IMG/VR virus record: IMGVR_UViG_3300021976_000015
Span: 1-58,156 of that record
Source of the DNA: a virus
DNA length: 58,156 nucleotides
Strand: one strand, 5' to 3'
The position numbers and the translations under genes are program-made. Positions 1-58,156 of the stretch are shown piece after piece. The notes beneath the pieces are model-generated. The model was not told the DNA's origin and ran no database searches. It worked only from the letters and a program-made list of their open reading frames with translations. Each line of letters starts with the position of its first letter. Position 1 is the stretch's first letter.

Positions 1-222
1 GAACGCGACTACTTCCGAGTCAACCTCGACCCGGACGCCCACCGTGACGTACTGCCAGGCCTTCTCGTGGAATGCCCTGACGGTGATTCCGTCGTACGTG
101 TCGAAATCGCCTGGTGACGTGTCGTTGTCCTCGGACATGGTCCATTCCAGGATCACGCTCGGAACGTTGGTGTTTTCACTCTCGGTGTCAACGACCACTC
201 GGCCGTCCTCGGGCAGGAACAT
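1..222 (-). CDS. Hypothetical protein, 3' end outside window
   Basis: Open frame from an ATG at 222 running off the left edge (74 codons visible). The start is fixed by a strong GGAGGTCACC ribosome binding site just before the ATG. The visible part is acidic and begins MFLPEDGRVVVDTESE; I do not recognise the family. It is the last visible cistron of the minus-strand array and lies 46 nt after the hammerhead at 269-324. Confidence 0.75.
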   Translation of the reverse strand, partial: MFLPEDGRVVVDTESENTNVPSVILEWTMSEDNDTSPGDFDTYDGITVRAFHEKAWQYVTVGVRVEVDSEVVAF

Positions 223-268
223 GGTGACCTCCATGTAGCGGTGGTAAGGGGTCTGAGAGGCACGCTGT

Positions 269-324
269 GGACTCGTCAGCGGGTGACTGACACCCGGACA
301 CCCCCGGCACGGGGTGTTTCGTCC
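269..324 (-). ncRNA. Hammerhead ribozyme 1 (type II)
   Basis: Read on the minus strand. Stem II strands are 321-324 (GGAC) and 269-272 (GTCC), enclosing GAAA (317-320), stem III (300-304 with 311-315 plus the 299-316 pair), GTC (297-299), stem I (280-285 with 291-296, 5-nt loop) and CTGACGA (273-279). All core nucleotides of the hammerhead family are present. The expected cut is between 297 and 296. Entry and exit are through stem II, hence type II. The G of the upstream stop codon TAG is the first base of stem II. Confidence 0.93.
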
Positions 325-851
325 TAGACGGAGTAGACGACATACCGACCGTCGGGAAGTTCAAACTTCTCGTGGTGGTGCGGTTGGTTGTAATCGAACA
401 GGTCCGAACGGAATTCGGTCTCATCTACCTCGCCGTCGTCACCAAGTGCACCCTGATCGATCATGAAATCGGCGAATGCGTCTTCCGAGTCGTACACGCC
501 CTGGTACTGGTTGTTGAGGAAGTCGGTGAACCCCTTCACCAGGTCAGGGTTACCGCTCGTGCCGAATTCGTACGCGGCCTTGAGGTACTCCGGCTTCCAC
601 GAAGACGGGGACCCGTAGTAGTCCTCACCAGGTAGCGGAATCAGGGCGTTCACGTAGTCCAGGATTTGGTCGCGGTCATCTCCCGCTTGCCATTCCTCTA
701 CCTCCGTGTCAGACCATTCCACTGAGTACTCATCGAACAACGCGGCAACGGCATTGATCCATGCCGTCACGGTGTCGTCGTCTGTGGTGTCCTCGGGGTG
801 TAGTACCCGGAAGCGGGTAAGCGCGTCCGGATGAACGACGGGATCGAACAT
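324..851 (-). CDS. ArdA-like antirestriction protein (probable)
   Basis: 175 aa, acidic. The C-terminal half resembles ArdA-type antirestriction proteins, which are DNA mimics that occupy type I restriction enzymes: a YQGVYDSEDAFADFMID segment (about residues 114-130) followed by LFDY near the C-terminus and a final GRYVVYSV strand. The N-terminal region (EYSVEWSDTEVEEWQ) also fits. The start has a GGAGGTCAACC site. The stop TAG overlaps the following ribozyme by one base. The assignment is by pattern only; a divergent acidic early protein of another family is the alternative. Confidence 0.5.
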   Translation of the reverse strand: MFDPVVHPDALTRFRVLHPEDTTDDDTVTAWINAVAALFDEYSVEWSDTEVEEWQAGDDRDQILDYVNALIPLPGEDYYGSPSSWKPEYLKAAYEFGTSGNPDLVKGFTDFLNNQYQGVYDSEDAFADFMIDQGALGDDGEVDETEFRSDLFDYNQPHHHEKFELPDGRYVVYSV

Positions 852-874
852 GGTTGACCTCCGTATAGAAATGG

Positions 875-930
875 GGACTCATCAGGGCACTCACCTAAGT
901 GCCGACGGGACATCAGGTCCCGTTTCGTCC
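875..930 (-). ncRNA. Hammerhead ribozyme 2 (type II)
   Basis: Stem II 927-930/875-878; GAAA 923-926; stem III 907-910 with 918-921 plus the 906-922 pair; GTC 904-906; stem I 886-890 with 899-903 (8-nt loop, longer than in most copies); CTGATGA 879-885. Predicted cut between 904 and 903. It sits 2 nt after the upstream gene's TGA and 23 nt before the next ATG. Confidence 0.92.
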
Positions 931-932
931 TG

Positions 933-1247
933 TCAGGAGTTGTCGTAATAGCGACCGACAACGACATGGTCGCTATCGGTGCCGCCGTACTCATCGCGGA
1001 CGTATCGAATCAGTACCGCTGAGAATGCGGAATCGGCGGAGTATCCGACCCACCCGGTCAGGGAGGGTTGCTGTTCGGTGACGCGTTCGAACTCGCCCAT
1101 GTCGTACGTCCAGTCGTCGTACCGGAAGAACGATGCGTCTTCCTGTCCACCATTGGCACTCAGGTAGGCGAACTCTTCGCGCTCTGTCTCCGAAAGGTCC
1201 GACCATGTCAAGACCTCACGCTCTACGTTGTCGCTTGTGATTGTCAT
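933..1247 (-). CDS. Hypothetical acidic early protein
   Basis: 104 aa from the ATG at 1247, chosen because GGAGGTCAACCCCG precedes it; an upstream in-frame ATG at 1307 would run through ribozyme 3. Rich in Asp, Glu and Tyr, with WSDLSETEREEF near residue 15 and FFRYDDWTYDMGEF around residues 40-53. No catalytic motif seen and the family is not recognised. It is an isolated cistron with a hammerhead on each side. Confidence 0.78.
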   Translation of the reverse strand: MTITSDNVEREVLTWSDLSETEREEFAYLSANGGQEDASFFRYDDWTYDMGEFERVTEQQPSLTGWVGYSADSAFSAVLIRYVRDEYGGTDSDHVVVGRYYDNS

Positions 1248-1269
1248 CGGGGTTGACCTCCAACTAGGG

Positions 1270-1322
1270 GGACTCATCAGGACCGGCATGACCGATCGAC
1301 GCGGCATGGCCGCGTTTCGTCC
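1270..1322 (-). ncRNA. Hammerhead ribozyme 3 (type II)
   Basis: Stem II 1319-1322/1270-1273; GAAA 1315-1318; stem III 1301-1304 with 1310-1313 plus the 1300-1314 pair; GTC 1298-1300; stem I 1281-1286 with 1292-1297, with one U-G wobble in the RNA and a 5-nt loop; CTGATGA 1274-1280. Predicted cut between 1298 and 1297. The last base of the upstream TAG is the first base of the ribozyme. Confidence 0.92.
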
Positions 1323-1483
1323 TAGGTAGTTTTCATATCGGCGAAATGGTCGGCGAGGAAGAACCCGTCATGTGGAGTCCATCCACACCAACACTCGGCA
1401 GGGATACCGCGAGCGAGGGTGGCGGGATTGACCTCGTGAATGCCAGAGCACAACCCACAGTCGTGCTCTGTGGTCTCAGGCAT
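1322..1483 (-). CDS. Small cysteine-containing protein (possible zinc ribbon)
   Basis: 53 aa from the ATG at 1483, which overlaps the stop of the preceding gene by 8 nt and so suggests translational coupling; a longer frame to 1531 would overlap that gene extensively. CGLC near residue 9 and CWC near residue 32, with histidines, could bind a metal. Family unknown. Its TAG abuts ribozyme 3. Confidence 0.65.
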   Translation of the reverse strand: MPETTEHDCGLCSGIHEVNPATLARGIPAECWCGWTPHDGFFLADHFADMKTT

Positions 1484-1652
1484 CCTTGCGCGCTCGGTGC
1501 TTGCCACCCTTGCTAGCCCTCTGAGTGCCACCCTCAGCCCTCTTGCGACTGGCGGGGGTACCCGACATCCGGTAGGCGAGGTAGGCAGCGTCGGTCTGGC
1601 CGCTAGGGGTGTCCACGTAGCGGATCGAACGGAACCAATCGAGCACGGACAT
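1476..1652 (-). CDS. Small basic hypothetical protein
   Basis: 58 aa (begins MSVLDWFRSIRYVDTPSG), start at 1652 with a GAAAGG site 8-10 nt upstream. The C-terminal third is strongly basic (RKRAEGGTQRASKGGKHRAR), suggesting nucleic-acid binding, which is inferred from charge only. It is co-transcribed, without a ribozyme between, with the genes at 1702-2121 and 1322-1483. Confidence 0.62.
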   Translation of the reverse strand: MSVLDWFRSIRYVDTPSGQTDAAYLAYRMSGTPASRKRAEGGTQRASKGGKHRARKDA

Positions 1653-1701
1653 GGCGAACCTTTCGGGATGGTGAGGCGGAGTGACGTTCGGGATGTTCGG
1701 G

Positions 1702-2121
1702 TCAGCGGTCAGCGTCGATCTCATCGATATTGGTCAGGGTGATGTAGTACGAATAGCCCTGCCGCGTGACGGACACCAGGAACGTGTCGCCGTGCAGTTC
1801 CACAAGGTCACCATTCGCGACATTCGCGGTTGGGGTCGCCTTGTCAGGATCGGGTGAGTCCGAAAGCACCGAGGACATCTCGAATGCGTACGCGTAGGGA
1901 CCAGACACGATCGGTCCACCCTGGACACGTCGCGAGTAACCAGTGGAATCGATGTACCCCACCATGTGGCGCCCATAGGCACCCGCGACAGTGAGGTACA
2001 TGGTTCCCTCACCATCCCAATGCCCACGGTCGCGGGAAGTGTTGTCGTCCCAATAGCGGGACCGATTGAGAGGCACCCGCACACGGGTTGGGATGCGCAG
2101 TTCGGTAGTCGTCTCGGGCAT
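1702..2121 (-). CDS. Hypothetical protein
   Basis: 139 aa from the ATG at 2121, chosen by the GGAGGTCACC site; the in-frame extension to 2301 would span ribozyme 4 and reads as low-complexity basic sequence. Tyr/Gly/Val-rich with likely beta structure; no motif recognised. First gene of a three-gene segment bounded by ribozymes 4 and 3. Confidence 0.75.
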   Translation of the reverse strand: MPETTTELRIPTRVRVPLNRSRYWDDNTSRDRGHWDGEGTMYLTVAGAYGRHMVGYIDSTGYSRRVQGGPIVSGPYAYAFEMSSVLSDSPDPDKATPTANVANGDLVELHGDTFLVSVTRQGYSYYITLTNIDEIDADR

Positions 2122-2149
2122 GGTGACCTCCGGGTAGAGCTTCTGATTA

Positions 2150-2205
2150 GGACTCGTCAGCACGGCTACATACCGTGGACGGGGCGAGTGCACCCCGTTT
2201 CGTCC
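2150..2205 (-). ncRNA. Hammerhead ribozyme 4 (type II)
   Basis: Stem II 2202-2205/2150-2153; GAAA 2198-2201; stem III 2181-2184 with 2193-2196 plus the 2180-2197 pair; GTC 2178-2180; stem I 2161-2165 with 2173-2177 (7-nt loop); CTGACGA 2154-2160. Predicted cut between 2178 and 2177. The upstream TAG ends one base before the ribozyme. Confidence 0.92.
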
Positions 2206-2206
2206 G

Positions 2207-2659
2207 CTACTCGGTGTCGTCGTCGGTCTCTTCCTCCTCGTCGTCCTCTTCCTCCTCGTCTTCGTTCTCCAGGTCTTTGTAGTCCTGCTCTGCCTGGCCA
2301 AGAAGCTGCCCTGTCAGGTCATCGGCCGCGTAGAAGAGAACCGTTCCGACACCATCCGTGGTGAGTTCGGGTGGGTCTTCCATCTGACCTTCGTAGTGGT
2401 ACAGGGCCAGGTCTACGAAGACCTGCCAGCGCTCGTGTGTGGGAATCGGGACGGCACTGTCGGCGATTTCGGACGACTCGATTTCCTTGGTGTCGGTCCG
2501 CTCTGCCACTGCCGAAACCACGCGGTCACGGATGTCCAGAAGGAATTCCGCGCCGGGGGACGTCATACTCTCCGGGTACGACGCACCGTCAAGCATTCGG
2601 TAGAGGTCATCGGCGTCGTACTTGGAGATTTCAGCGGTGTTGTACATGGCGTAAGACAT
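2207..2659 (-). CDS. Hypothetical acidic protein
   Basis: 150 aa from the ATG at 2659 (GGAGG lies 10 nt upstream); an ATG four codons later is possible. The body is mostly alpha-helical by composition. The C-terminal tail is almost entirely Glu and Asp (about 20 acidic residues), as in DNA-mimic or histone-like-binding phage proteins, but no function can be assigned. Single cistron between ribozymes 5 and 4. Confidence 0.75.
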   Translation of the reverse strand: MSYAMYNTAEISKYDADDLYRMLDGASYPESMTSPGAEFLLDIRDRVVSAVAERTDTKEIESSEIADSAVPIPTHERWQVFVDLALYHYEGQMEDPPELTTDGVGTVLFYAADDLTGQLLGQAEQDYKDLENEDEEEEDDEEEETDDDTE

Positions 2660-2683
2660 GGGGTTGTGACCTCCGTATAGGGG

Positions 2684-2737
2684 GGACTCATCAGGCCACG
2701 CGTTACGTGGCGACACCCGCGAAGGGGTGTTTCGTCC
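2684..2737 (-). ncRNA. Hammerhead ribozyme 5 (type II)
   Basis: Stem II 2734-2737/2684-2687; GAAA 2730-2733; stem III 2715-2718 with 2725-2728 plus the 2714-2729 pair; GTC 2712-2714; stem I 2695-2700 with 2706-2711 (5-nt loop); CTGATGA 2688-2694. Predicted cut between 2712 and 2711. It begins 2 nt after the upstream TGA. Confidence 0.93.
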
Positions 2738-2739
2738 TG

Positions 2740-3012
2740 TCAGTAGTAGTTATCCGGCGGGTAGTGGCCAGGTCCGTAGCAGAGGGACGCGGACAATCCG
2801 TGCTCGCACGTCGGGTAGAGGTACTCGGACAGTTCCTGGTGATCCGGGTAGAGATCCGACACCGAATCGATGACGTGACCGGGACGATCGTTCAGGAACG
2901 CGATGGCCATCGTGTCCGCGTTCGGACCTTCGAAGATGACCTTGTACGACCCCTCACTCAGGGGTGAGGTGACGGACAGGATGACGGGCGTGTGCGTGGT
3001 GGTATCGGGCAT
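2740..3012 (-). CDS. Hypothetical protein with C-terminal Cys/His motif
   Basis: 90 aa from the ATG at 3012 (site GGAGGTCACACC). The C-terminus carries a CEHGLSASLCYGPGHYP motif: two cysteines and two histidines spaced like a small metal-binding knuckle. I have a general impression that similar endings occur in other actinophage early proteins, but no function is known to me. Single cistron between ribozymes 6 and 5. Confidence 0.75.
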   Translation of the reverse strand: MPDTTTHTPVILSVTSPLSEGSYKVIFEGPNADTMAIAFLNDRPGHVIDSVSDLYPDHQELSEYLYPTCEHGLSASLCYGPGHYPPDNYY

Positions 3013-3053
3013 GGTGTGACCTCCCATAGAGCGGACTGGTGAAGCGGACTTGT

Positions 3054-3105
3054 GGACTCGTCAGGGTTGGAGATACCAACCGACGCGCCTAAGCGCGTTT
3101 CGTCC
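3054..3105 (-). ncRNA. Hammerhead ribozyme 6 (type II)
   Basis: Stem II 3102-3105/3054-3057; GAAA 3098-3101; stem III 3085-3088 with 3093-3096 (4-nt loop) plus the 3084-3097 pair; GTC 3082-3084; stem I 3065-3070 with 3076-3081 (5-nt loop); CTGACGA 3058-3064. Predicted cut between 3082 and 3081. The upstream TAG shares its last base with stem II. Confidence 0.93.
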
Positions 3106-3302
3106 TAGGCAGGGATGACATCCATGTAATTGGGTGCCACCTTCAGGGTCCGTTTGGACCGATCCATCATCACGTGCACGTACTTGGTTCCGAGCTTGAC
3201 GACGACGCCAAACCGGTCACCTCGCATCCATGCATCGAGACCGGGGTGCAACTCCACCCTTTCCCCCACGGTGTACTGGTTTGTCTTTTTGCGCGTGGTC
3301 AT
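3105..3302 (-). CDS. Small SH3/KOW-like protein
   Basis: 65 aa from the ATG at 3302 (GAAAGGGA site upstream); the much longer in-frame extension is a shadow of other genes. VGERVELHPGLDAWMRGDRF followed by GVVVKLG and VHVMMDRS fits a small five-strand SH3/KOW-like barrel of the kind that binds nucleic acid or protein. Its ATG overlaps the stop of the preceding gene (ATGA). Confidence 0.68.
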   Translation of the reverse strand: MTTRKKTNQYTVGERVELHPGLDAWMRGDRFGVVVKLGTKYVHVMMDRSKRTLKVAPNYMDVIPA

Positions 3303-3562
3303 TTCAAATCCCTTTCTTTGGGTGTGTGGCCGATGAGAACGTCCGGGCAGTACCCGAGTGCGGTGTGGAAGACGAAGCGCAAGCCGTGCTCCCGGTCCCA
3401 CACGTACCCCTGGAGAACACTCCAGTCCGCCATCTCGTTCGGTGTGGTCTCTACCAGGCCAGAGCAGATCTCCTGAGAGACAGCCGCGCTCGGTGAGGTA
3501 GGCGCGTTGTAATCGGTATGGGGCACGGTCACCACAAGGGCCACCGCGATCAGGGCATGCAA
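3299..3562 (-). CDS. Hypothetical protein with hydrophobic N-terminus
   Basis: 87 aa, starting at 3562 with a GGAAGG site about 10 nt upstream. The first 15 residues (MHALIAVALVVTVPH) are hydrophobic and could be a short signal or anchor, though no basic n-region precedes them. Two cysteines follow (EICSG, GYCPD). Overlaps the next gene by 4 nt. Function unknown. Confidence 0.65.
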   Translation of the reverse strand: MHALIAVALVVTVPHTDYNAPTSPSAAVSQEICSGLVETTPNEMADWSVLQGYVWDREHGLRFVFHTALGYCPDVLIGHTPKERDLK

Positions 3563-3596
3563 GGGGTACCTTCCGACTAGGGGGCAGGGGCTTCAG

Positions 3597-3609
3597 GGCC
3601 GCTACGGCC
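3597..3609 (-). other. Short intergenic hairpin
   Basis: In the 71-nt gap between two minus-strand genes, GGCCG (3597-3601) and CGGCC (3605-3609) form a 5-bp hairpin with a 3-nt loop. The gap has no hammerhead core. It may be a processing or stability element; weakly supported. Confidence 0.3.
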
Positions 3610-3633
3610 ATCTGAGGGGGTTGTGAGGTGAAC

Positions 3634-3825
3634 TCAGGCGAGACGAGGAGTTGGGTTGCACGCGGGCACTCGGGTCTCGCTGTAGAAGTTCGTGAGAGTG
3701 AGCCATCCACTCGCCGAGATGTTGTCCGCCACGTGGGTGGCCAGCTTCTCATCGGTGTACGTCTCGGTGACGTCCCGACCCTCGTCGTCGCGGTAGTCGA
3801 CAAAGAACGTGGTGTATTCGGGCAT
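3634..3825 (-). CDS. Small hypothetical protein
   Basis: 63 aa from the ATG at 3825 (GGAGGTCACC site, 31 nt after ribozyme 7). Begins MPEYTTFFVDYRDDEGRDV; likely a mixed alpha/beta fold. An in-frame ORF to 4134 is rejected because it crosses the ribozyme and antisense-reads the next gene. Family unknown. Confidence 0.7.
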   Translation of the reverse strand: MPEYTTFFVDYRDDEGRDVTETYTDEKLATHVADNISASGWLTLTNFYSETRVPACNPTPRLA

Positions 3826-3856
3826 GGTGACCTCCCATAGAGCGGACTGGTAAGAC

Positions 3857-3910
3857 GGACTCATCAGGACACCCCATAGGTGCCGACACCCCAGGTGGGG
3901 TGTTTCGTCC
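3857..3910 (-). ncRNA. Hammerhead ribozyme 7 (type II)
   Basis: Stem II 3907-3910/3857-3860; GAAA 3903-3906; stem III 3888-3892 with 3897-3901 (4-nt loop) plus the 3887-3902 pair; GTC 3885-3887; stem I 3868-3873 with 3879-3884, one G-U wobble, 5-nt loop; CTGATGA 3861-3867. Predicted cut between 3885 and 3884. It begins directly after the upstream TAA. Confidence 0.93.
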
Positions 3911-4279
3911 TTACTCCTCGGCGTCGGACAGTTCGTACTCGGCTTCCGAGAGAATGTCCGCGAATGGTGTGAGAGCGACGTGATCCGCATTCGCCTCGTC
4001 ATCGGGGTCTTCCACCTCATCGGAGGCGTAGTAGGAGAGGAATCCGGCCGCGTCACGAAGCGCGCGATCGTGATCCACGTACGGGAGGTTGAGGGTGTGG
4101 TCTTTGTCGCCCACCCAGGACACGATCGGCTCACCCTCGGAACGGGTCAGGGTGACGCGGTAGGCCGCGTAGTGGTCACTCCAGTAGCCATCGGTGACGT
4201 GCCGGTCAAGGAACACACCGAGAATCAGGCCATCGTCCAGGTGGGCGATACGGCCATCGCGGGTGGTGGTGACGTTCAT
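3911..4279 (-). CDS. Hypothetical acidic protein
   Basis: 122 aa from the ATG at 4279 (GGAGGTCAACACC site, 22 nt after ribozyme 8). Contains RHVTDGYWSDHYAAYRVTLT and an acidic, helical C-terminus. No recognised domain. Single cistron between ribozymes 8 and 7. Confidence 0.75.
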   Translation of the reverse strand: MNVTTTRDGRIAHLDDGLILGVFLDRHVTDGYWSDHYAAYRVTLTRSEGEPIVSWVGDKDHTLNLPYVDHDRALRDAAGFLSYYASDEVEDPDDEANADHVALTPFADILSEAEYELSDAEE

Positions 4280-4301
4280 GGTGTTGACCTCCAGGTAGAA
4301 C

Positions 4302-4357
4302 GGACTCATCAGGCCGCGTATGACGCGACGACGCGGGAATGCACCCGCGTTTCGTCC
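4302..4357 (-). ncRNA. Hammerhead ribozyme 8 (type II)
   Basis: Stem II 4354-4357/4302-4305; GAAA 4350-4353; stem III 4333-4337 with 4344-4348 (6-nt loop) plus the 4332-4349 pair; GTC 4330-4332; stem I 4313-4318 with 4324-4329, one U-G wobble, 5-nt loop; CTGATGA 4306-4312. Predicted cut between 4330 and 4329. First of the array in transcription order; the upstream TGA ends 10 nt before it. Confidence 0.93.
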
Positions 4358-4367
4358 TAGGGGTAGA

Positions 4368-4541
4368 TCAGACCGGAACGTTGGTAGAGATGAGGGAAGG
4401 GGATGCCGCGCAACGAAGTGCACGAGCAAGTACCCGTTGTGCCTTCTCGGCGGTGAGGAACCAACCGGAGTAGACGGTGCGTCCACCAACGCAGTCGGTC
4501 CAGCGGACGTAGTACGCGCTCTTGGGGCGGGTTGCGTTCAT
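4368..4541 (-). CDS. Small hypothetical protein, first gene of the minus-strand array
   Basis: 57 aa from the ATG at 4541 with a GGAGGTCACC site. Begins MNATRPKSAYYVRWTDCVGG, then RTVYSGWFLTAEKAQ. Function unknown. The ribosome binding site, the downstream ribozyme and the position at the head of the array support it as real. It is the first translated gene after the long non-coding region. Confidence 0.65.
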   Translation of the reverse strand: MNATRPKSAYYVRWTDCVGGRTVYSGWFLTAEKAQRVLARALRCAASPSLISTNVPV

Positions 4542-4563
4542 GGTGCGGTGACCTCCAACTAAC

Positions 4564-4583
4564 CCCCGACGTCTGTGTCGGGG
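4564..4583 (-). other. Leader hairpin before the array
   Basis: CCCCGAC/GTCGGGG, 7 bp with a 6-nt loop, lies between the tRNA-like element and the ribosome binding site of the first array gene. It has no T-run on the minus strand, so it looks more like a 5' stabilising or processing hairpin than a terminator. Confidence 0.5.
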
Positions 4584-4587
4584 AAAG

Positions 4588-4636
4588 TGCCCGTGTGCGG
4601 ATTCGAACCGCTACAAGCCAACTTCACTCACGGGCA
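4588..4636 (-). ncRNA. tRNA-like element lacking D and anticodon arms
   Basis: On the minus strand an 8-bp acceptor-like stem (TGCCCGTG at 4629-4636 with CACGGGCA at 4588-4595) encloses a T-arm with a canonical TTCGAAT loop (stem GCGG/CCGC, 4597-4611). Only 17 nt replace the D and anticodon arms; these could form a 3-bp hairpin. No CCA is encoded. It could be a degenerate tRNA, a processing signal cut by RNase P or RNase Z, or a tRNA-mimicking end. It is not a normal tRNA. Confidence 0.45.
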
Positions 4637-4639
4637 TGA

Positions 4640-5286
4640 CCTACTTACCAGTGCAAGGGATGCTGCCCTTTCGCCTCGCTAGGAATGCAGGTCATCACGG
4701 CAAGGTCGCACTGTTAGGGATTCGGCTACGCGCTTGGTCATGCCTGCCTACGTAAGAGAGCCGTTCTCACCACTTCCTAGTGGCCATGTTGTTGGATACG
4801 CCGCGAGTAAGTCACCAGGGCTTAGGACTGACAGTCCATCGTGAGCCGAGCTGGGTGGCCGCGCGTATGAGGTAAGCAAGTCAGGGGTCTAGGCATTTTT
4901 CGGCGTTAGCACCCGTCGCGATCGATCACCGCCACTCGCGTGGCCTTACGGGGGTTCCGGCGCTTGACTTGCTCTGTAGTTGTGGCCCCCATGTTCGGGA
5001 GCGGGTGGTGCAAGACCCAAGCTACAGCACTAGCGCTGTGTAAGAAGGCATATGACATCACACGTTCGGGTGAATGTAACCAGGACACAAGGGACGCGAA
5101 CGGACATCTTGTGCGTGGAGTGGCAGGTGGAGAGGAAGGGAACACGGCTTCTCAGCTATGGCCACAGCTACCCAAAGACACCCCCTAAACGATCACTCCA
5201 AGCGATCACTCAGAGGCCCATACGTGCAGGTCACGGTGTGTTCTGCACCTTGGTTTTCGGGACGGTAGGCAGTGCACCCCTAGATT
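4640..5286. other. Long non-coding stretch, possibly a structured RNA on the minus strand
   Basis: No convincing gene on either strand. On the minus strand 4640-4900 is rich in short hairpins: GGACTGTCAGTCC near 4830, CCACTAGGAAGTGG near 4775, and an ATGACCT/AGGTCAT pair joining 4689-4695 and 4636-4642. Direct repeats CGATCACTC (5190-5198, 5203-5211) and AAGACACCCC (near 5175 and 5295) occur further right. It may be the leader of the minus-strand array, or a stand-alone RNA. Confidence 0.4.
4906..4992 (-). pseudogene. Possible 5' remnant of an HNH endonuclease gene
   Basis: A 28-codon frame from the ATG at 4992 reads MGATTTEQVKRR and then TRVAVIDRDGC before TAA. The RVxVxxRDGxxC pattern is how many HNH nucleases begin their first metal-binding part, but the frame stops there and no HNH core follows in any frame. 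There is no clear ribosome binding site. A chance ORF is equally possible. Confidence 0.2.
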
Positions 5287-5530
5287 CCGCGACCAAGACA
5301 CCCCATCTCTACCTGGTTGGAAGGGGGGTAGGCGGGTTAGAACGTCGCGACCGGGGTCCCCTTTCCACACCAGTGGAAGTAGAGGAGATACCAGGTAGCC
5401 GGTAGACCCCAGTTGGATTTTCGCGACGTGGGGTTCCCCATCCGTAGTACAGGGGAGAGAGGGAGAGAGGAGAGGGGGAGGGAAGAGACAGGGTAGGTAG
5501 GGGGTAGAGGTAGAGGGTAGGTAGAACGAA
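5287..5530. other. Candidate packaging (cos/pac-like) region: repeats and polypurine tract
   Basis: Three related elements combine CGCGAC with a G/C block: 5287-5304, 5344-5361 (GGGGTCCCC) and 5420-5439 (GGGGTTCCCC). They are followed by an almost pure purine tract on the plus strand at about 5451-5525. Position directly upstream of a putative small terminase gene is typical of packaging sites. The function is inferred from position and repeat structure only. Confidence 0.35.
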
Positions 5531-5658
5531 GGTTTGTAGGTAGATTGGCTACGTATGAAGGATGGTTAGGTGTTTGCAGGGGTGCTTAGAATTGGATAGG
5601 GCTCTGACCTGCACAAAGACAAGGGCTTTGGTTTTAGGGTGTAACCAGGAGGGCGAAA

Positions 5659-6792
5659 ATGGCATTTTCAGCAATGGAAATTTTAGACCAAACAATGACC
5701 GATATGCAGGATTCTTTTGTCCAGAGTGGACAACTTTCGCAACAGTCCAGGGTGATCAACAAGCATGGGACGGCACGGATCACCAGCGGGAAGAAACCCA
5801 AGACGGTAAGTAAGGCCATCCACCCGTGGAGCAAGATCGAAGCCGTCTACGTGGAAGGTCTTCCAGAGACCCACAAAGATGGAAGAACGATCCTCAACTA
5901 CCCGAGTCACCAGGCGGTAGCGGACTTGTTCGCGATCAGTGTCGCGACAGTCCGGCAGAGGGCAGCACGAGAACAGTGGACAACCAGGCGAGAACAACAT
6001 CAGGCACAACTTGCCGCGCAGAGGCGACAGGAACGTCATCGGGAACTTGCTCAGTACGCCAGTGACATCGATGAGAAAGCCGTACATCTCAGTCGTACGG
6101 GGCTTTCCATCGTTCAGGCACGCATCTTGGAGCTTGCCGAGAAAGCCAAGGATCGCGAGATCTGGAAGGAAGACAAGCAACTCTGTGAAGCAAGCGGTAC
6201 ACGGTTCATCCGACCCGAACCCAAGCCGGTTGACGCGAGGGAACTTGACCAACTTGCCGCAGCCGCAACCAAGTGGCATGCGTTGGGTAGACAGGGTTTA
6301 GGCGATGACGTCACGAAGCTTCAGATAACCGGTCCAGACGGTGGACCCGTCCAAACCATTCATGCGCACATGGTCAAGGAAGACCCAGAACGCTTGTCAA
6401 AGGTCCTCGATGCCCTGAAGAGAAGCAACGTCCTCACTGCCCTCATGGGTATGGAGGAACCGATAGAAGCCGAACTTGTGGACGAGATCCCTTACACAGC
6501 GGCAATCGAAGTCATTCCCGACCCATACGAGCACATGACCCAAGAGAACGGGTACGACATCCAATCGGCAGATGCGGGGGTAGGTAGAGGAGAAGATCAG
6601 GGGGTAGGTAGAGGGGATGTCATTCTAGAAACCCCCTCAGATCAACCGAGAGCAATCAAGCACGTCATCCCACCCATTGACCCCAACCCCCTGGGGTTAA
6701 GTCCTCAGAATCAAGCTGAGAGGGATGTGGGGGTAGATACGGGGGTTAGAAGGGTGACCCCAACAAGACGCACGAGGAAGACGCGGGAGTAA
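5659..6792 (+). CDS. Putative terminase small subunit (HTH protein)
   Basis: 377 aa; an AGGAGGGCGAAA ribosome binding site precedes the ATG. Residues about 76-110 hold an HTH of the kind seen at the start of terminase small subunits (QAVADLFAISVATVRQRAAR, then EQW), followed by a Gln/Arg-rich helical stretch. The last 100 residues are low complexity and include GVGRG twice, encoded by a GGGGTAGGTAGAGG DNA repeat. A small terminase would recognise packaging sites and recruit the large subunit, encoded about 9.4 kb downstream. Alternatively another HTH regulator. The stop overlaps the next ATG (TAATG). Confidence 0.55.
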   Translation: MAFSAMEILDQTMTDMQDSFVQSGQLSQQSRVINKHGTARITSGKKPKTVSKAIHPWSKIEAVYVEGLPETHKDGRTILNYPSHQAVADLFAISVATVRQRAAREQWTTRREQHQAQLAAQRRQERHRELAQYASDIDEKAVHLSRTGLSIVQARILELAEKAKDREIWKEDKQLCEASGTRFIRPEPKPVDARELDQLAAAATKWHALGRQGLGDDVTKLQITGPDGGPVQTIHAHMVKEDPERLSKVLDALKRSNVLTALMGMEEPIEAELVDEIPYTAAIEVIPDPYEHMTQENGYDIQSADAGVGRGEDQGVGRGDVILETPSDQPRAIKHVIPPIDPNPLGLSPQNQAERDVGVDTGVRRVTPTRRTRKTRE

Positions 6793-7190
6793 TGCCCACA
6801 CACAACAGGTACGGGTATGCGGGTACCCACTACACGGACTACACCCGGATAGACAGGGAGTGGCAGGGGGAAGCCGCGTGTGTGGGTAGGTACAGGTTCT
6901 TTGATCACCAGGCCACAAAGGTGGAAAGGCAGGTAGGTAGGGGGATCTGCATACGGGAGTGCACGGTGAGGAAGGAATGCAGGGTGTACGCATACCAACT
7001 CACACCCCATGACAGGGTGGGATGGGGAGTAATAGCAGGGATGAATGTGAGTGGAACAGGGGTGATAGGTACCCGTACACATACCCCCCTACCTATACCC
7101 CCTATGCCCCTGCCCCTACCTATAGGCATACCCCTACCTACCACTGCACCTATAGGCACCTGCATAAAGGCACTATCCACTTTGGAATAG
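6792..7190 (+). CDS. WhiB-like protein with unusual cysteine spacing
   Basis: 132 aa. Residues about 22-84 match the WhiB family of actinobacterial iron-sulfur transcription factors: EWQGEAAC (C30), then GICIRECTVRKEC (C53, C57, C63) and VGWGVIAGM in place of the usual GVWGG turn. WhiB proteins normally have C-x2-C-x5-C; here it is C-x3-C-x5-C. Residues 85-132 are a Pro/Leu/Ile repeat tail (PLPIPPMPLPLP), encoded by CCCCTACCTA repeats. It may compete with host WhiB proteins for the sigma factor. Overlaps the preceding stop by one base. Confidence 0.72.
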   Translation: MPTHNRYGYAGTHYTDYTRIDREWQGEAACVGRYRFFDHQATKVERQVGRGICIRECTVRKECRVYAYQLTPHDRVGWGVIAGMNVSGTGVIGTRTHTPLPIPPMPLPLPIGIPLPTTAPIGTCIKALSTLE

Positions 7191-7263
7191 GCAGGGAAGG
7201 CAATGGGGTATGTGCATTGATAAAGAATGTATGTCCATTGTGGAAAAGTGAGAAAAGTTTTAA

Positions 7264-7291
7264 TGGGGTGGCTGGTGGGAGAAACACCCCA
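7264..7291 (+). terminator. Hairpin downstream of WhiB-like gene
   Basis: TGGGGTG (7264-7270) and CACCCCA (7285-7291) pair with a 14-nt loop, 74 nt after the WhiB-like gene. There is a T-run before it but none after, so it is a weak terminator candidate or a transcript-end stabiliser. Confidence 0.3.
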
Positions 7292-7318
7292 AACACAACC
7301 AGCACTCATACATATTAA

Positions 7319-7743
7319 CTAGGGTCATCGCCACCTACGTCATGATCAAGCACCACCTCAAAGACTAACCACCTCAAAACAAAGGACCTAGGGTCATACA
7401 CACTTAGGTCATGAAGCAAGGTGTACACTGAAGTTTCCTCTGGCCAGGAGATCGAAGGTCCCGAGGTCCCGAAGGGGAGCAAGACGCAGGGATCTACGCC
7501 CCCATGTAGACACCCCGAACTTGCTCCCCTTCCCCATGTCCAAGATGGGCATGTTCGTCCAAGACCTCTGAGAGCTTGCGTGTCTTCAGGGGTTACCCAG
7601 GACACCAGGTGAGGGCTGTTAGGCCCGTAGAGACGATCCTGTGGCGATGAGGGGCATGACCTGCACGTATGGAGTGCCCCCTCCACCAAATTTTGCTGCC
7701 TCCCACACCCCTGTACCGTCTTGTACTATCTACCTAGGGTCAT
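7319..7743 (+). repeat. Three CTAGGGTCAT direct repeats in a 0.6-kb intergenic region
   Basis: CTAGGGTCAT occurs at 7319-7328, 7388-7397 and 7734-7743, with a related CTTAGGTCAT near 7405. The interval 7191-7785 has no convincing gene. The last copy lies about 40 nt before the start of the long plus-strand operon. These are plausible operator or sigma-factor contact sites, but no -35/-10 pair can be assigned with confidence. Confidence 0.4.
7471..7532 (+). other. Long perfect hairpin in intergenic region
   Basis: GAAGGGGAGCAAG (7471-7483) and its exact complement (7520-7532) form a 13-bp stem around a 36-nt loop containing C-rich runs. Repeated GGTCCCGA lies just upstream. No T-tract follows, so it is more likely a structured RNA or DNA site than a terminator. 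Confidence 0.45.
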
Positions 7744-7785
7744 CAGGACCATGGTGAAGGTACGAGGAGGAAGAGGTACGGCGTG

Positions 7786-8451
7786 ATGGAAGACGTGTAC
7801 GACCCCACCGATGACGTGGACACCGATGAGTACGGGTGGGAGGACACCGAAGGCAACCTCCAGGACCTGCTCTACCTACTCCGGTGTGAGGAGGAGGGGT
7901 GTGACTTCAGGAAGCAGACGAACTTCCCCGCGACGCGAAACCTTCATCGGCGTATCCATGCCAACCAACACGGCCACCAGAACTTCTGGGAAGCCGAGAT
8001 TCAACATGTTCGAACCAAAGAAGAACAAATTCATGGGCATGCCAAGGAAAAACAGATGTTGGTGCACGACCTACAAGAGACCTTGGACGAACTTCGACAG
8101 GAAACGGATGTGTTCGGCTTGAGTGACTGGCAGCTCATCTCCATGTGGATCCCCATGTACCCCGTGGAGGAGAGGTACTACTTCCCGCGCGGAAGTCGGT
8201 TGGTGGGTGTTCATCTCAACGACGAGAACAACGTGAGCCTCACCGTCATGCAGGCCAGCGAAGAACTTCCGCCCGAGGAGCATGTTCTCGGTTCGGTGGT
8301 TTCTCCCGGACGACCAACACTTCCCGCGAACACCACCTACATCGGTTCGGTGAACTTCCCGCTTCCCGACGGGAAGTGGAGTGGGATGGGTAACCGTCCC
8401 TACCGGACCATTCACTACTTGGACACCATCGTTCGCGGAGATGAAAAGTGA
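7786..8451 (+). CDS. Hypothetical protein with C2H2-like motif
   Basis: 221 aa from the ATG at 7786 (GTG at 7783 is an alternative), preceded by GGAGGAAGAGG. Residues about 34-60 hold CEEEGC followed by LHRRIHANQH, spaced like a C2H2 zinc finger, then a charged helix (about 65-105) and a beta-rich C-terminal half. First gene of the long operon that carries the paralogue arrays. Function unknown. Confidence 0.75.
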   Translation: MEDVYDPTDDVDTDEYGWEDTEGNLQDLLYLLRCEEEGCDFRKQTNFPATRNLHRRIHANQHGHQNFWEAEIQHVRTKEEQIHGHAKEKQMLVHDLQETLDELRQETDVFGLSDWQLISMWIPMYPVEERYYFPRGSRLVGVHLNDENNVSLTVMQASEELPPEEHVLGSVVSPGRPTLPANTTYIGSVNFPLPDGKWSGMGNRPYRTIHYLDTIVRGDEK

Positions 8452-8455
8452 ACAT

Positions 8456-8523
8456 GGGTGTTCGATTTTTAGTTTGATGGGTGTCAAGACAAGAAGTTGG
8501 TGAAAAGAAGGAAAGCGAACACC
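8456..8523 (+). other. Inverted repeat between first operon gene and array A
   Basis: GGTGTTCG (near 8457-8464) pairs with CGAACACC (8516-8523); TGTTCGATTTT also recurs as a direct repeat near 8459 and 8526. The 124-nt gap may hold a processing or attenuation structure; no terminator T-run is present. Confidence 0.3.
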
Positions 8524-8575
8524 ACTGTTCGATTTTCATGAAGGACCAGAACTTACGAAGAAGGAGGAAAACCCA

Positions 8576-8842
8576 GTGCCAGAAGCAAAAGAAGGAAGTT
8601 TTGACGAAGACGCCTACCAACAGGAGTTGGAAGACTTCTACTTCGCGGATCTCAAGATGAGTTTGACCAGCCACTACCGAAGCGCCTATGGAAGCAAACA
8701 AGGCAGTGCGGTGTGGAAGAACGACGACGATCTGAACGAGATCTCCCGAACGTTGGCCATGTACCTCGCCTACGGGCGGAAGCAAGACATCTCCTACCCG
8801 TTGAGGATCAAGTTTCGCGAAAGTGCGATGAGGCAGTCGTGA
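8576..8842 (+). CDS. Array A paralogue 1
   Basis: 88 aa from GTG (AAGGAGGAAAACCCA site). Family A pattern: an acidic N-terminal helix, a central VW segment, a helix with LAMYLAY, then a C-terminal strand YPLRIKFR and a short basic tail. I do not recognise the family. Stop and next GTG overlap (GTGA). Confidence 0.75.
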   Translation: MPEAKEGSFDEDAYQQELEDFYFADLKMSLTSHYRSAYGSKQGSAVWKNDDDLNEISRTLAMYLAYGRKQDISYPLRIKFRESAMRQS

Positions 8843-9105
8843 ACTTTGACGAGAAGGACTACATCCAGGCGCAGAAGGAGTACTTCCGCGACAACCTTGC
8901 CGACAACATGCAGATCTTCTACGGCGTCATAGGAAAGGACGACCAGGGACGCGACACGTACACCGGGGAAATAGCGTGGAACACCAAGGAACTTCTTCTG
9001 GCCCGTGCACACGTGTTGGCGAACTACCTGGCCACCGAACGTGACCACCACACCCCGTATCCGCTCACCATCAAGTTCCGTCACACCACCAGGAGGGAGA
9101 TGTAG
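8839..9105 (+). CDS. Array A paralogue 2
   Basis: 88 aa from a GTG overlapping the previous stop. Same layout as paralogue 1: FFD/YF-type helix, EIAW at the centre, ARAHVLANYLA helix, YPLTIKFRHTTRR at the C-terminus. Identity to neighbours is low outside the end motif, so duplication is old or diversification fast. Function unknown. Confidence 0.73.
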   Translation: MNFDEKDYIQAQKEYFRDNLADNMQIFYGVIGKDDQGRDTYTGEIAWNTKELLLARAHVLANYLATERDHHTPYPLTIKFRHTTRREM

Positions 9106-9351
9106 ATGGAGTTCGACGAGATCGAGTACAGCAACAAAGTCGATGAGCTAAACGCGGAGTCCATCGCGAGCACCTTCCAGTGGAAGCACGGCAACGCCAG
9201 GCCGTGGAAGGGGAAGTTCGAGTGGGACGACAGGGAAGTCCTTCTTGGAGAAGCACGTCTTTTCGCCAACTACATCCGGATGTCCAAGACGAACTTCAAC
9301 TACCCGATCACGATCAAGATCAAGCCGACCCTGAAGAAGGTGGAGGAGTGA
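9106..9351 (+). CDS. Array A paralogue 3
   Basis: 81 aa; the ATG directly follows the previous TAG. Central KFEWDD, helix EARLFANYI, then YPITIKIKPTLKKV. The C-terminal PxLKKV tail is shared closely with paralogue 5. Stop overlaps the next ATG. Confidence 0.75.
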   Translation: MEFDEIEYSNKVDELNAESIASTFQWKHGNARPWKGKFEWDDREVLLGEARLFANYIRMSKTNFNYPITIKIKPTLKKVEE

Positions 9352-9596
9352 TGGACGACGAGTTCGACGACCAGGACTACTTCGCGCACCTGGAAACGAT
9401 CATCTACCAGATGGTGAAGTTCCAGATGACCAAGAACTACGGGCGCGGAGATGGAAGTGGCATCTTCGCGTGGGCCGAAGAACCACAACTTGGTGTGGTT
9501 GCCCGGCACCTCGCGCGAGTGTCGAAGGCGACGATCCAAACCAACCTCTACCCGCTCACCATCCGGACCAAGCCCATGGCGAAGAGGGTGATCTAG
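9351..9596 (+). CDS. Array A paralogue 4
   Basis: 81 aa from an ATG overlapping the previous TGA by one base. Central GIFAWAEE, helix ARHLARVS, then YPLTIRTKPMAKRVI. The DNA around its stop (9571-9601) is nearly identical to that at the end of paralogue 5 (9781-9811), including TGATCTAGATGAA. Confidence 0.75.
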   Translation: MDDEFDDQDYFAHLETIIYQMVKFQMTKNYGRGDGSGIFAWAEEPQLGVVARHLARVSKATIQTNLYPLTIRTKPMAKRVI

Positions 9597-9806
9597 ATGA
9601 ACATCCGCGAGATTTCGCAACACATCTTCCGGTACATGTCCCACCAGTACGGGGAGGAAGCCAACACAGGCGTCTTCATGTGGGCAACCGCCGGACGTCT
9701 CGATGACATGGCCGATGACTTGGCGTCGTACATCAACCACCAAGGGCGGATCGAGCCAGTTCCGATTCACATCAAGATCAAGCCCGTCCTGAAGAAGGTG
9801 ATCTAG
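9597..9806 (+). CDS. Array A paralogue 5
   Basis: 69 aa, the shortest member, lacking most of the N-terminal acidic segment. Central GVFMWATA, helix MADDLASYI, then VPIHIKIKPVLKKVI. ATG follows the previous TAG with no gap, so translation must be coupled. Confidence 0.74.
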   Translation: MNIREISQHIFRYMSHQYGEEANTGVFMWATAGRLDDMADDLASYINHQGRIEPVPIHIKIKPVLKKVI

Positions 9807-10040
9807 ATGAAGGTGAAGATCGATAAGAACTACTTGGAAGCACTCATCTCCGACTACATCGTCCTCAACTACGGGTTCGACGAGTACGGAACTCCCAAGG
9901 ACGAGAAGTTCGAATACCACGGGGATGCCGATTACGCGGCAGAAGAGCTTGCCGAGCACCTCATCGCGAACACCCACACGTGGGCACATTTGCCGGAAGT
10001 GCAACTCGTGATCAAGGCAAGAAGAGGAGTGAAGCGATGA
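9807..10040 (+). CDS. Array A paralogue 6, linking A and B tails
   Basis: 77 aa. Central KFEYHG, helix AAEELAEHLIA, then VQLVIKARRGVKR. The final strand and RRGV tail resemble array B members (VTIKYRRGV, ITLRVRRGV) more than the PxxKKV tails of its neighbours, which suggests both arrays derive from one ancestor. Stop overlaps next ATG. Confidence 0.73.
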   Translation: MKVKIDKNYLEALISDYIVLNYGFDEYGTPKDEKFEYHGDADYAAEELAEHLIANTHTWAHLPEVQLVIKARRGVKR

Positions 10041-10264
10041 CCGAGGACGAGTTCATGCACCCGCGCGACGAGATCGCCGGGTATCTCTACGGCCGGTTCG
10101 AGTTCGACCGTGAGGACGACAGCTACGTGATCCAGGCCGATGCGTTCGAGGACGTCATCGATTGGCTTGCCGCGAAGATCCAGAACGAGACGGACGCCTG
10201 CAAGATCGAGGTGGGACTTCTGCGCGAAGAACTGGACAAGGCCAACGCGCGGGGTGCGAAGTGA
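10037..10264 (+). CDS. Hypothetical protein inside array A
   Basis: 75 aa from an ATG overlapping the previous stop. It keeps an acidic start and an IDWLAAKI helix but lacks the C-terminal IK strand, ending instead in a charged helix (LREELDKANARGAK). It may be a truncated array member or an unrelated insert. GTGA overlap with the next gene. Confidence 0.68.
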   Translation: MTEDEFMHPRDEIAGYLYGRFEFDREDDSYVIQADAFEDVIDWLAAKIQNETDACKIEVGLLREELDKANARGAK

Positions 10265-10497
10265 ACCTGTCCCAGCGCGCCATCGCCAACCTCATCGCGA
10301 ACCACTTCGTGAGTCACTACTCGATGCAGAGCGTGCAACGAGGCAGCTTCGTCTGGAGGAGCCCCGACCAGCTCGACTTCATGGTCGTCCGTCTCGCCGC
10401 GACGATCCGAAGCGCCGACCACTTGGCGTCGCCCATGCCACGGTCTATCCCGCTCGTGATCAAGACCCTGCCCAAGACAAGGAAGATCGATGGATGA
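10261..10497 (+). CDS. Array A paralogue 7
   Basis: 78 aa from GTG. Central GSFVWRSP, helix VVRLAATIR, then IPLVIKTLPKTRK: a good family A match after the odd gene before it. Its stop TGA lies inside an ATGGATGA overlap with the next small gene. Confidence 0.72.
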   Translation: MNLSQRAIANLIANHFVSHYSMQSVQRGSFVWRSPDQLDFMVVRLAATIRSADHLASPMPRSIPLVIKTLPKTRKIDG

Positions 10498-10639
10498 CAA
10501 CCAGAAACCAGCCGAGACCACCACTCAGTACGTCTTCAGGGTGCTGGAGAAGGAGATCGGCCCGGAGTACGCGAACGAAGTGATGAACGCCCTTTACGAG
10601 GAGTTCGTCGAGGACGAGAAGGAGCACCGCGATGGATGA
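10490..10639 (+). CDS. Small acidic hypothetical protein
   Basis: 49 aa. Both its start and its stop sit in the same 8-nt arrangement, ATGGATGA, shared with the genes on each side. Contains YVFRVLEKEIG and an acidic, helical C-terminus. Too short for many gene finders, but the tight overlaps and codon pattern support it. Function unknown. Confidence 0.6.
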   Translation: MDDNQKPAETTTQYVFRVLEKEIGPEYANEVMNALYEEFVEDEKEHRDG

Positions 10640-11642
10640 GTTCCGCACGGCCCTCCTAGAGGCCCTGTACGCGAATCTGAAGGACGAACACCAGGTGGCC
10701 GTAGACCCGGCCACCTTCGAGAAGTTCCGCCAGTACGAGTCCCCCCAGCGGCACCGGACCTTTCACGGCAAGACCTACGAACGTCCTGCTACCAACGAGG
10801 AGGTCATCGATGCCCTTCTTCCCACCATCACGCACTGGATGACGAGCGGGAAGTTCGCCCAAGAGTTGAGGAAGGCCCTCGCCGAGCAGACCAAGCAGAT
10901 CACCAAGGAAGTACAGGAGCACGACAGCGAAACCTTCGGCGCGAAGATCAAGACCAAGCGTCGCGAGGAAGGGTTGTCGCTGAGAGACCTCAGTGACCTG
11001 ATCGGGGTGTCCCCCATGGTCCTGTCGCGAACAGAACGCGGCGGAATGCCCCACGTGCGGCACTACAAGACCATCCGCGACTGGTTGAACAAGAACGACG
11101 ACGACTTCGTCAACCCCGAGATCACGAGTGCACCGATGTCCGAGGACGACCGTTACTGGATGAACCAAGCCGCATCGACGGTCACCAAGAAGGCAGACGA
11201 GAAGGGCGGTCGCCCGGACTGGGTGACCAGTGAAGAAGAGAAGCCGGTGCCGCCGTGGGCAAAGGATGCAAGCAAGCGAGCGGCAGAACCCCCCTCCACA
11301 GTTTCCAGCACAGTGGAAAGTGGTTATGAGCTTTTAAAAGACACCTCAAACTTCTATGAAGAAGACGAAGACCCCGAGTACATCAAGGGTCTGCTTGAAG
11401 AAGCGCGACGTGTAGGTCAGACAGGCAAGACCATGCCGCCGATGGAACCCGACCCGGATCTGATCCTGAACTTCGAGGAAGCACCGAGATGTCCGTACGG
11501 GGCCAAGGGATGTTCGTGTCGTGGCGATGCCGACCTGTACTACTGCCCAACAGGAGGCGAGAACGAGCATCCCGTGCACGGGGGCTTCGACGTGTGTTGC
11601 GTTCACCCCGAACTTCACGAACCTCCCAGGGAGGGGAAGTGA
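10632..11642 (+). CDS. XRE-family HTH DNA-binding protein
   Basis: 336 aa. Residues about 98-155 form a Cro/CI-type HTH: KRREEGLSLRDLSDLIGVSP then VLSRTERGG. The N-terminal 95 residues are helical; the region after the HTH is charged and disordered. The last 60 residues have several cysteines (CPYGAKGCSC, YYCP, VCCVH) that may bind zinc. It sits exactly between arrays A and B and could regulate them; it has no clear repressor oligomerisation domain. GTGA overlap with array B. Confidence 0.75.
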   Translation: MDEFRTALLEALYANLKDEHQVAVDPATFEKFRQYESPQRHRTFHGKTYERPATNEEVIDALLPTITHWMTSGKFAQELRKALAEQTKQITKEVQEHDSETFGAKIKTKRREEGLSLRDLSDLIGVSPMVLSRTERGGMPHVRHYKTIRDWLNKNDDDFVNPEITSAPMSEDDRYWMNQAASTVTKKADEKGGRPDWVTSEEEKPVPPWAKDASKRAAEPPSTVSSTVESGYELLKDTSNFYEEDEDPEYIKGLLEEARRVGQTGKTMPPMEPDPDLILNFEEAPRCPYGAKGCSCRGDADLYYCPTGGENEHPVHGGFDVCCVHPELHEPPREGK

Positions 11643-11902
11643 AGCCCGACAAGCCCCTTCCATGGACCGGGTGGAAAGTCATCTCCGTCGTCGCGATAGC
11701 CAGACCCGGAGAAGCAGACCACCGCGTCAGGGACAGGTGTGACGCCATGCTTCAGGCATCGGCGGCCCGGTATCACTACAGGCAGATCGATTGGCGAACG
11801 GTGACCTACGTAACGCAGGACCGCCGCTTCACACAAGCCAGCGTGACTCTGGTTACCCCTACCTTGCTGACTGTCTGGGATCGCCGATGGAGGTACACAT
11901 GA
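11639..11902 (+). CDS. Array B paralogue 1
   Basis: 87 aa from GTG; a longer frame to 11489 would overlap the HTH gene. Family B pattern: variable N-terminus, a D-W-R-T-type turn (QIDWRTVTYV), a beta strand rich in V/T, then a C-terminal VWDRRWRY. Function unknown. Confidence 0.7.
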   Translation: MKPDKPLPWTGWKVISVVAIARPGEADHRVRDRCDAMLQASAARYHYRQIDWRTVTYVTQDRRFTQASVTLVTPTLLTVWDRRWRYT

Positions 11903-12195
11903 CATCCCTTCTGGTTAACGGCATCTACCTGCACATGAAGCGAACCTGGAGCATCGGTAGCGACACCATCTACATCAGCGGCCTGACGTCCAACGAGGTC
12001 GACACCATCGTCTATCTCAACTTGACCAACATCACGGAGAAGCTTGACGCCGAACCGGACTGGGATTCGCTTGTCGTGAGTTGCACGTACCCGGTTGGTC
12101 GTCCTCACGTAGCAAACGCGTGGGTCACCGTGACACGGAAAGCCAAGATCGTCCTCTTCAACCGCCGGGGGAGGTATCCGCGATGTACCCCCTGA
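11899..12195 (+). CDS. Array B paralogue 2
   Basis: 98 aa, ATGA overlap with the previous gene. PDWDSLVVSC at the centre and KIVLFNRRGRYPR at the end. The coding end overlaps the next ATG by 13 nt. Confidence 0.73.
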   Translation: MTSLLVNGIYLHMKRTWSIGSDTIYISGLTSNEVDTIVYLNLTNITEKLDAEPDWDSLVVSCTYPVGRPHVANAWVTVTRKAKIVLFNRRGRYPRCTP

Positions 12196-12467
12196 CCAAC
12201 GGGATCGTTCGCGAACGTCCCACTTTCACCGTCTCGACCATCATCTCCTGGGAAGAGGGACGTGCCCAGGTGTCGATAGAAGTTTTCGTCAGGTCGCAGT
12301 TGACGACCAAGGCGCGGGCTTACAAAGCCGTTCCGGATTGGTCCACGTTGCAGATCCATGGTTACGACCATGCAACCCACAGCTACCGGGGTGAAGTCAT
12401 CGTTCAGCGACCACCCTGGATCGTGCTGAGGAACCGCCGAGGGAGGTATATGCGATGGACGAGTTGA
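12183..12467 (+). CDS. Array B paralogue 3
   Basis: 94 aa. PDWSTLQIHG then YRGEVIVQR and WIVLRNRRGRYMR. Its 13-nt overlap with the next gene matches that between paralogues 2 and 3 in length and layout, evidence that the junction was copied with the gene. Confidence 0.75.
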   Translation: MYPLTNGIVRERPTFTVSTIISWEEGRAQVSIEVFVRSQLTTKARAYKAVPDWSTLQIHGYDHATHSYRGEVIVQRPPWIVLRNRRGRYMRWTS

Positions 12468-12739
12468 CCGACGGGATCTTCCGCCAACTCCCAAGTTTCT
12501 ACCTCGACGCCGAGTTGCACTTCCGGGAGAGTCTCAGTGATTTACAGGTCAGAGAAAACTTGAAGTCGGAGTTGGCGTACAAGTCGTCGCGAATGAACCC
12601 CCGGTACATGCTGGACTGGTCAACGTTGCGGATTCGTCGCACGGACCGAGTCGGCAGTGTGTCCACCTATTTGGGTGAAGTCATCGTCTACCAAGCGCCT
12701 CAGGTCGTGCTGAGGAACCGCAGGAAGTGGTACCTGTGA
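12455..12739 (+). CDS. Array B paralogue 4
   Basis: 94 aa. LDWSTLRIRR, YLGEVIVYQ and QVVLRNRRKWYL; the closest relative of paralogue 3 within the array by eye. GTGA overlap with the next gene. Confidence 0.75.
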   Translation: MDELTDGIFRQLPSFYLDAELHFRESLSDLQVRENLKSELAYKSSRMNPRYMLDWSTLRIRRTDRVGSVSTYLGEVIVYQAPQVVLRNRRKWYL

Positions 12740-12993
12740 AATCGAAGACCTTCCCGACCTTCAAGACGGAGTTCCCTCTCGAAGCCAACATCGACAACAC
12801 CAGGGGTATGCGCGACGACGAGATCAGGAAGGAAATGAGGATCATGTTGTCGACCAACGCTTACCTCGTTAATGCCACGCCGAACTGGAACAAGTTCGTG
12901 TGGACACGAGGCGGAGGAGCAGCGTGGGGGCAGGTCTGGTGTCGACGAGCGCCCAAGGCCGTCCTCTACAACAGGAGGGGGCGGTACCTGTGA
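12736..12993 (+). CDS. Array B paralogue 5
   Basis: 85 aa from the GTG that overlaps the previous stop; an in-frame GTG at 12727 lies inside the previous gene. PNWNKFVWTR, GQVWCRR and KAVLYNRRGRYL. The end sequence GGTACCTGTGAA is shared with paralogue 4. Confidence 0.72.
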   Translation: MKSKTFPTFKTEFPLEANIDNTRGMRDDEIRKEMRIMLSTNAYLVNATPNWNKFVWTRGGGAAWGQVWCRRAPKAVLYNRRGRYL

Positions 12994-13256
12994 ACAACAC
13001 CGAAGACCGCTATCACTGGTCCTGGATACGTGTGTCACTACCTCCCCCGCCGCGTCGCAAACGGAAGCACAACGCGATGCGGGACAAGGCCTATGAAGCA
13101 CTCTCCTGGGAGGTGTGGAAAACGCACAAGGCATGGCGCGTCGACGCGAGCCAGTACTGGTGGCACAAGAGGAACGGCGAGTACGGCGCGTACGTAAAAG
13201 CCTTCATCCCGAGAAAGCTCGTGACCCTCAAGTTCCGCCGTGGGAGGGAGTGGTGA
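12990..13256 (+). CDS. Array B paralogue 6
   Basis: 88 aa from GTG. Tryptophan-rich (SWEVWKTHKAWRV, QYWWHK), ending KLVTLKFRRGREW. A proline/arginine-rich stretch (LPPPPRRKRKH) follows the first strand. GTGA overlap with the next gene. Confidence 0.72.
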   Translation: MNNTEDRYHWSWIRVSLPPPPRRKRKHNAMRDKAYEALSWEVWKTHKAWRVDASQYWWHKRNGEYGAYVKAFIPRKLVTLKFRRGREW

Positions 13257-13558
13257 ACTCCATGAAGTTGGTGATCAAGGACGTTCGTAAGGGCAACTGG
13301 ACGTTCACCTCGTTCATGGAGAAGCCACGGTTCGTGTACATCACCGCCACGAACCGCCATGAGGTGGGCAGGGGTGACTCCATCGTCAGGGAACTTCGCA
13401 AGGAGCTGATCAAGAAGGCCAAGAAAGAAAAGGGTGAGATCGAGTGGAGTTCATGGCAACGGACCTTCTCCTTCAACGGTGATCTGGTTTTCGCGCGAGT
13501 CAGGGTTGTTCTCAACGGAAAGATCCACCTCCTGGACCGATCGCGTAGGTACCACTGA
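13253..13558 (+). CDS. Array B paralogue 7
   Basis: 101 aa from GTG (an ATG three codons later is also possible). Lysine-rich helix in the middle (ELRKELIKKAKKEKG), then IEWSSWQRTFSF and KIHLLDRSRRYH, a diverged version of the family ending. The stop shares one base with the next ATG. Confidence 0.7.
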   Translation: MNSMKLVIKDVRKGNWTFTSFMEKPRFVYITATNRHEVGRGDSIVRELRKELIKKAKKEKGEIEWSSWQRTFSFNGDLVFARVRVVLNGKIHLLDRSRRYH

Positions 13559-13824
13559 TGAAAGAGATCGCCGTTTATACCGAGAACTGGTATCCGTACG
13601 ACACAGAGAGGAACTACGTCGCCGAAGCCACCGACCAGACGAGGTGGCTGATGAAGTACCGGTGGGCGGACTACACGCCGAACTGGAAATCGTGGAAAGT
13701 CCACGCGATGTGGGATTGGTCCCGCGTGGACAAGGGTGAGATCAAAGTCAACACCTCGATCCAGGTATGGCCGAAGCACATCACCCTTCGCGTGAGGAGG
13801 GGTGTCCGATGCCAGAGATCCTGA
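13558..13824 (+). CDS. Array B paralogue 8
   Basis: 88 aa. PNWKSWKVHAMWDW, GEIKVNTSIQVW and HITLRVRRGVRC. The RRGV ending links it to paralogue 9 and to array A paralogue 6. 16-nt overlap with the next gene. Confidence 0.73.
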   Translation: MKEIAVYTENWYPYDTERNYVAEATDQTRWLMKYRWADYTPNWKSWKVHAMWDWSRVDKGEIKVNTSIQVWPKHITLRVRRGVRCQRS

Positions 13825-14066
13825 AAACACAAGCCAGGTTCAGCGATCTCACAGGATGGTTATACCAACGAACGTCATACCCACGAACATTGAAGGAAGC
13901 GCTTGAGTACAACGCATACCTCAAAGGGTTGATCCTCAATCCGCTGACTTTCCAGTACCGCTGGGTCGAGTGGGACCCCAAGACCGGCAGAGGGATCGCC
14001 GAGGCAAGCGTCGAAGTGTTGTGTGGCAACAAAGTCACCATCAAGTACAGGAGAGGAGTGTCGTGA
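13809..14066 (+). CDS. Array B paralogue 9
   Basis: 85 aa. LTFQYRWVEW, GIAEASVEVL and NKVTIKYRRGVS, the last member with the full family ending. GTGA overlap with the following gene. Confidence 0.73.
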   Translation: MPEILKTQARFSDLTGWLYQRTSYPRTLKEALEYNAYLKGLILNPLTFQYRWVEWDPKTGRGIAEASVEVLCGNKVTIKYRRGVS

Positions 14067-14362
14067 ACGAGTGCTTCAACCCTGGCGGGGATGTACCCGA
14101 CCCGAGAGTTAGGTACCGGGCCAAGCAGGAGACGTTCGCGGTCAAGATCACCGAAGAGAACATCGTCTCGGTGGGGAAGTGGGTCCACGCGGTCGCGGGT
14201 GGAAATGTTGAAGTTGCACGCCATGTGGACACCGACAAACTCCGTATGCACGTGAACGGGAGAACTTACGAGACCGGCCAGTACCTGTGGCTTGATGACA
14301 GCATGTCCATTCGCACCAACGGGTCGAACAACTTCGACGAGTTTTGGGAGGAGTGGTCGTGA
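14063..14362 (+). CDS. Hypothetical protein
   Basis: 99 aa from GTG. Does not keep the array B ending (FDEFWEEWS instead), but is similar in size and beta-rich (KLRMHVNGRTYETG). May be a distant array member or unrelated. GTGA overlaps on both sides. Confidence 0.68.
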   Translation: MNECFNPGGDVPDPRVRYRAKQETFAVKITEENIVSVGKWVHAVAGGNVEVARHVDTDKLRMHVNGRTYETGQYLWLDDSMSIRTNGSNNFDEFWEEWS

Positions 14363-14550
14363 GTGAACCTCGCTGGACCAGAGGCGGCGAAGGGAGGGAG
14401 CAACGGCTGATCTACTGCAACGGGTTGTTGGTCGGGATCATGGATACCCCTTCGTTCGCGAAGATGGTGGTCGACGCCATGAACGATCGCGACCGGGGCA
14501 GCATCTTCACCCCGCAGTACATGAAGAAGGTGTACGACGATGACGCGTAA
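14359..14550 (+). CDS. Small hypothetical protein
   Basis: 63 aa from GTG overlapping the previous stop. RLIYCNGLLVGIMDTPSFAK and then VVDAMNDR suggest a small alpha/beta protein of the kind common in actinophage operons. No motif recognised. Confidence 0.68.
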   Translation: MSEPRWTRGGEGREQRLIYCNGLLVGIMDTPSFAKMVVDAMNDRDRGSIFTPQYMKKVYDDDA

Positions 14551-14743
14551 TGGTCTCCACATACCGGAGGAGGAACCCAACTTGCCGCTCTTCCCCTGCG
14601 AGTCGTATCGAGGCAGCCTCAGTTTTCAGTGCGAGGGCAGAGGTAAGTACCGGCCGGACCCTTTCGCGTTGGAGATCCACGACGAGGTCAAGATGATGGT
14701 GTTGTGCAACCGGTGTTGGCAGGAACGGCACGACGACATTTAG
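14540..14743 (+). CDS. Small putative zinc-binding protein
   Basis: 67 aa, overlapping the previous gene by 11 nt. Cysteines at PCES, QCEG and LCNRCW could bind one zinc ion; the CNRCW end resembles treble-clef knuckles. Function unknown. Confidence 0.68.
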   Translation: MTRNGLHIPEEEPNLPLFPCESYRGSLSFQCEGRGKYRPDPFALEIHDEVKMMVLCNRCWQERHDDI

Positions 14744-14753
14744 GGAGATCAGA

Positions 14754-15002
14754 ATGGCGATTGACAACAAGTACGGACGAGTCACCCTGGAGAACGGAAC
14801 GGTGGGTGAAGACGAGCCGGTCTTTGTGTTCCGCGCACAGGACGCGATGCTCCTGAAGGTGCTGGCTTATTACCACTTCATCTGCATGAAGGAAGGTTCA
14901 CCGCGTCGCCACCTCGACAAGATCTTGGACGGCCGGGACCAGATTGCGGAGTGGCAGAAGGACTCGGAGAACTTCACGAAGATCCCTGAGTCCAAGGAGT
15001 AA
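14754..15002 (+). CDS. Small conserved-looking hypothetical protein
   Basis: 82 aa with a GGGAGATCAGA site. Begins MAIDNKYGRVTLENGTVG; then DEPVFVFRAQD and a helical C-terminal half. Proteins of this pattern seem familiar from actinophage early operons, but I know no function. Confidence 0.72.
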   Translation: MAIDNKYGRVTLENGTVGEDEPVFVFRAQDAMLLKVLAYYHFICMKEGSPRRHLDKILDGRDQIAEWQKDSENFTKIPESKE

Positions 15003-15011
15003 GTTGAGGTC

Positions 15012-15049
15012 ACCTTCCGCGACGGAAGGTCCAATGCCCGCGATGGGCA
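15012..15049 (+). other. Two tandem hairpins before the next gene
   Basis: ACCTTCCG/CGGAAGGT (15012-15019 with 15023-15030, 3-nt loop) and TGCCC/GGGCA (15035-15039 with 15045-15049). No T-run follows, and there is no hammerhead core, so they probably act as RNA stability or processing hairpins. Confidence 0.45.
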
Positions 15050-15067
15050 GAAAGAGAGGGGCACACC

Positions 15068-15322
15068 ATGCCCAAGACGAACATCTATCCTCCCCCCAGG
15101 GGCGAAGAGGGTAATCAGCTCCAGGACACCCGCATCGAGATTGGGTGGTTCAAGGGACGTACCGGCGTAACTATCGCTACCACGACCCTCACAGAGGGCT
15201 CAGACCCCACGGAAGACCACAAGTGGTTCGGCCAGTACGTCGAACTCACGCGGTACGAGCTGAACAACATGATCCGGGCACTTCGTACTGCTCGCGATCA
15301 AAGTGAGGGCAAGGACGAGTAG
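15068..15322 (+). CDS. Hypothetical protein
   Basis: 84 aa; site AGAGAGGGGCACACC before the ATG. N-terminal IEIGWFKGRTGVTIATTT, then QYVELTRYELNNMIRALRTA. Likely a small alpha/beta protein; family not recognised. Confidence 0.7.
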   Translation: MPKTNIYPPPRGEEGNQLQDTRIEIGWFKGRTGVTIATTTLTEGSDPTEDHKWFGQYVELTRYELNNMIRALRTARDQSEGKDE

Positions 15323-15359
15323 TTCTTTCTCGTGGTCACGGGGTCGATAAGCTTTCGCG

Positions 15360-15530
15360 ATGAGATTCTCATTCCGCGCGAAGCAGTTCGACGCCGTGAC
15401 CCAGAACGAACTCGTCACCGAGCGCGTCAAGATCACCCAGAAGCTCAAGAACCAGAACATCAGTGACTCCGAGCGCAAGCAGCTTCGGGCGCGCAACAAG
15501 GAGATCAACGGCAAACTCAGCGGACAGTAG
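15360..15530 (+). CDS. Small basic helical protein
   Basis: 56 aa, rich in Lys, Arg and Gln (VKITQKLKNQNISDSERKQ), probably a helical hairpin. The ribosome binding site is weak, but the frame fills the gap between two supported genes. Function unknown. Confidence 0.5.
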   Translation: MRFSFRAKQFDAVTQNELVTERVKITQKLKNQNISDSERKQLRARNKEINGKLSGQ

Positions 15531-15543
15531 GGCGGACTACTAC

Positions 15544-15798
15544 ATGAAGCACGATGCGGCGGCGTTCAGCAGCATGAACGGCAACTTGATCGGCCAACGG
15601 ATCAGAGTCACCGTTCCTGGCGGCGACGAGGTGTGTGGAGTGGTCGAGTCAGTCGAGCACTTCTACGCGCCACAGGAGATCTTCGACCCAGAAACCATGT
15701 TGATGATCAAGTCCAGGATTCAGATCAGGGTGTTCGGCGATCCGATCACCATCGACAACACCGACTACGAAGAGATCGACATCGCCACGGTGGTGTAG
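15544..15798 (+). CDS. Hypothetical protein
   Basis: 84 aa from the ATG at 15544 (GGGCGGA site); the frame extends to 15463 but would overlap the previous gene. Beta-rich: LIGQRIRVTVPGGDEVCGVV suggests a small SH3-like barrel. Last gene before a strong terminator. Confidence 0.65.
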   Translation: MKHDAAAFSSMNGNLIGQRIRVTVPGGDEVCGVVESVEHFYAPQEIFDPETMLMIKSRIQIRVFGDPITIDNTDYEEIDIATVV

Positions 15799-15823
15799 CG
15801 CGTAAGATCCAACAGCGCGGAAG

Positions 15824-15868
15824 AGAAGCCCTGCCCTCGTCTTTACGGAGACGGAGGTAGGGCTTCTT
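15824..15868 (+). terminator. Rho-independent terminator ending the early operon
   Basis: AGAAGCCCT (15824-15832) pairs with AGGGCTTCT (15859-15867), with further partial pairing inside, then TTCC. It separates the array operon from the structural operon. Confidence 0.75.
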
Positions 15869-15915
15869 CCATGTGCCTTATATTCACCTACATCAGCTAG
15901 GTGAAAGGCGGACAC

Positions 15916-16212
15916 ATGAGTTTTGAAGATCACGATCGATATGACGTGTGCGTTTGGTGTTTCGCGCCAGGATGCATGACGGACACCGCCGTTCATGCAG
16001 TGACTTGCCCCATGGTGACCAATTGCTACCCGGTCACCGAACAAGAAGCAGACGAGTGCGCGTGCACCGGATGCAAGGAAGTGTTCCAGCTCGGAGACTT
16101 CTACTCCCTGGTCCCGTTCGAGGAAGAGATTGAAGAGCGCTTCTGGATGCTTTGCTTGGGATGTGCGGTAAGTAACCGCAAGCCACACACCCTCGAAGGA
16201 ACCGATTCATGA
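15916..16212 (+). CDS. Cysteine-rich putative zinc-binding protein
   Basis: 98 aa from the ATG at 15916 with GTGAAAGGCGG upstream (that GTG at 15901 is in frame but is more likely part of the ribosome binding site). Ten or so cysteines: CVWCFAPGC, CPMVTNC, CACTGCKEVF, LCLGC. Probably two zinc sites. Overlaps the terminase start (ATGA). Confidence 0.72.
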   Translation: MSFEDHDRYDVCVWCFAPGCMTDTAVHAVTCPMVTNCYPVTEQEADECACTGCKEVFQLGDFYSLVPFEEEIEERFWMLCLGCAVSNRKPHTLEGTDS

Positions 16213-17699
16213 GTGCCCCAGCGATCAACCCAGATGATCCGGAAGAGATCCAGAAGATCCTTGCGCGGATGTCCGCCGACGAGATCAAGGAACTCCAAGA
16301 ACTCCTTCTTCCTCGTATCCCGCCAGGGAACTACATCCCCCACACCCCGCACCCTCCTCAGCAGGCCTTCATGTGTTTGCGCGACAAGGAGGTTCTCTTC
16401 GGAGGAGCAGCGGGTGGTGGAAAGAGCGACGCCTTACTGATGGCCGCGTTGATGTACGCCGATGTTCCGGGTTACTCGGCGTTGATCCTTCGTCGTACCT
16501 ATGCCGACCTTGTTCTTCCTGGCGCGATCATGGACCGTGCGAACACCTGGCTACGAGGAACTGACGCCAAGGCCAAGGATGGCGGCGTGACGTGGATCTT
16601 CCCCAGTGGAGCGCGACTGACGTTCGGGTACTTGCAGAGGGAGACAGACAAGTATCGGTACGCCAGTGCGGAGTACCAATTTATCGGCTGGGATGAGCTG
16701 ACTCACTTTCCCAAAGAAGACACTTATCAGTATCTGTTTTCTCGGCTTCGCAAGCCACAGATCCGGTGTCTTGTGTGCAACTACAGATTGAGACCTTCGA
16801 TCCAGACTGCTGGAAAATGGCTTCATGACACACAAGAACTAAAGAAGCCGTGCGGCAATCCACTGCCGGACCAGGAGAGCTTGGACGAGTACAGGCCTTC
16901 CCTTTACGACGGCACCAGGTTGTTCGACATTCCCTTACGCATGCGCGCGGCCACCAACCCAGGTGGACCGGGCGGTGAGTGGGTCAAGAAGCGCTTCATC
17001 GACAGCAGGACGAAGGAGAAGAACGTCGTCTTCGTGCCATCCCTGCTCAAGGACAACCCAAGCCTTTCGCGCGAGGAGTACGAGGAGACCCTTGGTCACC
17101 TTCACCCTGTCGACCGTGAGCGGCTTTTGAATGGCGACTGGGACGTCACCATGGAGTCCGGCTTCTTCCGTCGCGAGTGGTGGAAGTACGTGGACAAGTT
17201 CAGCCCTGGTCTTCCGCGTGTGAGGTACTGGGACATGGCGTCCACGGCGGACGGTGGTGACTGGACAGTCGGGTGCTTGATGGCCCGCGACGGAAACCGG
17301 TGGTACATCCTTGACATCGTTCGCTCTCAGGCCTCCCCCTACGAGGTTGAGAAGCTCGTGAGGGCCACAGCGACTTTGGATGGCACAGAGGTACCCGTCG
17401 CGATCGAACAGGAACCTGGGTCATCTGGTGTCGCGTTGATGGATCACTACCGGCGCAACATCTTGCCGGGGTACGCGTTCTATCCGATCAGATCCACCGG
17501 AGCGAAGATCGCGCGTGCGACTCCCTTGGCAGCAGCAGCCGAGCAGGGGTACGTGCACTTACGTCCAGCGGAGTGGAACACCAAGTTGATGGATGAGTCG
17601 TCGGTCTTCCCGGAAGGAAAGAACGACGACATTGTCGACGCCATGTCCGGCGCGCATAACTTCCTGGCCAGTCGAGGACGAAGCAGGATCATTGCCTGA
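16209..17699 (+). CDS. terL: Terminase large subunit
   Basis: 496 aa. DNA-packaging motor with ATPase and nuclease domains. Walker A FGGAAGGGKSDAL at about residues 64-76, adenine-binding QQAF before it, Walker B FIGWDEL at about 158-164, and an RNase H-type nuclease with RYWDMAST near 338 and KNDDIVDA near 470. A cysteine pair (CLVCNYRL, then KKPCGNP) suggests a zinc insert between the Walker B and nuclease regions. It would act with the putative small subunit at 5659 and the portal at 18313. Confidence 0.95.
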   Translation: MSAPAINPDDPEEIQKILARMSADEIKELQELLLPRIPPGNYIPHTPHPPQQAFMCLRDKEVLFGGAAGGGKSDALLMAALMYADVPGYSALILRRTYADLVLPGAIMDRANTWLRGTDAKAKDGGVTWIFPSGARLTFGYLQRETDKYRYASAEYQFIGWDELTHFPKEDTYQYLFSRLRKPQIRCLVCNYRLRPSIQTAGKWLHDTQELKKPCGNPLPDQESLDEYRPSLYDGTRLFDIPLRMRAATNPGGPGGEWVKKRFIDSRTKEKNVVFVPSLLKDNPSLSREEYEETLGHLHPVDRERLLNGDWDVTMESGFFRREWWKYVDKFSPGLPRVRYWDMASTADGGDWTVGCLMARDGNRWYILDIVRSQASPYEVEKLVRATATLDGTEVPVAIEQEPGSSGVALMDHYRRNILPGYAFYPIRSTGAKIARATPLAAAAEQGYVHLRPAEWNTKLMDESSVFPEGKNDDIVDAMSGAHNFLASRGRSRIIA

Positions 17700-17732
17700 C
17701 AACATGTAGGCAACCAACTTAAGGCGGAAATC

Positions 17733-18035
17733 ATGGTGAGAAGCACGCACATCCCAGTAGATGTCACGGTGTCCCAGGGCGACATCTTTCGCGGATACAG
17801 CAAGGGCAATGTCAGAACGACACGGCGAAACGGCCAACAGGTCGACGTCAAGATCCACGAAAAGGTCTATGAGGATGTGGACGCGGTGTTCGTCGACGGA
17901 GCGTCACTAAAGATCTGTCTTCAGACCGATACCGACACTGAGGTTTGGGAGATTGTTGCCATTGGCCCCTGGTCACCCGTCACGATCAGTACGCGGTCCC
18001 GACCGGAGCCCGTGAAGGTAACCGAGGAGGACTAA
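17733..18035 (+). CDS. Hypothetical protein
   Basis: 100 aa, ATG at 17733 with AAGGCGGAAATC upstream. Beta-rich (VDVKIHEKVYEDVDAVFVDG). Lies between terminase and portal; no family recognised. Confidence 0.7.
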   Translation: MVRSTHIPVDVTVSQGDIFRGYSKGNVRTTRRNGQQVDVKIHEKVYEDVDAVFVDGASLKICLQTDTDTEVWEIVAIGPWSPVTISTRSRPEPVKVTEED

Positions 18036-18296
18036 GTGGTCGAGGGAAAAGAAGAGATCACCCTCCCTTCCGGGCGGAAGTTGAAGTTCGTCGGAGAGAA
18101 CCGACTTCAGGAAGTTCCCGTCGAAACCGCGACCGCGAACAAACTGAAAGTGTTTGCGTCGCTTGGTCTTGTTTCGATCGGTACTCTCCTGACAGTTACG
18201 GGAATAGGTTTTTCCTTTGGTCTACCAGCAGCGATGACAGTGTTCGGCGTGTTGACGTTAAGCATCGGTATCGCACTCGGTTACCAAAAGAGCTGA
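18036..18296 (+). CDS. Small membrane protein
   Basis: 86 aa from GTG directly after the previous TAA. Residues about 42-60 (VFASLGLVSIGTLLTVTGIG) and 64-82 are hydrophobic helices, giving a two-span hairpin with a soluble N-terminus. Could be a membrane-active or exclusion protein; unknown. Confidence 0.68.
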   Translation: MVEGKEEITLPSGRKLKFVGENRLQEVPVETATANKLKVFASLGLVSIGTLLTVTGIGFSFGLPAAMTVFGVLTLSIGIALGYQKS

Positions 18297-18312
18297 ATTG
18301 AAAGGCACCTAG

Positions 18313-20682
18313 ATGGCCTTCTGGTCCGACCTGTTCACCAAGGCAGGTAAGCCACACGTTCAGTTCGACGACCCTGTTTCCACTTCGGCCGTTGGCCACG
18401 TTGTTGGCAATGTCAGTACCGGCATCACAGGGTTGGGTATCGCCGACGACTTGTCGCGAGCGGTCAACACCCAAGAACGAGTCATCTACGTCTACCGGTG
18501 TGTGGACGCCATCGCATCTCGCGCCGCCACTATCCCCATCGTCGTCAAGAAGGACGGCAAGGGTGACGGGATGGAGCATGAAGACCCCGTCGTTCGCCTG
18601 CTGACCAAGCGGCCGAACACCTACGAGACGGCGACCCAGTTCAAGTACCGGTTGTCCAGCCAGCTCCTGTTGAGCACAAAGGGTGTCTTCGTTGAGGTCA
18701 TTCGCTCTGAGGCTGGGAAGGTCGTCGAGCTTCACCTTCTCCCCTCGGACAAAGTGGAGCCAATCCCAGATCGCCGTCGTTACGTCCAGGGGTTCCGCGT
18801 CTATGACCCTGAAAAGGGTTACGTGGATCTTCCTCCGGATCGTGTGGTGTGGATTCGTAGCAAGCCGCATCCTACGAATGTTTTCGCGCAACTAACCCCA
18901 CTCGTCGCAGCACACCTCGCGGCGGATACCGACTACATGGCGCGTCAGTTCAACCGCAACTTCCTACGCAACGATGGTCGTCCAGGAATGATCGTTGCCG
19001 TCGCAGGCGCGATGAACAACGAAGACCGTGACGCGTTGAGTGCCATGTTCAGCGGTGGGTACGCCCAAGCCGGAGTCACCAGGGTCATTGAGGGTGACCG
19101 GATCTCGGCAGTCGATCTCTCGGGAACGCCGCGTGACATTCAGTGGCAGGACGCATTGGAAGGAACCAAGCAAGACATCTTGCTTGCGTTCGGTGTTCCG
19201 GAAAGCCAGCTCGGTAACGCATCCGGAAGAACCTACGACAACGCCGACGCCGAAGAGGAGATGTTCTACAAGTCGACGATGGTCGATCACTGCAACTCGA
19301 TCGCCAACGCCTTCGACGTCCTCACTACTGGCGGTACCGAAGACGACCTGATCGTTGCCTACGACTGGAGCAAGATCGACGTACTCCAGCGTCAGGAACG
19401 AGCGCGTCACCAGAAGGCCTTCGAGGAGTTCAAGGAAGGCGCGATCACGATCGACGAGTACCGCGAGCTGACCGGTAAGGATGTCTTCGACGTCCCCGGC
19501 ACTCGCGTCCTATGGGTGAAGAACACCGGAGCAGTCGGTATCGGTCACAACTTCCTGGACACCGCCGAGGCAGCGCTTCTTGTCCCGGCAGGACAGAACG
19601 CCTTTGCCCTTCCTCCGGTAGAGGAAGAGAACCCGGCGATCACGCAGACCGAGTCCGATCGAGCGGTCAACGACGGAGTGTCCACGGCGGACAGGGACAC
19701 CGACGATCCCAACGCCGCCGCGAACGCCACCTTGCAGTCCAGTAGGCCCGCCGTGGGCGGTCGATCTGCCGATCGTGCACTGAGGTTGGTCAAGGAACTT
19801 CACAGGAATCCCGCGACTGGTGTCTTCGAGGAGACCAAGGGCGAGCTTCCTGGAGGGCAGCACCCAAAAGAGCTAGAGACAGAGACCAAGGCCGCGCGCA
19901 CGGTTCGATCAACCGTTCAACGTGAGGTCCGTTCTGCTGTCTCTACCTTGGTGCGTGGGTACAGCAGGATGGTCGAGCTTCGGTTCAAGGGCAACGCGAT
20001 CAGGAAGAACACCAGGTACTGGTCACCAGCGGGTACAGCAGCCCTGAACATCAACAAGATGGTCAACAAGTCGGTGGCGATGGCGAAGTTCGGCCAGGAC
20101 ATTCTTGATCTGGTGGAACCCATCGCGATCGATGCCGCCGAACGGTTGTCCTTGCGGTGGGGGAAGAACACCAACCGCGCGCAGTGGATCAACGACATCA
20201 AGCGAATCGTCGTGAACCAGATCGTGGACCAGGCCACGGTGTCCTTCGGTCGATACGTGGATTCTCTTCGCGACCAGATCACCGCCGTGGACATGGATCA
20301 GAGCGCGACCAGGGACGACATCAACAAGGCGATCTCGTCCTACACCTCCTCGAAAGAGAAGGCGTGGGTCCCCCAGTTCGCCGAATACGTCGCTTTCACC
20401 GTAGTTGAGGGTGCTGAAGCCGTCGCGGCACAGCATTTGGACAACTTGATGAAGGTGTGGAACTCCATGGATGACGATTCGGTGCGTCCCAGTCACTGGG
20501 TGATCGATGGTGAGGCCGTTGGAGTCCACGAAAAGTTCAAGGTGGGTGTGTTCCGGCTCGCTTTCCCGCGTGATCCGTCCGCTCCGTCGGTGGAAACCAT
20601 GGGATGCCGTTGTTTCCTGACCTATAGGCGCCCCAAAACCAACGAAAGTGCCGGGGTACCACCAAAAAGGCGGAGCGCGTGA
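18313..20682 (+). CDS. Portal protein fused to MuF-type minor head domain
   Basis: 789 aa, about 300 longer than a usual HK97-type portal. Residues about 20-430 read as portal (RCVDAIASRAATIPI; DRVVWIRSKPHP; GVPESQLGNASGRTYDNADA). After a linker, residues about 540-789 are helical and end with WVIDGEAVG, FPRDPSAP and ETMGCRCFLTY, the typical end of the MuF/Mu gp30-like domain. The portal forms the DNA channel; the MuF part is normally a separate minor capsid protein. GTGA overlap with the next gene. Confidence 0.9.
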   Translation: MAFWSDLFTKAGKPHVQFDDPVSTSAVGHVVGNVSTGITGLGIADDLSRAVNTQERVIYVYRCVDAIASRAATIPIVVKKDGKGDGMEHEDPVVRLLTKRPNTYETATQFKYRLSSQLLLSTKGVFVEVIRSEAGKVVELHLLPSDKVEPIPDRRRYVQGFRVYDPEKGYVDLPPDRVVWIRSKPHPTNVFAQLTPLVAAHLAADTDYMARQFNRNFLRNDGRPGMIVAVAGAMNNEDRDALSAMFSGGYAQAGVTRVIEGDRISAVDLSGTPRDIQWQDALEGTKQDILLAFGVPESQLGNASGRTYDNADAEEEMFYKSTMVDHCNSIANAFDVLTTGGTEDDLIVAYDWSKIDVLQRQERARHQKAFEEFKEGAITIDEYRELTGKDVFDVPGTRVLWVKNTGAVGIGHNFLDTAEAALLVPAGQNAFALPPVEEENPAITQTESDRAVNDGVSTADRDTDDPNAAANATLQSSRPAVGGRSADRALRLVKELHRNPATGVFEETKGELPGGQHPKELETETKAARTVRSTVQREVRSAVSTLVRGYSRMVELRFKGNAIRKNTRYWSPAGTAALNINKMVNKSVAMAKFGQDILDLVEPIAIDAAERLSLRWGKNTNRAQWINDIKRIVVNQIVDQATVSFGRYVDSLRDQITAVDMDQSATRDDINKAISSYTSSKEKAWVPQFAEYVAFTVVEGAEAVAAQHLDNLMKVWNSMDDDSVRPSHWVIDGEAVGVHEKFKVGVFRLAFPRDPSAPSVETMGCRCFLTYRRPKTNESAGVPPKRRSA

Positions 20683-21629
20683 TGGATTTGACCGAACTGA
20701 GGCACCGATTGACCACGTTGGCCGCGTCGGTGTCCTTCGATGGCAAAAGTGAGGCCCCGACCAGCTCCTCACCGCGTGATCACACCTTCGAACTGCTCGA
20801 TCTTGTCCATGCAGCCGTATTCGAGGGTGTCGGGATCAACGAAATGGCGTCCAAGGCCATGTCAGACCCCAACTACGCGTACTTACGACCCCAAGTGAGG
20901 GAGTTCATGGGCTTCACGAGCCCTTTCAAGGCCCCTGAGAGCCTCGTAGAGCCCTCAGACCAGGCCAAGTCCGTCCTCCACACCTTCACCGGGGCCATGA
21001 TCGCCCTGGTGCCCTCAGAGCGAGACATCGAGCGCCTGAAGAAGCACATCACGGAAGACCCAGACCAGCTCCACATGACGTTGTACTTCCTCGGCGAGGC
21101 AAACGAGTGGGACGACAACGCGCAGAAGGCGGTTGGGGTCCATATCGCAACGTTGAAGAGCATGTTCGCCGCTCAGAAGACGCGCGTTGCAGGCAGAGCC
21201 ATTTTCAACCCCACCGGAGAGACCCCGGCGGACGTGTTGATCCTCAATTCGCCCACCTTGATGGCCGTGAAGCAGGCGGTAACGGGTGCATTGGCGCGAT
21301 GTGGGTACCTGAACAAGCTGCCAGAGCAACACGAACCCTGGATTCCGCATTTGACCCTCGGGTACAGGGTCGAACAACCAGATCTTCCTGACGAGATCTT
21401 CACTGAGCCGATGCGTTTCGATCGAGTGCGGGTGTCTTTCGCGAGAGAACACATCGACATCCCTCTTGTAGGACATCCGGAGCCCGCTAGTTTCAATTCG
21501 TACGCGAAATTTGCAGATGTTGTGGGCGATGAAGAAGCCCAACGTGTCGTACTGGATACCAAAGCAGGTCTGGACGTTCCGCTGAGCTTCTACCGAGCAG
21601 CAGAGAAAGCGCGCAGAGGTAATCGATGA
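20682..21629 (+). CDS. 2H-type phosphoesterase (2'-5' RNA ligase-like)
   Basis: 315 aa from the ATG at 20682 (GTG one codon earlier is possible). Two H-x-T motifs define the 2H superfamily: LHMTLYFLG at about residues 130-138 and PHLTLGY at about 223-229. 2H enzymes open or hydrolyse 2',3'-cyclic phosphates and related 2'-5' bonds. The location between portal and capsid protease suggests it may be packaged or injected. The N-terminal 100 residues are extra. Overlaps the next gene by 4 nt. Confidence 0.82.
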   Translation: MDLTELRHRLTTLAASVSFDGKSEAPTSSSPRDHTFELLDLVHAAVFEGVGINEMASKAMSDPNYAYLRPQVREFMGFTSPFKAPESLVEPSDQAKSVLHTFTGAMIALVPSERDIERLKKHITEDPDQLHMTLYFLGEANEWDDNAQKAVGVHIATLKSMFAAQKTRVAGRAIFNPTGETPADVLILNSPTLMAVKQAVTGALARCGYLNKLPEQHEPWIPHLTLGYRVEQPDLPDEIFTEPMRFDRVRVSFAREHIDIPLVGHPEPASFNSYAKFADVVGDEEAQRVVLDTKAGLDVPLSFYRAAEKARRGNR

Positions 21630-22528
21630 ACCTGAACCTAAGGCTTCGACTCACCAAGGAACTGATCGAGTCGGACACAGAGGTCAAGCGGATCATTCGC
21701 GTGCGGACGGCAGCAGGCGCGCGTAGGTACGGCCAGCCCATTGGTTCCATCGTTCAGGTGGACCAGGAAGGTCGCGTCATCGGTAAGCCGAGTGAAGACG
21801 ACGAGAAGCCCCGTCGTACTCCTGCCGGACACCGCAGCACGATCCTGGATGAGGTCGCGAAGTTCGACAAGCGCCTCGAACCGGATGGAAGTGGCGGGTA
21901 CAAGTTGAAGACCCGTAAGCACGGGACGATCTCGATCGTTCCCACCGCCGACGGGCGATACGAGGTTCGGTATCCGAGCGAGGACGGGCTACGGACTCTG
22001 TATGCGCGGTTTGTCACGGCCAAGGAAGCGCGGGCGGCCATTCAGCGGTTGGTTACCGACAGCAAGAGCATCGAAGAACTCCGCATCGAGTTCCAGCATC
22101 GGCGCGTCATGGCCTTCAAGGACGCCGACGGGAAAGACGCGGAAGAGGTAGATGTCACCGAAGACCTGAATGAGGAAGAGATTCAGCAGCTCTTCGACGC
22201 GATGGACAAGGACGACTTTGCTGAGGTTGACCGCATCACGGCGGCCGTGGAGGGCAGAGTCCCTTTTCCGAGTGACGGAGAACCAACCGGCTCAGATAAG
22301 GCTGGAGGCGCTGATCGCAATCGCGGTAACGCCGAGGTTCTCCGTCGCTACTGGACGGTCGGACGTGGTGCAACGAAGATTCGGTGGGGTCCTCACTCGG
22401 GATCGTTTACTAGGTGCGTTCAACATCTGTCGAAGTACTTAGGGCCTAGAGCTAAAGGTTATTGCGCGTTGCGAATGAAAGAGACGATAGGTGTTTGGCC
22501 AGGGTCTCACATCAATCGAGGAGACTAG
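21626..22528 (+). CDS. Head-module hypothetical protein
   Basis: 300 aa. N-terminal basic helix (LRLRLTKELI), a KIRWG-containing C-terminal domain with cysteines (about 235-300: RRYWTVGRGATKIRWG, FTRCVQHLSKYLG, GYCALRM). I recall similar C-terminal domains in actinophage head regions but not a function. Convergent with the HNH gene; the two stops overlap by 3 nt. Confidence 0.72.
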   Translation: MNLNLRLRLTKELIESDTEVKRIIRVRTAAGARRYGQPIGSIVQVDQEGRVIGKPSEDDEKPRRTPAGHRSTILDEVAKFDKRLEPDGSGGYKLKTRKHGTISIVPTADGRYEVRYPSEDGLRTLYARFVTAKEARAAIQRLVTDSKSIEELRIEFQHRRVMAFKDADGKDAEEVDVTEDLNEEEIQQLFDAMDKDDFAEVDRITAAVEGRVPFPSDGEPTGSDKAGGADRNRGNAEVLRRYWTVGRGATKIRWGPHSGSFTRCVQHLSKYLGPRAKGYCALRMKETIGVWPGSHINRGD

Positions 22529-23199
22529 GCGTGACTCTTTCTCGCGTGGTACCAATCGCGACCACATCCTCGGCAGTACCTACGACCAGTAGTCTTGAGT
22601 CGAACTGTTTCGGATGGGTCGTGCTTCTCGCAGAAGATCTTGCGGAGCAGTGCACGTCGGACGTTTTCAGCGTGTGTAACTGGTTCAAGGTGACTCACTC
22701 GGACACACCTACGGACCTTGCAGAGGTGATCAAGTTCCATCTCTGGAGGGATTTCTCCGTGTACCAAAATGTAGGCCAAGTTCTGAACAGCGACGATCTT
22801 CCCGTTTCCATTGGCGATACCTCCGTAACCCTGACCTCTCTTGGCGCCAGTGAAAATGTGACACGGGCCAAGATCTGGACGGGCTTCTGGAACATCGCCT
22901 ACTACGGTCAAGGCAGCGAGTCTTTCTTTGGCGGTCCTGTCTTTGTCACGTACTTCGAGATCCAAAAGAAGGTCACCCCCGTTCCTGCGTGCTCGGTGAT
23001 AGTGAGCAGGGCAAAGTCCTTCGTTTCGCGGTACTCGACCGCATCCCTCTACCGAACAGGACTTTCGTTTGTAGGGTTGGAGTTGTTCTGCCCCTTCCTC
23101 AGGGTTGCCGTGTCGTTGCCACCGTCGGTAGTGCGCGTTACACCACCCTCTGGCGACGATGTTGTCCCTGGTGCACCCAGTTATCGAGCAAGTAGTCAT
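22525..23199 (-). CDS. HNH homing endonuclease, antisense in the head operon
   Basis: 224 aa, the only minus-strand gene in the head operon. Two copies of a CxxxGCxR...GxCxAHY zinc knuckle (about residues 4-24 and 48-67) and then an HNH_3-type core: ELDHLCKVRRCVRVSHLEP with THAENVRR. A final cysteine cluster (RRYCRGCGRDWY) follows. Free-standing HNH nucleases are mobile and spread by cutting alleles that lack them. The ends abut the flanking genes closely. Confidence 0.88.
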   Translation of the reverse strand: MTTCSITGCTRDNIVARGWCNAHYRRWQRHGNPEEGAEQLQPYKRKSCSVEGCGRVPRNEGLCPAHYHRARRNGGDLLLDLEVRDKDRTAKERLAALTVVGDVPEARPDLGPCHIFTGAKRGQGYGGIANGNGKIVAVQNLAYILVHGEIPPEMELDHLCKVRRCVRVSHLEPVTHAENVRRALLRKIFCEKHDPSETVRLKTTGRRYCRGCGRDWYHARKSHA

Positions 23200-23256
23200 G
23201 TCGTGCAGGGTACTGCACGGCCATCAAGTCTAAGAAATGACCAGTAGGGGGAGAAC

Positions 23257-23508
23257 ATGGCCGACACTGATGTGACTCAGACCATCATCACCATCATCAC
23301 GAGTGATCCAGCGCCGGAAGACCCAGGCGCACCCGGTGTTCCGATGCCGATGACCGTGCTTGAGCTTGAAAACTTCTGGGCCGCACTCACTGTACGAAAC
23401 ATCGAGGATGTTCACACCGACGGTGTGATCACGGCGGTATTGAGTGAGCCAGGTGGATTCTTGGTTGGTCTTGTTTGTACCGTGACTGAGATTTCTCACC
23501 CCGTTTAA
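23257..23508 (+). CDS. Hypothetical protein
   Basis: 83 aa; GGGGGAGAAC site before the ATG. N-terminal Thr/Ile stretch, a PAPEDPGAPGVPMP linker, then TVLELENFWAALTVRNIEDV. Unknown; sits before the capsid protease. Confidence 0.65.
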   Translation: MADTDVTQTIITIITSDPAPEDPGAPGVPMPMTVLELENFWAALTVRNIEDVHTDGVITAVLSEPGGFLVGLVCTVTEISHPV

Positions 23509-23546
23509 GCCATACTCGCGGCAAACAACGAGAAAGGAACGGCACC

Positions 23547-25094
23547 GTGGGCAACACTTACGACTACAAGGCCGTAGACATCGGCGCTGTCGATGTTGTC
23601 GATGAAGGCAACGGTGTCGTCAGCACCATCGTCTCGGTCACGGGCGTCAAGGACAACGTCAACGACATCATCACGCCGGGTGCGTACGAGAAGACCTTGA
23701 AGGTCCGTACCCCCAAGGGCATCTGGCACCACGACTGGAAGCAGCCGATTTCCAAGACGCTGGAATCCAGGGAGCTTCTTCCTGGCGACAGTGAGCTGCC
23801 CAAGGCAATGCCGAACGGCGATGCGTGGCCATCCGAGGCGGGTGGTCTTCTCATCAAGACCGAGTTCAACATGAAGACTCAAGCCGGTCGTGACGCGTAC
23901 GAGAACGTGAAGTTCTTCGGCGCGGACCAGGAGTGGTCGATCGGGTACAAGGTCGAGAAGTCGCGCCGGGAAGCCAAGACCGGTACCAGGATCATCGACC
24001 AGCTCGCTCTCTACGAGTACTCCCCAGTCCTCGTGGGTGCGATGCCCCTCGCGCATACCACGAAGCTGAAGAGCGACGAGGAGTCCTCGGGCATCAAGGA
24101 AGCCCAGGCGGCGTGGAAGGAATTCAGCACCAAGGAGACCGAAGCCGAGGGAGAAGAGAACGAGGACTTCTCCACAGGAGACGGCGATGGAAGTACAACC
24201 GAAGACACCGAGTCAACCCCAACTCCCCTCGCGACTACGCCGACTGAGGTCGTTCCTGACGCCGACGACGAAGAGGGTGAAACGTCGGAAGAAGGGTCCG
24301 AGGACGCGGATGACCCCAAGTCTTCCGACGAAGACGAGGCAAAGGAAGGCGCTCTAGACACCGATGAGTTCGTCGCGCTGATCAACGACCTGATTCCCAA
24401 GGTCGCTGAGCTGGAGAAGTACCTCCAGTACGCGAAGAACCGCGACCAGGGTCGTACCGCAGAAGACGAAGATCCCGCAAAGCCGGAGAACGCCGACAAG
24501 GGGTACGACGACCTGTACTCGGCGGTCATCGATGTGGTGGCCAAGGCGGACAACATCAACCCCAAGTTTGCGTATGAACTGAAGACCCAGGCGTTGATGT
24601 TCGACACCGTGTACGAGAAGGAAGACGACGTCGCGAAGATCGAGGAGAAGTCCGAAGCCTTCCTCGATGTTCTCGATCTTGTCGCCGACCTCCCCTCGGA
24701 CCAGAAGGTGTTGTTCGCGCCGATCGTCAATCAGCTCGCCGAGATGTTGAAGCCCAGCACTGGTGAAACGAAGAAGACCGGCGCAAGGACCACCGACGAG
24801 CGCGACAAGATGTCGGAGACCGGCAACGCGCTTCCTGATGGGTCGTTCCCGATCGCTGACCGCAGTGAGTTGCGGAAGGCGATCCAGGCGTTTGGTCGCG
24901 CGAAGGACAAGGCAGCCGCGAAGAGGCACATCATCAAGCGGGCGCGCGCACTGAAGTCAGAGTGGATGCTTCCTGACGGGTGGTCGGGCAGCAAGGAAGC
25001 CCAGGAAGAAGACACCGAGGTCAAGATGGTCACGGTTCCGATCAGTGAACTTGGTTTCGATCTTGATGGGTTGAAGTCTTTCCTGGACGACTAA
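23547..25094 (+). CDS. Prohead (capsid maturation) protease
   Basis: 515 aa from GTG (GAAAGGAACGGCACC site). Residues about 10-185 match the HK97-type prohead protease: SVTGVKDNVNDIITPGAYEK, catalytic His in GIWHHDWKQP (about 58), Ser in EWSIGYKV (about 129), and YEYSPVLVGA. The acidic middle (about 190-290) is probably a scaffold-like segment, and the last 90 residues (FPIADRSELRKAIQAFGRAK) form a separate helical domain. It trims the capsid scaffold during head assembly. Confidence 0.88.
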   Translation: MGNTYDYKAVDIGAVDVVDEGNGVVSTIVSVTGVKDNVNDIITPGAYEKTLKVRTPKGIWHHDWKQPISKTLESRELLPGDSELPKAMPNGDAWPSEAGGLLIKTEFNMKTQAGRDAYENVKFFGADQEWSIGYKVEKSRREAKTGTRIIDQLALYEYSPVLVGAMPLAHTTKLKSDEESSGIKEAQAAWKEFSTKETEAEGEENEDFSTGDGDGSTTEDTESTPTPLATTPTEVVPDADDEEGETSEEGSEDADDPKSSDEDEAKEGALDTDEFVALINDLIPKVAELEKYLQYAKNRDQGRTAEDEDPAKPENADKGYDDLYSAVIDVVAKADNINPKFAYELKTQALMFDTVYEKEDDVAKIEEKSEAFLDVLDLVADLPSDQKVLFAPIVNQLAEMLKPSTGETKKTGARTTDERDKMSETGNALPDGSFPIADRSELRKAIQAFGRAKDKAAAKRHIIKRARALKSEWMLPDGWSGSKEAQEEDTEVKMVTVPISELGFDLDGLKSFLDD

Positions 25095-25108
25095 ACAACG
25101 CTCTAGTT

Positions 25109-25158
25109 GCGAACTCCTGGGATCATTGAGCTACTCTTTGATCTCAGGAGTTCGCTTT
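25109..25158 (+). terminator. Terminator or attenuator before the capsid gene
   Basis: GCGAACTCCTG (25109-25119) with the following GATCA pairs with TGATCTCAGGAGTTCGC (25139-25155): about 16 bp including wobble, then TTT. Between protease and capsid genes it could reduce read-through or set capsid mRNA ends. Confidence 0.7.
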
Positions 25159-25256
25159 GGTGTTGATCAAGGCAGACGCCACAACTAGCGATCCACTCCA
25201 ATCGGGGTGGCGCGGACGTTGTCGCGCTACCCATCTGCCTCAAGAAAGGTCAACCC

Positions 25257-26573
25257 ATGGCAGACGAAAATCGGATCAGCGAGCTTTCTAAGGCCCTTGA
25301 GGCCAAGGCCGCGATCATCAAGGAAGGCATGGAGAAGGGCGTCACCGTCGAAGGTGAAAACGTCACTCTCTCCCAGGAGACCGCCGACAAGATCAAGGCG
25401 GCGCATGCCGAGGCCCAGGAAATCAAGGGTCTGATCCAGGTCGAGAAGTTCGGCGACGAGGTCAAGCGTTTCCTCGATGACCCGAGCAGCGATCCAGTGT
25501 CCCTGGCGGTGTCCGCGAGCCAGATCTCCCATAAGTCCCTGGGTGAGATGTTCGCTGACTCGCAGGAGTTCAAGGACCTCATCAAGTCGGGTCGCACCGA
25601 CATGCCGGTCCCCTTCCAGGTTGAGCTGGCGGATGTTGCCAGCCTTCAGCAGAAGGACGTTTTCACCGCGTCGGGTTCGGCGGCGTACACCCGGACGATG
25701 GGTCCGATCCAGTTCGACCCGATGGTTCCTCGGGCGCACCTTCAGTCCCGCGTTCGTGACCTTTTCCCGGTCGCGTCCACGTCGGCCAGCGTTATCGACT
25801 ACTTCCGCGTGATGGGATACACGAACAACGCCGCGTCGGTTGCTGAGCGGTACGCGGCGAACGGCACCTCTCCGGCGACCGGTGGTCCTACCGACGTCTT
25901 CGGCAAGAAGCCTCACACCAACCTGACCTTCGAGTCGAAGCAGGCTCCGGTCAGGACGATCGCGCACTGGGAAGCCGCGCACCGCAACGTTCTCGCGGAT
26001 GTTCCCCAGCTCCGGTCCGTGATCGACAACGAGCTTCTGTACGGCCTTCGCCTTGAGGAAGACCGTCAGATCCTCAGTGGAACTGGTACCAACGACCAGC
26101 TTCTCGGCATCCTGAACACCCCTGGAATCCAGACCTACACCCCTCCGGCGGTGGGCATCGAGATCCTGTCGGACTCGCTGCGTAAGGCCGCGACTCTGGT
26201 CATGCTCGCCAACTACCAGTCCACGGGTTATGTCCTGCACCCGAACGACTGGGAGCAGGTCGAGCTGCAGAAGGGTGTTCCGGACGGTCACTACATGCTG
26301 TTCACGAACATCTCGGTCGGTCTGAACGCGACGGTTTGGCGTCAGCCGGTCGTCGAGACCCCGGCGATCGCGGAGGGAACCTTCCTCGCGGGTGCCTTCG
26401 GTCTTGGTGCTCAGCTCTATGACCGCGAGCAGGCCAATGTCCGCATCTCCGAGCACCACGAAGACTTCTTCGTGCGGAACGCGGTCGTGGTCCTGGTGGA
26501 AGAGCGTCTCGCGCTTGCCACCAAGCGGCCCGAAAGTTTTGTAAAGGGATCGGTGGACGTTTCCGCCACGTAA
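25257..26573 (+). CDS. Major capsid protein (HK97 fold)
   Basis: 438 aa. Residues 1-110 are the helical delta/scaffold part removed by the protease; the body from about 120 has HK97-type features: TRTMGPIQFDPMVPRAHLQS, IAHWEAAHRNVLADVPQL, GTGTNDQLLGILNTPG, VLHPNDWEQV and FLAGAFGLGAQLYDRE. AAGAAAGGTCAACCC precedes the ATG. Isolated between two strong hairpins, so its expression may be set separately. Confidence 0.93.
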   Translation: MADENRISELSKALEAKAAIIKEGMEKGVTVEGENVTLSQETADKIKAAHAEAQEIKGLIQVEKFGDEVKRFLDDPSSDPVSLAVSASQISHKSLGEMFADSQEFKDLIKSGRTDMPVPFQVELADVASLQQKDVFTASGSAAYTRTMGPIQFDPMVPRAHLQSRVRDLFPVASTSASVIDYFRVMGYTNNAASVAERYAANGTSPATGGPTDVFGKKPHTNLTFESKQAPVRTIAHWEAAHRNVLADVPQLRSVIDNELLYGLRLEEDRQILSGTGTNDQLLGILNTPGIQTYTPPAVGIEILSDSLRKAATLVMLANYQSTGYVLHPNDWEQVELQKGVPDGHYMLFTNISVGLNATVWRQPVVETPAIAEGTFLAGAFGLGAQLYDREQANVRISEHHEDFFVRNAVVVLVEERLALATKRPESFVKGSVDVSAT

Positions 26574-26594
26574 TCCAGATTCACCTAGGTAGCC

Positions 26595-26643
26595 GCCTGA
26601 CCCCCTCTTCCATCCGCCTGGAGGTAGGGGGTCAGGCCCCTTT
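26595..26643 (+). terminator. Terminator after the capsid gene
   Basis: GCCTGACCCCC (26595-26605) pairs with GGGGGTCAGGC (26627-26637), followed by CCCTTTA. An 11-bp perfect stem. Confidence 0.8.
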
Positions 26644-26669
26644 ATGACACATATTTGAATGACCTTGGT

Positions 26670-26675
26670 TAGGAT
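26670..26675 (+). promoter_or_regulatory. -10-like TAGGAT for a possible leaderless mRNA
   Basis: TAGGAT ends 6 nt before the ATG at 26682, after the capsid terminator. This spacing would place the transcription start at or next to the A of ATG. ATGACA near 26644 is a possible but distant -35. There is no ribosome binding site before the ATG. Confidence 0.35.
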
Positions 26676-26681
26676 GACCCC

Positions 26682-27365
26682 ATGTCATTTCGCCACCCTG
26701 ATTACCTGGACCGACCTGGGTGGGTTCATCTCGACAACTTGAAGTACCCCATCGGCCAGGAATGGATCGACAAGGGCTACAAGCCGATGTTCGAAGTGTC
26801 CGCATCAGCGGGTACATGTGTCATCTGTGGTGCAACGGACTCCAACTGCACCTCATCTCAGGAAGGATCTGATATGCCCCCTCAGAAGCGCACCACGACC
26901 AGGCGCACGAGCACGAAGCCCGCTGGCGCCGAGGAAAAGGACAACAGCATGACCGAGAAGGATCTGGAAAAGCAGGACCAGACCGGCGCGGAGACCAAGG
27001 AAGCTCCCGAGACCGAGGCGAACCCCACGGGCGACGTCGAGGAGAAGTCGGAGTCCAAGGTCGGAATCACCAGTGGCGGCGCGGAGTACGTCCCAGCTCC
27101 TCCGGAGATCAAGGAGGAGAAGCAGCCCAAGATCGACCTGAAGAAGTGGGAAGGCGCCCCGCGCGAAGGCGTCATTGTCGAGGAGGGAGATTCCGCCAAG
27201 GCGATCCCGACTCAGGAGGTCCAGGGCGCGTCAAACATGGTCACGGTTCGTGAAAATGTGTGGAAGGCGTCCTTGCCCGTGAATTCAAGGCGTCCGGTCT
27301 ATACCCTGCTGGTAGCAGCAGGGTCTTTGATCCCCAAGTCCGACCTGGACACCATGATTGGTTAG
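26682..27365 (+). CDS. Head-associated hypothetical protein, possibly two in-frame products
   Basis: 227 aa. N-terminal part contains GQEWIDKGYKPMFEVSAS and CVICGATDSNC, a small Cys cluster. At codon 65 an internal ATG is preceded by AGGAAGGATCT, so a shorter product (MPPQKRTTTRRTS) may also be made. The middle is Glu/Lys-rich and disordered; the end is folded (VTVRENVWKASLPV). Role unknown; first gene of the connector group. Confidence 0.68.
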   Translation: MSFRHPDYLDRPGWVHLDNLKYPIGQEWIDKGYKPMFEVSASAGTCVICGATDSNCTSSQEGSDMPPQKRTTTRRTSTKPAGAEEKDNSMTEKDLEKQDQTGAETKEAPETEANPTGDVEEKSESKVGITSGGAEYVPAPPEIKEEKQPKIDLKKWEGAPREGVIVEEGDSAKAIPTQEVQGASNMVTVRENVWKASLPVNSRRPVYTLLVAAGSLIPKSDLDTMIG

Positions 27366-27373
27366 GAGCGGGA

Positions 27374-27955
27374 ATGGCCGTCACCACTACTGATGAAGTA
27401 GAAACGGCGATCGGCCGTCCACTCACCACGGAAGAAGAGGCGTTCGTAGAGCTTCTGATTCCTGAACTAACGGCCGTGATCGAGCTTTACCTGAACCGCA
27501 AGGTGGAGCAAGAGACCGTTGTTGAGGAAGCACAAGCCCACCAAGACGGACGCCTCTTCTTGTCGTATGGACCGATCGCATCGATCACCACGATCACGTA
27601 CCCAGGCGAGACTGGACCTGTCGCGTTGGATTCAGCCGCCTTCACCTACGAACACCGTTGGTTGTATGTGCCGTGGGCAAACGCGCCGTACACCGTGACC
27701 TATGTCGCGGGAGACGAGCCGGTCAACCCCGCCGTGAAGATCCTGGTCCGTAACGCGATTGCCAGGACGGTCCTACAAGGCCCTGTAGTGGGTTCTGGGG
27801 CGATCAGTTCCTATTCCGTGGAGGGAACTGCTATCACCTACTCACGAGTCTCTGAGGGCTCTACAGGGGTTCCAGGGGGTGGACAGCCGGTGGGTAAGTT
27901 CACCGTTGCGGACATCACGTCCATCCAGCGCCTACAAAGGTTGAGTTACGCGTGA
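27374..27955 (+). CDS. Head-tail connector (adaptor)
   Basis: 193 aa from the ATG at 27374 (TTAGGAGCGGGA site). TTDEVETAIGRPLTTEEEAF starts a helical domain followed by a beta domain (LFLSYGPIASITTITYPG; PYTVTYVAGDEPVNPAVK), the pattern of HK97 gp6-like adaptors that sit under the portal. Followed by the other connector genes in standard order. Confidence 0.8.
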   Translation: MAVTTTDEVETAIGRPLTTEEEAFVELLIPELTAVIELYLNRKVEQETVVEEAQAHQDGRLFLSYGPIASITTITYPGETGPVALDSAAFTYEHRWLYVPWANAPYTVTYVAGDEPVNPAVKILVRNAIARTVLQGPVVGSGAISSYSVEGTAITYSRVSEGSTGVPGGGQPVGKFTVADITSIQRLQRLSYA

Positions 27956-28359
27956 TCACCGACCCGGTTTTCCCCTTCCCAGACCCAGTGTTCTTGTGGG
28001 TCCACAACATCGCGATCATCAAGACCTCGGATGCGGTTCCCGAGTCCGATGACGAGGGGTGGGAGATCCCAGCCGACCCTGCCCCCCTTGAAGTCGTGCT
28101 GAAGGGGTACGTCACCGCACCTGATCCAGAAGCCACGAACTCCAGCGAACGAGTCGATGCTGTCGTTTTGGTGCCGAGGGACACCGTGGTGAGTTATGCC
28201 GATGGGATCAGGACACCTTCGCAGGCCAATCTCGCGCCGATGTTGACCGGTGTGTGGAAGATCAGCTCGGTACGTCCCAACCCATCGCACATCAGGATCT
28301 TGGTGCGAAGGCCGTCGTCGCCAGACGATGTCCAACTAGGGGAAGAGCAGCTTCTCTGA
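27952..28359 (+). CDS. Head-tail connector (stopper)
   Basis: 135 aa from a GTG overlapping the previous stop. DAVVLVPRDTVVSYADGI and LTGVWKISSVRPNP fit the small beta-barrel of stopper proteins. Position between adaptor and neck protein supports this. Confidence 0.68.
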   Translation: MITDPVFPFPDPVFLWVHNIAIIKTSDAVPESDDEGWEIPADPAPLEVVLKGYVTAPDPEATNSSERVDAVVLVPRDTVVSYADGIRTPSQANLAPMLTGVWKISSVRPNPSHIRILVRRPSSPDDVQLGEEQLL

Positions 28360-28730
28360 TGGCACACAACTCTGAAGAAGTGATGATGGCGCTTCGTCGC
28401 GCCAAGCACTCAATCCCCAACTCCTTGGAGAACTTGGGTGTCGCGGTCGAGCGTGACCTGGTGAAGGCAACATCGCGCCCTGGTCCACCGTCTGCTCCGC
28501 CTTTCTCCCCACCAAGGCGTCGCAGTGGACGGTTGAGCGGATCGTTCGACCACAAGGTGCGCGGAACCACCATCTCCTGGTTTAACCGTGCACCCCATTT
28601 CGGTTTCGTCCAGCAGGGCACCAGAAAAATGCAGCCGCGTCCGGTGTTCCCCTGGGAAGTCGTGAAGAATTTGGTGCAGTACATCAAGCGATACATTGGC
28701 GGCGGAATTACCAGGGCGGAGCGAGGGTAG
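28359..28730 (+). CDS. Neck/tail-completion protein (HK97 gp10-like)
   Basis: 123 aa from the ATG at 28359, overlapping the previous TGA (TGATG); the frame is open to 28254. SGRLSGSFDHKVRGTTISWF then PHFGFVQQGTRKMQPRPVFP matches the end of HK97 gp10-like neck proteins. Confidence 0.75.
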   Translation: MAHNSEEVMMALRRAKHSIPNSLENLGVAVERDLVKATSRPGPPSAPPFSPPRRRSGRLSGSFDHKVRGTTISWFNRAPHFGFVQQGTRKMQPRPVFPWEVVKNLVQYIKRYIGGGITRAERG

Positions 28731-28738
28731 GAAAGCCA

Positions 28739-29131
28739 ATGTCTTCGGTGTACGCAGAGATCAAGCAGATCATCGTGGATTCCACCTTGATCGGGCGGCG
28801 GGTGTATCGAAGCCCAGCTCCTGACAAGGTGGAATACCCGTACGCCGAGATCTATGAGTCGTTGAATCCCGAGAACATTCTGAACGGGGATGCCCGCGCC
28901 CTGTACGAACAACGTGAACTAACCGTTGAGGTGCACCAGAAGCGTGGGGGTCAGGTAAACCCAGATCTTCCTGTTCAGATCGCCAACCTCCTCAGAAGCA
29001 CGACGATTACGGTGGACACCAAACCCTGCTTTGTTCGGGTGTCGTCGTCGTTTCCAGTGGACGACCCAGAGCTGGGTTCTTTCCACAACGACATCACTTT
29101 GACCGTGATGGGTGCAATCGGGGTCGCGTAG
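28739..29131 (+). CDS. Tail terminator protein
   Basis: 130 aa. RRVYRSPAPDKVEYPYAEIY, LTVEVHQKRGG and DITLTVMGAIG fit tail terminators, which cap the tail tube and join it to the head. Gene order (stopper, neck, terminator, tube) is the usual one. Confidence 0.75.
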   Translation: MSSVYAEIKQIIVDSTLIGRRVYRSPAPDKVEYPYAEIYESLNPENILNGDARALYEQRELTVEVHQKRGGQVNPDLPVQIANLLRSTTITVDTKPCFVRVSSSFPVDDPELGSFHNDITLTVMGAIGVA

Positions 29132-29225
29132 TCCCTAGAATGCGCTGTAGCTCATCCTTGCAGGTGAGTACACAACCGAAACCGTCGTCGTGACGGTGCC
29201 CTATTAGGCCCTGAGGAGGGTCCTT

Positions 29226-29792
29226 ATGGCTACGCCCAAGGAAACCGTTACGTTTGACGTACACGACGCAAAGGTTCAGCCGCTTCTGACTGACACCGCT
29301 GGTGGTTCTGCCACTTATGCGGTCGCCGTTGACGTACCGGGTATTGCTCAGGTGTCTCTTGACCCTGAGTTCATCACCGCAGAACTGAAGGGTGACGCCC
29401 GAACCATCGCGCGTAAGGGCAAGACCGGTTCCTTCAACGTCTCTGCCACGTACTCCGTCATGAGCATGGATGTTCTCAAGGTGCTCTACGGCGGAACTGT
29501 TACTCCCGAGGTCGCGCCGGAATCCGTGCACTGGATTCTTGAGGGCGACAACTCCGTGCCGTACTTCCTGTTGTCGTTCCTGATCGACGACCTGTCCACG
29601 GGAATCGGTTCGCTCCACGTGAGCCTGTACAAGGCCCAGGTCACTGGTGGATCTCTCTTCGACCAGAGCACCGACGAGTTCGGTCAGCGCTCTTTCCAGG
29701 TCTCTGCGATCCCCACTCTCGCGACCGACGAAATCATCAAGGTCGAGATGTTCACCGCGCAGACCCCGCTCCCGACCGCTGCGATTCCGTAA
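29226..29792 (+). CDS. Major tail (tube) protein
   Basis: 188 aa; AGGAGGGTCCTT before the ATG. Beta-rich with GKTGSFNVSATYSVMSMDVL and YFLLSFLIDDLSTG, size and position typical of siphovirus tube proteins. Followed by the frameshifted chaperones. Confidence 0.85.
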   Translation: MATPKETVTFDVHDAKVQPLLTDTAGGSATYAVAVDVPGIAQVSLDPEFITAELKGDARTIARKGKTGSFNVSATYSVMSMDVLKVLYGGTVTPEVAPESVHWILEGDNSVPYFLLSFLIDDLSTGIGSLHVSLYKAQVTGGSLFDQSTDEFGQRSFQVSAIPTLATDEIIKVEMFTAQTPLPTAAIP

Positions 29793-29836
29793 ACCGAACC
29801 CCACCCCTACTACTCCTGCTCACCTAAGGCGGAAAC

Positions 29837-30433
29837 GTGGAAGCTCTCAAGGCACCGACAGTATTGGCAAACCGAGGCATCCCAGTTCTCGTGTACGAGA
29901 CCGTGGGTGTCAAGGACGAGGAATCCGGACTTGTCGACTGGGAGGCGAACTTCGATGCGCCTCGTGCCCAGAAGTACGTCACCATCAACAACCTGACCGC
30001 GTCTTACCTGGAAGAGAAGTACGGCAGCCTGGACGAGTTCCAGGAAGCTCTTGTTACCAAGACGAACACGGTTGTGCAGGACACCTTGGCTTTCATCTGG
30101 AAGCAGCCAGCACATCAGACGGCGGTGTCTTTGCTCGATGCCGCGATCAACGAGTACCGGATCGCAATCCTTGTTGCCTATCTTCGCGCCCAGGGAGTCA
30201 GCGTTGATGACTCGGGAAAATTGCTGCGCCAGCAGATGGACCTGCTGGTAAAGGGAGTGGAAACGATGGGGGTCCAGGCACTCGGAAGCCTGGACAAGGT
30301 GGAAAAGATCATGGCAAAGAAGGCGGAGGAGACAAGTCCGGAAGAGCCACTGTTCGAATCCCCTGGGACGACTGGCTCAGAATCTGGATCAAGCTCGGAC
30401 GATCTATTGATGAGTTCTGGGCCAGTTCGATAG
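29837..30433 (+). CDS. Tail assembly chaperone, unshifted product (G)
   Basis: 198 aa from GTG (AAGGCGGAAAC site). All-helical (EEKYGSLDEFQEALVTKT; LLDAAINEYRIAILVAYLRA), acidic, Ser-rich end. Located between tube and tape measure genes, where tail chaperones make two products by frameshifting. It would coat the tape measure protein during tail assembly. Confidence 0.82.
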   Translation: MEALKAPTVLANRGIPVLVYETVGVKDEESGLVDWEANFDAPRAQKYVTINNLTASYLEEKYGSLDEFQEALVTKTNTVVQDTLAFIWKQPAHQTAVSLLDAAINEYRIAILVAYLRAQGVSVDDSGKLLRQQMDLLVKGVETMGVQALGSLDKVEKIMAKKAEETSPEEPLFESPGTTGSESGSSSDDLLMSSGPVR

Positions 30434-30591
30434 CCCAGGTCGCTTTCGTCTTCAGAGTTCATTCCGACGGAGATCAACCGAAGAAGCGCAAGGGTTCGTT
30501 CGAAGAGGCAGCACTTCTCTTCGGTGCAGTGCAGAAGGGCCAGCCGAAGAACAACCGGCCGAGGCGAACGGAAGTAAGCGATACGGCCTAG
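30358..30591 (+). CDS. Tail assembly chaperone extension (T), made by -1 frameshift
   Basis: The -1 frame relative to the G gene is open through its end to TAG at 30591. It reads PWDDWLRIWIKLGRSIDEFW and ends in a basic segment (QPKKRKGSFEEAAL, NRPRRTEV). There is no start codon, so it should be expressed as a G-T fusion (29837-30591). A slip near TCCCCTGGG (30359-30367), with Pro-tRNA moving from CCT to CCC, is the likeliest site but is not a canonical heptamer. Confidence 0.75.
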   Translation: MPWDDWLRIWIKLGRSIDEFWASSIAQVAFVFRVHSDGDQPKKRKGSFEEAALLFGAVQKGQPKNNRPRRTEVSDTA

Positions 30592-30639
30592 GACTGGAAA
30601 CGGTCCTAGGTCTACAAACCAGAGAGAGGGAGTTGGGAA

Positions 30640-33600
30640 GTGGCGATCCGTCTCCCTAATCTCACGCAGAACGTCAAGATCGACACCAAAGATCTAGATA
30701 AGGCAATTCTCAAGGCGGCGCAGTTCAAGGTCGCCATGGACAAGGCGTTGGACATCGATGACGCCAAGTTCACCGCACAGATGGCCCGTATCCGGGCATC
30801 GATGATGGCGACCACGGATGAGGCCCGTGAGTTCGCGCGCGAGATGGCCAAGGTCCAGAAGGCCATGGAGCAAACGAATCGTCAGACCTCCATCGGGACC
30901 ACCCAGACGCGCAAGTACCGCGACGTCATGAAGAGCACCAAAGATCATGTTCTTCAGGCCAGCAAGAACGTGGATCGCTACGGCGACTCCATGTCCAGGC
31001 TTGAGAAGGTCACGTCACGGACCGCCGTCGCGACAGGGAACTTCAACAGCGAAGTAACCGGTGTTCGGGACAATGTCCGAGCCACCGTCAAGTCCAACGA
31101 CGATCTTTTCAACTCCAACAAGAAGCTCGGTCTCAGCTTCCGTGCCCTGAAGCTCGGTGGAATCGGTGCAGGACTTCTGGTCGCGATCCCTGCCATCGCA
31201 CAACTAGCACCGGTCCTGGTAGGTCTTGGTGCCGGTCTTGCCCCGCTGAGTGGATTCGCAGCACTTCTACCTGGTCTTGTTGCGGCCTTCGCGGGGTTGG
31301 CCGGTGTCATTGCCCTGGTCGCGACGAACAACGAACAACTAGGCGAAGCGTTCAAGTCCTTTGGCGCGGATATGCAGTCCGTGCAGCAGATCGCCCAGGA
31401 CAACATGAACCCCGCGATCATGGAGTTCTTGGACACCCTTCGCAACATGAAGCCGGTCATCGAAGAAGTAACCGGCGCCATCAGTGGTGGGTTAGGGCGT
31501 GCAGTCGAATCCTTCAGCGCGATCTTGGCGTCACCTGCATTTCAGACCGACTTTCTCACTGTGGGTCAGTCTCTTGGTCGGGTGTTCGACACCCTTGGTC
31601 AGGCAGGTGGTCAAGCCCTTCGTGGTCTGACATCCCTCGCAGCTGGAGCATCACCCTTCTTCGAGCGTGTTGCCGAGGCGGTTCGGCAGGGCGCACAGAA
31701 CTTCGCGGCCTTTATTGACCGTGTTCGCGCCAGTGGTCAGCTCGAAGCCTTCCTGGATGCTGCCTTTAAGACCGCTCAGCGCCTCTGGGGGATGCTCAAA
31801 GACCTTGGTAGCACTCTGGTGTCCCTCGGCAGGATCGCAAACGAATCAGGGCTAACTGAGGCGATCTTCGGTGGTCTTGAGGGCGGCATCGCGGGTGCGA
31901 AGAAGTTCGTCGAGGAGAACAAGGCTCTTCTCACCACGACGTTCCAGAACATCGCGGAGAACGTGAAGGCCCTTGGCCCGGTCTTCAGCACCCTGTTCCG
32001 CGAGATTTTCACCACCCTGGGAAACGTCGACCTCAAGCCGATCGCTGGGTTACTGACCGACCTGATCCCGATCATTGCGAACGTCGCCGACAGCTTCGTG
32101 GATTTGATCAACAGCGGAATCGCCGCGTTCGGTCCCGCGATCAAAGCCGTTGCTGGCCCTGCCGCTGACTTCATCAAAGAACTCGTGGACACCGTTGGTG
32201 GTGTTCTCAAGGGTCTTGAGCCCCAGTTCACCGCGTTCGGTGAAGCGATTGGGCGAGTCTTCTCCGCTCTGGGAGCTGCCCTACCTTCGCTTGGTCCGAT
32301 CCTGAAGACCGTCCTGGACGTACTTCTCAATGTGGGTACGGCGATCGCGAACGTGGTGACTGCAGTCCTCCCTGCCTTCACAGGTGCGCTGAAGGTCATT
32401 TCGCCGATCTTGAGTGTGGTTGGGTCAGCGATCGGACTTCTGGTTGATGCGATCAGCTTGATCCCTGGACCAGTCTTTGCTGCTGTTGCGGCGTTCCTAG
32501 CGTTCAAGGCAATCGCCGGTACGTCTCTGTTCTCCGGAATGATTGGCGGACTGACCAAACTTTCTGGCTCCCTTGGCTTCATCGCACAGGGTGGTGGCGC
32601 AGTTGGTGCCGCTGCCACAGCAGGAAGTGTGGGGGCAGGGAAGCTTGCGGGGGCCTTGAGCAAGGTTGGTAGTGCACTTCCTGCTGTTGGTATCGGTGTC
32701 GGTCTTCTCGCCTTCGCGATCGGTGATGTGGTCGAGAAGCAGCAGGAGGCCGTTGCTCAGGGTGGGAAGTGGGCAGAAAGCTTGCGCGCTGGAGGTACCG
32801 CCGCGCAGAACGCCACCAAGGAAATCGAAGCCGCCGCTGACAAGCTGGAAGAGTTCAAGAAGCAGTCGGTTATCGAGAAATCATTCGGTCTTCTGACCGG
32901 CGATACCGGCGAGTCCCTTAATGCTCAGCGTTCGATGGAAGCACTCCAGCAGGCACAGGACGACTACATCAAGAACACTCCACTGCTGACTCAGGCCCAG
33001 GACAAGGTGGACCAAAAGTTCGCCGATCTTCAGGTCGCAGTGGACAAGTACGGCGTGGGTTCGAGTCAGGCAACCGCCGCGTCGAAGACGTACCAGTCAG
33101 CCCAGGACGATCTTGCTCAGGCGCAAGCCGATGTAGCAGCCGCGACCCAGAGTGCGACCGACGCCATCGCGGAGTACCGCGAGACGGCCTTCAACACGGC
33201 AATCGATGTGGCTACGGCGACCACTCGAAACAGCGATGCCCAGATTCGACTTGGTGAAGCGATTACTGGAGTCAACGATGCCAACGCCACCTACGGGGTG
33301 GGAAGCGTCGAGTTCGTCACGGCCACCAACAACCTCGCTACTGCCGCGACCACAGCAGCGGACGCAGCAGGAACCTTGGCGGTGTCGCAGAACGCCACCG
33401 CGACCGAGGCAGAAAAGGCCACGCTTTTCCAGGACGCTTATCTGACCAGCCTTCTGTCCACCGCGACAGCGGCGGGAACGTCGCTTCCAGAAGCCACTCG
33501 TTCGCTGATCCTGTCCATGCTGTCCACTGCGTCAGCGACGGGCACCGCGACAGGGGCGTTCGGTGAACTTCAAAAGGGAGTGATCTCGGTACCGGACAGC

Positions 33601-34308
33601 AAGTCCGTCATCGTGTCAGCTCTCACCCAAGAAGCCGAAGACATGTTGGTTGCCCTTGGGTTCAAGGTCACGCACATGGATGACGGCACGGTCAAGGTCG
33701 AAGCGCTGACTGCCGAGGCAGAAGCGGCGTTGAACCACGTGGCGAGGAACCGACAGTCCACCGTCACGGTGACCTACCGGACCACGGGTGGAAGTACCGG
33801 CCAAGGTGGCATCTTCGCGAACGGTGTTGAGGTCGGTAACGCACGAGGCGGTATCTGGGAACGAGGTGGACGAGGCACCGCAATCAAGAGGTTCGCTGGT
33901 GGAGGAATCCATTCCAACATGTCGCCCAACATCGCGGCGATCGTTCCTCCCAAGACCTTCCGTGTCATTGGTGACCGCACCGCAAACGATGAAGCGTTCA
34001 TCCCGATCACTGGGAGTAAGCAGTCGGCGGCGATTCTTCACGAGACCGCGAAGCGCATGGGGTACCACCTTCAAGCCTTCGCACAGGGTGGAATCAACGA
34101 CGCCCTGGCATCTGCACGAGGCAACTTCCTCTCGGTCCGGCCCCAGACGGAACTCACGCACACGGCGGTCACGTTCCCACCGTCCACTCAGGTCATGCAG
34201 ATCGCCAATGTCACGTTCCAAGTCAGCGCCAAGGACCTGGATGACGTTCAGAAGGTTGTCACCGTGCTCAAGCAGTTGCCGACACAACTTCGCGCGAGGG
34301 GGAAGTAG
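30640..34308 (+). CDS. Tape measure protein
   Basis: 1222 aa from GTG (GAGAGGGAG site), the longest gene. N-terminal coiled coil (about 1-165), a long hydrophobic Ala/Gly/Leu stretch (about 170-250, including LVAIPAIAQLAPVLVGLGAG), further helical repeats, and a Gly-rich C-terminus with IPITGSKQSAAIL. At 1.5 angstrom per residue it predicts a tail near 180 nm. It spans the tube and is thought to help DNA entry. Confidence 0.95.
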   Translation: MAIRLPNLTQNVKIDTKDLDKAILKAAQFKVAMDKALDIDDAKFTAQMARIRASMMATTDEAREFAREMAKVQKAMEQTNRQTSIGTTQTRKYRDVMKSTKDHVLQASKNVDRYGDSMSRLEKVTSRTAVATGNFNSEVTGVRDNVRATVKSNDDLFNSNKKLGLSFRALKLGGIGAGLLVAIPAIAQLAPVLVGLGAGLAPLSGFAALLPGLVAAFAGLAGVIALVATNNEQLGEAFKSFGADMQSVQQIAQDNMNPAIMEFLDTLRNMKPVIEEVTGAISGGLGRAVESFSAILASPAFQTDFLTVGQSLGRVFDTLGQAGGQALRGLTSLAAGASPFFERVAEAVRQGAQNFAAFIDRVRASGQLEAFLDAAFKTAQRLWGMLKDLGSTLVSLGRIANESGLTEAIFGGLEGGIAGAKKFVEENKALLTTTFQNIAENVKALGPVFSTLFREIFTTLGNVDLKPIAGLLTDLIPIIANVADSFVDLINSGIAAFGPAIKAVAGPAADFIKELVDTVGGVLKGLEPQFTAFGEAIGRVFSALGAALPSLGPILKTVLDVLLNVGTAIANVVTAVLPAFTGALKVISPILSVVGSAIGLLVDAISLIPGPVFAAVAAFLAFKAIAGTSLFSGMIGGLTKLSGSLGFIAQGGGAVGAAATAGSVGAGKLAGALSKVGSALPAVGIGVGLLAFAIGDVVEKQQEAVAQGGKWAESLRAGGTAAQNATKEIEAAADKLEEFKKQSVIEKSFGLLTGDTGESLNAQRSMEALQQAQDDYIKNTPLLTQAQDKVDQKFADLQVAVDKYGVGSSQATAASKTYQSAQDDLAQAQADVAAATQSATDAIAEYRETAFNTAIDVATATTRNSDAQIRLGEAITGVNDANATYGVGSVEFVTATNNLATAATTAADAAGTLAVSQNATATEAEKATLFQDAYLTSLLSTATAAGTSLPEATRSLILSMLSTASATGTATGAFGELQKGVISVPDSKSVIVSALTQEAEDMLVALGFKVTHMDDGTVKVEALTAEAEAALNHVARNRQSTVTVTYRTTGGSTGQGGIFANGVEVGNARGGIWERGGRGTAIKRFAGGGIHSNMSPNIAAIVPPKTFRVIGDRTANDEAFIPITGSKQSAAILHETAKRMGYHLQAFAQGGINDALASARGNFLSVRPQTELTHTAVTFPPSTQVMQIANVTFQVSAKDLDDVQKVVTVLKQLPTQLRARGK

Positions 34309-34310
34309 TC

Positions 34311-36857
34311 GTGGGTATCACCATCACGGGTCCTGACCCCAGTGCACCACAATGGCCGGTCAAGTTGCTCGTAGGCGACGTGCTTACCGCGCCGGGTGGA
34401 TATGACGTAGTGGGGGCCGCTGACACGCCAGCGGGCATCTCAACGGTCATGGCGGACAGTTCTGACGCGACTTACGTTCGGCAGTCCATCGCCGTTGATC
34501 TGTTCAGGATGAAGGCCCAGAGCTACTCGATCCCTCCTGGTGCTCGCGTCACAAGCATGTACATGCAGGGCAGGGTGTCGGCGGTGGAAACCCCAACTCA
34601 CCCCAACCGTGTGGTCAGTTACGCGATCGGTGACATGACCGGTCCTGGTGGGACGAGGAAGCAGAACCCTCCACCCAACTTCATCTTCATCAATTCGCCG
34701 ATCACGACTCAGACTTCTCCTGGTCGTTCCAATCTCGCAAACGGCGGGGTAATCACCCAGGCGGACCTTGAGCGTGGGATTTACGCCGAGTTCGGCCTAC
34801 ACACCTCGTACGGTCTTTCGAACGGTTCGGTCATTCGTTGGTACGACGCGTGGTTGAGCTTGCACTACGACATGGCACCTACGGCGGTGATCACCACGCC
34901 TTCGGGGGTGTGGGATGTCAGCCCATCGCCTCAGGTGTCCTGGGATTACTCAGACGACTTCAAGCCACAGATCGCTTATCGCGTACAGATCCTCAACGCG
35001 TCATCTGTGGTGGTGTACGACAGCGGAATCATCCAGTCCTCGGAAACTGTCCACCAGGTCACCGAGAACCTCACCAACGGGTCGTATACGGCCCAGGTTC
35101 TCGTGTATCAGGAGGAAGTAGGGCCGGTCCAAGGTGCCTTCCCAGCGAAGAACTGGGCCACGTCGGCATTCACGATCGACTTGTTCAAGATCGGCGCTCC
35201 GACGATTTCGACTTCTCAGGTCAACGAGCACATCGATATCGGCCTCGATCTAAACGTGAACTTGCTGAACTTCGACCAGTCCACCTTCGACAACGGACCG
35301 TGGGACTGGACAGCACTGACTGCCGTCACGATCTCTCAAGAAACCACGATCGTGAAGTCGGGAACGAGGGCGCTCAAGGGAACGATGACGGCAGCGTCAT
35401 CGCAAACAGGTCTCGCATCACGTGTGGTCCCAGCAGTCGCAGGTGGGGTGTACGCAGCAGGCGCCTTCATGCGTCCAGGTACCGGTAGCAGAAACATGTC
35501 GATGGGGTTGACCTACTTCGACTCAGTAGGAACTCAGCTTGCTACCGCTTCCACCACGGTGTCCGTTGCCTCGGGTAGCTGGGCAACTCGTGTGACCCAC
35601 AAGTCCACTGCTCCTGCGAACACTGCGTACGTGCGTCCCTTGGTCACTGTTGCCGGAGCCAACACCGAGGTGTTCTATGTGGACGAAGCCGGGATCTGGA
35701 AACTCGACGCCATCGGTGATCCAGTTCCTACCTGGTCGCGAGGTGGGTTTCACCACCCATCCCTGAACGTGTTGTCCGCCGACGACTCCACTTTCGAAGG
35801 AAGCGGCACGACATGGGTCGCGACATCTGCCGGAGGTACGTGGGTTCGTTCCACTACCCAGGCGCGACGGGGAATCAACTCGGCACGGCTGATGAAGACC
35901 ACAGCGGGTGCGGGTGACGTTGTCGCACGGTTGGGTTCCACCACCTTCGCCACGGTGTTCCAGGACCGGTGGTGGTTGGTGTGGTCGATTTACTCGGCGG
36001 CAGTACGAACCGTCGGTATGCGGTTGGTGTGGTACGACGCGGCAGGTGCGGTTCTGAGCACAGGAACCATCACCACGACTTCTACCTTGAACGCGTGGAA
36101 GGAAGTGTCGGGTCAGGTTATTGCTCCCGCCAACACTGCTTCTATGACAGTGGAAAAGTTCGTCATGGCAGCCGCACAAAACGAAGCTCATTACTTCGAT
36201 GCGGTCAGCGTGTACGAATCCAACCCACTTGCGGGATACCAGCCCGGTTACTACCCATCGACAGATCCACACCCGACCTTGTTCGTGGAGTACACAAAGG
36301 ACAATGGCGTGACGTGGGTCCCGCTTCTGTCGCAGGCGATCGACCAAACCTCTTCCAGTATGGCGGTGCAGGACTACGAGATCCCGTCCGGTCAGGTCAG
36401 GAAGTACCGAGCCAAGCTAGCGACCACCGAGAACGGTGTTGCGTTGGATTCGGACTGGGCCACCTCGGGCAACTCATCGATTGTGCTCAAGCAGGCCTGG
36501 CTTCACGCGGCGAACGACGCAGCAGGAACCAGCAAGCAGTTCATCTACGACGGTCATGGTCGTAGTGAGGACATGAACCAGAACGCCGAGCTGGTCAGGG
36601 TGGAAGGGCGGATGTATCCGTTCGCCGAGTTCAGTGCATCCGAGTCCGGTCAACTCAAGGCAGAGATCAAGCTCGACAACGACGCGGACAAGGCCGATCT
36701 TGACGCCATCTTCCACGCAGGATCTGAAGTGGTGTTCCGTGACCAGCGCGGGCGTGGTGTTCGTGGCGTGATGAACTTGTCCTACGAGGACGAGTGGTGG
36801 GGTTACAGCGCCTCGGTCAACATCCAGTTCAGTGGAGAACAGCCGGGGAGGGTGTAG
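34311..36857 (+). CDS. Minor tail protein (distal tail) with two carbohydrate-binding-like modules
   Basis: 848 aa from GTG. Two related beta-sandwich modules follow an Ig-like region: about 325-465 (STFDNGPWDWTALTAV ... VFYVDEAGIWKLD) and about 485-640 (STFEGSGTTWVATSAGG ... HYFDAVSVYES). The W/F-rich start and D-x-V/A ending fit CBM_4_9-like folds that bind sugars. The C-terminus (MYPFAEFSASESG) is tail-like. Likely contacts the cell surface. Confidence 0.78.
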   Translation: MGITITGPDPSAPQWPVKLLVGDVLTAPGGYDVVGAADTPAGISTVMADSSDATYVRQSIAVDLFRMKAQSYSIPPGARVTSMYMQGRVSAVETPTHPNRVVSYAIGDMTGPGGTRKQNPPPNFIFINSPITTQTSPGRSNLANGGVITQADLERGIYAEFGLHTSYGLSNGSVIRWYDAWLSLHYDMAPTAVITTPSGVWDVSPSPQVSWDYSDDFKPQIAYRVQILNASSVVVYDSGIIQSSETVHQVTENLTNGSYTAQVLVYQEEVGPVQGAFPAKNWATSAFTIDLFKIGAPTISTSQVNEHIDIGLDLNVNLLNFDQSTFDNGPWDWTALTAVTISQETTIVKSGTRALKGTMTAASSQTGLASRVVPAVAGGVYAAGAFMRPGTGSRNMSMGLTYFDSVGTQLATASTTVSVASGSWATRVTHKSTAPANTAYVRPLVTVAGANTEVFYVDEAGIWKLDAIGDPVPTWSRGGFHHPSLNVLSADDSTFEGSGTTWVATSAGGTWVRSTTQARRGINSARLMKTTAGAGDVVARLGSTTFATVFQDRWWLVWSIYSAAVRTVGMRLVWYDAAGAVLSTGTITTTSTLNAWKEVSGQVIAPANTASMTVEKFVMAAAQNEAHYFDAVSVYESNPLAGYQPGYYPSTDPHPTLFVEYTKDNGVTWVPLLSQAIDQTSSSMAVQDYEIPSGQVRKYRAKLATTENGVALDSDWATSGNSSIVLKQAWLHAANDAAGTSKQFIYDGHGRSEDMNQNAELVRVEGRMYPFAEFSASESGQLKAEIKLDNDADKADLDAIFHAGSEVVFRDQRGRGVRGVMNLSYEDEWWGYSASVNIQFSGEQPGRV

Positions 36858-38008
36858 TGCAGCCCATCGCACAGAATGGCTACTCCTCCTTTCAGGTTAT
36901 CGACGCTTTACAAAAGTCCGGCCGGACCATGCGTTACCAGTACGAACGCCTGAACACCAGGAATGAGTCACTGGGGTGGATTACCGACCAGATTGTTGAA
37001 GGATCGGGCGAAGTCACCCACGAGTACCTTCGCGAAGTTCAGCGCACCTTGAGGGTCGAGTTTGTCGAAGGGGTAGGAGAGATCACCTTCGACTTCTACA
37101 ACGACCGGATCAGGCCGTGGGTCGGCGTGAAGATGCAGGACGGCGGATGGGTGGACTGGCCGCAAGGGGTGTTCTTGATGTCCACTCCAACACGTTCGTA
37201 CCGCAACGGTGTCGTGACGCGGTCGAGCGACGGGTACGACCAGAACATCGTGTTGATCGATGAGGTCTTCGCTTTCAGGGCAGATGTCGCGGCAGGGGCG
37301 TTGTACACCACGGCGGTGTCGTCTCATCTGTCTGCGATCCCTAACGTCACCATCGCCCCCTCAACTCTCACCCTTCCTGCTGCACGTACCTGGGATCCAG
37401 GCGGTGTGACCAAGTACGAAGTGGTGACCGACCTTGTTGAGGCGATGAACTACGGGAAGTTGTGGTTCGACGGAAGTGGTGTCGGACAACTTGAGCCGTA
37501 CATCGATCCCCAGGATTCGCCAGTGGGATTCACCTACAAGACCGATGATCAGTCCGTGATGCATCCGGAGATGGATCAGACCCTTGATCTCTTCAAGGTG
37601 CCGAACCGGATCGTCTTCGTAGTGAGCAAACCGGATCGGCCGTTGTTGATCAGTGAGTTCGTGAACAACAGCCCAGACTCGCCGATCTCCATCGTCAGGC
37701 GTGGACGCACCGTTACTCAGGTGGATACGGCCAAGGACGCCGCGACCCAGGTCGAACTCGACGGTTTGTGCCGACGTGCCGCGATCAATGCCAGCAACGT
37801 GTACGAGACCGTGGAGTTCTCCACGATGCTGATGCCGTTCCATGAGAACCGCGACACTTTGCAGATCGAGCACGATGGTCTCGGCGTCACGGGGTTGTAC
37901 TCAGAAGTCGGATGGTCAATGAACCTGCAAGCGGGTGGCCGGATGAGCCACAAGGTGCGGAAGATCGTGAACGTCAACGCGATCGTGGTGGGGGTCCCCG
38001 ATGATTGA
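36857..38008 (+). CDS. Minor tail protein (tail hub-like)
   Basis: 383 aa from a GTG that shares its first base with the previous TAG; an earlier ATG at 36794 lies inside the previous gene. GVGEITFDFYNDRIRPWVGV, WPQGVFLMSTPT and VTDLVEAMNYG fit tail-hub proteins downstream of the distal tail gene. Overlaps the next gene by 8 nt. Confidence 0.72.
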   Translation: MQPIAQNGYSSFQVIDALQKSGRTMRYQYERLNTRNESLGWITDQIVEGSGEVTHEYLREVQRTLRVEFVEGVGEITFDFYNDRIRPWVGVKMQDGGWVDWPQGVFLMSTPTRSYRNGVVTRSSDGYDQNIVLIDEVFAFRADVAAGALYTTAVSSHLSAIPNVTIAPSTLTLPAARTWDPGGVTKYEVVTDLVEAMNYGKLWFDGSGVGQLEPYIDPQDSPVGFTYKTDDQSVMHPEMDQTLDLFKVPNRIVFVVSKPDRPLLISEFVNNSPDSPISIVRRGRTVTQVDTAKDAATQVELDGLCRRAAINASNVYETVEFSTMLMPFHENRDTLQIEHDGLGVTGLYSEVGWSMNLQAGGRMSHKVRKIVNVNAIVVGVPDD

Positions 38009-38651
38009 TGCTGGAGGACTTGCCGCGCACCTTGCCGGACCTGAACCGAGACGATCCATCGCGATCGGTGTGGTCACCAGTCTTACCGGTGGTGTCTTCG
38101 TTCAGTTCGAGGGTGAGTCAGACCCCTCCACCACCGCGATGAGTGTGTTGACCATGGTGACCCCTCGTATGGGCTCCAGGGTCCTCATGGTGGACGTGAA
38201 CGGGTCCTGGGTGATCTTGGGTGCCTTCACCGATGGAACCACCGTGAGCGGGCCTGTGGGGGCTTACGAGGTATCCGCTACCTCGCAGTCCAACGCAGCG
38301 GCGGCGGATGTAACCGATGTGGACATCAACGGGGCCACGATCAACATCACCACGGTGCGGGCCAGTGCAGTCGTCCAGGTCTGGGGTGTGTTCGACATTG
38401 GCGTCACCATCGCGGGAACATCCGGCCAGCGCGCACTAGGTCACCTAGTAGTCGATGGAACGACCCAGGCCGAAAGCGCGGTCATGGGGATGAACCTCCT
38501 CGGCAACAGGGCCACTGTCGCGATGTTGTGGCAGATCGTTTTGGTCACACCAGGCGTGCACAACTTCAAGTTGACAGGTCGAACCAACGGTGGCACGGCG
38601 GCGTACTTCTCGCCCCAGACCAGACTGATGATGGCGGTCTACGAGGCTTAG
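38001..38651 (+). CDS. Minor tail protein with OB-like N-terminus
   Basis: 216 aa. Residues about 19-75 (SIAIGVVTSLTGGVFVQFEG; RVLMVDVNGSWVILGAF) look like the OB-type barrel found at the start of tail spike/hub proteins; the rest is a beta-rich Ala/Thr/Val domain. Ends the tail-tip block. Confidence 0.65.
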   Translation: MIDAGGLAAHLAGPEPRRSIAIGVVTSLTGGVFVQFEGESDPSTTAMSVLTMVTPRMGSRVLMVDVNGSWVILGAFTDGTTVSGPVGAYEVSATSQSNAAAADVTDVDINGATINITTVRASAVVQVWGVFDIGVTIAGTSGQRALGHLVVDGTTQAESAVMGMNLLGNRATVAMLWQIVLVTPGVHNFKLTGRTNGGTAAYFSPQTRLMMAVYEA

Positions 38652-38724
38652 ATCAGACAACATTTGGTTCACGTTGTCGCATCATCTGACCATGTGTGTG
38701 CAGAATGCGGCATAGGTTCTGATC
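38649..38724 (+). other. Inverted repeats after the tail-tip block
   Basis: AGATCAGA (near 38649-38656) pairs with TCTGATCT (near 38717-38724), and GACAAC/GTTGTC (38656-38661, 38673-38678) forms an inner hairpin. No T-run; may act as a weak terminator or processing site before the low-GC membrane genes. Confidence 0.35.
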
Positions 38725-38740
38725 TTGGAAGGCCAAACGG

Positions 38741-39199
38741 ATGACAAAAAAGGATCATATTTGGCCACGAATAGCCGCTTATGTGTGCGTCTTCCTAGGT
38801 GGGGTTGGCACATTGCTTGTTCCATCTCTGTCAATTACATCGGTGGCCTTGTGGTGGCAGGTGTCAGCGATTCCACTTTTGATCATCGTAGGATCATCAG
38901 CAGTGATCGTTGGGATACTTGTTGAGCGGACAAGGAGACTTCAGAGACCAGGGTTATTTGCTTTAGGTGCTGGTGTTTTTGCTTATGCCTTGGCGATTTC
39001 AATGTTCGCGTTCATACGTGGGGTGATGGCGATATCGATCTCACTTGGGTTCATCTTCTTGTGCCTTGACCAGTACTTGTTGTACAAGCAGTTGGTCAAG
39101 GTGACGCAGGAGAAAAGTGAACTTGAAAAGAATGTGGACATGCTGCGAAGCATTGTCATGAAGTTCGAAGGTGATAACAATAACGGGGGTAAGGGATGA
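38741..39199 (+). CDS. Integral membrane protein, low-GC segment
   Basis: 152 aa with four hydrophobic spans (about 10-32, 38-58, 70-90, 92-112) and a charged C-terminal coiled coil. The DNA is clearly richer in A and T than its surroundings, with codons such as TTT, ATA and TCA, suggesting recent transfer. ATG at 38741, GGAAGGCCAAACGG upstream. May be a superinfection-exclusion or lysis-related protein. Confidence 0.72.
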   Translation: MTKKDHIWPRIAAYVCVFLGGVGTLLVPSLSITSVALWWQVSAIPLLIIVGSSAVIVGILVERTRRLQRPGLFALGAGVFAYALAISMFAFIRGVMAISISLGFIFLCLDQYLLYKQLVKVTQEKSELEKNVDMLRSIVMKFEGDNNNGGKG

Positions 39200-39567
39200 A
39201 CATACTTCAATTCGTTCTTACTGCTGTTATTGGCATTGGTGGAGGTGGATTCCTTGTAGCGGCGTACAAGGCAAGGCAAGAAAGGAAGCAAGCGGTAGCA
39301 AGCACAGATCAGACAAAAGTGGAAACGATGAGTACGTACACCGAGGTGTCTGATCGCCTGGTCCAGATGGTGAACCGAGAACTTCAACGAACCCATGCGA
39401 AGTTGGAGGAGCAGAACGTGAAGATGGACGCGAACGAGAAGCGTACCGAGCAGCTTGAGATCGACTTGCGTAACGTGAAGGCCTACAACGCGATGTTGCT
39501 ACGTGAAGTCCGTGTCAACCAGATCGTCGTGCAGACGTTCACGGAGTTCCTTGAGCAAACTGGGTGA
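39196..39567 (+). CDS. Membrane-anchored coiled-coil protein
   Basis: 123 aa, ATGA overlap with the previous gene. One N-terminal span (FVLTAVIGIGGGGFLVAAY) and then a long heptad-rich helix (ELQRTHAKLEEQNVKMDANE). Could anchor to the membrane and work with the preceding protein. Confidence 0.72.
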   Translation: MNILQFVLTAVIGIGGGGFLVAAYKARQERKQAVASTDQTKVETMSTYTEVSDRLVQMVNRELQRTHAKLEEQNVKMDANEKRTEQLEIDLRNVKAYNAMLLREVRVNQIVVQTFTEFLEQTG

Positions 39568-40436
39568 TCATGGCCATGACCAAAAACGACCAGGACGCTA
39601 TTGACGTTGAGCTGAAGAGGTTGTTCGAAGCTGCGCAGAAGGAAACGTTGGCAAAGCAGCACGAGCGTGAGGTCAAGAAGAAGGGTTTCCGCGTTCAACT
39701 GGTATGGCTTGCCGTATTCCTGGTAGGAATCCTTGCTCTGGTCAGTTTCAACCAGGCCATGTACGCCTTGGAGCAACTCACCGAGCAGCAGGCCAAGGAC
39801 GCCGCGCAGGATGTCGCCCGCGAAGAACTCGCATCGCAGCAAGCCCAGGACAGGAAAGATCTTGAAGCTGCGATCGACGCGAAGAACGATGAGTTGACCC
39901 AAGCGGGCCTTCCTGAACTTCCTCCTCCTGACGTCCCTGCCGGGGTCTCGGTAGACATCGCTCAGGCCGCTCAGTTGGCCGCTGCGCTTGTTCCAGTGGT
40001 TCCTGGTCCCGTAGGTGGGGCCGGACCAAGCGGCGCGAATGGTGCCGATGGCGTCGACGGTCTTCCAGGTGGCACTGGCGACCAAGGTGCGCCAGGAACT
40101 TCGGTCACTTCGATCTCGATCATCAGTGACGGAGGAGATCCGCCATTCTGCTCGATGATGGTGTCGTTGAGCCAGGACAATCCGAACACCGACACCGATG
40201 AATCCTTGCCGTACAACATCTCCGGTGACAACAACTTGTGTAGTCGAGGTCCAGCGGGGCAGGACGGCACCAACGGAACGGACGGCGGAGATGGCCGGGG
40301 TATTGCCCAAGGCCCCATCTTCGAATGGCACCCCGACGAGAACAACATCGATATGAGTTGTTACGCCGTCACTTACTACGATGATGGCGATACATTCATG
40401 TCGTTGGCGGGAGACGCCGCATGTCCACCGCCCTGA
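39564..40436 (+). CDS. Collagen-like fibre protein with N-terminal membrane span
   Basis: 290 aa from a GTG overlapping the previous stop (ATG at 39570 also possible). A basic N-terminus, one span at about 39-60 (FRVQLVWLAVFLVGILALVS), a coiled coil, then Gly-x-y repeats at about 150-180 (GPSGANGADGVDGLPG) and again at about 230-250. A C-terminal folded domain ends it. Collagen-like repeats form trimeric fibres; the membrane segment is unusual for a tail fibre. Confidence 0.7.
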   Translation: MIMAMTKNDQDAIDVELKRLFEAAQKETLAKQHEREVKKKGFRVQLVWLAVFLVGILALVSFNQAMYALEQLTEQQAKDAAQDVAREELASQQAQDRKDLEAAIDAKNDELTQAGLPELPPPDVPAGVSVDIAQAAQLAAALVPVVPGPVGGAGPSGANGADGVDGLPGGTGDQGAPGTSVTSISIISDGGDPPFCSMMVSLSQDNPNTDTDESLPYNISGDNNLCSRGPAGQDGTNGTDGGDGRGIAQGPIFEWHPDENNIDMSCYAVTYYDDGDTFMSLAGDAACPPP

Positions 40437-40456
40437 TGTAACCGAAAGGGCAGCGA

Positions 40457-40699
40457 ATGACTGATGTGACCAGTGCGGGAGATTACGTCAACCCGTACTT
40501 CGGAAACGGTGAGAGTTCACAGGAAGATGAGGTTCTTCCCGCGTCCGACGACATCGAAGGTGTTGACGACAACATCCTCGGTCCGGATGACGACGACCCA
40601 GAGCTGTTGGCCGATCCTGCTAAGGACGACCACGACGTCGAGTATCCGGAAGAGCCGGTCGAGGAGAAGGCCGAGGTAAAGCATGGCAAGCGTCGTTGA
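40457..40699 (+). CDS. Small highly acidic protein
   Basis: 80 aa, over a third Asp or Glu (GVDDNILGPDDDDPELLADP), with a short basic end. GAAAGGGCAGCG site. Overlaps the endolysin start by 17 nt. Function unknown. Confidence 0.65.
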   Translation: MTDVTSAGDYVNPYFGNGESSQEDEVLPASDDIEGVDDNILGPDDDDPELLADPAKDDHDVEYPEEPVEEKAEVKHGKRR

Positions 40700-41564
40700 T
40701 GCCGTAGAGGCCTTACAGCAAGTTGGTCTCTCGGTCTCGGGATACGGCGACTGGGAAAACAGGAGCAACGGGAACGCATTCCAGCCGGAAGGATTGATCT
40801 TCCACCACGACGCGACTCCGATAGGTCCTTCCCCCTCGGTGAAGAACTACATGTGGGAGACCGCCAGCATCAGGCCCGCGTGTCACTTCTGGGTCGATCT
40901 GAACGGCGCATGGTGGGTTGGATGCGCGAACGGTGCGAACCACGCAGGTGTTGGTGAGGGATGGGGAATCGTCCCTATCAACGGCGGTAACAGGTACACG
41001 TTCGGTGTCGAGACCGACCACACCGTGAACGAGACCTGGACGGCCGTGCAGTACGACTCAATTGTTCGTGGGTTCGCTGCGATCTGTCGTCGGTTCGGGT
41101 GGAACCCAGGCAACCGCGTCATGGGCCACAAGGAATACACGTCGCGGAAGATCGATCCCTGGGGCGTCAGCATGGATCAGTTCCGCGCCGACGTCGTGTA
41201 CTGCATCGAGCACGGTTTCACCCCACATGCTCCAGCCCCAACCAAGGCATTTGTCGCGGAGGAAGATATGGCACAGTTCATCGCTCCAAAGGCCAACACT
41301 TGGCCAAAGACAGACGGACAACCCGGCCCTGTTATCCCGCCAACATTCCGCATCACCGGTCCTTTTGCGGAGTGGATGCAGAGTACATCCATATTGAAGG
41401 ATGCCCAGGCGGATGCCGTCGCGATGGGTCAGCCGGAGAAGTCAGTTCAGGTTCGCGAGTCGAACGACATCTACACGAAGTTCAGTGTTCTGGTCGGGCC
41501 AGTTCCGAGGGGATTCCGCAAGGACTTCCCGCGCTTGGCGACAAACGTCGCACCAACACCGTAA
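40683..41564 (+). CDS. Endolysin: N-acetylmuramoyl-L-alanine amidase
   Basis: 293 aa. Residues about 30-180 are an Amidase_2/PGRP-type zinc amidase: GLIFHHDATP (first His ligand, about 41), HFWVDLNGAWWVG, FGVETDH, and VMGHKEYTSRKIDPWG (second His, about 149). It cleaves the stem peptide from glycan at the end of infection. The last 90 residues form a separate, probably cell-wall-binding part. Holin candidate follows. Confidence 0.88.
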   Translation: MASVVDAVEALQQVGLSVSGYGDWENRSNGNAFQPEGLIFHHDATPIGPSPSVKNYMWETASIRPACHFWVDLNGAWWVGCANGANHAGVGEGWGIVPINGGNRYTFGVETDHTVNETWTAVQYDSIVRGFAAICRRFGWNPGNRVMGHKEYTSRKIDPWGVSMDQFRADVVYCIEHGFTPHAPAPTKAFVAEEDMAQFIAPKANTWPKTDGQPGPVIPPTFRITGPFAEWMQSTSILKDAQADAVAMGQPEKSVQVRESNDIYTKFSVLVGPVPRGFRKDFPRLATNVAPTP

Positions 41565-41574
41565 GGAGTAGGCG

Positions 41575-41943
41575 ATGTTTCTGCTCTCTGATGTGGTCGT
41601 CGTACCCACGAACACCACGACAGTTGTTCTGAATATGGCGTTCGTTCTTTCGCTACTGGTCTCGACCGTGATCCCGATCATCGTTGGAATCGTGACGAAG
41701 CTGAATGCCTCGTCTGGTACCAAGGCGTTGGTCATGGTCATCTTGAACGCGCTCAACGGATTCCTGATGGAGGCCATCGCAGGTGGAGATGTCTATAACT
41801 GGACACTCGGCTTGGTGAACTTCCTGATCGGCATGGTGACCTCAGTTGCCACGTATTACGGGGTCTTGAAGCCCATCGGTGCATCGAGTTCCGTGCAGAA
41901 CAGCACGGCGAACTTCGGTATCGGTGGTTCTAAGGCCGCGTAA
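41575..41943 (+). CDS. Putative holin
   Basis: 122 aa; AAGGAGTAGGCG before the ATG. Three hydrophobic segments (about 20-42, 50-68, 77-98), short soluble ends. Size, topology and position directly after the amidase fit a holin that makes the membrane lesion for lysis. Confidence 0.68.
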   Translation: MFLLSDVVVVPTNTTTVVLNMAFVLSLLVSTVIPIIVGIVTKLNASSGTKALVMVILNALNGFLMEAIAGGDVYNWTLGLVNFLIGMVTSVATYYGVLKPIGASSSVQNSTANFGIGGSKAA

Positions 41944-41956
41944 GGAATCTCAGACC

Positions 41957-41998
41957 AACGAACCCCTCTCACCCCAGCGAGAGGGGTTCGTTGCTTTT
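41957..41998 (+). terminator. Rho-independent terminator after the lysis genes
   Basis: A 14-bp perfect stem (41957-41970 with 41979-41992, sequence AACGAACCCCTCTC and its complement) and 8-nt loop, followed by GCTTTT. Strong terminator. Confidence 0.88.
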
Positions 41999-42072
41999 CA
42001 AAGGGTGCTTGGGCCAAATCGGACAGGTTGCTGCAATACTCCGTTCGAAACATCAAGGAACACGGAGACCAC

Positions 42073-42573
42073 ATGACTCAGCCGACGCCCAATTATGACT
42101 TGGTGCGAGTTCGTGGGACCTACCGAAACCCTGACGGGTCGAACGCGGTGGGTTCCGTTCGATTCCTGCCCACGGTCGTTGTTCGTGATGTCGTTACCAA
42201 TATCATCGTCGTTCCTGGAAAGCCGCTCATCTTCGATCTGGTCAATGGCGAGCTAGACAGGTTCATCCCGGCCACAGATGACCCAGATCTCACTCCGACT
42301 GGGTGGGTCTACAAGGTCCACGAGAAGGTCCCTGGCGGACGCAAGTTCGACATGGAAGCCCCCATTGCCACCAACCCTGGTGGCATCTTCATGGCGTCCG
42401 TCCCCCCTGCCATTTCCATCTTGAGCAACTCGTCCTACGTGTCGCTCGATGAATTAAACGGGATGATCGTGGGGTACTTCAACGAGCACCCTTGGATTGT
42501 TGTTCTCGAACCGGGAGATCCAGATCCCACCGACCTCGAAGATGGCGTACTTGTCGTCCGTCTCCTCGCTTGA
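42073..42573 (+). CDS. Tail-fibre-like N-terminal protein
   Basis: 166 aa from the ATG at 42073 (CGGAGACC site). GTYRNPDGSNAVGSVRFLPT followed by a beta-rich region and an ISILSNSSYVSLDELNGM segment resembles the attachment part of actinophage tail fibres. First gene after the lysis terminator. Confidence 0.6.
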   Translation: MTQPTPNYDLVRVRGTYRNPDGSNAVGSVRFLPTVVVRDVVTNIIVVPGKPLIFDLVNGELDRFIPATDDPDLTPTGWVYKVHEKVPGGRKFDMEAPIATNPGGIFMASVPPAISILSNSSYVSLDELNGMIVGYFNEHPWIVVLEPGDPDPTDLEDGVLVVRLLA

Positions 42574-42588
42574 TGAAGGGCTGATCTA

Positions 42589-43032
42589 ATGGCAGTGACC
42601 GCACAGATGAATGGTCAGTTGTTGAAGGCGATGTTCAACGGTGAAGTCGACATCGTTGGCGCCAACAGCGTGAAGGTCATGTTGACCACCAACGCGTACT
42701 CCTTCGACCCAGACACCCATGAGTACCGAAACTCGGTGACCAACGAGGTAGTGGGAACCGCGTACGTCGCAGGTGGCGCGACATGTGCCAACCCAGTGTT
42801 GTCCTACGACACCGCGACCAACACCGTGAAGTTCACCTGCGATACGCCGATCACCTGGGCCACGTCCACGATCACCGCGCGTAGGGCCGTCTTCTACGTC
42901 GCGAAGGGTGGTGCGTCGTCAGCGGACAACATCCTCTGCGTGTGGGACTTCGGCGCCGATGAGTCCTCAGTGGGTGCTGACTTCCGCCTGAACGTCCCTG
43001 GTACCGGCTTGATCGCGGGGGTCCATAACTAA
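42589..43032 (+). CDS. Hypothetical structural protein
   Basis: 147 aa. SVKVMLTTNAYSFDPDTHEY, GTAYVAGGATCANPVL and VRF/AVFYVAKGG suggest a beta-sandwich virion protein found in fibre regions of actinophages. Stop overlaps the next ATG by one base. Confidence 0.65.
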   Translation: MAVTAQMNGQLLKAMFNGEVDIVGANSVKVMLTTNAYSFDPDTHEYRNSVTNEVVGTAYVAGGATCANPVLSYDTATNTVKFTCDTPITWATSTITARRAVFYVAKGGASSADNILCVWDFGADESSVGADFRLNVPGTGLIAGVHN

Positions 43033-43805
43033 TGGCCGTTCTCCTCGATGCGCAAGGTACTTACCTCGCTGGTGCGACTACGAACCAAGCGGTTGTTTCG
43101 GCACCCGCCGGTTTGGCAGCGGGGAAATTGCCGATCGTCATCCTGGAGATGGAAGACCGCGTCGGGAACAACGGGTCAGCGATCGTTCCTGTCGATGCAG
43201 GGTGGACGTTGTACGACCCAGCAGCACTTGGGTACACGTATGGTTTGACCACACCATCGACCTCGGCGATGTACTGCCGCGTCTATCACTACGAGCCCAG
43301 AGGTACCCCCAGCTCCTGGACTTTCAACTGGACTGGAAGTACATGGCGAGCTGCCAAGGCGGTGAGTTTTACCGGAGCAGCAGCGACAGGTAGCCCCTTC
43401 AGATATGGCGGTGCCGGGTCGATGGCGTCAACCGCACTCACCACGGCGAATGCCACGCCACCAGTTACCTTCACCGGGTTTGTGACTGACGACTACGGCT
43501 TGTTCACCTTCGTCCACTTCAACGGGTGGGCGGCGGGAGTCGAAGTAATGACCGATGCCACTCCTGAGACGGATTGGACGTTCCTTAACTTCGCGGACGG
43601 AACAAGCCCTGCCAAGGGAATTGGTCTTGCCGCGAAGACACGGACATCCAGTGGGGACTTGACCAACTTCACTGTTCCCACTCATCGCAACGGTGAACAG
43701 ATCGCGATGATGCTTTCCATCCCACCTGCTGCTGGTGGTCCCGCTTTCACCCCGAAACGATTCGTCCAGTCCCGTGCATCTCGCGTTCGAGCTTCGACGT
43801 ACTAA
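43032..43805 (+). CDS. Hypothetical beta-rich virion protein
   Basis: 257 aa; Gly, Thr, Ala and Trp-rich (WTFNWTGSTWRAAKAVSFTG), probably a jelly-roll or concanavalin-like fold involved in binding. C-terminal basic end. No catalytic motif recognised. Confidence 0.65.
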   Translation: MAVLLDAQGTYLAGATTNQAVVSAPAGLAAGKLPIVILEMEDRVGNNGSAIVPVDAGWTLYDPAALGYTYGLTTPSTSAMYCRVYHYEPRGTPSSWTFNWTGSTWRAAKAVSFTGAAATGSPFRYGGAGSMASTALTTANATPPVTFTGFVTDDYGLFTFVHFNGWAAGVEVMTDATPETDWTFLNFADGTSPAKGIGLAAKTRTSSGDLTNFTVPTHRNGEQIAMMLSIPPAAGGPAFTPKRFVQSRASRVRASTY

Positions 43806-43817
43806 GAAAGGTTTCCT

Positions 43818-44321
43818 ATGGCTGGCCAGCAGTACATCGCATGGAATGGGGCGATGCCCGCAGCGGCAGCGGCCGTTGTTGTCACGACAGGCACCGCGAT
43901 CAAGACCCTGCTCCAGATCCAGACCCCTGCCACTCAGGACATCAGGATCATCCGATGGGGGATTAGCTTCGACGGATCGGCGGCGGCAACACCGATCAAG
44001 TGCGAACTACTCACCACTGCCGCTGTCGCGGCGACGGTGACCGCACACATCGCGGCTGGGGTCATGCCCTATAACAACGCTGGTTCTCCTGCATCGTTGA
44101 TGACCTTGGGTACGACCGGCACCGGTTACACGGCGTCTGCCGAGGGCACCGTCGTCACGACCAGGTTGTTCGACTACCAGCTCGTCTCTCCCACGAGCCA
44201 GTACGTGTACGACTGGTCACTGGGTAGCGAGCCCCATGTCCCGGTCAGCACGATCTTGAGGGTGAGGGTTACCGCAGCGGCGGCCGTAAACGCGGCATGC
44301 TTCGTTGTCTGGGCAGAGTGA
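43818..44321 (+). CDS. Hypothetical virion protein
   Basis: 167 aa; AAGAAAGGTTTCCT before the ATG. Beta-rich, Ala/Thr-rich (IRIIRWGISFDGSAAATPIK, VPVSTILRVRVTAAAAVNAA). Probably a small fibre or decoration component. Confidence 0.65.
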   Translation: MAGQQYIAWNGAMPAAAAAVVVTTGTAIKTLLQIQTPATQDIRIIRWGISFDGSAAATPIKCELLTTAAVAATVTAHIAAGVMPYNNAGSPASLMTLGTTGTGYTASAEGTVVTTRLFDYQLVSPTSQYVYDWSLGSEPHVPVSTILRVRVTAAAAVNAACFVVWAE

Positions 44322-44346
44322 TCAGGCTGTGTTTACAATCTGATGC

Positions 44347-45036
44347 ATGACTATCGATGTAGGTGACATGTTCGGGCGCTGGACGGTAACCGCAGATCCT
44401 GACCGTCGAACCGTCATGTGTGTTTGCGTGTGCGGTGTCGAACGAGGAGTTTTTCGACACTCGTTAATTAAGGGTGTGTCCAAGTCGTGTGGATGTCTGA
44501 ACCAGGAAGTCAGGTCATTAAACGGCCGCAAGAACGTGAAGCATCCGATCAACCCTGGTGATCGGTTCAGATGTTGGACAGTAATCGACGCGTCGAACCG
44601 TAGAGCTGTGTTGTGCAGATGTGATTGCGGTACGGACAAGAGCGTTACAGCAAGCAACCTGATTGGGGGCATATCAAAATCATGTGGGTGCTTGAAGCGT
44701 GAGTCATCTAGAGCAACAGCTCTCGACAAATTTGTCCGCCATGGTCTTCGGTACCACCCTCTGTACAACGTTTGGCGGCAGATGGTTCGTCGGTGTACTG
44801 ACCCGCTAGATAAAGCGTGGTATCGGTATGGCGGGCGAGGTGTAAGTGTCTACGAGCCGTGGATGGACTTAGTTACGTTCATCGATTACATCGAGTCGAG
44901 CATTGGGTTGCCAAGTCCTGGTCTTACGCTCGATCGAATCGACAACGATGGAAGCTACGTACCAGGAAACGTTAGGTGGGCGACTCGCAAGGAACAAGCG
45001 AACAACCGGTCACCACGGTCCAAGCACGCAAGGTAG
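44347..45036 (+). CDS. HNH-type homing endonuclease
   Basis: 229 aa. Two Cys modules (CVCVCGVERG with KSCGCLNQE; CRCDCGTDKS with KSCGCLKRE) form zinc-bound DNA-binding repeats. The nuclease part has YRYGGRGVSVYEPW, LDRIDNDGSYVPGNVRW and ATRKEQANNR, the H/N-N-K-type core of this HNH/AP2-associated group. Lower GC than its neighbours and inserted between fibre genes. TTTACAAT ends 7 nt before the ATG, so it may have its own promoter. Confidence 0.82.
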   Translation: MTIDVGDMFGRWTVTADPDRRTVMCVCVCGVERGVFRHSLIKGVSKSCGCLNQEVRSLNGRKNVKHPINPGDRFRCWTVIDASNRRAVLCRCDCGTDKSVTASNLIGGISKSCGCLKRESSRATALDKFVRHGLRYHPLYNVWRQMVRRCTDPLDKAWYRYGGRGVSVYEPWMDLVTFIDYIESSIGLPSPGLTLDRIDNDGSYVPGNVRWATRKEQANNRSPRSKHAR

Positions 45037-45048
45037 GGAGTTAGTCAG

Positions 45049-46104
45049 ATGGTGATTCGCGGACGCGGGTACCCCAACCGTTCGCGGATTCGCCGTTTCC
45101 GCGTCACGACCGCCGTCGTCCTCGCGAACATTACAGGTGTTACCGCGTCGATCATCCTGACGGCGAATGCGGGCACCGTTACCGCCTTGAAGACCACGAA
45201 CATCACTGGTCCCACAGCGAGCATCACCCTTACGGCTAACCCAGGAACGGTCAGCGCGTTCAAGGTTGCCTCGATCACCGGAGTTACGTCGTCTGTCACC
45301 TTGACGGCGAATCCAGGGACGGTGACCGCCCATAAGGCCGTCAGTATCACGGGTGTAACCGGGACGCTCACTCTTACCGCCAACCCAGGAACGGTCGTTG
45401 CTGGCCAATCTGTGGCGATTACGGGTGTCACGGCGGGCATGGTCATCACAGCCAACCCTGGGACCGTCTCTGCGCAGAGTGCAGCATCCATCACGGGTGT
45501 GACGTGTGACGTTGAGATCACCGCGAATCCAGGCACAGTCACAGCTCTGGATTCAGTCGATGTAGTCGGTGTAACGACCGGTGTAGTGCTTATCGCGAAC
45601 CCAGGGGCGGTTACCGCACTCAAGACAACTTCCATCACCGGAGTTTCCAGCAGCCTGGAACTCACGGCGCACCCCGGAAGTATTACTACGGCAGGTCAGG
45701 TCTCCGTAGTTGGCGCGTCGGTAGCGATCGTCCTTACCGCCAACCCCGGCACAGTTACTGCCCAGAAGGCGATCGCGATCACGGGTGTCACGACGTCGAT
45801 GACCGCGACGGCCAATCCAGGGACCGTCACTGGAAACTCTTTAATCTCTATAAGTGGGGTTTCCACCAGCCTGGAAATCACCGCGCACCCAGGAACAGTC
45901 ACTACACAGGGTCAAGTTTCGGTTACCGGTCCGACCGTCGCGATCGTGATGACCGCCAACCCTGGGACCGTGTCAATTGGTGGTGCCGGGGGTATCCCGT
46001 ACACCGCACGTCTCGTGATTGGCGGTGTCCTGATCACCGTGGAAATCCAAGGAGTCTGGCATGACGGAGCCGTACGGCCTTTCGCCATCGAGAACTACAC
46101 CTAA
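45049..46104 (+). CDS. Repeat-built fibre protein (twelve 24-residue repeats)
   Basis: 351 aa. A basic start (RGRGYPNRSRIRRFRV), then residues about 27-314 in twelve 24-residue repeats with consensus xITGVTxxxxLTANPGTVTA plus four variable residues. Each could add two strands to a beta-solenoid or fibre shaft. A short C-terminal domain ends the protein (TARLVIGGVLITVEIQGVWH). In the fibre gene block after the lysis genes; its exact role is unknown. Confidence 0.75.
   Translation: MVIRGRGYPNRSRIRRFRVTTAVVLANITGVTASIILTANAGTVTALKTTNITGPTASITLTANPGTVSAFKVASITGVTSSVTLTANPGTVTAHKAVSITGVTGTLTLTANPGTVVAGQSVAITGVTAGMVITANPGTVSAQSAASITGVTCDVEITANPGTVTALDSVDVVGVTTGVVLIANPGAVTALKTTSITGVSSSLELTAHPGSITTAGQVSVVGASVAIVLTANPGTVTAQKAIAITGVTTSMTATANPGTVTGNSLISISGVSTSLEITAHPGTVTTQGQVSVTGPTVAIVMTANPGTVSIGGAGGIPYTARLVIGGVLITVEIQGVWHDGAVRPFAIENYT
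45127..45990 (+). repeat. Twelve 72-nt tandem coding repeats
   Basis: Each 72-nt unit encodes one 24-residue module. DNA identity between units is partial, so the repeats are old but still alignable (for example TANPGTV codons recur as GCCAACCCAGGAACGGTC-like blocks). Confidence 0.75.
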
Positions 46105-46132
46105 CCCAGCAGACCGGAAGGGGATTGCACTC

Positions 46133-46243
46133 ATGAGGTACACCGCAGTGATGTACGCAGTGGCGTTGACCTTGCTCGTGATCTTCTTGTTCCTGTTGAT
46201 CATCAACGTCCTCGGTGGGAACACCGCCACGGTCTTCGCGTAG
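46133..46243 (+). CDS. Small single-span membrane protein
   Basis: 36 aa from the ATG at 46133 (CGGAAGGGGAT site). One span: YAVALTLLVIFLFLLIINVL. Last gene of the rightward structural block; could be a lysis accessory peptide. Confidence 0.6.
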   Translation: MRYTAVMYAVALTLLVIFLFLLIINVLGGNTATVFA

Positions 46244-46278
46244 ACGTACCCTCAAGGAGCCTCCACTCGACCGGAGGT

Positions 46279-46331
46279 CCGAACCCCCAGCTCCCACTTC
46301 CTCCCAGGACGTCGGCCGGGGGTTCGGCTTA
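46279..46331 (+). terminator. Terminator of the structural operon
   Basis: CCGAACCCCC (46279-46288) pairs exactly with GGGGGTTCGG (46318-46327) and is followed by CTTAT. It faces the minus-strand terminator at 46427-46480. Confidence 0.75.
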
Positions 46332-46426
46332 TACTGAGGGTTGCTGTTGCAGGCCATCTGGGCAGCGCATACCCAATGAACTCTCGCCGGACAGCGTAAG
46401 ATCAGCACGTTGTGTGTGGTCAAGAC

Positions 46427-46480
46427 GACGAAGACCCCCACTGCCCTTCATCGCCAGGAAGGACAGCGGGGGTCTTCGTC
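46427..46480 (-). terminator. Terminator of the leftward operon
   Basis: GACGAAGACCCCC (46427-46439) pairs exactly with GGGGGTCTTCGTC (46468-46480), a 13-bp stem just past the stop of the Ig-like gene. T-tract on the minus strand is weak (CTTG). Confidence 0.65.
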
Positions 46481-46491
46481 TGTGTCTGGAC

Positions 46492-46812
46492 TTACGCGTC
46501 GGGAGTGACTTCCTCCGGTTCACCAAGCTCGATGGCCAGCGTGGTGACATCCCCCGCGACGACATCGATCGCGATCGAGCCCATAAATTCCTGGCCGGAC
46601 GTCTCGGTGTCGGTCACGGACAGAACAGCGGTACCGAGAGTTCCGGTCGCGGCGACGGAACACGATCCGTCACCGTTGTCGGTCAGGGAGAGGATGGCGG
46701 TGTCGTCCACGGCGTACACCGCAGTGCCGGTGAACTGGGTGGGGTTCCCCATCTCGTCCACAGCGGATACAGACGCAGAGACCTTCTGGTCGGCCTTCAG
46801 CGCAAAACTCAT
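46492..46812 (-). CDS. Ig-like (BIG2-type) protein, probable decoration protein
   Basis: 106 aa; GAAGGACCAAGC lies before the ATG at 46812. KVSASVSAVDEMGNPTQFTG, AILSLTDNGDGSCSVAATG and VTTLAIEL form one Ig-like sandwich, as in phage head or tail decoration proteins. It is convergent with the structural operon rather than in it. The same frame is open for a further 215 nt upstream. Confidence 0.75.
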   Translation of the reverse strand: MSFALKADQKVSASVSAVDEMGNPTQFTGTAVYAVDDTAILSLTDNGDGSCSVAATGTLGTAVLSVTDTETSGQEFMGSIAIDVVAGDVTTLAIELGEPEEVTPDA

Positions 46813-47027
46813 GCTTGGTCCTTCTTTCAGCGTGACGGGTGTCGGTGACGGATGTCCACGGTCGGCGGGTAGGGCGTGTCCACACGGTCCTAGATGCCAC
46901 TGGACCGTGGGATGACGTAGGCCGCGAACCCTGGCTTCGATGAGTAGCTGGATGTCGCCAAGATCAATTCGGATGTCGGCCTCCTCTTCGAGCGACGCCC
47001 ATCTTAAAGTGCGTTGCAGAGGTCCCG
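46813..47027 (-). pseudogene. Open frame without a start, possibly frameshifted
   Basis: In frame with the Ig-like gene, this stretch reads WASLEEEADIRIDLGDIQLL, then IEARVRGLRHPTVQWHLGPC: protein-like and without stops, but with no ATG, GTG or TTG. An ATG in another frame at about 46996 would join it after a one-base indel. It may be a decayed gene, a sequencing error, or a chance frame. Confidence 0.35.
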
Positions 47028-47033
47028 TCTACC

Positions 47034-47285
47034 TCAACTGGGTGGAATCCCCATCATCGAAGGCTCATCTCCCACTGGTCGCGTCTGGAACCGCACACCC
47101 CAGTTAGGCCCTGCTCCCACAGGTCGCGGTGTGGGGTTGTTCCGTTCCGCCTCGGACATCTCGTAGAGCAGGTCTTCAGCGGCAAGTTGTTCCAGATCTT
47201 CGGCGACCAGAAGCCACTTCCGCCGCGAGAGGTGTTCGTCCTCCGGCGCCATGGTGGGGTCCCATCGCCACACGTTCCACATCAC
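47034..47285 (-). CDS. Small hypothetical protein
   Basis: 83 aa from GTG overlapping the previous stop (GTGATG; ATG next codon also possible). RRKWLLVAEDLEQLAAEDLL suggests a helical N-terminal half; the C-terminus is Pro-rich and disordered. Unknown. Confidence 0.6.
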   Translation of the reverse strand: MMWNVWRWDPTMAPEDEHLSRRKWLLVAEDLEQLAAEDLLYEMSEAERNNPTPRPVGAGPNWGVRFQTRPVGDEPSMMGIPPS

Positions 47286-47485
47286 GGTGTTTCCTCCTGG
47301 AGTGCATCGAGTTCTTCCCCGCCGACCATCTCAACTCGCTGAGCACCCAGGGTGAGGGTCACCTGGGGGTACTCATCCCCCTCGACGGTGACTGTCGCAC
47401 CTCCCACGGTCGGTAGGACGACGCCATCCATCTCGACCACCACACGCGTCCAATCCTTCTGGTGTATTCGGATCAGCTTGGCCAT
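47282..47485 (-). CDS. Small hypothetical protein
   Basis: 67 aa from the ATG at 47485. Beta-rich (DWTRVVVEMDGVVLPTVGG, YPQVTLTLGAQRV), acidic end. Resembles the small virion or tail-associated proteins found near decoration genes, but no family is recognised. Confidence 0.6.
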   Translation of the reverse strand: MAKLIRIHQKDWTRVVVEMDGVVLPTVGGATVTVEGDEYPQVTLTLGAQRVEMVGGEELDALQEETP

Positions 47486-47560
47486 GTCTTGTTCCCTCGT
47501 TCTTCGCCACAGGATGGCCGTAGAGGCCCTAACACTGGTTGGTTGGTGTCTCTGGACCCA

Positions 47561-48085
47561 TCAGAGGGGCACGTGGGTTGCACGCGGTTTGTCGGGACCT
47601 TGCAAAACCCCCTCGACCTCTGCCGGAGTGAAGCGTGATCCCTTGAGTGGCTTTGGCCCATCGGGGTTCACGTCCTTGGTCATGTTCGCCCTCATCACCT
47701 CTCGGATCACCGCGTCCAGATCCACTCCGTACGACAACGCGGTTCCGTAGGCAACGGTGACGACATCGGCCAACTCCTGAACGATGTGCGCGAGATCGTC
47801 TCGTTGCTCGGCATCGAAGTACTCCTCGCATTCGGAGTCCATGAGCGTGTACCGAACATCACGAAGATCGTCCTCTGGAAGCTTGGGGAACTTCCCGATC
47901 GGGATGCCGTACTGCTCGTGGAAGAGGAAGACCAGGTCCTGGGTACTCATTTCAACTCGCTTGCTCTCCAGAACACACGTTCCCGCGATCTGCCCACAGT
48001 CTTCGCAGATGTAGTGCATCTGCCCACAAGGTTCAGGGCAGATGTTCCGGTCGAACCAAGTGTTCTCGTGCGTGCAGTCCGCCAT
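47561..48085 (-). CDS. MazG-like NTP pyrophosphohydrolase with N-terminal zinc ribbon
   Basis: 174 aa. Residues 1-45 hold CTHE, CPEPCGQ and CEDCGQ, a zinc ribbon. From about 46 (MSTQDLVFLFHEQYG) a MazG-like all-helical fold: LMDSECEEYFDAE, HIVQELADVVTVAYG and VMRANMTKDV, with the E-x-x-E and E-x-x-D metal sites. Such enzymes hydrolyse unwanted NTPs or alarmones during infection. One-base overlap with the primase gene. Confidence 0.75.
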   Translation of the reverse strand: MADCTHENTWFDRNICPEPCGQMHYICEDCGQIAGTCVLESKRVEMSTQDLVFLFHEQYGIPIGKFPKLPEDDLRDVRYTLMDSECEEYFDAEQRDDLAHIVQELADVVTVAYGTALSYGVDLDAVIREVMRANMTKDVNPDGPKPLKGSRFTPAEVEGVLQGPDKPRATHVPL

Positions 48086-49686
48086 CAGATGAACTCCGCG
48101 TTCTTGAGGCCTCCGAGAAGGAGTGCAGGGTTGATCTCCAGAAGCTTGCCGGGGTCAAGCTTTGCCCTGCCGTTCGGAGGACGAGTCGGGTTGCTGACGT
48201 AGCCCCTGATCTTCGGGTAGGTCATGGCGTAGGTCATGAACTTCGACAACTTGTCGCGAGCACCGTCGAGGTGAGTGATCCGACCAGCAGGTGACTTCTT
48301 GTCCACGCCGTAGATGCCCTGGTATCCAGCGAGGTCCCAGTCGTAGCCCATCACGATCGTGGTCACTCCGAGACGGTGCAGAAGACGCACCTGGTTCTCG
48401 GAGATCGAGGAACCATAGGTCGCCAGACCCTGGTATCCCACGTGCCAACAAGCGATCGCGTCGAGAGCACCTTCACACAACACCACGGTGTGGCAGTCGA
48501 ACTCCGGGATCTTGCCGACCATCCAGGAACCGAAGAGATGTTCCTTGCGCGCGAAACGGAACGGGAGCTTGTACTTCTGCTCCGCATCGGGGTTGCCGTT
48601 CCTGATGTTCAGACCAAGAAGCTGACCATCGGTGTCCCTGATCGGGATGGAGTGCGTGTTGGTCCTGATCTCGTAACCGAGACCGAAGGTAGAGATCCAC
48701 TGCTCGGAGAAGTTCCTGGTGTTCATCCACCAGTCGGAGTGGTTCTTGTACCGGAGCAGTTCTGGTTCGGAGCCAAGTTCAAGCTTCGCGACAGAAGCCG
48801 GGAACGTAGTGACCCCGAAGTTCACGGTGTAGTCAAAGCCACTCTTGCCACCGGTCAAAAGTTCTCGCGCGCGAGTAGTAGTTCTACTTACTGACCTACT
48901 AGGGATCTTGAGTTCTTGATCTCGCTTTCGGGGAAGGACGGAACCTTCTTGGTTTCGGGCTGAAGTTCCTTCGCGTGCGCTTACGCGTGCACCCGCGCCT
49001 GCGTCCGTACGCGTACCCGTGCGCTCGCGCGCACGCGCGTACTTAACTTCTTTTTCTTTTTTATTTTCATGAGGTAGTTGGTAGAGGGAGAACTTCTCAT
49101 CTACGTCAACCCCAACGTCTTCCCTATTACTCAATGGCGATTTATCGCCGGGGAGTTGGGGGACAACGTCAGGGTCAACGTCATACCAACGAGTTGTATT
49201 TGAGTTGATCCCCGAGGTGATCCGGGACTGGCCACTTGTGGCCCATCCCTCTTCACTACTGGGGATTATAGTTATAGGACGCGCGCGAGAAATTTGCAAA
49301 TCTGCAGGTGAGAGGCCCTTTTCGCCATCCTCTGTGGTGGAAGATCGGTACCCAGAGACCTTCGCGAGCTGGACTGCCCGTACCCGGTGTCGTTCGTAGT
49401 TCTCCACCATGGATTCCACCTTGTTGATCATGGAAGGCAAACCCATGCGCGCGGTTCCCTTTCCTGTCATTCGATAGGAAAGGGAATCAGCATTCCCCGA
49501 TTCGTGGCATCCGTGGCACAGCCACAGTCCCGAGTCGGTATTGAAACGCAGTGACGGTGAAGAGTCGTCGTGGAAGGGGCAAACCGCATCAACCTCTGCC
49601 CCGGACACCCGAACGATGTCCAGGAGAGCTTCAGCAAGGTCCGCGTACTCGCCAGTGTTCGCGGCCGGGGTGTTGCGACGTGTCAT
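48085..49686 (-). CDS. DNA primase (zinc finger plus Toprim)
   Basis: 533 aa. CHC2-type zinc finger CPFHDDSSPSLRF (C36, H39) with LCHGCHESGN (C57, C60); Toprim domain VVLCEGALDAIA at about 400 and GYDWDLAGYQGI at about 443. Makes RNA primers for phage replication with the helicase just upstream. A linker at about 215-245 is Arg/Ala/Gly/Thr-rich and encoded by alternating GC dinucleotides. Internal DnaG RNA-polymerase motifs are not obvious. Confidence 0.88.
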   Translation of the reverse strand: MTRRNTPAANTGEYADLAEALLDIVRVSGAEVDAVCPFHDDSSPSLRFNTDSGLWLCHGCHESGNADSLSYRMTGKGTARMGLPSMINKVESMVENYERHRVRAVQLAKVSGYRSSTTEDGEKGLSPADLQISRARPITIIPSSEEGWATSGQSRITSGINSNTTRWYDVDPDVVPQLPGDKSPLSNREDVGVDVDEKFSLYQLPHENKKEKEVKYARARERTGTRTDAGAGARVSAREGTSARNQEGSVLPRKRDQELKIPSRSVSRTTTRARELLTGGKSGFDYTVNFGVTTFPASVAKLELGSEPELLRYKNHSDWWMNTRNFSEQWISTFGLGYEIRTNTHSIPIRDTDGQLLGLNIRNGNPDAEQKYKLPFRFARKEHLFGSWMVGKIPEFDCHTVVLCEGALDAIACWHVGYQGLATYGSSISENQVRLLHRLGVTTIVMGYDWDLAGYQGIYGVDKKSPAGRITHLDGARDKLSKFMTYAMTYPKIRGYVSNPTRPPNGRAKLDPGKLLEINPALLLGGLKNAEFI

Positions 49687-49735
49687 GTAGTGCCTCCAGA
49701 AAGGCGTCAGAGCGACGGAGACGGACGAACTTCGG

Positions 49736-50518
49736 TTACTGGCGCCTACGGTTGCGGTTGGCGTAGTCGATCAGCCTCTGGACCGTTGAGCGGTCAGGTG
49801 CCTCGGTGACATCGATGTGCATTACCACGTTTTGCTTGACGTCCTTCGGGGCCTCGGGAGTCTTGGTCGAAGGCGGAGGTTGCATCTTGTCCCTGATCCG
49901 CTCATGCTCTGTGTCTGCCAATCTGCTGTAGTAGTCGACCATCGCCGAGTCGGACATCGGGATGGTGACCCCGTAGTCGTAGGTGCTTTCTCGATCACCG
50001 ATCAATCGAAGTGAGTTCGTGTTGGTGGATGTGATGCCATTAGTCCACATCGGACCACTGGGACCGTTGGTCAGGGTGACAGGCCCTTTGCCCACGTAGT
50101 CCCTGTTGCTCGTATGGTCGCCGCCACTCGCACCCTGTTCCGCGACCCGGAGTGTCCGGATGCGCTTGACGTACTCCTCGCGAGCTTCCTCTTCCTTCTT
50201 CAGCAGTACTGCGAGCATGCCCTTGTACTGAGCGATGACGACCTCGTAGATGTGGGCCGTCTCGTCCTCGATCGAGATCTTCAGGTCAGCGGCGGTGTTG
50301 ACGTAGTCGTCGCAGGGCCAAGCCGCGCCCACACAGGTTCGGCACGTGACGATCCCCTTGCGTAGGAAGAGGTCGTCCACCGGGCGACTAGGTGCGTGGA
50401 CATGAGGGCGGTGATCTTCCAGGTGGTGCAACAGCGCACCGATGATCCGAGTTTCGCGAGTTGAGTCCGGCGGGATCTCGGACAGGATCTTCTCCAGCTT
50501 GGTGAGGTGTTCGCTCAC
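49736..50518 (-). CDS. Hypothetical replication-module protein
   Basis: 260 aa from the GTG at 50518, overlapping the helicase stop (GTGA); longer starts lie inside the helicase. CRTCVGAAWPC at about 57-67 is a small Cys motif seen in actinobacterial proteins, followed by a long charged helix. Could be a helicase loader or accessory given its place between helicase and primase, which is inference only. Confidence 0.65.
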   Translation of the reverse strand: MSEHLTKLEKILSEIPPDSTRETRIIGALLHHLEDHRPHVHAPSRPVDDLFLRKGIVTCRTCVGAAWPCDDYVNTAADLKISIEDETAHIYEVVIAQYKGMLAVLLKKEEEAREEYVKRIRTLRVAEQGASGGDHTSNRDYVGKGPVTLTNGPSGPMWTNGITSTNTNSLRLIGDRESTYDYGVTIPMSDSAMVDYYSRLADTEHERIRDKMQPPPSTKTPEAPKDVKQNVVMHIDVTEAPDRSTVQRLIDYANRNRRRQ

Positions 50519-51807
50519 TTCTCCTCCTCGTTCTTGTCCTTGTCCTGAAGCTCCTGCATACGTTCGTACGAGCACTCTTCGATCACACCGTCGCCAGGGC
50601 GGTAATCGACGTGCCACGAGAAGTTGCTCTGCCCGTGCCGGTTCTTGACCGAGCGCATGGTCACCGTGGACGGGGAGTTCTGCTTGATCATGATGATTTG
50701 GTCCGAGTCCTGGCCGATCTGGTCGGACTGAGCGATGGCCTCGGGACCGGCCATGGTGCGCGTGATGCCCTGCGCCCTGTTGAGCTGGGAGGCGATGATG
50801 AACGGGACGCGGTACTCCTCCCCCAGCACCTTGAACTCGGTGGAGATCGCGCCCACGGAGGCCGACGAGGAGTCCGCGTGCCGGTCCAGGAGCTGGACGT
50901 AGTCCACGAAGACCACGTCGGGTTGGCTACGTTCCACCGCGTTGCGGATGTCGCGCATCTGGATCTTTCCCCGCTTCTGGTCGATGACATTCAAGTGACC
51001 AGCGATGCACTTCGAGGTCAGACGCAAGAAGTCCTCGTACTCGTCTAGGTCTACAGAGGACCTACCAAGCATGAGAGCGGCGGAATCGAAGACGGTGCCA
51101 CCGATCAGCGGGGACAACAACGAGTGCACCCGCATCGCGACCTGGGACTTGCCCATCTCCAGGGAGAAGAACAGGACCTTGAAGTCCTTGCGGATTGCTT
51201 CCACCGCCCATTTGGTGAGCATCTGGGACTTGCCGTGACCGAGACGTGCCGCGACGGTGACCAGTTCACCTGGCTTAGCCCCACCGGTTCGCGCGTCGAA
51301 AGAGTCGAACCCCCATGCGATTCCAGCCGAACCCTGGGTGTCTACCCGGTTACGGATCTCGCGAACATCGGCCAGTACTTCTTCGTAGTCGGAAATGATG
51401 TTGTTGTCCTGGACGACGGTGATGCGGTTTCGCGCCTTGGAGAGAACTCCCGTGATGGTGCCGATCGCCGCGTCGATGTCGTCGTTCTTGATCTCCTCCA
51501 TGGAGTCACGGATCGCTTCCACCAAAGCGTTCTTGGTGTCGATGCGCTTGATCTCCTCCGCCAGGAAGGAGGTGTCGTCGGCGGTCTTGACAACCTGGAA
51601 GTCCTTGAAGCGCTGCCTGAAGGTGATGATCGAAGGTGACTTCTTGTGCCGGGTGTACATCCGCACGAGGAAGTTCCACTCACGGTCGAACGCGTTGAAC
51701 ATCTCGCTCTTCACACCAGCCGCGAGGGCGGTGTTCATGTCGCCGTTGACGATCACCGACGAGATCAGAAGCTGCTCGTACGACATGGCCTGGTTCTGGT
51801 CTGGCAT
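50515..51807 (-). CDS. dnaB: Replicative DNA helicase (DnaB type)
   Basis: 430 aa. N-terminal helical domain, then a RecA-type ATPase: Walker A AARLGHGKSQ (about 186-195), FFSLEMGKSQVAMRV (H1a), Walker B DVVFVDYVQLL (about 296-306), IIASQLNR and SDQIGQDSDQIIMI. Unwinds DNA at the phage fork. First gene of the leftward replication operon, transcribed from the control region at 51808-52516. Confidence 0.92.
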   Translation of the reverse strand: MPDQNQAMSYEQLLISSVIVNGDMNTALAAGVKSEMFNAFDREWNFLVRMYTRHKKSPSIITFRQRFKDFQVVKTADDTSFLAEEIKRIDTKNALVEAIRDSMEEIKNDDIDAAIGTITGVLSKARNRITVVQDNNIISDYEEVLADVREIRNRVDTQGSAGIAWGFDSFDARTGGAKPGELVTVAARLGHGKSQMLTKWAVEAIRKDFKVLFFSLEMGKSQVAMRVHSLLSPLIGGTVFDSAALMLGRSSVDLDEYEDFLRLTSKCIAGHLNVIDQKRGKIQMRDIRNAVERSQPDVVFVDYVQLLDRHADSSSASVGAISTEFKVLGEEYRVPFIIASQLNRAQGITRTMAGPEAIAQSDQIGQDSDQIIMIKQNSPSTVTMRSVKNRHGQSNFSWHVDYRPGDGVIEECSYERMQELQDKDKNEEEK

Positions 51808-52069
51808 ACGGTCGCCCTGCTTTCGGGTAGGCCGATAGCCGAGTGAGTAGCTCGGCTACACGTGGTGGTTTGCCGATCGGTGTGCTCCCTGGGGTGCACC
51901 ACGACCGAGTGAACGAACAGTACGACCCTCGGTCACCGTGGACCACCCCAACGCCCCAAATTGACGCTGACCTGGGGGAACGAGTCACCCACTCGGACCA
52001 AACGGACATCAGACGAATGGACACCCCCTGACCTGCCCAGAAGACGGAACAGACACGCCATGACATAGG

Positions 52070-52099
52070 TTGCCATGACCTGGGGTCACAGTGTAGAAC
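52070..52099 (+). promoter_or_regulatory. Rightward promoter candidate
   Basis: TTGCCA (52070-52075), an 18-nt spacer and TAGAAC (52094-52099), close to the sigma-70/HrdB-type consensus. Transcription would start near 52105 and pass through the boxA. Confidence 0.55.
52076..52088. promoter_or_regulatory. Operator-like palindrome in the promoter spacer
   Basis: TGACCTGGGGTCA is a 5-bp inverted repeat with a 3-nt centre, placed between the -35 and -10 elements. A CCATGAC direct repeat overlaps it (52058-52064, 52073-52079). A repressor bound here would block the promoter. Confidence 0.45.
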
Positions 52100-52160
52100 T
52101 AGGCCCTCGGTGCGACCGGGGAGGCCGGGGAACTGGCCGATCCGGGGTCTAGCACTTGGA

Positions 52161-52177
52161 CCTTGAGAACTCAACAG
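52161..52177 (+). promoter_or_regulatory. rRNA-type boxA antitermination element
   Basis: CCTTGAGAACTCAACAG matches, from memory, the boxA-type sequence of Streptomyces rRNA leaders, where NusB/NusE bind RNA and make transcription resist early termination. It lies about 60 nt after the predicted start of the rightward transcript. Confidence 0.6.
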
Positions 52178-52369
52178 ACGGAACGAGATCGGGGCTCAGC
52201 GCTCACGTCGTGATGACGTCATGGTCAAGCCGCCATGTGGTGCACCTACTGGTAGCAGCACCAACCGACCGATCTGACCCAACAGCGGAGTGTCACGCGC
52301 GAATGTGACCCGCACAGGGGGAGAAAGCCAAGAATTCGCGATGGAGAAAACAAGGCAAAGCAATTTACA

Positions 52370-52397
52370 TTGAACCGTCGTGCCCAATTCATATATC
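52370..52397 (+). promoter_or_regulatory. Second rightward promoter candidate
   Basis: TTGAAC (52370-52375), 16-nt spacer, TATATC (52392-52397), in the most AT-rich part of the region, about 115 nt before the first gene. Confidence 0.45.
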
Positions 52398-52516
52398 GGG
52401 ATTGGGTGCGGCGTTCGGTGTGAATACACCGAGTGGGGCAGTCGGCCAAGGAGAGAACGTTTAACCAACATCACTCGCTGATTGCCCTCCTAATTCTCAG
52501 ATGGAGGTGAAAGACA

Positions 52517-52765
52517 ATGGGACCAGAATTGGTAGAGGTCGTTGCACCGAAGTCCGTCGGTAATCCGACCGAGAAGTTCATGGTCGTAAGCAGCACCACC
52601 TACGACATGTTCGTGAACGGCGAGATGGACTTCTTCAGCGTGTGGTTCTGCTTTATCGATCAGAAGAACGCCGAGGACTTCGCGAGGGAGTTGAACTTCG
52701 AACTCCTGAAGGAATTCATCCAGGCCGGAGAAGGACCGAGCGCAGGCCTTTCTGTAGGTTTCTGA
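52517..52765 (+). CDS. Hypothetical protein, first of the rightward operon
   Basis: 82 aa; GATGGAGGTGAAAGACA before the ATG. FMVVSSTTYDMFVNGEMDFF, then DFARELNFELLKEFIQAGEG. Unknown family. A long 5' leader with boxA precedes it. Confidence 0.68.
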   Translation: MGPELVEVVAPKSVGNPTEKFMVVSSTTYDMFVNGEMDFFSVWFCFIDQKNAEDFARELNFELLKEFIQAGEGPSAGLSVGF

Positions 52766-52822
52766 ACGCACTGTCATCATCAACACGCCATTTGGCAATT
52801 CAAAAGCGACAAAGGAGTAGAA

Positions 52823-53608
52823 GTGGTTCGAACGACCCGAAAGGGTTTAGCCGTCCTGGCAGCGATCATCCTGATCCTCTCGGCGATCTTCCTGTTCGCG
52901 GGATCAGCGTCGGCGACAGATGAAGAGCCCACAGAGACCCCACCTGCACTCGTGTACGAGGTCACGCATTCAGCCGCGCTTGGCGAAGATTGCGGGACGG
53001 TGGTCATCACCGTCGTCAACGAAACCCCCTTCCCCTATGGGTGGGGATTCGCCGTGGGACCGAACGCAGGAGGTGCTGCTGGACTCCAGGGGCAGTTCGA
53101 GGTACCGGCAGGCGAGACAGCCGAACATGTGGTTCCCACTGCTGAGGACTCATTCGGCGGCGATGGGTTCGTGTCGTTCGGCCCGATCTATGGACCGGAG
53201 TTGGAGAAGCAGCCGCAGTGGAAGGCCATCGCCGTGATTACGGACTGTCTTCCTCCTGCCACCGAGGTTCCGACCGAAGATCCTCCCGCACCTTCAGATC
53301 CCCCTGTAGTCACCGTGGCGCCAACAAGTGTCGCGTCGGTGGATCTACTCAACTGTGCGGACTTCGGCACGCAGAAGGACGCTCAGGCCGTTCTCGACCA
53401 GGACCCAAGCGACCCCAACAAGCTCGACGGGAACAACGACGGTCTGGCGTGTAACGGGCGGTCCGGCGTGGACATGGTCAGCTCGACCAAGACTCTCGCG
53501 AACACCGGCACCGACACCGGGTTGCTCGTCGCGCTCGGTGCCGGTCTTCTGGTCGCGGGCGGTGGACTCCTCTTCCTAGTCCGGAAGAGCCGGGGAGCAC
53601 ACAAGTAA
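52823..53608 (+). CDS. Sortase-anchored surface protein with Excalibur domain
   Basis: 261 aa from GTG (AAAGGAGTAGAA site). Signal peptide at 1-32 (RKGLAVLAAIILILSAIFLF, then AGSASA); a beta domain (about 40-135); a Pro/Thr linker; an Excalibur calcium-binding motif at about 175-210 (NCADFG, DPSDPNKLDGNNDGLAC); and a C-terminal sorting signal LANTG (about 225-229), a hydrophobic span and RKSRGAHK. LAXTG is the class E sortase motif of Streptomyces. The product should be linked to the host cell wall. Confidence 0.85.
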   Translation: MVRTTRKGLAVLAAIILILSAIFLFAGSASATDEEPTETPPALVYEVTHSAALGEDCGTVVITVVNETPFPYGWGFAVGPNAGGAAGLQGQFEVPAGETAEHVVPTAEDSFGGDGFVSFGPIYGPELEKQPQWKAIAVITDCLPPATEVPTEDPPAPSDPPVVTVAPTSVASVDLLNCADFGTQKDAQAVLDQDPSDPNKLDGNNDGLACNGRSGVDMVSSTKTLANTGTDTGLLVALGAGLLVAGGGLLFLVRKSRGAHK

Positions 53609-53622
53609 GGAGGCGAACTTTC

Positions 53623-53655
53623 ATGGGTCACAAGCGTGGAGGCGGTCTCAACTAG
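53623..53655 (+). CDS. Possible 10-codon leader peptide
   Basis: AAGGAGGCGAACTTTC precedes ATG; the frame reads MGHKRGGGLN and stops 5 nt before the hairpin at 53661. A strong ribosome binding site for such a short frame suggests attenuation or a remnant. Confidence 0.3.
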   Translation: MGHKRGGGLN

Positions 53656-53660
53656 TAGTG

Positions 53661-53690
53661 AAGGGGCGCACCGAAAGATGTGCCCTTTCT
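53661..53690 (+). terminator. Terminator or attenuator hairpin
   Basis: AAGGGGCGCA (53661-53670) pairs with TGTGCCCTTT (53680-53688, with one bulge) and is followed by CTC. It separates the surface-protein gene from the small membrane genes. Confidence 0.55.
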
Positions 53691-53710
53691 CATCCCTGAA
53701 AGGAGAAAGG

Positions 53711-53998
53711 ATGTTCTGGAAAACAGCTCTAGTGGGCGGCGCGATCGTGGCCGTCTTCTTGTGGTTCGTGTACACGTTCGGCTTCGAAACGGTAGGCACG
53801 ATCTACCTCGGGTTGGCACTGACGGCGTTCTTTGTCTTCGCGATCCTCCTCTCCGTGTCGATGATCAATGAAGGTGCACCCGATGGCAGGGAGTTCTTGA
53901 CCACCCTGACCGCGATGTTCCTGAGCGCGATGTTCTGGCCGTTCATCATCTACACGTACCTCCAGACCATGTGGGCGGACCGGAAGGCCAAACGGTGA
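53711..53998 (+). CDS. Membrane protein
   Basis: 95 aa from the ATG at 53711 (AGGAGAAAGG site). Three spans: about 6-24 (LVGGAIVAVFLWFVYTFGF), 30-50 and 68-86. Charged C-terminus (WADRKAKR). May act in exclusion or membrane remodelling; unknown. GTGA overlap with the next gene. Confidence 0.7.
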   Translation: MFWKTALVGGAIVAVFLWFVYTFGFETVGTIYLGLALTAFFVFAILLSVSMINEGAPDGREFLTTLTAMFLSAMFWPFIIYTYLQTMWADRKAKR

Positions 53999-54147
53999 TC
54001 GAGTTCGACTGGGTGACTGCACTTCTGGTCATCGTGATCATGATGATCGGATTGTTCGCCGCTTACTTCCTCGGCTACATCAAGGGCCGCGAAGACACCT
54101 TCGAGATCGTGAACAAGATGGAGCGGGCGAAGAGAGGGTTGAAGTGA
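53995..54147 (+). CDS. Small single-span membrane protein
   Basis: 50 aa from GTG overlapping the previous stop. One span (ALLVIVIMMIGLFAAYFLGY), then a basic helix. GTGA overlap with the next gene also supports it. Confidence 0.62.
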   Translation: MIEFDWVTALLVIVIMMIGLFAAYFLGYIKGREDTFEIVNKMERAKRGLK

Positions 54148-54287
54148 GCGACAAGAACGAGGACGCGAAGAAGGCCTACCAAGAGATGAAGGAGGAACAG
54201 GCGAAACAGCAAGCTGAACAAGTCGCGCGACAGTCGCGAATGGATCAATACCTCGCACACCTACGAGATCACGGTGGAGGGAAGTAG
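54144..54287 (+). CDS. Small charged helical protein
   Basis: 47 aa from GTG overlapping the previous stop. Gln/Lys/Glu-rich coiled coil (YQEMKEEQAKQQAEQVARQ). Unknown. Confidence 0.58.
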   Translation: MSDKNEDAKKAYQEMKEEQAKQQAEQVARQSRMDQYLAHLRDHGGGK

Positions 54288-54289
54288 AT

Positions 54290-54478
54290 GTGGATAAGAG
54301 AGAACAGGCCAAGCAGATCTTGATCGGTCGGCTTCGCGCGTCGTACGTCGACGAATCCTGGGAGCTGGAGACCCTGGAGAAGGAGGCGGAGTGGATGCTC
54401 AAGATGATCGAGGAGACCTACTCCGCCGAGTACGTCGAAGCGACGTACGACGATTGGATCGCGAAAGAAGGGTCCTAG
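54290..54478 (+). CDS. Small acidic helical protein
   Basis: 62 aa from the GTG at 54290 (GGTGGAGGGAAG site). EQAKQILIGRLRASYVDESW and acidic helices. Unknown. Confidence 0.62.
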   Translation: MDKREQAKQILIGRLRASYVDESWELETLEKEAEWMLKMIEETYSAEYVEATYDDWIAKEGS

Positions 54479-54667
54479 ATGGCCGTACGCGCGTTCGTAG
54501 TCCAACCCGGTACGCGGGTGAACCCCACCGAGTTCTGGCGGGTGGTGGATTACGTGAACTTCGCGAAAGCGGGGCCGATCAAGGACTACCCAGTCGTCGG
54601 TGAGTTCACAACTTTCCAGGAAGCCGAGACGTTCGCGGCGGCGTATGAGAACGAAAAGCTCAGGTGA
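54479..54667 (+). CDS. Small hypothetical protein
   Basis: 62 aa; ATG directly follows the previous TAG. VRAFVVQPGTRVNPTEFWRV, TTFQEAETFAAAYENEK: a short alpha/beta protein. GTGA overlap with the next gene. Confidence 0.62.
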   Translation: MAVRAFVVQPGTRVNPTEFWRVVDYVNFAKAGPIKDYPVVGEFTTFQEAETFAAAYENEKLR

Positions 54668-54855
54668 CCAGTTGGATAAAGGCCCCGCCGGGATTCAAAA
54701 TAGACTTCCTCTACAAACCTGGCGGTCCACGGCGGTGTGGCACGGTCGCTCAACATTCACCGCATTCGTGGGCATTGCTTGCATTCAGATCGAATGAAAA
54801 ATCGACTGAGTACTGGTGTTTCGGTGGTGGAGAGAAGAAGTCCGATGGCCACTGA
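54664..54855 (+). CDS. Small hypothetical protein
   Basis: 63 aa from GTG. Begins VTSWIKAPPGFKIDFLYKPG; includes STEYWCFGGG. Unknown; frame support comes mainly from the 4-nt overlap. Confidence 0.5.
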   Translation: MTSWIKAPPGFKIDFLYKPGGPRRCGTVAQHSPHSWALLAFRSNEKSTEYWCFGGGEKKSDGH

Positions 54856-54906
54856 TCTTCGCGATGTTCGACTTGAAGTTGTGGAAGCCGAGGACGTCAG
54901 CGCGAG

Positions 54907-55143
54907 GTGGGCGTCTACTACACCAACTCTGACGACACCGTCGTGTACGGCAGAGGACGTGGCGCGATGTGGGAGGCAGTCCACGCTGCTCGGGATTACC
55001 CGAACCGAAAAAGCCTCATGGTGAGTTTCCGCAAGACGGTTATCTACTTCCATGGTCCCCATCACACGTTCGAAGATTGGGCGCCGCTCGGCACCACGAT
55101 CGTCATCAAAGGCAAAACCGGAATCAAACCCAGAAAGGAGTAG
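54907..55143 (+). CDS. Hypothetical protein
   Basis: 78 aa from GTG, the first start after an in-frame stop at 54874; ribosome binding site is weak. VGVYYTNSDDTVVYGRGRG, then MVSFRKTVIYFHGPHH. A frame starting at ATG 54846 reads protein-like for 20 codons before this one begins, so a frameshift or short overlapping leader gene is possible. Confidence 0.55.
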   Translation: MGVYYTNSDDTVVYGRGRGAMWEAVHAARDYPNRKSLMVSFRKTVIYFHGPHHTFEDWAPLGTTIVIKGKTGIKPRKE

Positions 55144-55145
55144 CC

Positions 55146-55394
55146 ATGCACACGAATGACCGGTTTTACGTGAAGGTCTATTTTGCAGACCACCGCATAA
55201 GACCGGTGAAGACAAGCGTCGGGACGAGAGAAGAAGCGATCGACCTGTACAAGGTCGGGACGTCGTTGAAGAACGTGAAGTCCGTCCTGATGTTCAAGGT
55301 CGGGAACGAGGCCGTCCCCCACGACATCATCGTGGAGTGGTGGACCCATCCCGACCACAAAGAAAACGACAAGCCAGAAACGGTGGCGCCATGA
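55146..55394 (+). CDS. Hypothetical protein
   Basis: 82 aa from the ATG at 55146 (AGAAAGGAGTAGCC site). MHTNDRFYVKVYFADHRIRP, TREEAIDLYKVGTS and a WWTHPDH end; alpha/beta. ATGATG overlap with the next gene. Confidence 0.68.
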   Translation: MHTNDRFYVKVYFADHRIRPVKTSVGTREEAIDLYKVGTSLKNVKSVLMFKVGNEAVPHDIIVEWWTHPDHKENDKPETVAP

Positions 55395-55537
55395 TGTGGA
55401 AGCAGCGAAGACGTAGGGCCAGCAAGCGCGATCCAGAACCACCGACCGAGGAACGGTCGGTACCCAGTGCTCGAATCGATCTCGATGACCTGATCGAGAA
55501 GATGCGAACCGATCTCAGTGAGGAGGACAAGGCATGA
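55391..55537 (+). CDS. Small basic/acidic bipartite protein
   Basis: 48 aa, ATG overlapping the previous TGA. Basic start (WKQRRRRASKRD), acidic helical end (DDLIEKMRTDLSEEDKA). May bind nucleic acid. Unknown. Confidence 0.58.
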   Translation: MMWKQRRRRASKRDPEPPTEERSVPSARIDLDDLIEKMRTDLSEEDKA

Positions 55538-56088
55538 CGAAGGCAGAAGTGATCACCGAGGCCGCTCCTCACTACGGGGAGGACTACGACAGCATGGTGG
55601 CGTCGTGGACGAACGAGGACACGATGAGCCAGATCTTCCATGCGATCCAGCAGGGGTATCTCGACAACAAGGCAGCGGACATCGTTCGCGCCCTGATGGA
55701 ACGCCGCGCACACCTGGCGGAGTTCGGCGTGGTCCCCGCATTGAAGACCATGAACAGGCCCACGCCCAAGGTCACGAACCCCACACCGAAGTTGGTCGCC
55801 GTCGACAGAATGACGTTGTCGAATGGCGACCCCAAGGCGTTCATCGAGTACAACAACATTTTCTACCTCAAGGCTGGCTTGATCGGCATGGAGTTCACCT
55901 TCGACGAGCGGCGGGCACGCACCGGTCTTGAGGGTGTTCGCGCACGAATCCAGGGCTGGAGCAAATCGGTCGCCACGGTGTACTTCCTGGACAGGCCGCA
56001 CAAGAAGGGTCCTGCACTGAATGCCTTCAACTCCAGGTCGACGATGTACATGAAGCACGAACTGGTCGCGCCCTACCTCTTCTCGTAA
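55534..56088 (+). CDS. Hypothetical protein
   Basis: 184 aa, overlapping the previous stop. Helical N-terminal half (MVASWTNEDTMSQIFHAIQQ), Pro/Thr linker (PTPKVTNPTPK), and a beta-rich C-terminal half (FIEYNNIFYLKAGLIGMEFT). Family not recognised. Precedes the MoxR-type ATPase. Confidence 0.7.
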   Translation: MTKAEVITEAAPHYGEDYDSMVASWTNEDTMSQIFHAIQQGYLDNKAADIVRALMERRAHLAEFGVVPALKTMNRPTPKVTNPTPKLVAVDRMTLSNGDPKAFIEYNNIFYLKAGLIGMEFTFDERRARTGLEGVRARIQGWSKSVATVYFLDRPHKKGPALNAFNSRSTMYMKHELVAPYLFS

Positions 56089-56146
56089 TTCCACAGCACA
56101 CAACCAAGAATCCAAACCCAAACCTAGATTGGCGGAGATCAACAAC

Positions 56147-57178
56147 ATGTCCAACTCCACGCGCAGCGAGACCCTGGCGAAGCCCCGTCAGGTGGTCACC
56201 GAGCGCGCGACAGACACCAACCACCAGGAAGGCACCAACCCGACCACGGTCGACCCTCAGGCCGTTCCCGACATCGCCTCGGTTCCGCCGAGGGAGGTGT
56301 TCGATTCGTATGTTGGTCGCCAGGTCGGCGGCCAGGACTACATGAACGTGTTCGGCTACGCCCGTGCGCACCACGTCAACTGCCTCATCGAGGGTCCGAC
56401 CGGTTCCGGTAAGACCCACGCGGCACGCGCGTACGCCGCGCACGAGGGGATGCGCTTCTACTCGGTGTCCTCCTCGATCGGCCTGGAGCCCTCACAGCTC
56501 TTCGGCAAGTACATCCCCAACACCGGTCCAGGTGGGGGCTTCGTGTGGCAGGACGGCCCCGTCACGTCGCTTGTGCGGCACGGTGGTTTGCTCCTCCTGA
56601 ACGAGGTCAACTTCATCCCGGAGAGGGTCGGTACGGTTCTGTTCTCGCTGCTCGACTCCCGTCGTGAGATCCAGCTCGTGGACCACAAGGCGGAGGTCAT
56701 CAAGGCGCACCCAGACCTGTTGATCGTCGCGGACATGAACCCCGACTACGCGGGTACTCGGGCGCTGAACGCGGCGTTCCGCAACCGGTTCGGCATTCAG
56801 CTTTCCTGGGGGTATGACACCGACATCGAGGCCAAGCTCATCGCCAGTGCGACCCTGCGCAAGATGGCCGCTCAGCTTCGGAAGTCGCACGCCGAGGGCA
56901 AGCTGGAGACCCCCATCTCGACCAACGCGCTCATGGAGTTCGAGCGCATGGGGAAGGCGCTTGGTTTGGACTTCGCTCGGTACAACTACGTCCAGCACTT
57001 CGCTGAGGAGGAGCGCGCGGCGGTGGACAAGGTGTTTGACACCTACAAGCACGCCCTGCGCACCGAGTTCGAGGTCGACGAGGACAAGGCGGGCGAACAC
57101 GATTCCTTTTGGGGGATCGAGAAGGAGTCCCTCAACTGGGTCTACGAAATCGACGGAAGCAACAACAAGTCCGCGTAG
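56147..57178 (+). CDS. MoxR/CbbQ-type AAA+ ATPase
   Basis: 343 aa from the ATG at 56147 (GGCGGAGAT site). Walker A EGPTGSGKTHAARAY (about 82-95), FYSVSSSIG, Walker B LLLLNEVNF (about 147-155), sensor VADMNP (about 194), then ALNAAFRNRFGIQL. MoxR/CbbQ-type ATPases remodel partners, usually a VWA or metal-protein partner encoded next door. Here the next gene supplies a HELGH protein. Confidence 0.85.
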   Translation: MSNSTRSETLAKPRQVVTERATDTNHQEGTNPTTVDPQAVPDIASVPPREVFDSYVGRQVGGQDYMNVFGYARAHHVNCLIEGPTGSGKTHAARAYAAHEGMRFYSVSSSIGLEPSQLFGKYIPNTGPGGGFVWQDGPVTSLVRHGGLLLLNEVNFIPERVGTVLFSLLDSRREIQLVDHKAEVIKAHPDLLIVADMNPDYAGTRALNAAFRNRFGIQLSWGYDTDIEAKLIASATLRKMAAQLRKSHAEGKLETPISTNALMEFERMGKALGLDFARYNYVQHFAEEERAAVDKVFDTYKHALRTEFEVDEDKAGEHDSFWGIEKESLNWVYEIDGSNNKSA

Positions 57179-57194
57179 AGCCAAAAGGGTGAAG

Positions 57195-57231
57195 GGAGGT
57201 CCGGTCACCACGACGGACCTCCGCTCTCTTT
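57195..57231 (+). terminator. Hairpin between ATPase and metallopeptidase-like gene
   Basis: GGAGGTCCG (57195-57203) pairs exactly with CGGACCTCC (57214-57222), then CTCTCTTTCTC. Possible partial terminator setting the ratio of the two products. Confidence 0.55.
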
Positions 57232-57286
57232 CTCAAAAGTCAACCTTTCATTCCGGATACAAAGCTAAAACGAGTAGGAGGAAATA

Positions 57287-58156
57287 GTGAGTGTGAGATG
57301 GGGCCGCCGAATCCTGTCGGACGAAGAGTTGCTGATGTACCGGCAGGATTCTCTGGCCCGAGACTTCGCGAAGTTGAACACCATCCTGTCCGGCTTGAAC
57401 TGCGACGCCCACTTCAGGGGTGACGAAGGAAACAGCGGCGACGGTGTTCCGGCCATGACCAGGGCCATGAAGAAGTGGGGAAAGTGGGGGTCGGAGATCG
57501 AGACGATCTTCAGCCGCGACCAGTTTCGCCTGGACAGCCAGGAAAACGAGGTGTTGGCGCAGGGCGTGGATTACCACGAGCTGGGTCACATTATGTTCAC
57601 CCCACTCAAGGGCCTACCGGGTATCGACACCAGTGATGACTTCGAATTGGCCATCTTCAACGTCGTGGAAGATGGTCGTATCGAGCGTTTGACAGCAGTG
57701 GCCTACGAGTCGATTGTTCCGTACCTGAACTTCATGGTCTCGGAGCTTCTGCTCGAAGAGAACGACGTGGTGGGCAACGGGTACGTCTTGATCTACGGGC
57801 GGAAGTATCTTCCTCAGGGCGTCATCGACTACACGCGGGAGAACTTCAAGAAGCTCGCAAAGGAAGCCGAACGCAACAGGAAGCCCTTCGTCAAGGACGT
57901 GGAGGACTTCGTCAAGGAGTTCGAGCCGTTGGTCGATGAGTACATCGAGCTGATCATTCCTGGTACCAAGGCGGACGAGACGCGCGCCGTGGAGATCGTG
58001 AAAGCGATCAAGGCCCTCTTCGAGAAGCACGGCATCAAGCCCCCCAAGTCCCACATGCACACCGACAAGAACGGCTACGGCGAGTTGGTGCCGGGAGGTG
58101 GCAACAAGGGCGGAAAGGGCGATCGGGCCGAGCAGGAGGAACTCCAGGGCGAGGCG
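57287..58156 (+). CDS. Zincin-like (HELGH) protein, partner of the AAA+ ATPase, 3' end outside window
   Basis: 290 codons visible from GTG (AGGAGGAAATA site). YHELGHIMFTP at about 93-103 is a HExxH zinc motif and NVVEDGRIERL (about 123-133) the usual third-ligand region, as in CobT/VWA-type partners of MoxR ATPases. A VWA domain would be expected in the part beyond the window. The two probably form one machine of unknown substrate. Confidence 0.75.
   Translation, partial: MSVRWGRRILSDEELLMYRQDSLARDFAKLNTILSGLNCDAHFRGDEGNSGDGVPAMTRAMKKWGKWGSEIETIFSRDQFRLDSQENEVLAQGVDYHELGHIMFTPLKGLPGIDTSDDFELAIFNVVEDGRIERLTAVAYESIVPYLNFMVSELLLEENDVVGNGYVLIYGRKYLPQGVIDYTRENFKKLAKEAERNRKPFVKDVEDFVKEFEPLVDEYIELIIPGTKADETRAVEIVKAIKALFEKHGIKPPKSHMHTDKNGYGELVPGGGNKGGKGDRAEQEELQGEA

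Follow-up and report, generated by a model that had tools for sequence, protein, structure and literature searches.

According to Perreault et al. 2011 (PMC3088659), clustered hammerheads in prophages flank single genes or short blocks of genes, and the processing of long RNAs into single-gene mRNAs was proposed as their function; a three-ribozyme prophage array was cleaved in vitro and in E. coli. The review PMC6155905 describes phage hammerheads as flanking small non-conserved ORFs and names their role as an open question. Theta ribozymes, an HDV-like class of gut phages, are linked to tRNA-based recoding in the account of PMC10879173. The locus described here lies in a 58,156-nt stretch of viral DNA (the window) and resembles the clusters of Perreault et al. 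in that several neighboring hammerheads surround phage genes, singly or in short blocks, and in the role proposed for them. Such a cluster has at least two hammerheads flanking genes on one phage strand; the window has eight, all on the minus strand. They differ from the clusters in that account (PMC3088659) by being uniformly type II, with one GGAC/GTCC stem II, in one operon and tied to stop codons. The phage link and the small-ORF context are shared with the hammerheads of PMC6155905, whose treatment of them is not known to describe long single-type arrays or an overlap with stop codons. Theta ribozymes are likewise a self-cleaving class in phage genomes with a proposed role in RNA processing, but they belong to another class and are tied to recoding, whereas the ribozymes here are associated with cistron boundaries (PMC10879173). 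Hammerhead-flanked units are also a feature that the locus shares with retrozymes. Retrozymes are eukaryotic non-autonomous retrotransposons made of repeated non-coding units (PMC4918200). In the window the units are different phage protein genes; a retrozyme or HDV-like circular element was considered and rejected, since a near-identical non-coding repeat unit is absent and the units differ in genes and length.

Each of the eight minus-strand blocks which a sequence-only reading of this DNA had proposed as type II hammerheads proved to be a complete one (Table 1), with GGAC, GAAA, a closed stem III, GTC, a closed stem I, CTGAYGA and GTCC. The invariant core (CUGANGA, GAAA and the cleavage triplet NUH) was present in all eight copies, and both pairing and the minimum-energy fold gave an open stem II with loop-closed stems I and III in 8/8. 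The core pattern CGAAAC-N9..30-GTC-N12..40-CTGANGAG matched eight times in the window, whereas 100 dinucleotide shuffles averaged 0.03 matches and never gave more than 1. A covariance model trained solely on 63 hammerheads from other viral contigs, with the window's eight left out, scored the copies at 50.9-66.2 bits (E ≤ 5.5e-14), while the next best place in the window reached 12.5 bits. No ninth hammerhead was found in the 58 kb by the pattern, a relaxed finder, Rfam or the covariance model. The cut sites given by the sequence-only reading (296, 903, 1297, 2177, 2711, 3081, 3884 and 4329) were identical to those predicted in this analysis. Folded alone, every copy had the hammerhead as its minimum-energy structure (-22 to -26 kcal/mol); stem II has only 4 bp and seldom formed in energy models of longer context, which ignore tertiary contacts.

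Table 1. Ribozymes and gene units of the array, in window coordinates.
Feature	Position	Strand	Score (bits)	Predicted cut	Details
Ribozyme 1	269..324	-	62.7	297/296	G of TAG stop 326-324 doubles as first G of stem II
Ribozyme 2	875..930	-	59.0	904/903	2 nt past TGA stop 935-933
Ribozyme 3	1270..1322	-	64.8	1298/1297	overlaps TAG stop 1324-1322
Ribozyme 4	2150..2205	-	50.9	2178/2177	1 nt past TAG stop; alone among the eight has C instead of A before stem II
Ribozyme 5	2684..2737	-	66.2	2712/2711	2 nt past TGA stop
Ribozyme 6	3054..3105	-	64.0	3082/3081	overlaps TAG stop 3107-3105
Ribozyme 7	3857..3910	-	61.7	3885/3884	adjoins TAA stop 3913-3911
Ribozyme 8	4302..4357	-	58.4	4330/4329	10 nt past TGA stop of first gene
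First gene, 57 aa	4368..4541	-			SD GGAGGT; no ribozyme upstream
Unit 2, 122-aa gene	3911..4279	-			SD GGAGGT; follows ribozyme 8
Unit 3, three genes	3105..3825	-			between ribozymes 7 and 6; 3634-3825 (SD GGAGGT), 3299-3562, 3105-3302 (phrog_5546)
Unit 4, 90-aa gene	2740..3012	-			SD GGAGGT
Unit 5, 150-aa gene	2207..2659	-			SD GGAGGT; phrog_4239, function unknown
Unit 6, three genes	1322..2121	-			between ribozymes 4 and 3; 1702-2121 (SD GGAGGT), 1476-1652, 1322-1483
Unit 7, 104-aa gene	933..1247	-			SD GGAGGT; phrog_1845, function unknown
Unit 8, 175-aa gene	324..851	-			SD GGAGGT
Unit 9, gene running off contig end	1..222	-			SD GGAGGT

The copies have the same core and the same permuted topology as Rfam RF02276 (Hammerhead_II). 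The Rfam search which the sequence-only reading had suggested as a check matched six of the eight at 23-31.5 bits, all below the 37-bit gathering score. By Rfam's own rule the eight copies are thus not RF02276 hits, yet their architecture is that of type II.

The sequence-only reading had also held that stems I and III differ between copies but pair each time, so that the fold is kept, and this was borne out. Both sides had changed in 11 of 16 stem pairs among the window's eight copies, and 99.2% of their paired cells were retained as pairs versus 71% after shuffling. The covariation score was 0.790 versus 0.206 for the eight copies, and 0.840 versus 0.165 for the 63 viral relatives. Orthologous ribozymes compared among phages showed 15 two-sided compensatory pair states, two G-U changes and no broken pairs. 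A tertiary contact between stem I and stem II is usual in type II hammerheads, although not universal, and often takes the form of a pseudoknot that loop I makes with the 3' tail. This pseudoknot is reported for most type II hammerheads by Perreault et al. 2011 (PMC3088659); our copies differ from that consensus in that it was not enriched (39 copies, compared to 37.7 with shuffled tails). Loop I started with U in 116 of 119 five-nt loops among the matches listed, and an A preceded stem II in nearly all copies, which suggests a tertiary contact other than the pseudoknot.

Every ribozyme lay between the upstream stop codon and the Shine-Dalgarno (SD) sequence of the next gene. The SD GGAGGT was found ahead of all eight ribozyme-led genes and of the leader gene; the four internal genes in multi-gene units lack it. 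The eight blocks have all the elements that the sequence-only reading had ascribed to every intergenic block, but that generalization did not hold for four internal junctions (1476/1483, 1652/1702, 3299/3302 and 3562/3634), which are ribozyme-free; the units therefore contain one to three genes. Since the gene of unit 9 runs off the contig end, the array may continue. These small genes have no known function, and the label of early genes given to them was unsupported as written. No site was found in positions 1-6000 in a scan for sigma-70-like promoters, nor on the array's minus strand in a scan for simple terminators. ARAGORN at default settings found no tRNA upstream of the array, and lax settings gave too many candidates to be meaningful. 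Duplicated leader segments were seen in the window (35 nt at 91%). The contig also has terminase, portal, capsid and tape-measure genes; a PHROG "RNA ligase" assignment at 20679-21629 was discounted, because the profile (891 aa) is matched in its C-terminal part and the neighboring genes are head genes. For the two array proteins searched, no close relatives were found in viral contigs. A terminase search returned one identical 7.9-kb contig without a hammerhead, plus distant relatives, and no named phage near the window was found.

Similar arrays occur in other phages. A pattern-seeded scan found at least 209 hammerheads in at least 113 viral loci; the seeds were biased to a GGAC stem II, and these counts are lower bounds for that subclass. 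Among the matches listed, an ORF stop codon ended at -10 to +3 of stem II in 158 of 197 copies (84 of 1045 random positions), a start codon with SD followed the hammerhead at a median of 24 nt, and in all 39 multi-copy loci the copies were on a single strand. Copy numbers, again among the matches listed, reached 11 on whole viral contigs and were 6-8 in isolated Streptomyces phages. The cultured Streptomyces phages with unannotated arrays were PHTowN, Lizz, Gibson, Rooney, Dryad, phiRKBJ001, Yara and Wentworth, and arrays of 6-11 predicted ribozymes are widespread in phages. In genes 75-92 of PHTowN, a ribozyme was found in 8 of 10 gaps longer than 50 nt and in none of the seven tighter junctions. 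The eight ribozymes predicted in PHTowN (MT498053.1) lie at 52783-52836, 53621-53695, 54295-54359, 54898-54964, 57217-57269, 58195-58250, 58558-58631 and 59601-59664, all on the minus strand of that record. The same gene order was also found with and without one gene cassette, with exactly one ribozyme retained. One ribozyme, with stem I TGCGGC, was followed by a different gene in each of three cases in different phages, with the break inside the shared CTGAYGAGTCC. These comparisons suggest that gene cassettes are exchanged at the ribozyme core.

We propose, with a probability of about 0.7, that type II hammerheads, and not promoters or terminators, make the cistron boundaries in one minus-strand transcription unit, a modular region of small accessory genes. 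This is supported by the eight perfect cores with covarying stems, by GGAGGT marking the ribozyme-led genes and not the internal ones while promoters and terminators were not found, by the recurrence in phages of the stop/SD placement, the single-strand loci and the PHTowN gap pattern, and by the compensating orthologous stems and the single ribozyme kept with or without a cassette. The cleaved prophage triple array of Perreault et al. (PMC3088659) provides a precedent for activity. Each ribozyme would fold once RNA polymerase has passed and cut after GUC. The upstream message would then extend about 30 nt beyond the stop codon and finish in the stem III hairpin with a 2',3'-cyclic phosphate. 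The downstream message would carry a 5'-hydroxyl and start with the stem I hairpin, and its start codon, served by a strong SD of its own, would follow after 50-74 nt. Cutting at all eight ribozymes is predicted to yield nine transcript units. The sequence-only reading had expected the polycistronic RNA to cut itself into separate cistrons; the stop/SD placement fits and recurs in many phages, but one cistron per piece does not hold for units of up to three genes. The benefit that we infer from cutting in the cell would be that each cistron is independent in stability and translation, and that cassettes could be exchanged at the core with processing kept. Against cistron separation stand the four ribozyme-free junctions, the rare formation of the short stem II in longer-context models, and the possibility that a ribosome terminating at an abutting stop codon blocks folding.

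The last point could also be read as a function. If stem II and GAAA are covered by a ribosome that terminates at the stop codon, cutting would be confined to times without translation of the upstream gene, and the array would sense translation or adjust gene ratios. Of 193 unique copies among the matches listed, 81 had a stop codon ending at offset 0 or +1, and in 80 the stop supplied the conserved -1 adenine. The -1 A was retained in 59 of 65 listed copies with the stop at least 4 nt away, suggesting that it is a need of the ribozyme for which the stop codon doubles. Such fusion is consistent with translational gating, but tight packing of a ribozyme behind a gene could merely save space, and the cut site and most of stem III lie outside the terminating ribosome's reach; we consider gating unlikely. 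Similarly doubtful is the wider proposal of a distinct, Rfam-invisible, stop-fused type II subclass that forms the standard cistron ends of modular accessory-gene arrays, with folding controlled by the terminating ribosome so that operon cutting reports and sets the translation of each gene.

The apparent cassette exchange within CTGAYGAGTCC and the duplicated leader segments would also fit hammerheads that persist chiefly as recombination boundaries or selfish repeats, i.e., as conserved blocks for cassette movement with RNA cutting secondary. However, pairing is kept while the stem sequences turn over, which argues that the RNA fold is protected and not DNA homology, and the many similar copies with broken stems or cores expected from this explanation are rare here, making it very unlikely. 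Adjacent ribozymes might instead excise gene-length RNAs that are circularized by self-ligation or an RNA ligase, since serial cuts would leave 5'-hydroxyl and cyclic-phosphate ends, which are RtcB substrates, and one array contig (G001) has an RNA_ligase gene. Among the phage genes of seven array phages, this genome included, RtcB was found in none, although host ligases could still act, and RNA_ligase was not found in six, this genome among them. A search with PF09511 (T4 Rnl1) gave no signal in the array phages, nor in its controls, and is therefore uninformative. Perreault et al. report that they sought circles and found none (PMC3088659), and we regard circle formation as extremely unlikely.

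The sequence-only reading knew of no tandem array serving as the intercistronic element of an operon. The idea of clustered separators was published in 2011 (PMC3088659), and what stands is that the array is long, regular and of one type. As far as the literature on phage hammerheads shows, the widespread arrays of 6-11 copies, the stop-codon fusion and the apparent cassette swap at the core are new. Only one of about 65 copies at 12 related loci passed the RF02276 gathering score; since this cut-off hides nearly all copies, the abundance of hammerheads in phages is probably underestimated. Because arrays of 6-8 occur in cultured Streptomyces phages, RNA from infected cells is open to direct examination. 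The role of prokaryotic and phage hammerheads has been under question since 2011, and the length and regularity of the array make the idea of mRNA separation sharply testable.

The contig (metagenomic, viral, 58,156 bases) carries terminase, portal, tape-measure and capsid genes, also encodes a DnaG-type primase and a DnaB-type helicase, and has a run of small genes on the minus strand at its left end. Eight blocks in this run, read as type II hammerheads from the sequence alone, contained all core elements on the minus strand in a common layout, GGAC GAAA-C...G-TC / stem I / CTGAYGA GTCC. Loops close stems I and III and stem II is left open, which makes them type II hammerheads. This structure was predicted for all eight copies folded alone (-22 to -26 kcal/mol), and the cut sites proposed by the sequence-only reading were identical to those predicted independently. 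The core pattern occurred 8 times in the window against 0.03 expected from dinucleotide shuffles, with no match in 1.1 Mb of reversed-sequence control. A covariance model trained only on hammerheads of other viral contigs (63 sequences) scored the eight copies at 50.9-66.2 bits and the next-best window site at 12.5 bits. The Rfam model RF02276 matched six of the eight, but only below its cut-off (23-31.5 against 37 bits), and reports one of about 65 copies in 12 related loci.

Array ribozymes and other features of the window
Feature	Position	Strand	Predicted cut site	Upstream stop codon
Copy 1	269-324	minus	296	shares one base with ribozyme
Copy 2	875-930	minus	903	2 nt away
Copy 3	1270-1322	minus	1297	shares one base with ribozyme
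Copy 4	2150-2205	minus	2177	1 nt away
Copy 5	2684-2737	minus	2711	2 nt away
Copy 6	3054-3105	minus	3081	shares one base with ribozyme
Copy 7	3857-3910	minus	3884	abuts ribozyme
Copy 8	4302-4357	minus	4329	10 nt away
Leader segments	3016-3050; 3827-3861
tRNA-like 3' half and hairpin	4560-4622	minus
Gene matching "RNA ligase"	20679-21629	plus

The stems differ in sequence among copies while pairing is kept, as had been claimed. Both sides varied in 11 of 16 stem pairs among the eight copies, stems I and III stayed paired, and the covariation score was 0.790, compared with 0.206 after shuffling and no more than 0.18 when the partners were slid; a similar contrast was seen for the 63 viral relatives (0.840 against 0.165). 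Orthologous ribozymes were compared at five sites in Streptomyces phages and close contigs: among the stem pairs that had changed, 15 states were two-sided and compensatory, 2 were one-sided G-U changes and none was a broken pair, as counted with a finder that demands pairing and that badly broken stems would escape. For selection on the fold, this orthologous comparison argues more strongly than comparing copies inside one genome.

Each of the nine predicted RNA units (a gene or gene block) opens with a gene that has the Shine-Dalgarno GGAGGT. No ribozyme precedes the first of these genes (ATG at 4541), and the other eight each lie behind one. Four internal genes (starts near 3562, 3302, 1652 and 1483) have neither GGAGGT nor a ribozyme; their junctions are two overlaps and two gaps, of 49 and 71 nt. 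The ribozymes thus divide the run into nine units, each with one to three genes, and do not occupy every intergenic block as first proposed. After cutting, the downstream message is predicted to start 50-74 nt 5' of the start codon. No sigma-70-like promoter was found in window 1-6000, and no terminator-like site on the minus strand within the array. Because the contig ends within the last gene, the array may be longer.

Two 35-nt leader segments around the Shine-Dalgarno are 91% identical, which points to duplication within the array. Upstream of the first array gene, a tRNA-like 3' half (GCGGTTCGAATCCGC) is followed by a CCCCGAC/GTCGGGG hairpin, where ARAGORN and Rfam at defaults reported no tRNA or tmRNA. 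One gene among the head genes matches the PHROG "RNA ligase" family in its C-terminal part only and also a head maturation protease family; the annotation as a ligase seems mistaken.

The strict pattern matched at least 119 stretches in viral contigs, whereas a slightly narrower one matched only 26 in bacterial and archaeal genomes, which total 257 billion bases. A relaxed finder gave 209 hammerheads among the 113 viral loci listed, on one strand in all 39 loci with two or more. In these loci an ORF stop ended within -10 to +3 of stem II for 158 of 197 hammerheads (84 of 1045 at random positions), and a start codon preceded by a Shine-Dalgarno lay a median of 24 nt downstream. Copies were spaced at a median of 625 nt, with up to 11, 10, 9 and 8 on whole contigs. 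Eight isolated Streptomyces phages (MT498053, MZ648036, MK305891, MZ648033, MT498037, MT936332, MH019215 and MH019216) each have 6-8 hammerheads in one region of hypothetical genes; no hammerhead annotation was present in the record stretches examined. Among genes 75-92 of phage PHTowN, ribozymes occupy 8 of 10 gaps above 50 nt and 0 of 7 tighter junctions. Most genes that follow an array ribozyme have no known function, and they are short, with a median of 104 aa; those named include DUF932 (5 of 96), helicases, a DNA methyltransferase family and one ArdA.

Viral contig G001 (IMGVR_UViG_3300048837_000975) has nine hammerheads located at both ends of its record, which therefore probably form a single array in a genome that is circular or permuted; the contig also has an RNA_ligase (PF09414) gene at 103086-103577. 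Another locus, L034, has two hammerheads of identical sequence (2844-2896 and 3849-3901).

Stop codon and ribozyme are fused. Of 193 unique copies, 185 have an A immediately 5' of stem II, and in 80 of the 193 this A is part of the stop codon that ends the upstream gene; a random position was as near to a stop in 3.4% of trials. Since A is kept in 59 of 65 copies with the stop at least 4 nt away, the ribozyme itself seems to need it. Loop I prefers U-N-A-N-G, and the loop I to tail pseudoknot of published type II hammerheads was not enriched in the viral copies, so that loop I could plausibly contact this A.

From fold, conservation, placement and recurrence, we infer with a probability of about 0.7 that the nascent RNA is cut into units at each ribozyme. 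Cutting at each GUC would leave the upstream unit with a stem III hairpin and cyclic phosphate at its 3' end and the downstream unit with a 5'-hydroxyl and stem I hairpin, and each unit has its own strong ribosome-binding site. Several bacterial RNases act poorly on such hairpin-bearing cyclic-phosphate and 5'-hydroxyl ends. The rival explanations, not all mutually exclusive, are that cutting is gated by translation, that RNA circles are produced, and that the hammerheads serve mainly in recombination.

Gene cassettes appear to move at ribozymes, judging from approximate ORF calls. In PHTowN, Lizz and Rooney, gene family f20 comes next after a ribozyme with stem I TGCGGC, and then a second ribozyme and family f2; the TGCGGC ribozyme leads directly to f2 in phiRKBJ001, Wentworth and contigs L070 and L040, and to family f6 in Dryad. 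The sequence break falls in the common CTGAYGAGTCC, and the ribozyme is complete in each arrangement.

The sequence-only reading suggested that a tandem array as an operon processing element might be new. The window array is not the first of its kind, because Perreault et al. (2011) described hammerheads clustered in prophages around one gene or a short block of genes and proposed RNA processing into gene-length mRNAs; their arrays were active in vitro, one also in E. coli, and the tested Agrobacterium array has ArdA as its gene, like one viral array ribozyme here (PMC3088659). A 2017 review restates the connection to phages and regards the role as still open (PMC6155905). In the literature searched, which excludes most subscription journals, no prior report was found of the subclass, the stop-codon fusion, cassette exchange or Streptomyces phage arrays. 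Among clustered phage hammerheads the window array is unusually long and regular, and what is added here is a hammerhead subclass, its fusion to stop codons, apparent cassette exchange, and its presence in cultured Streptomyces phages.
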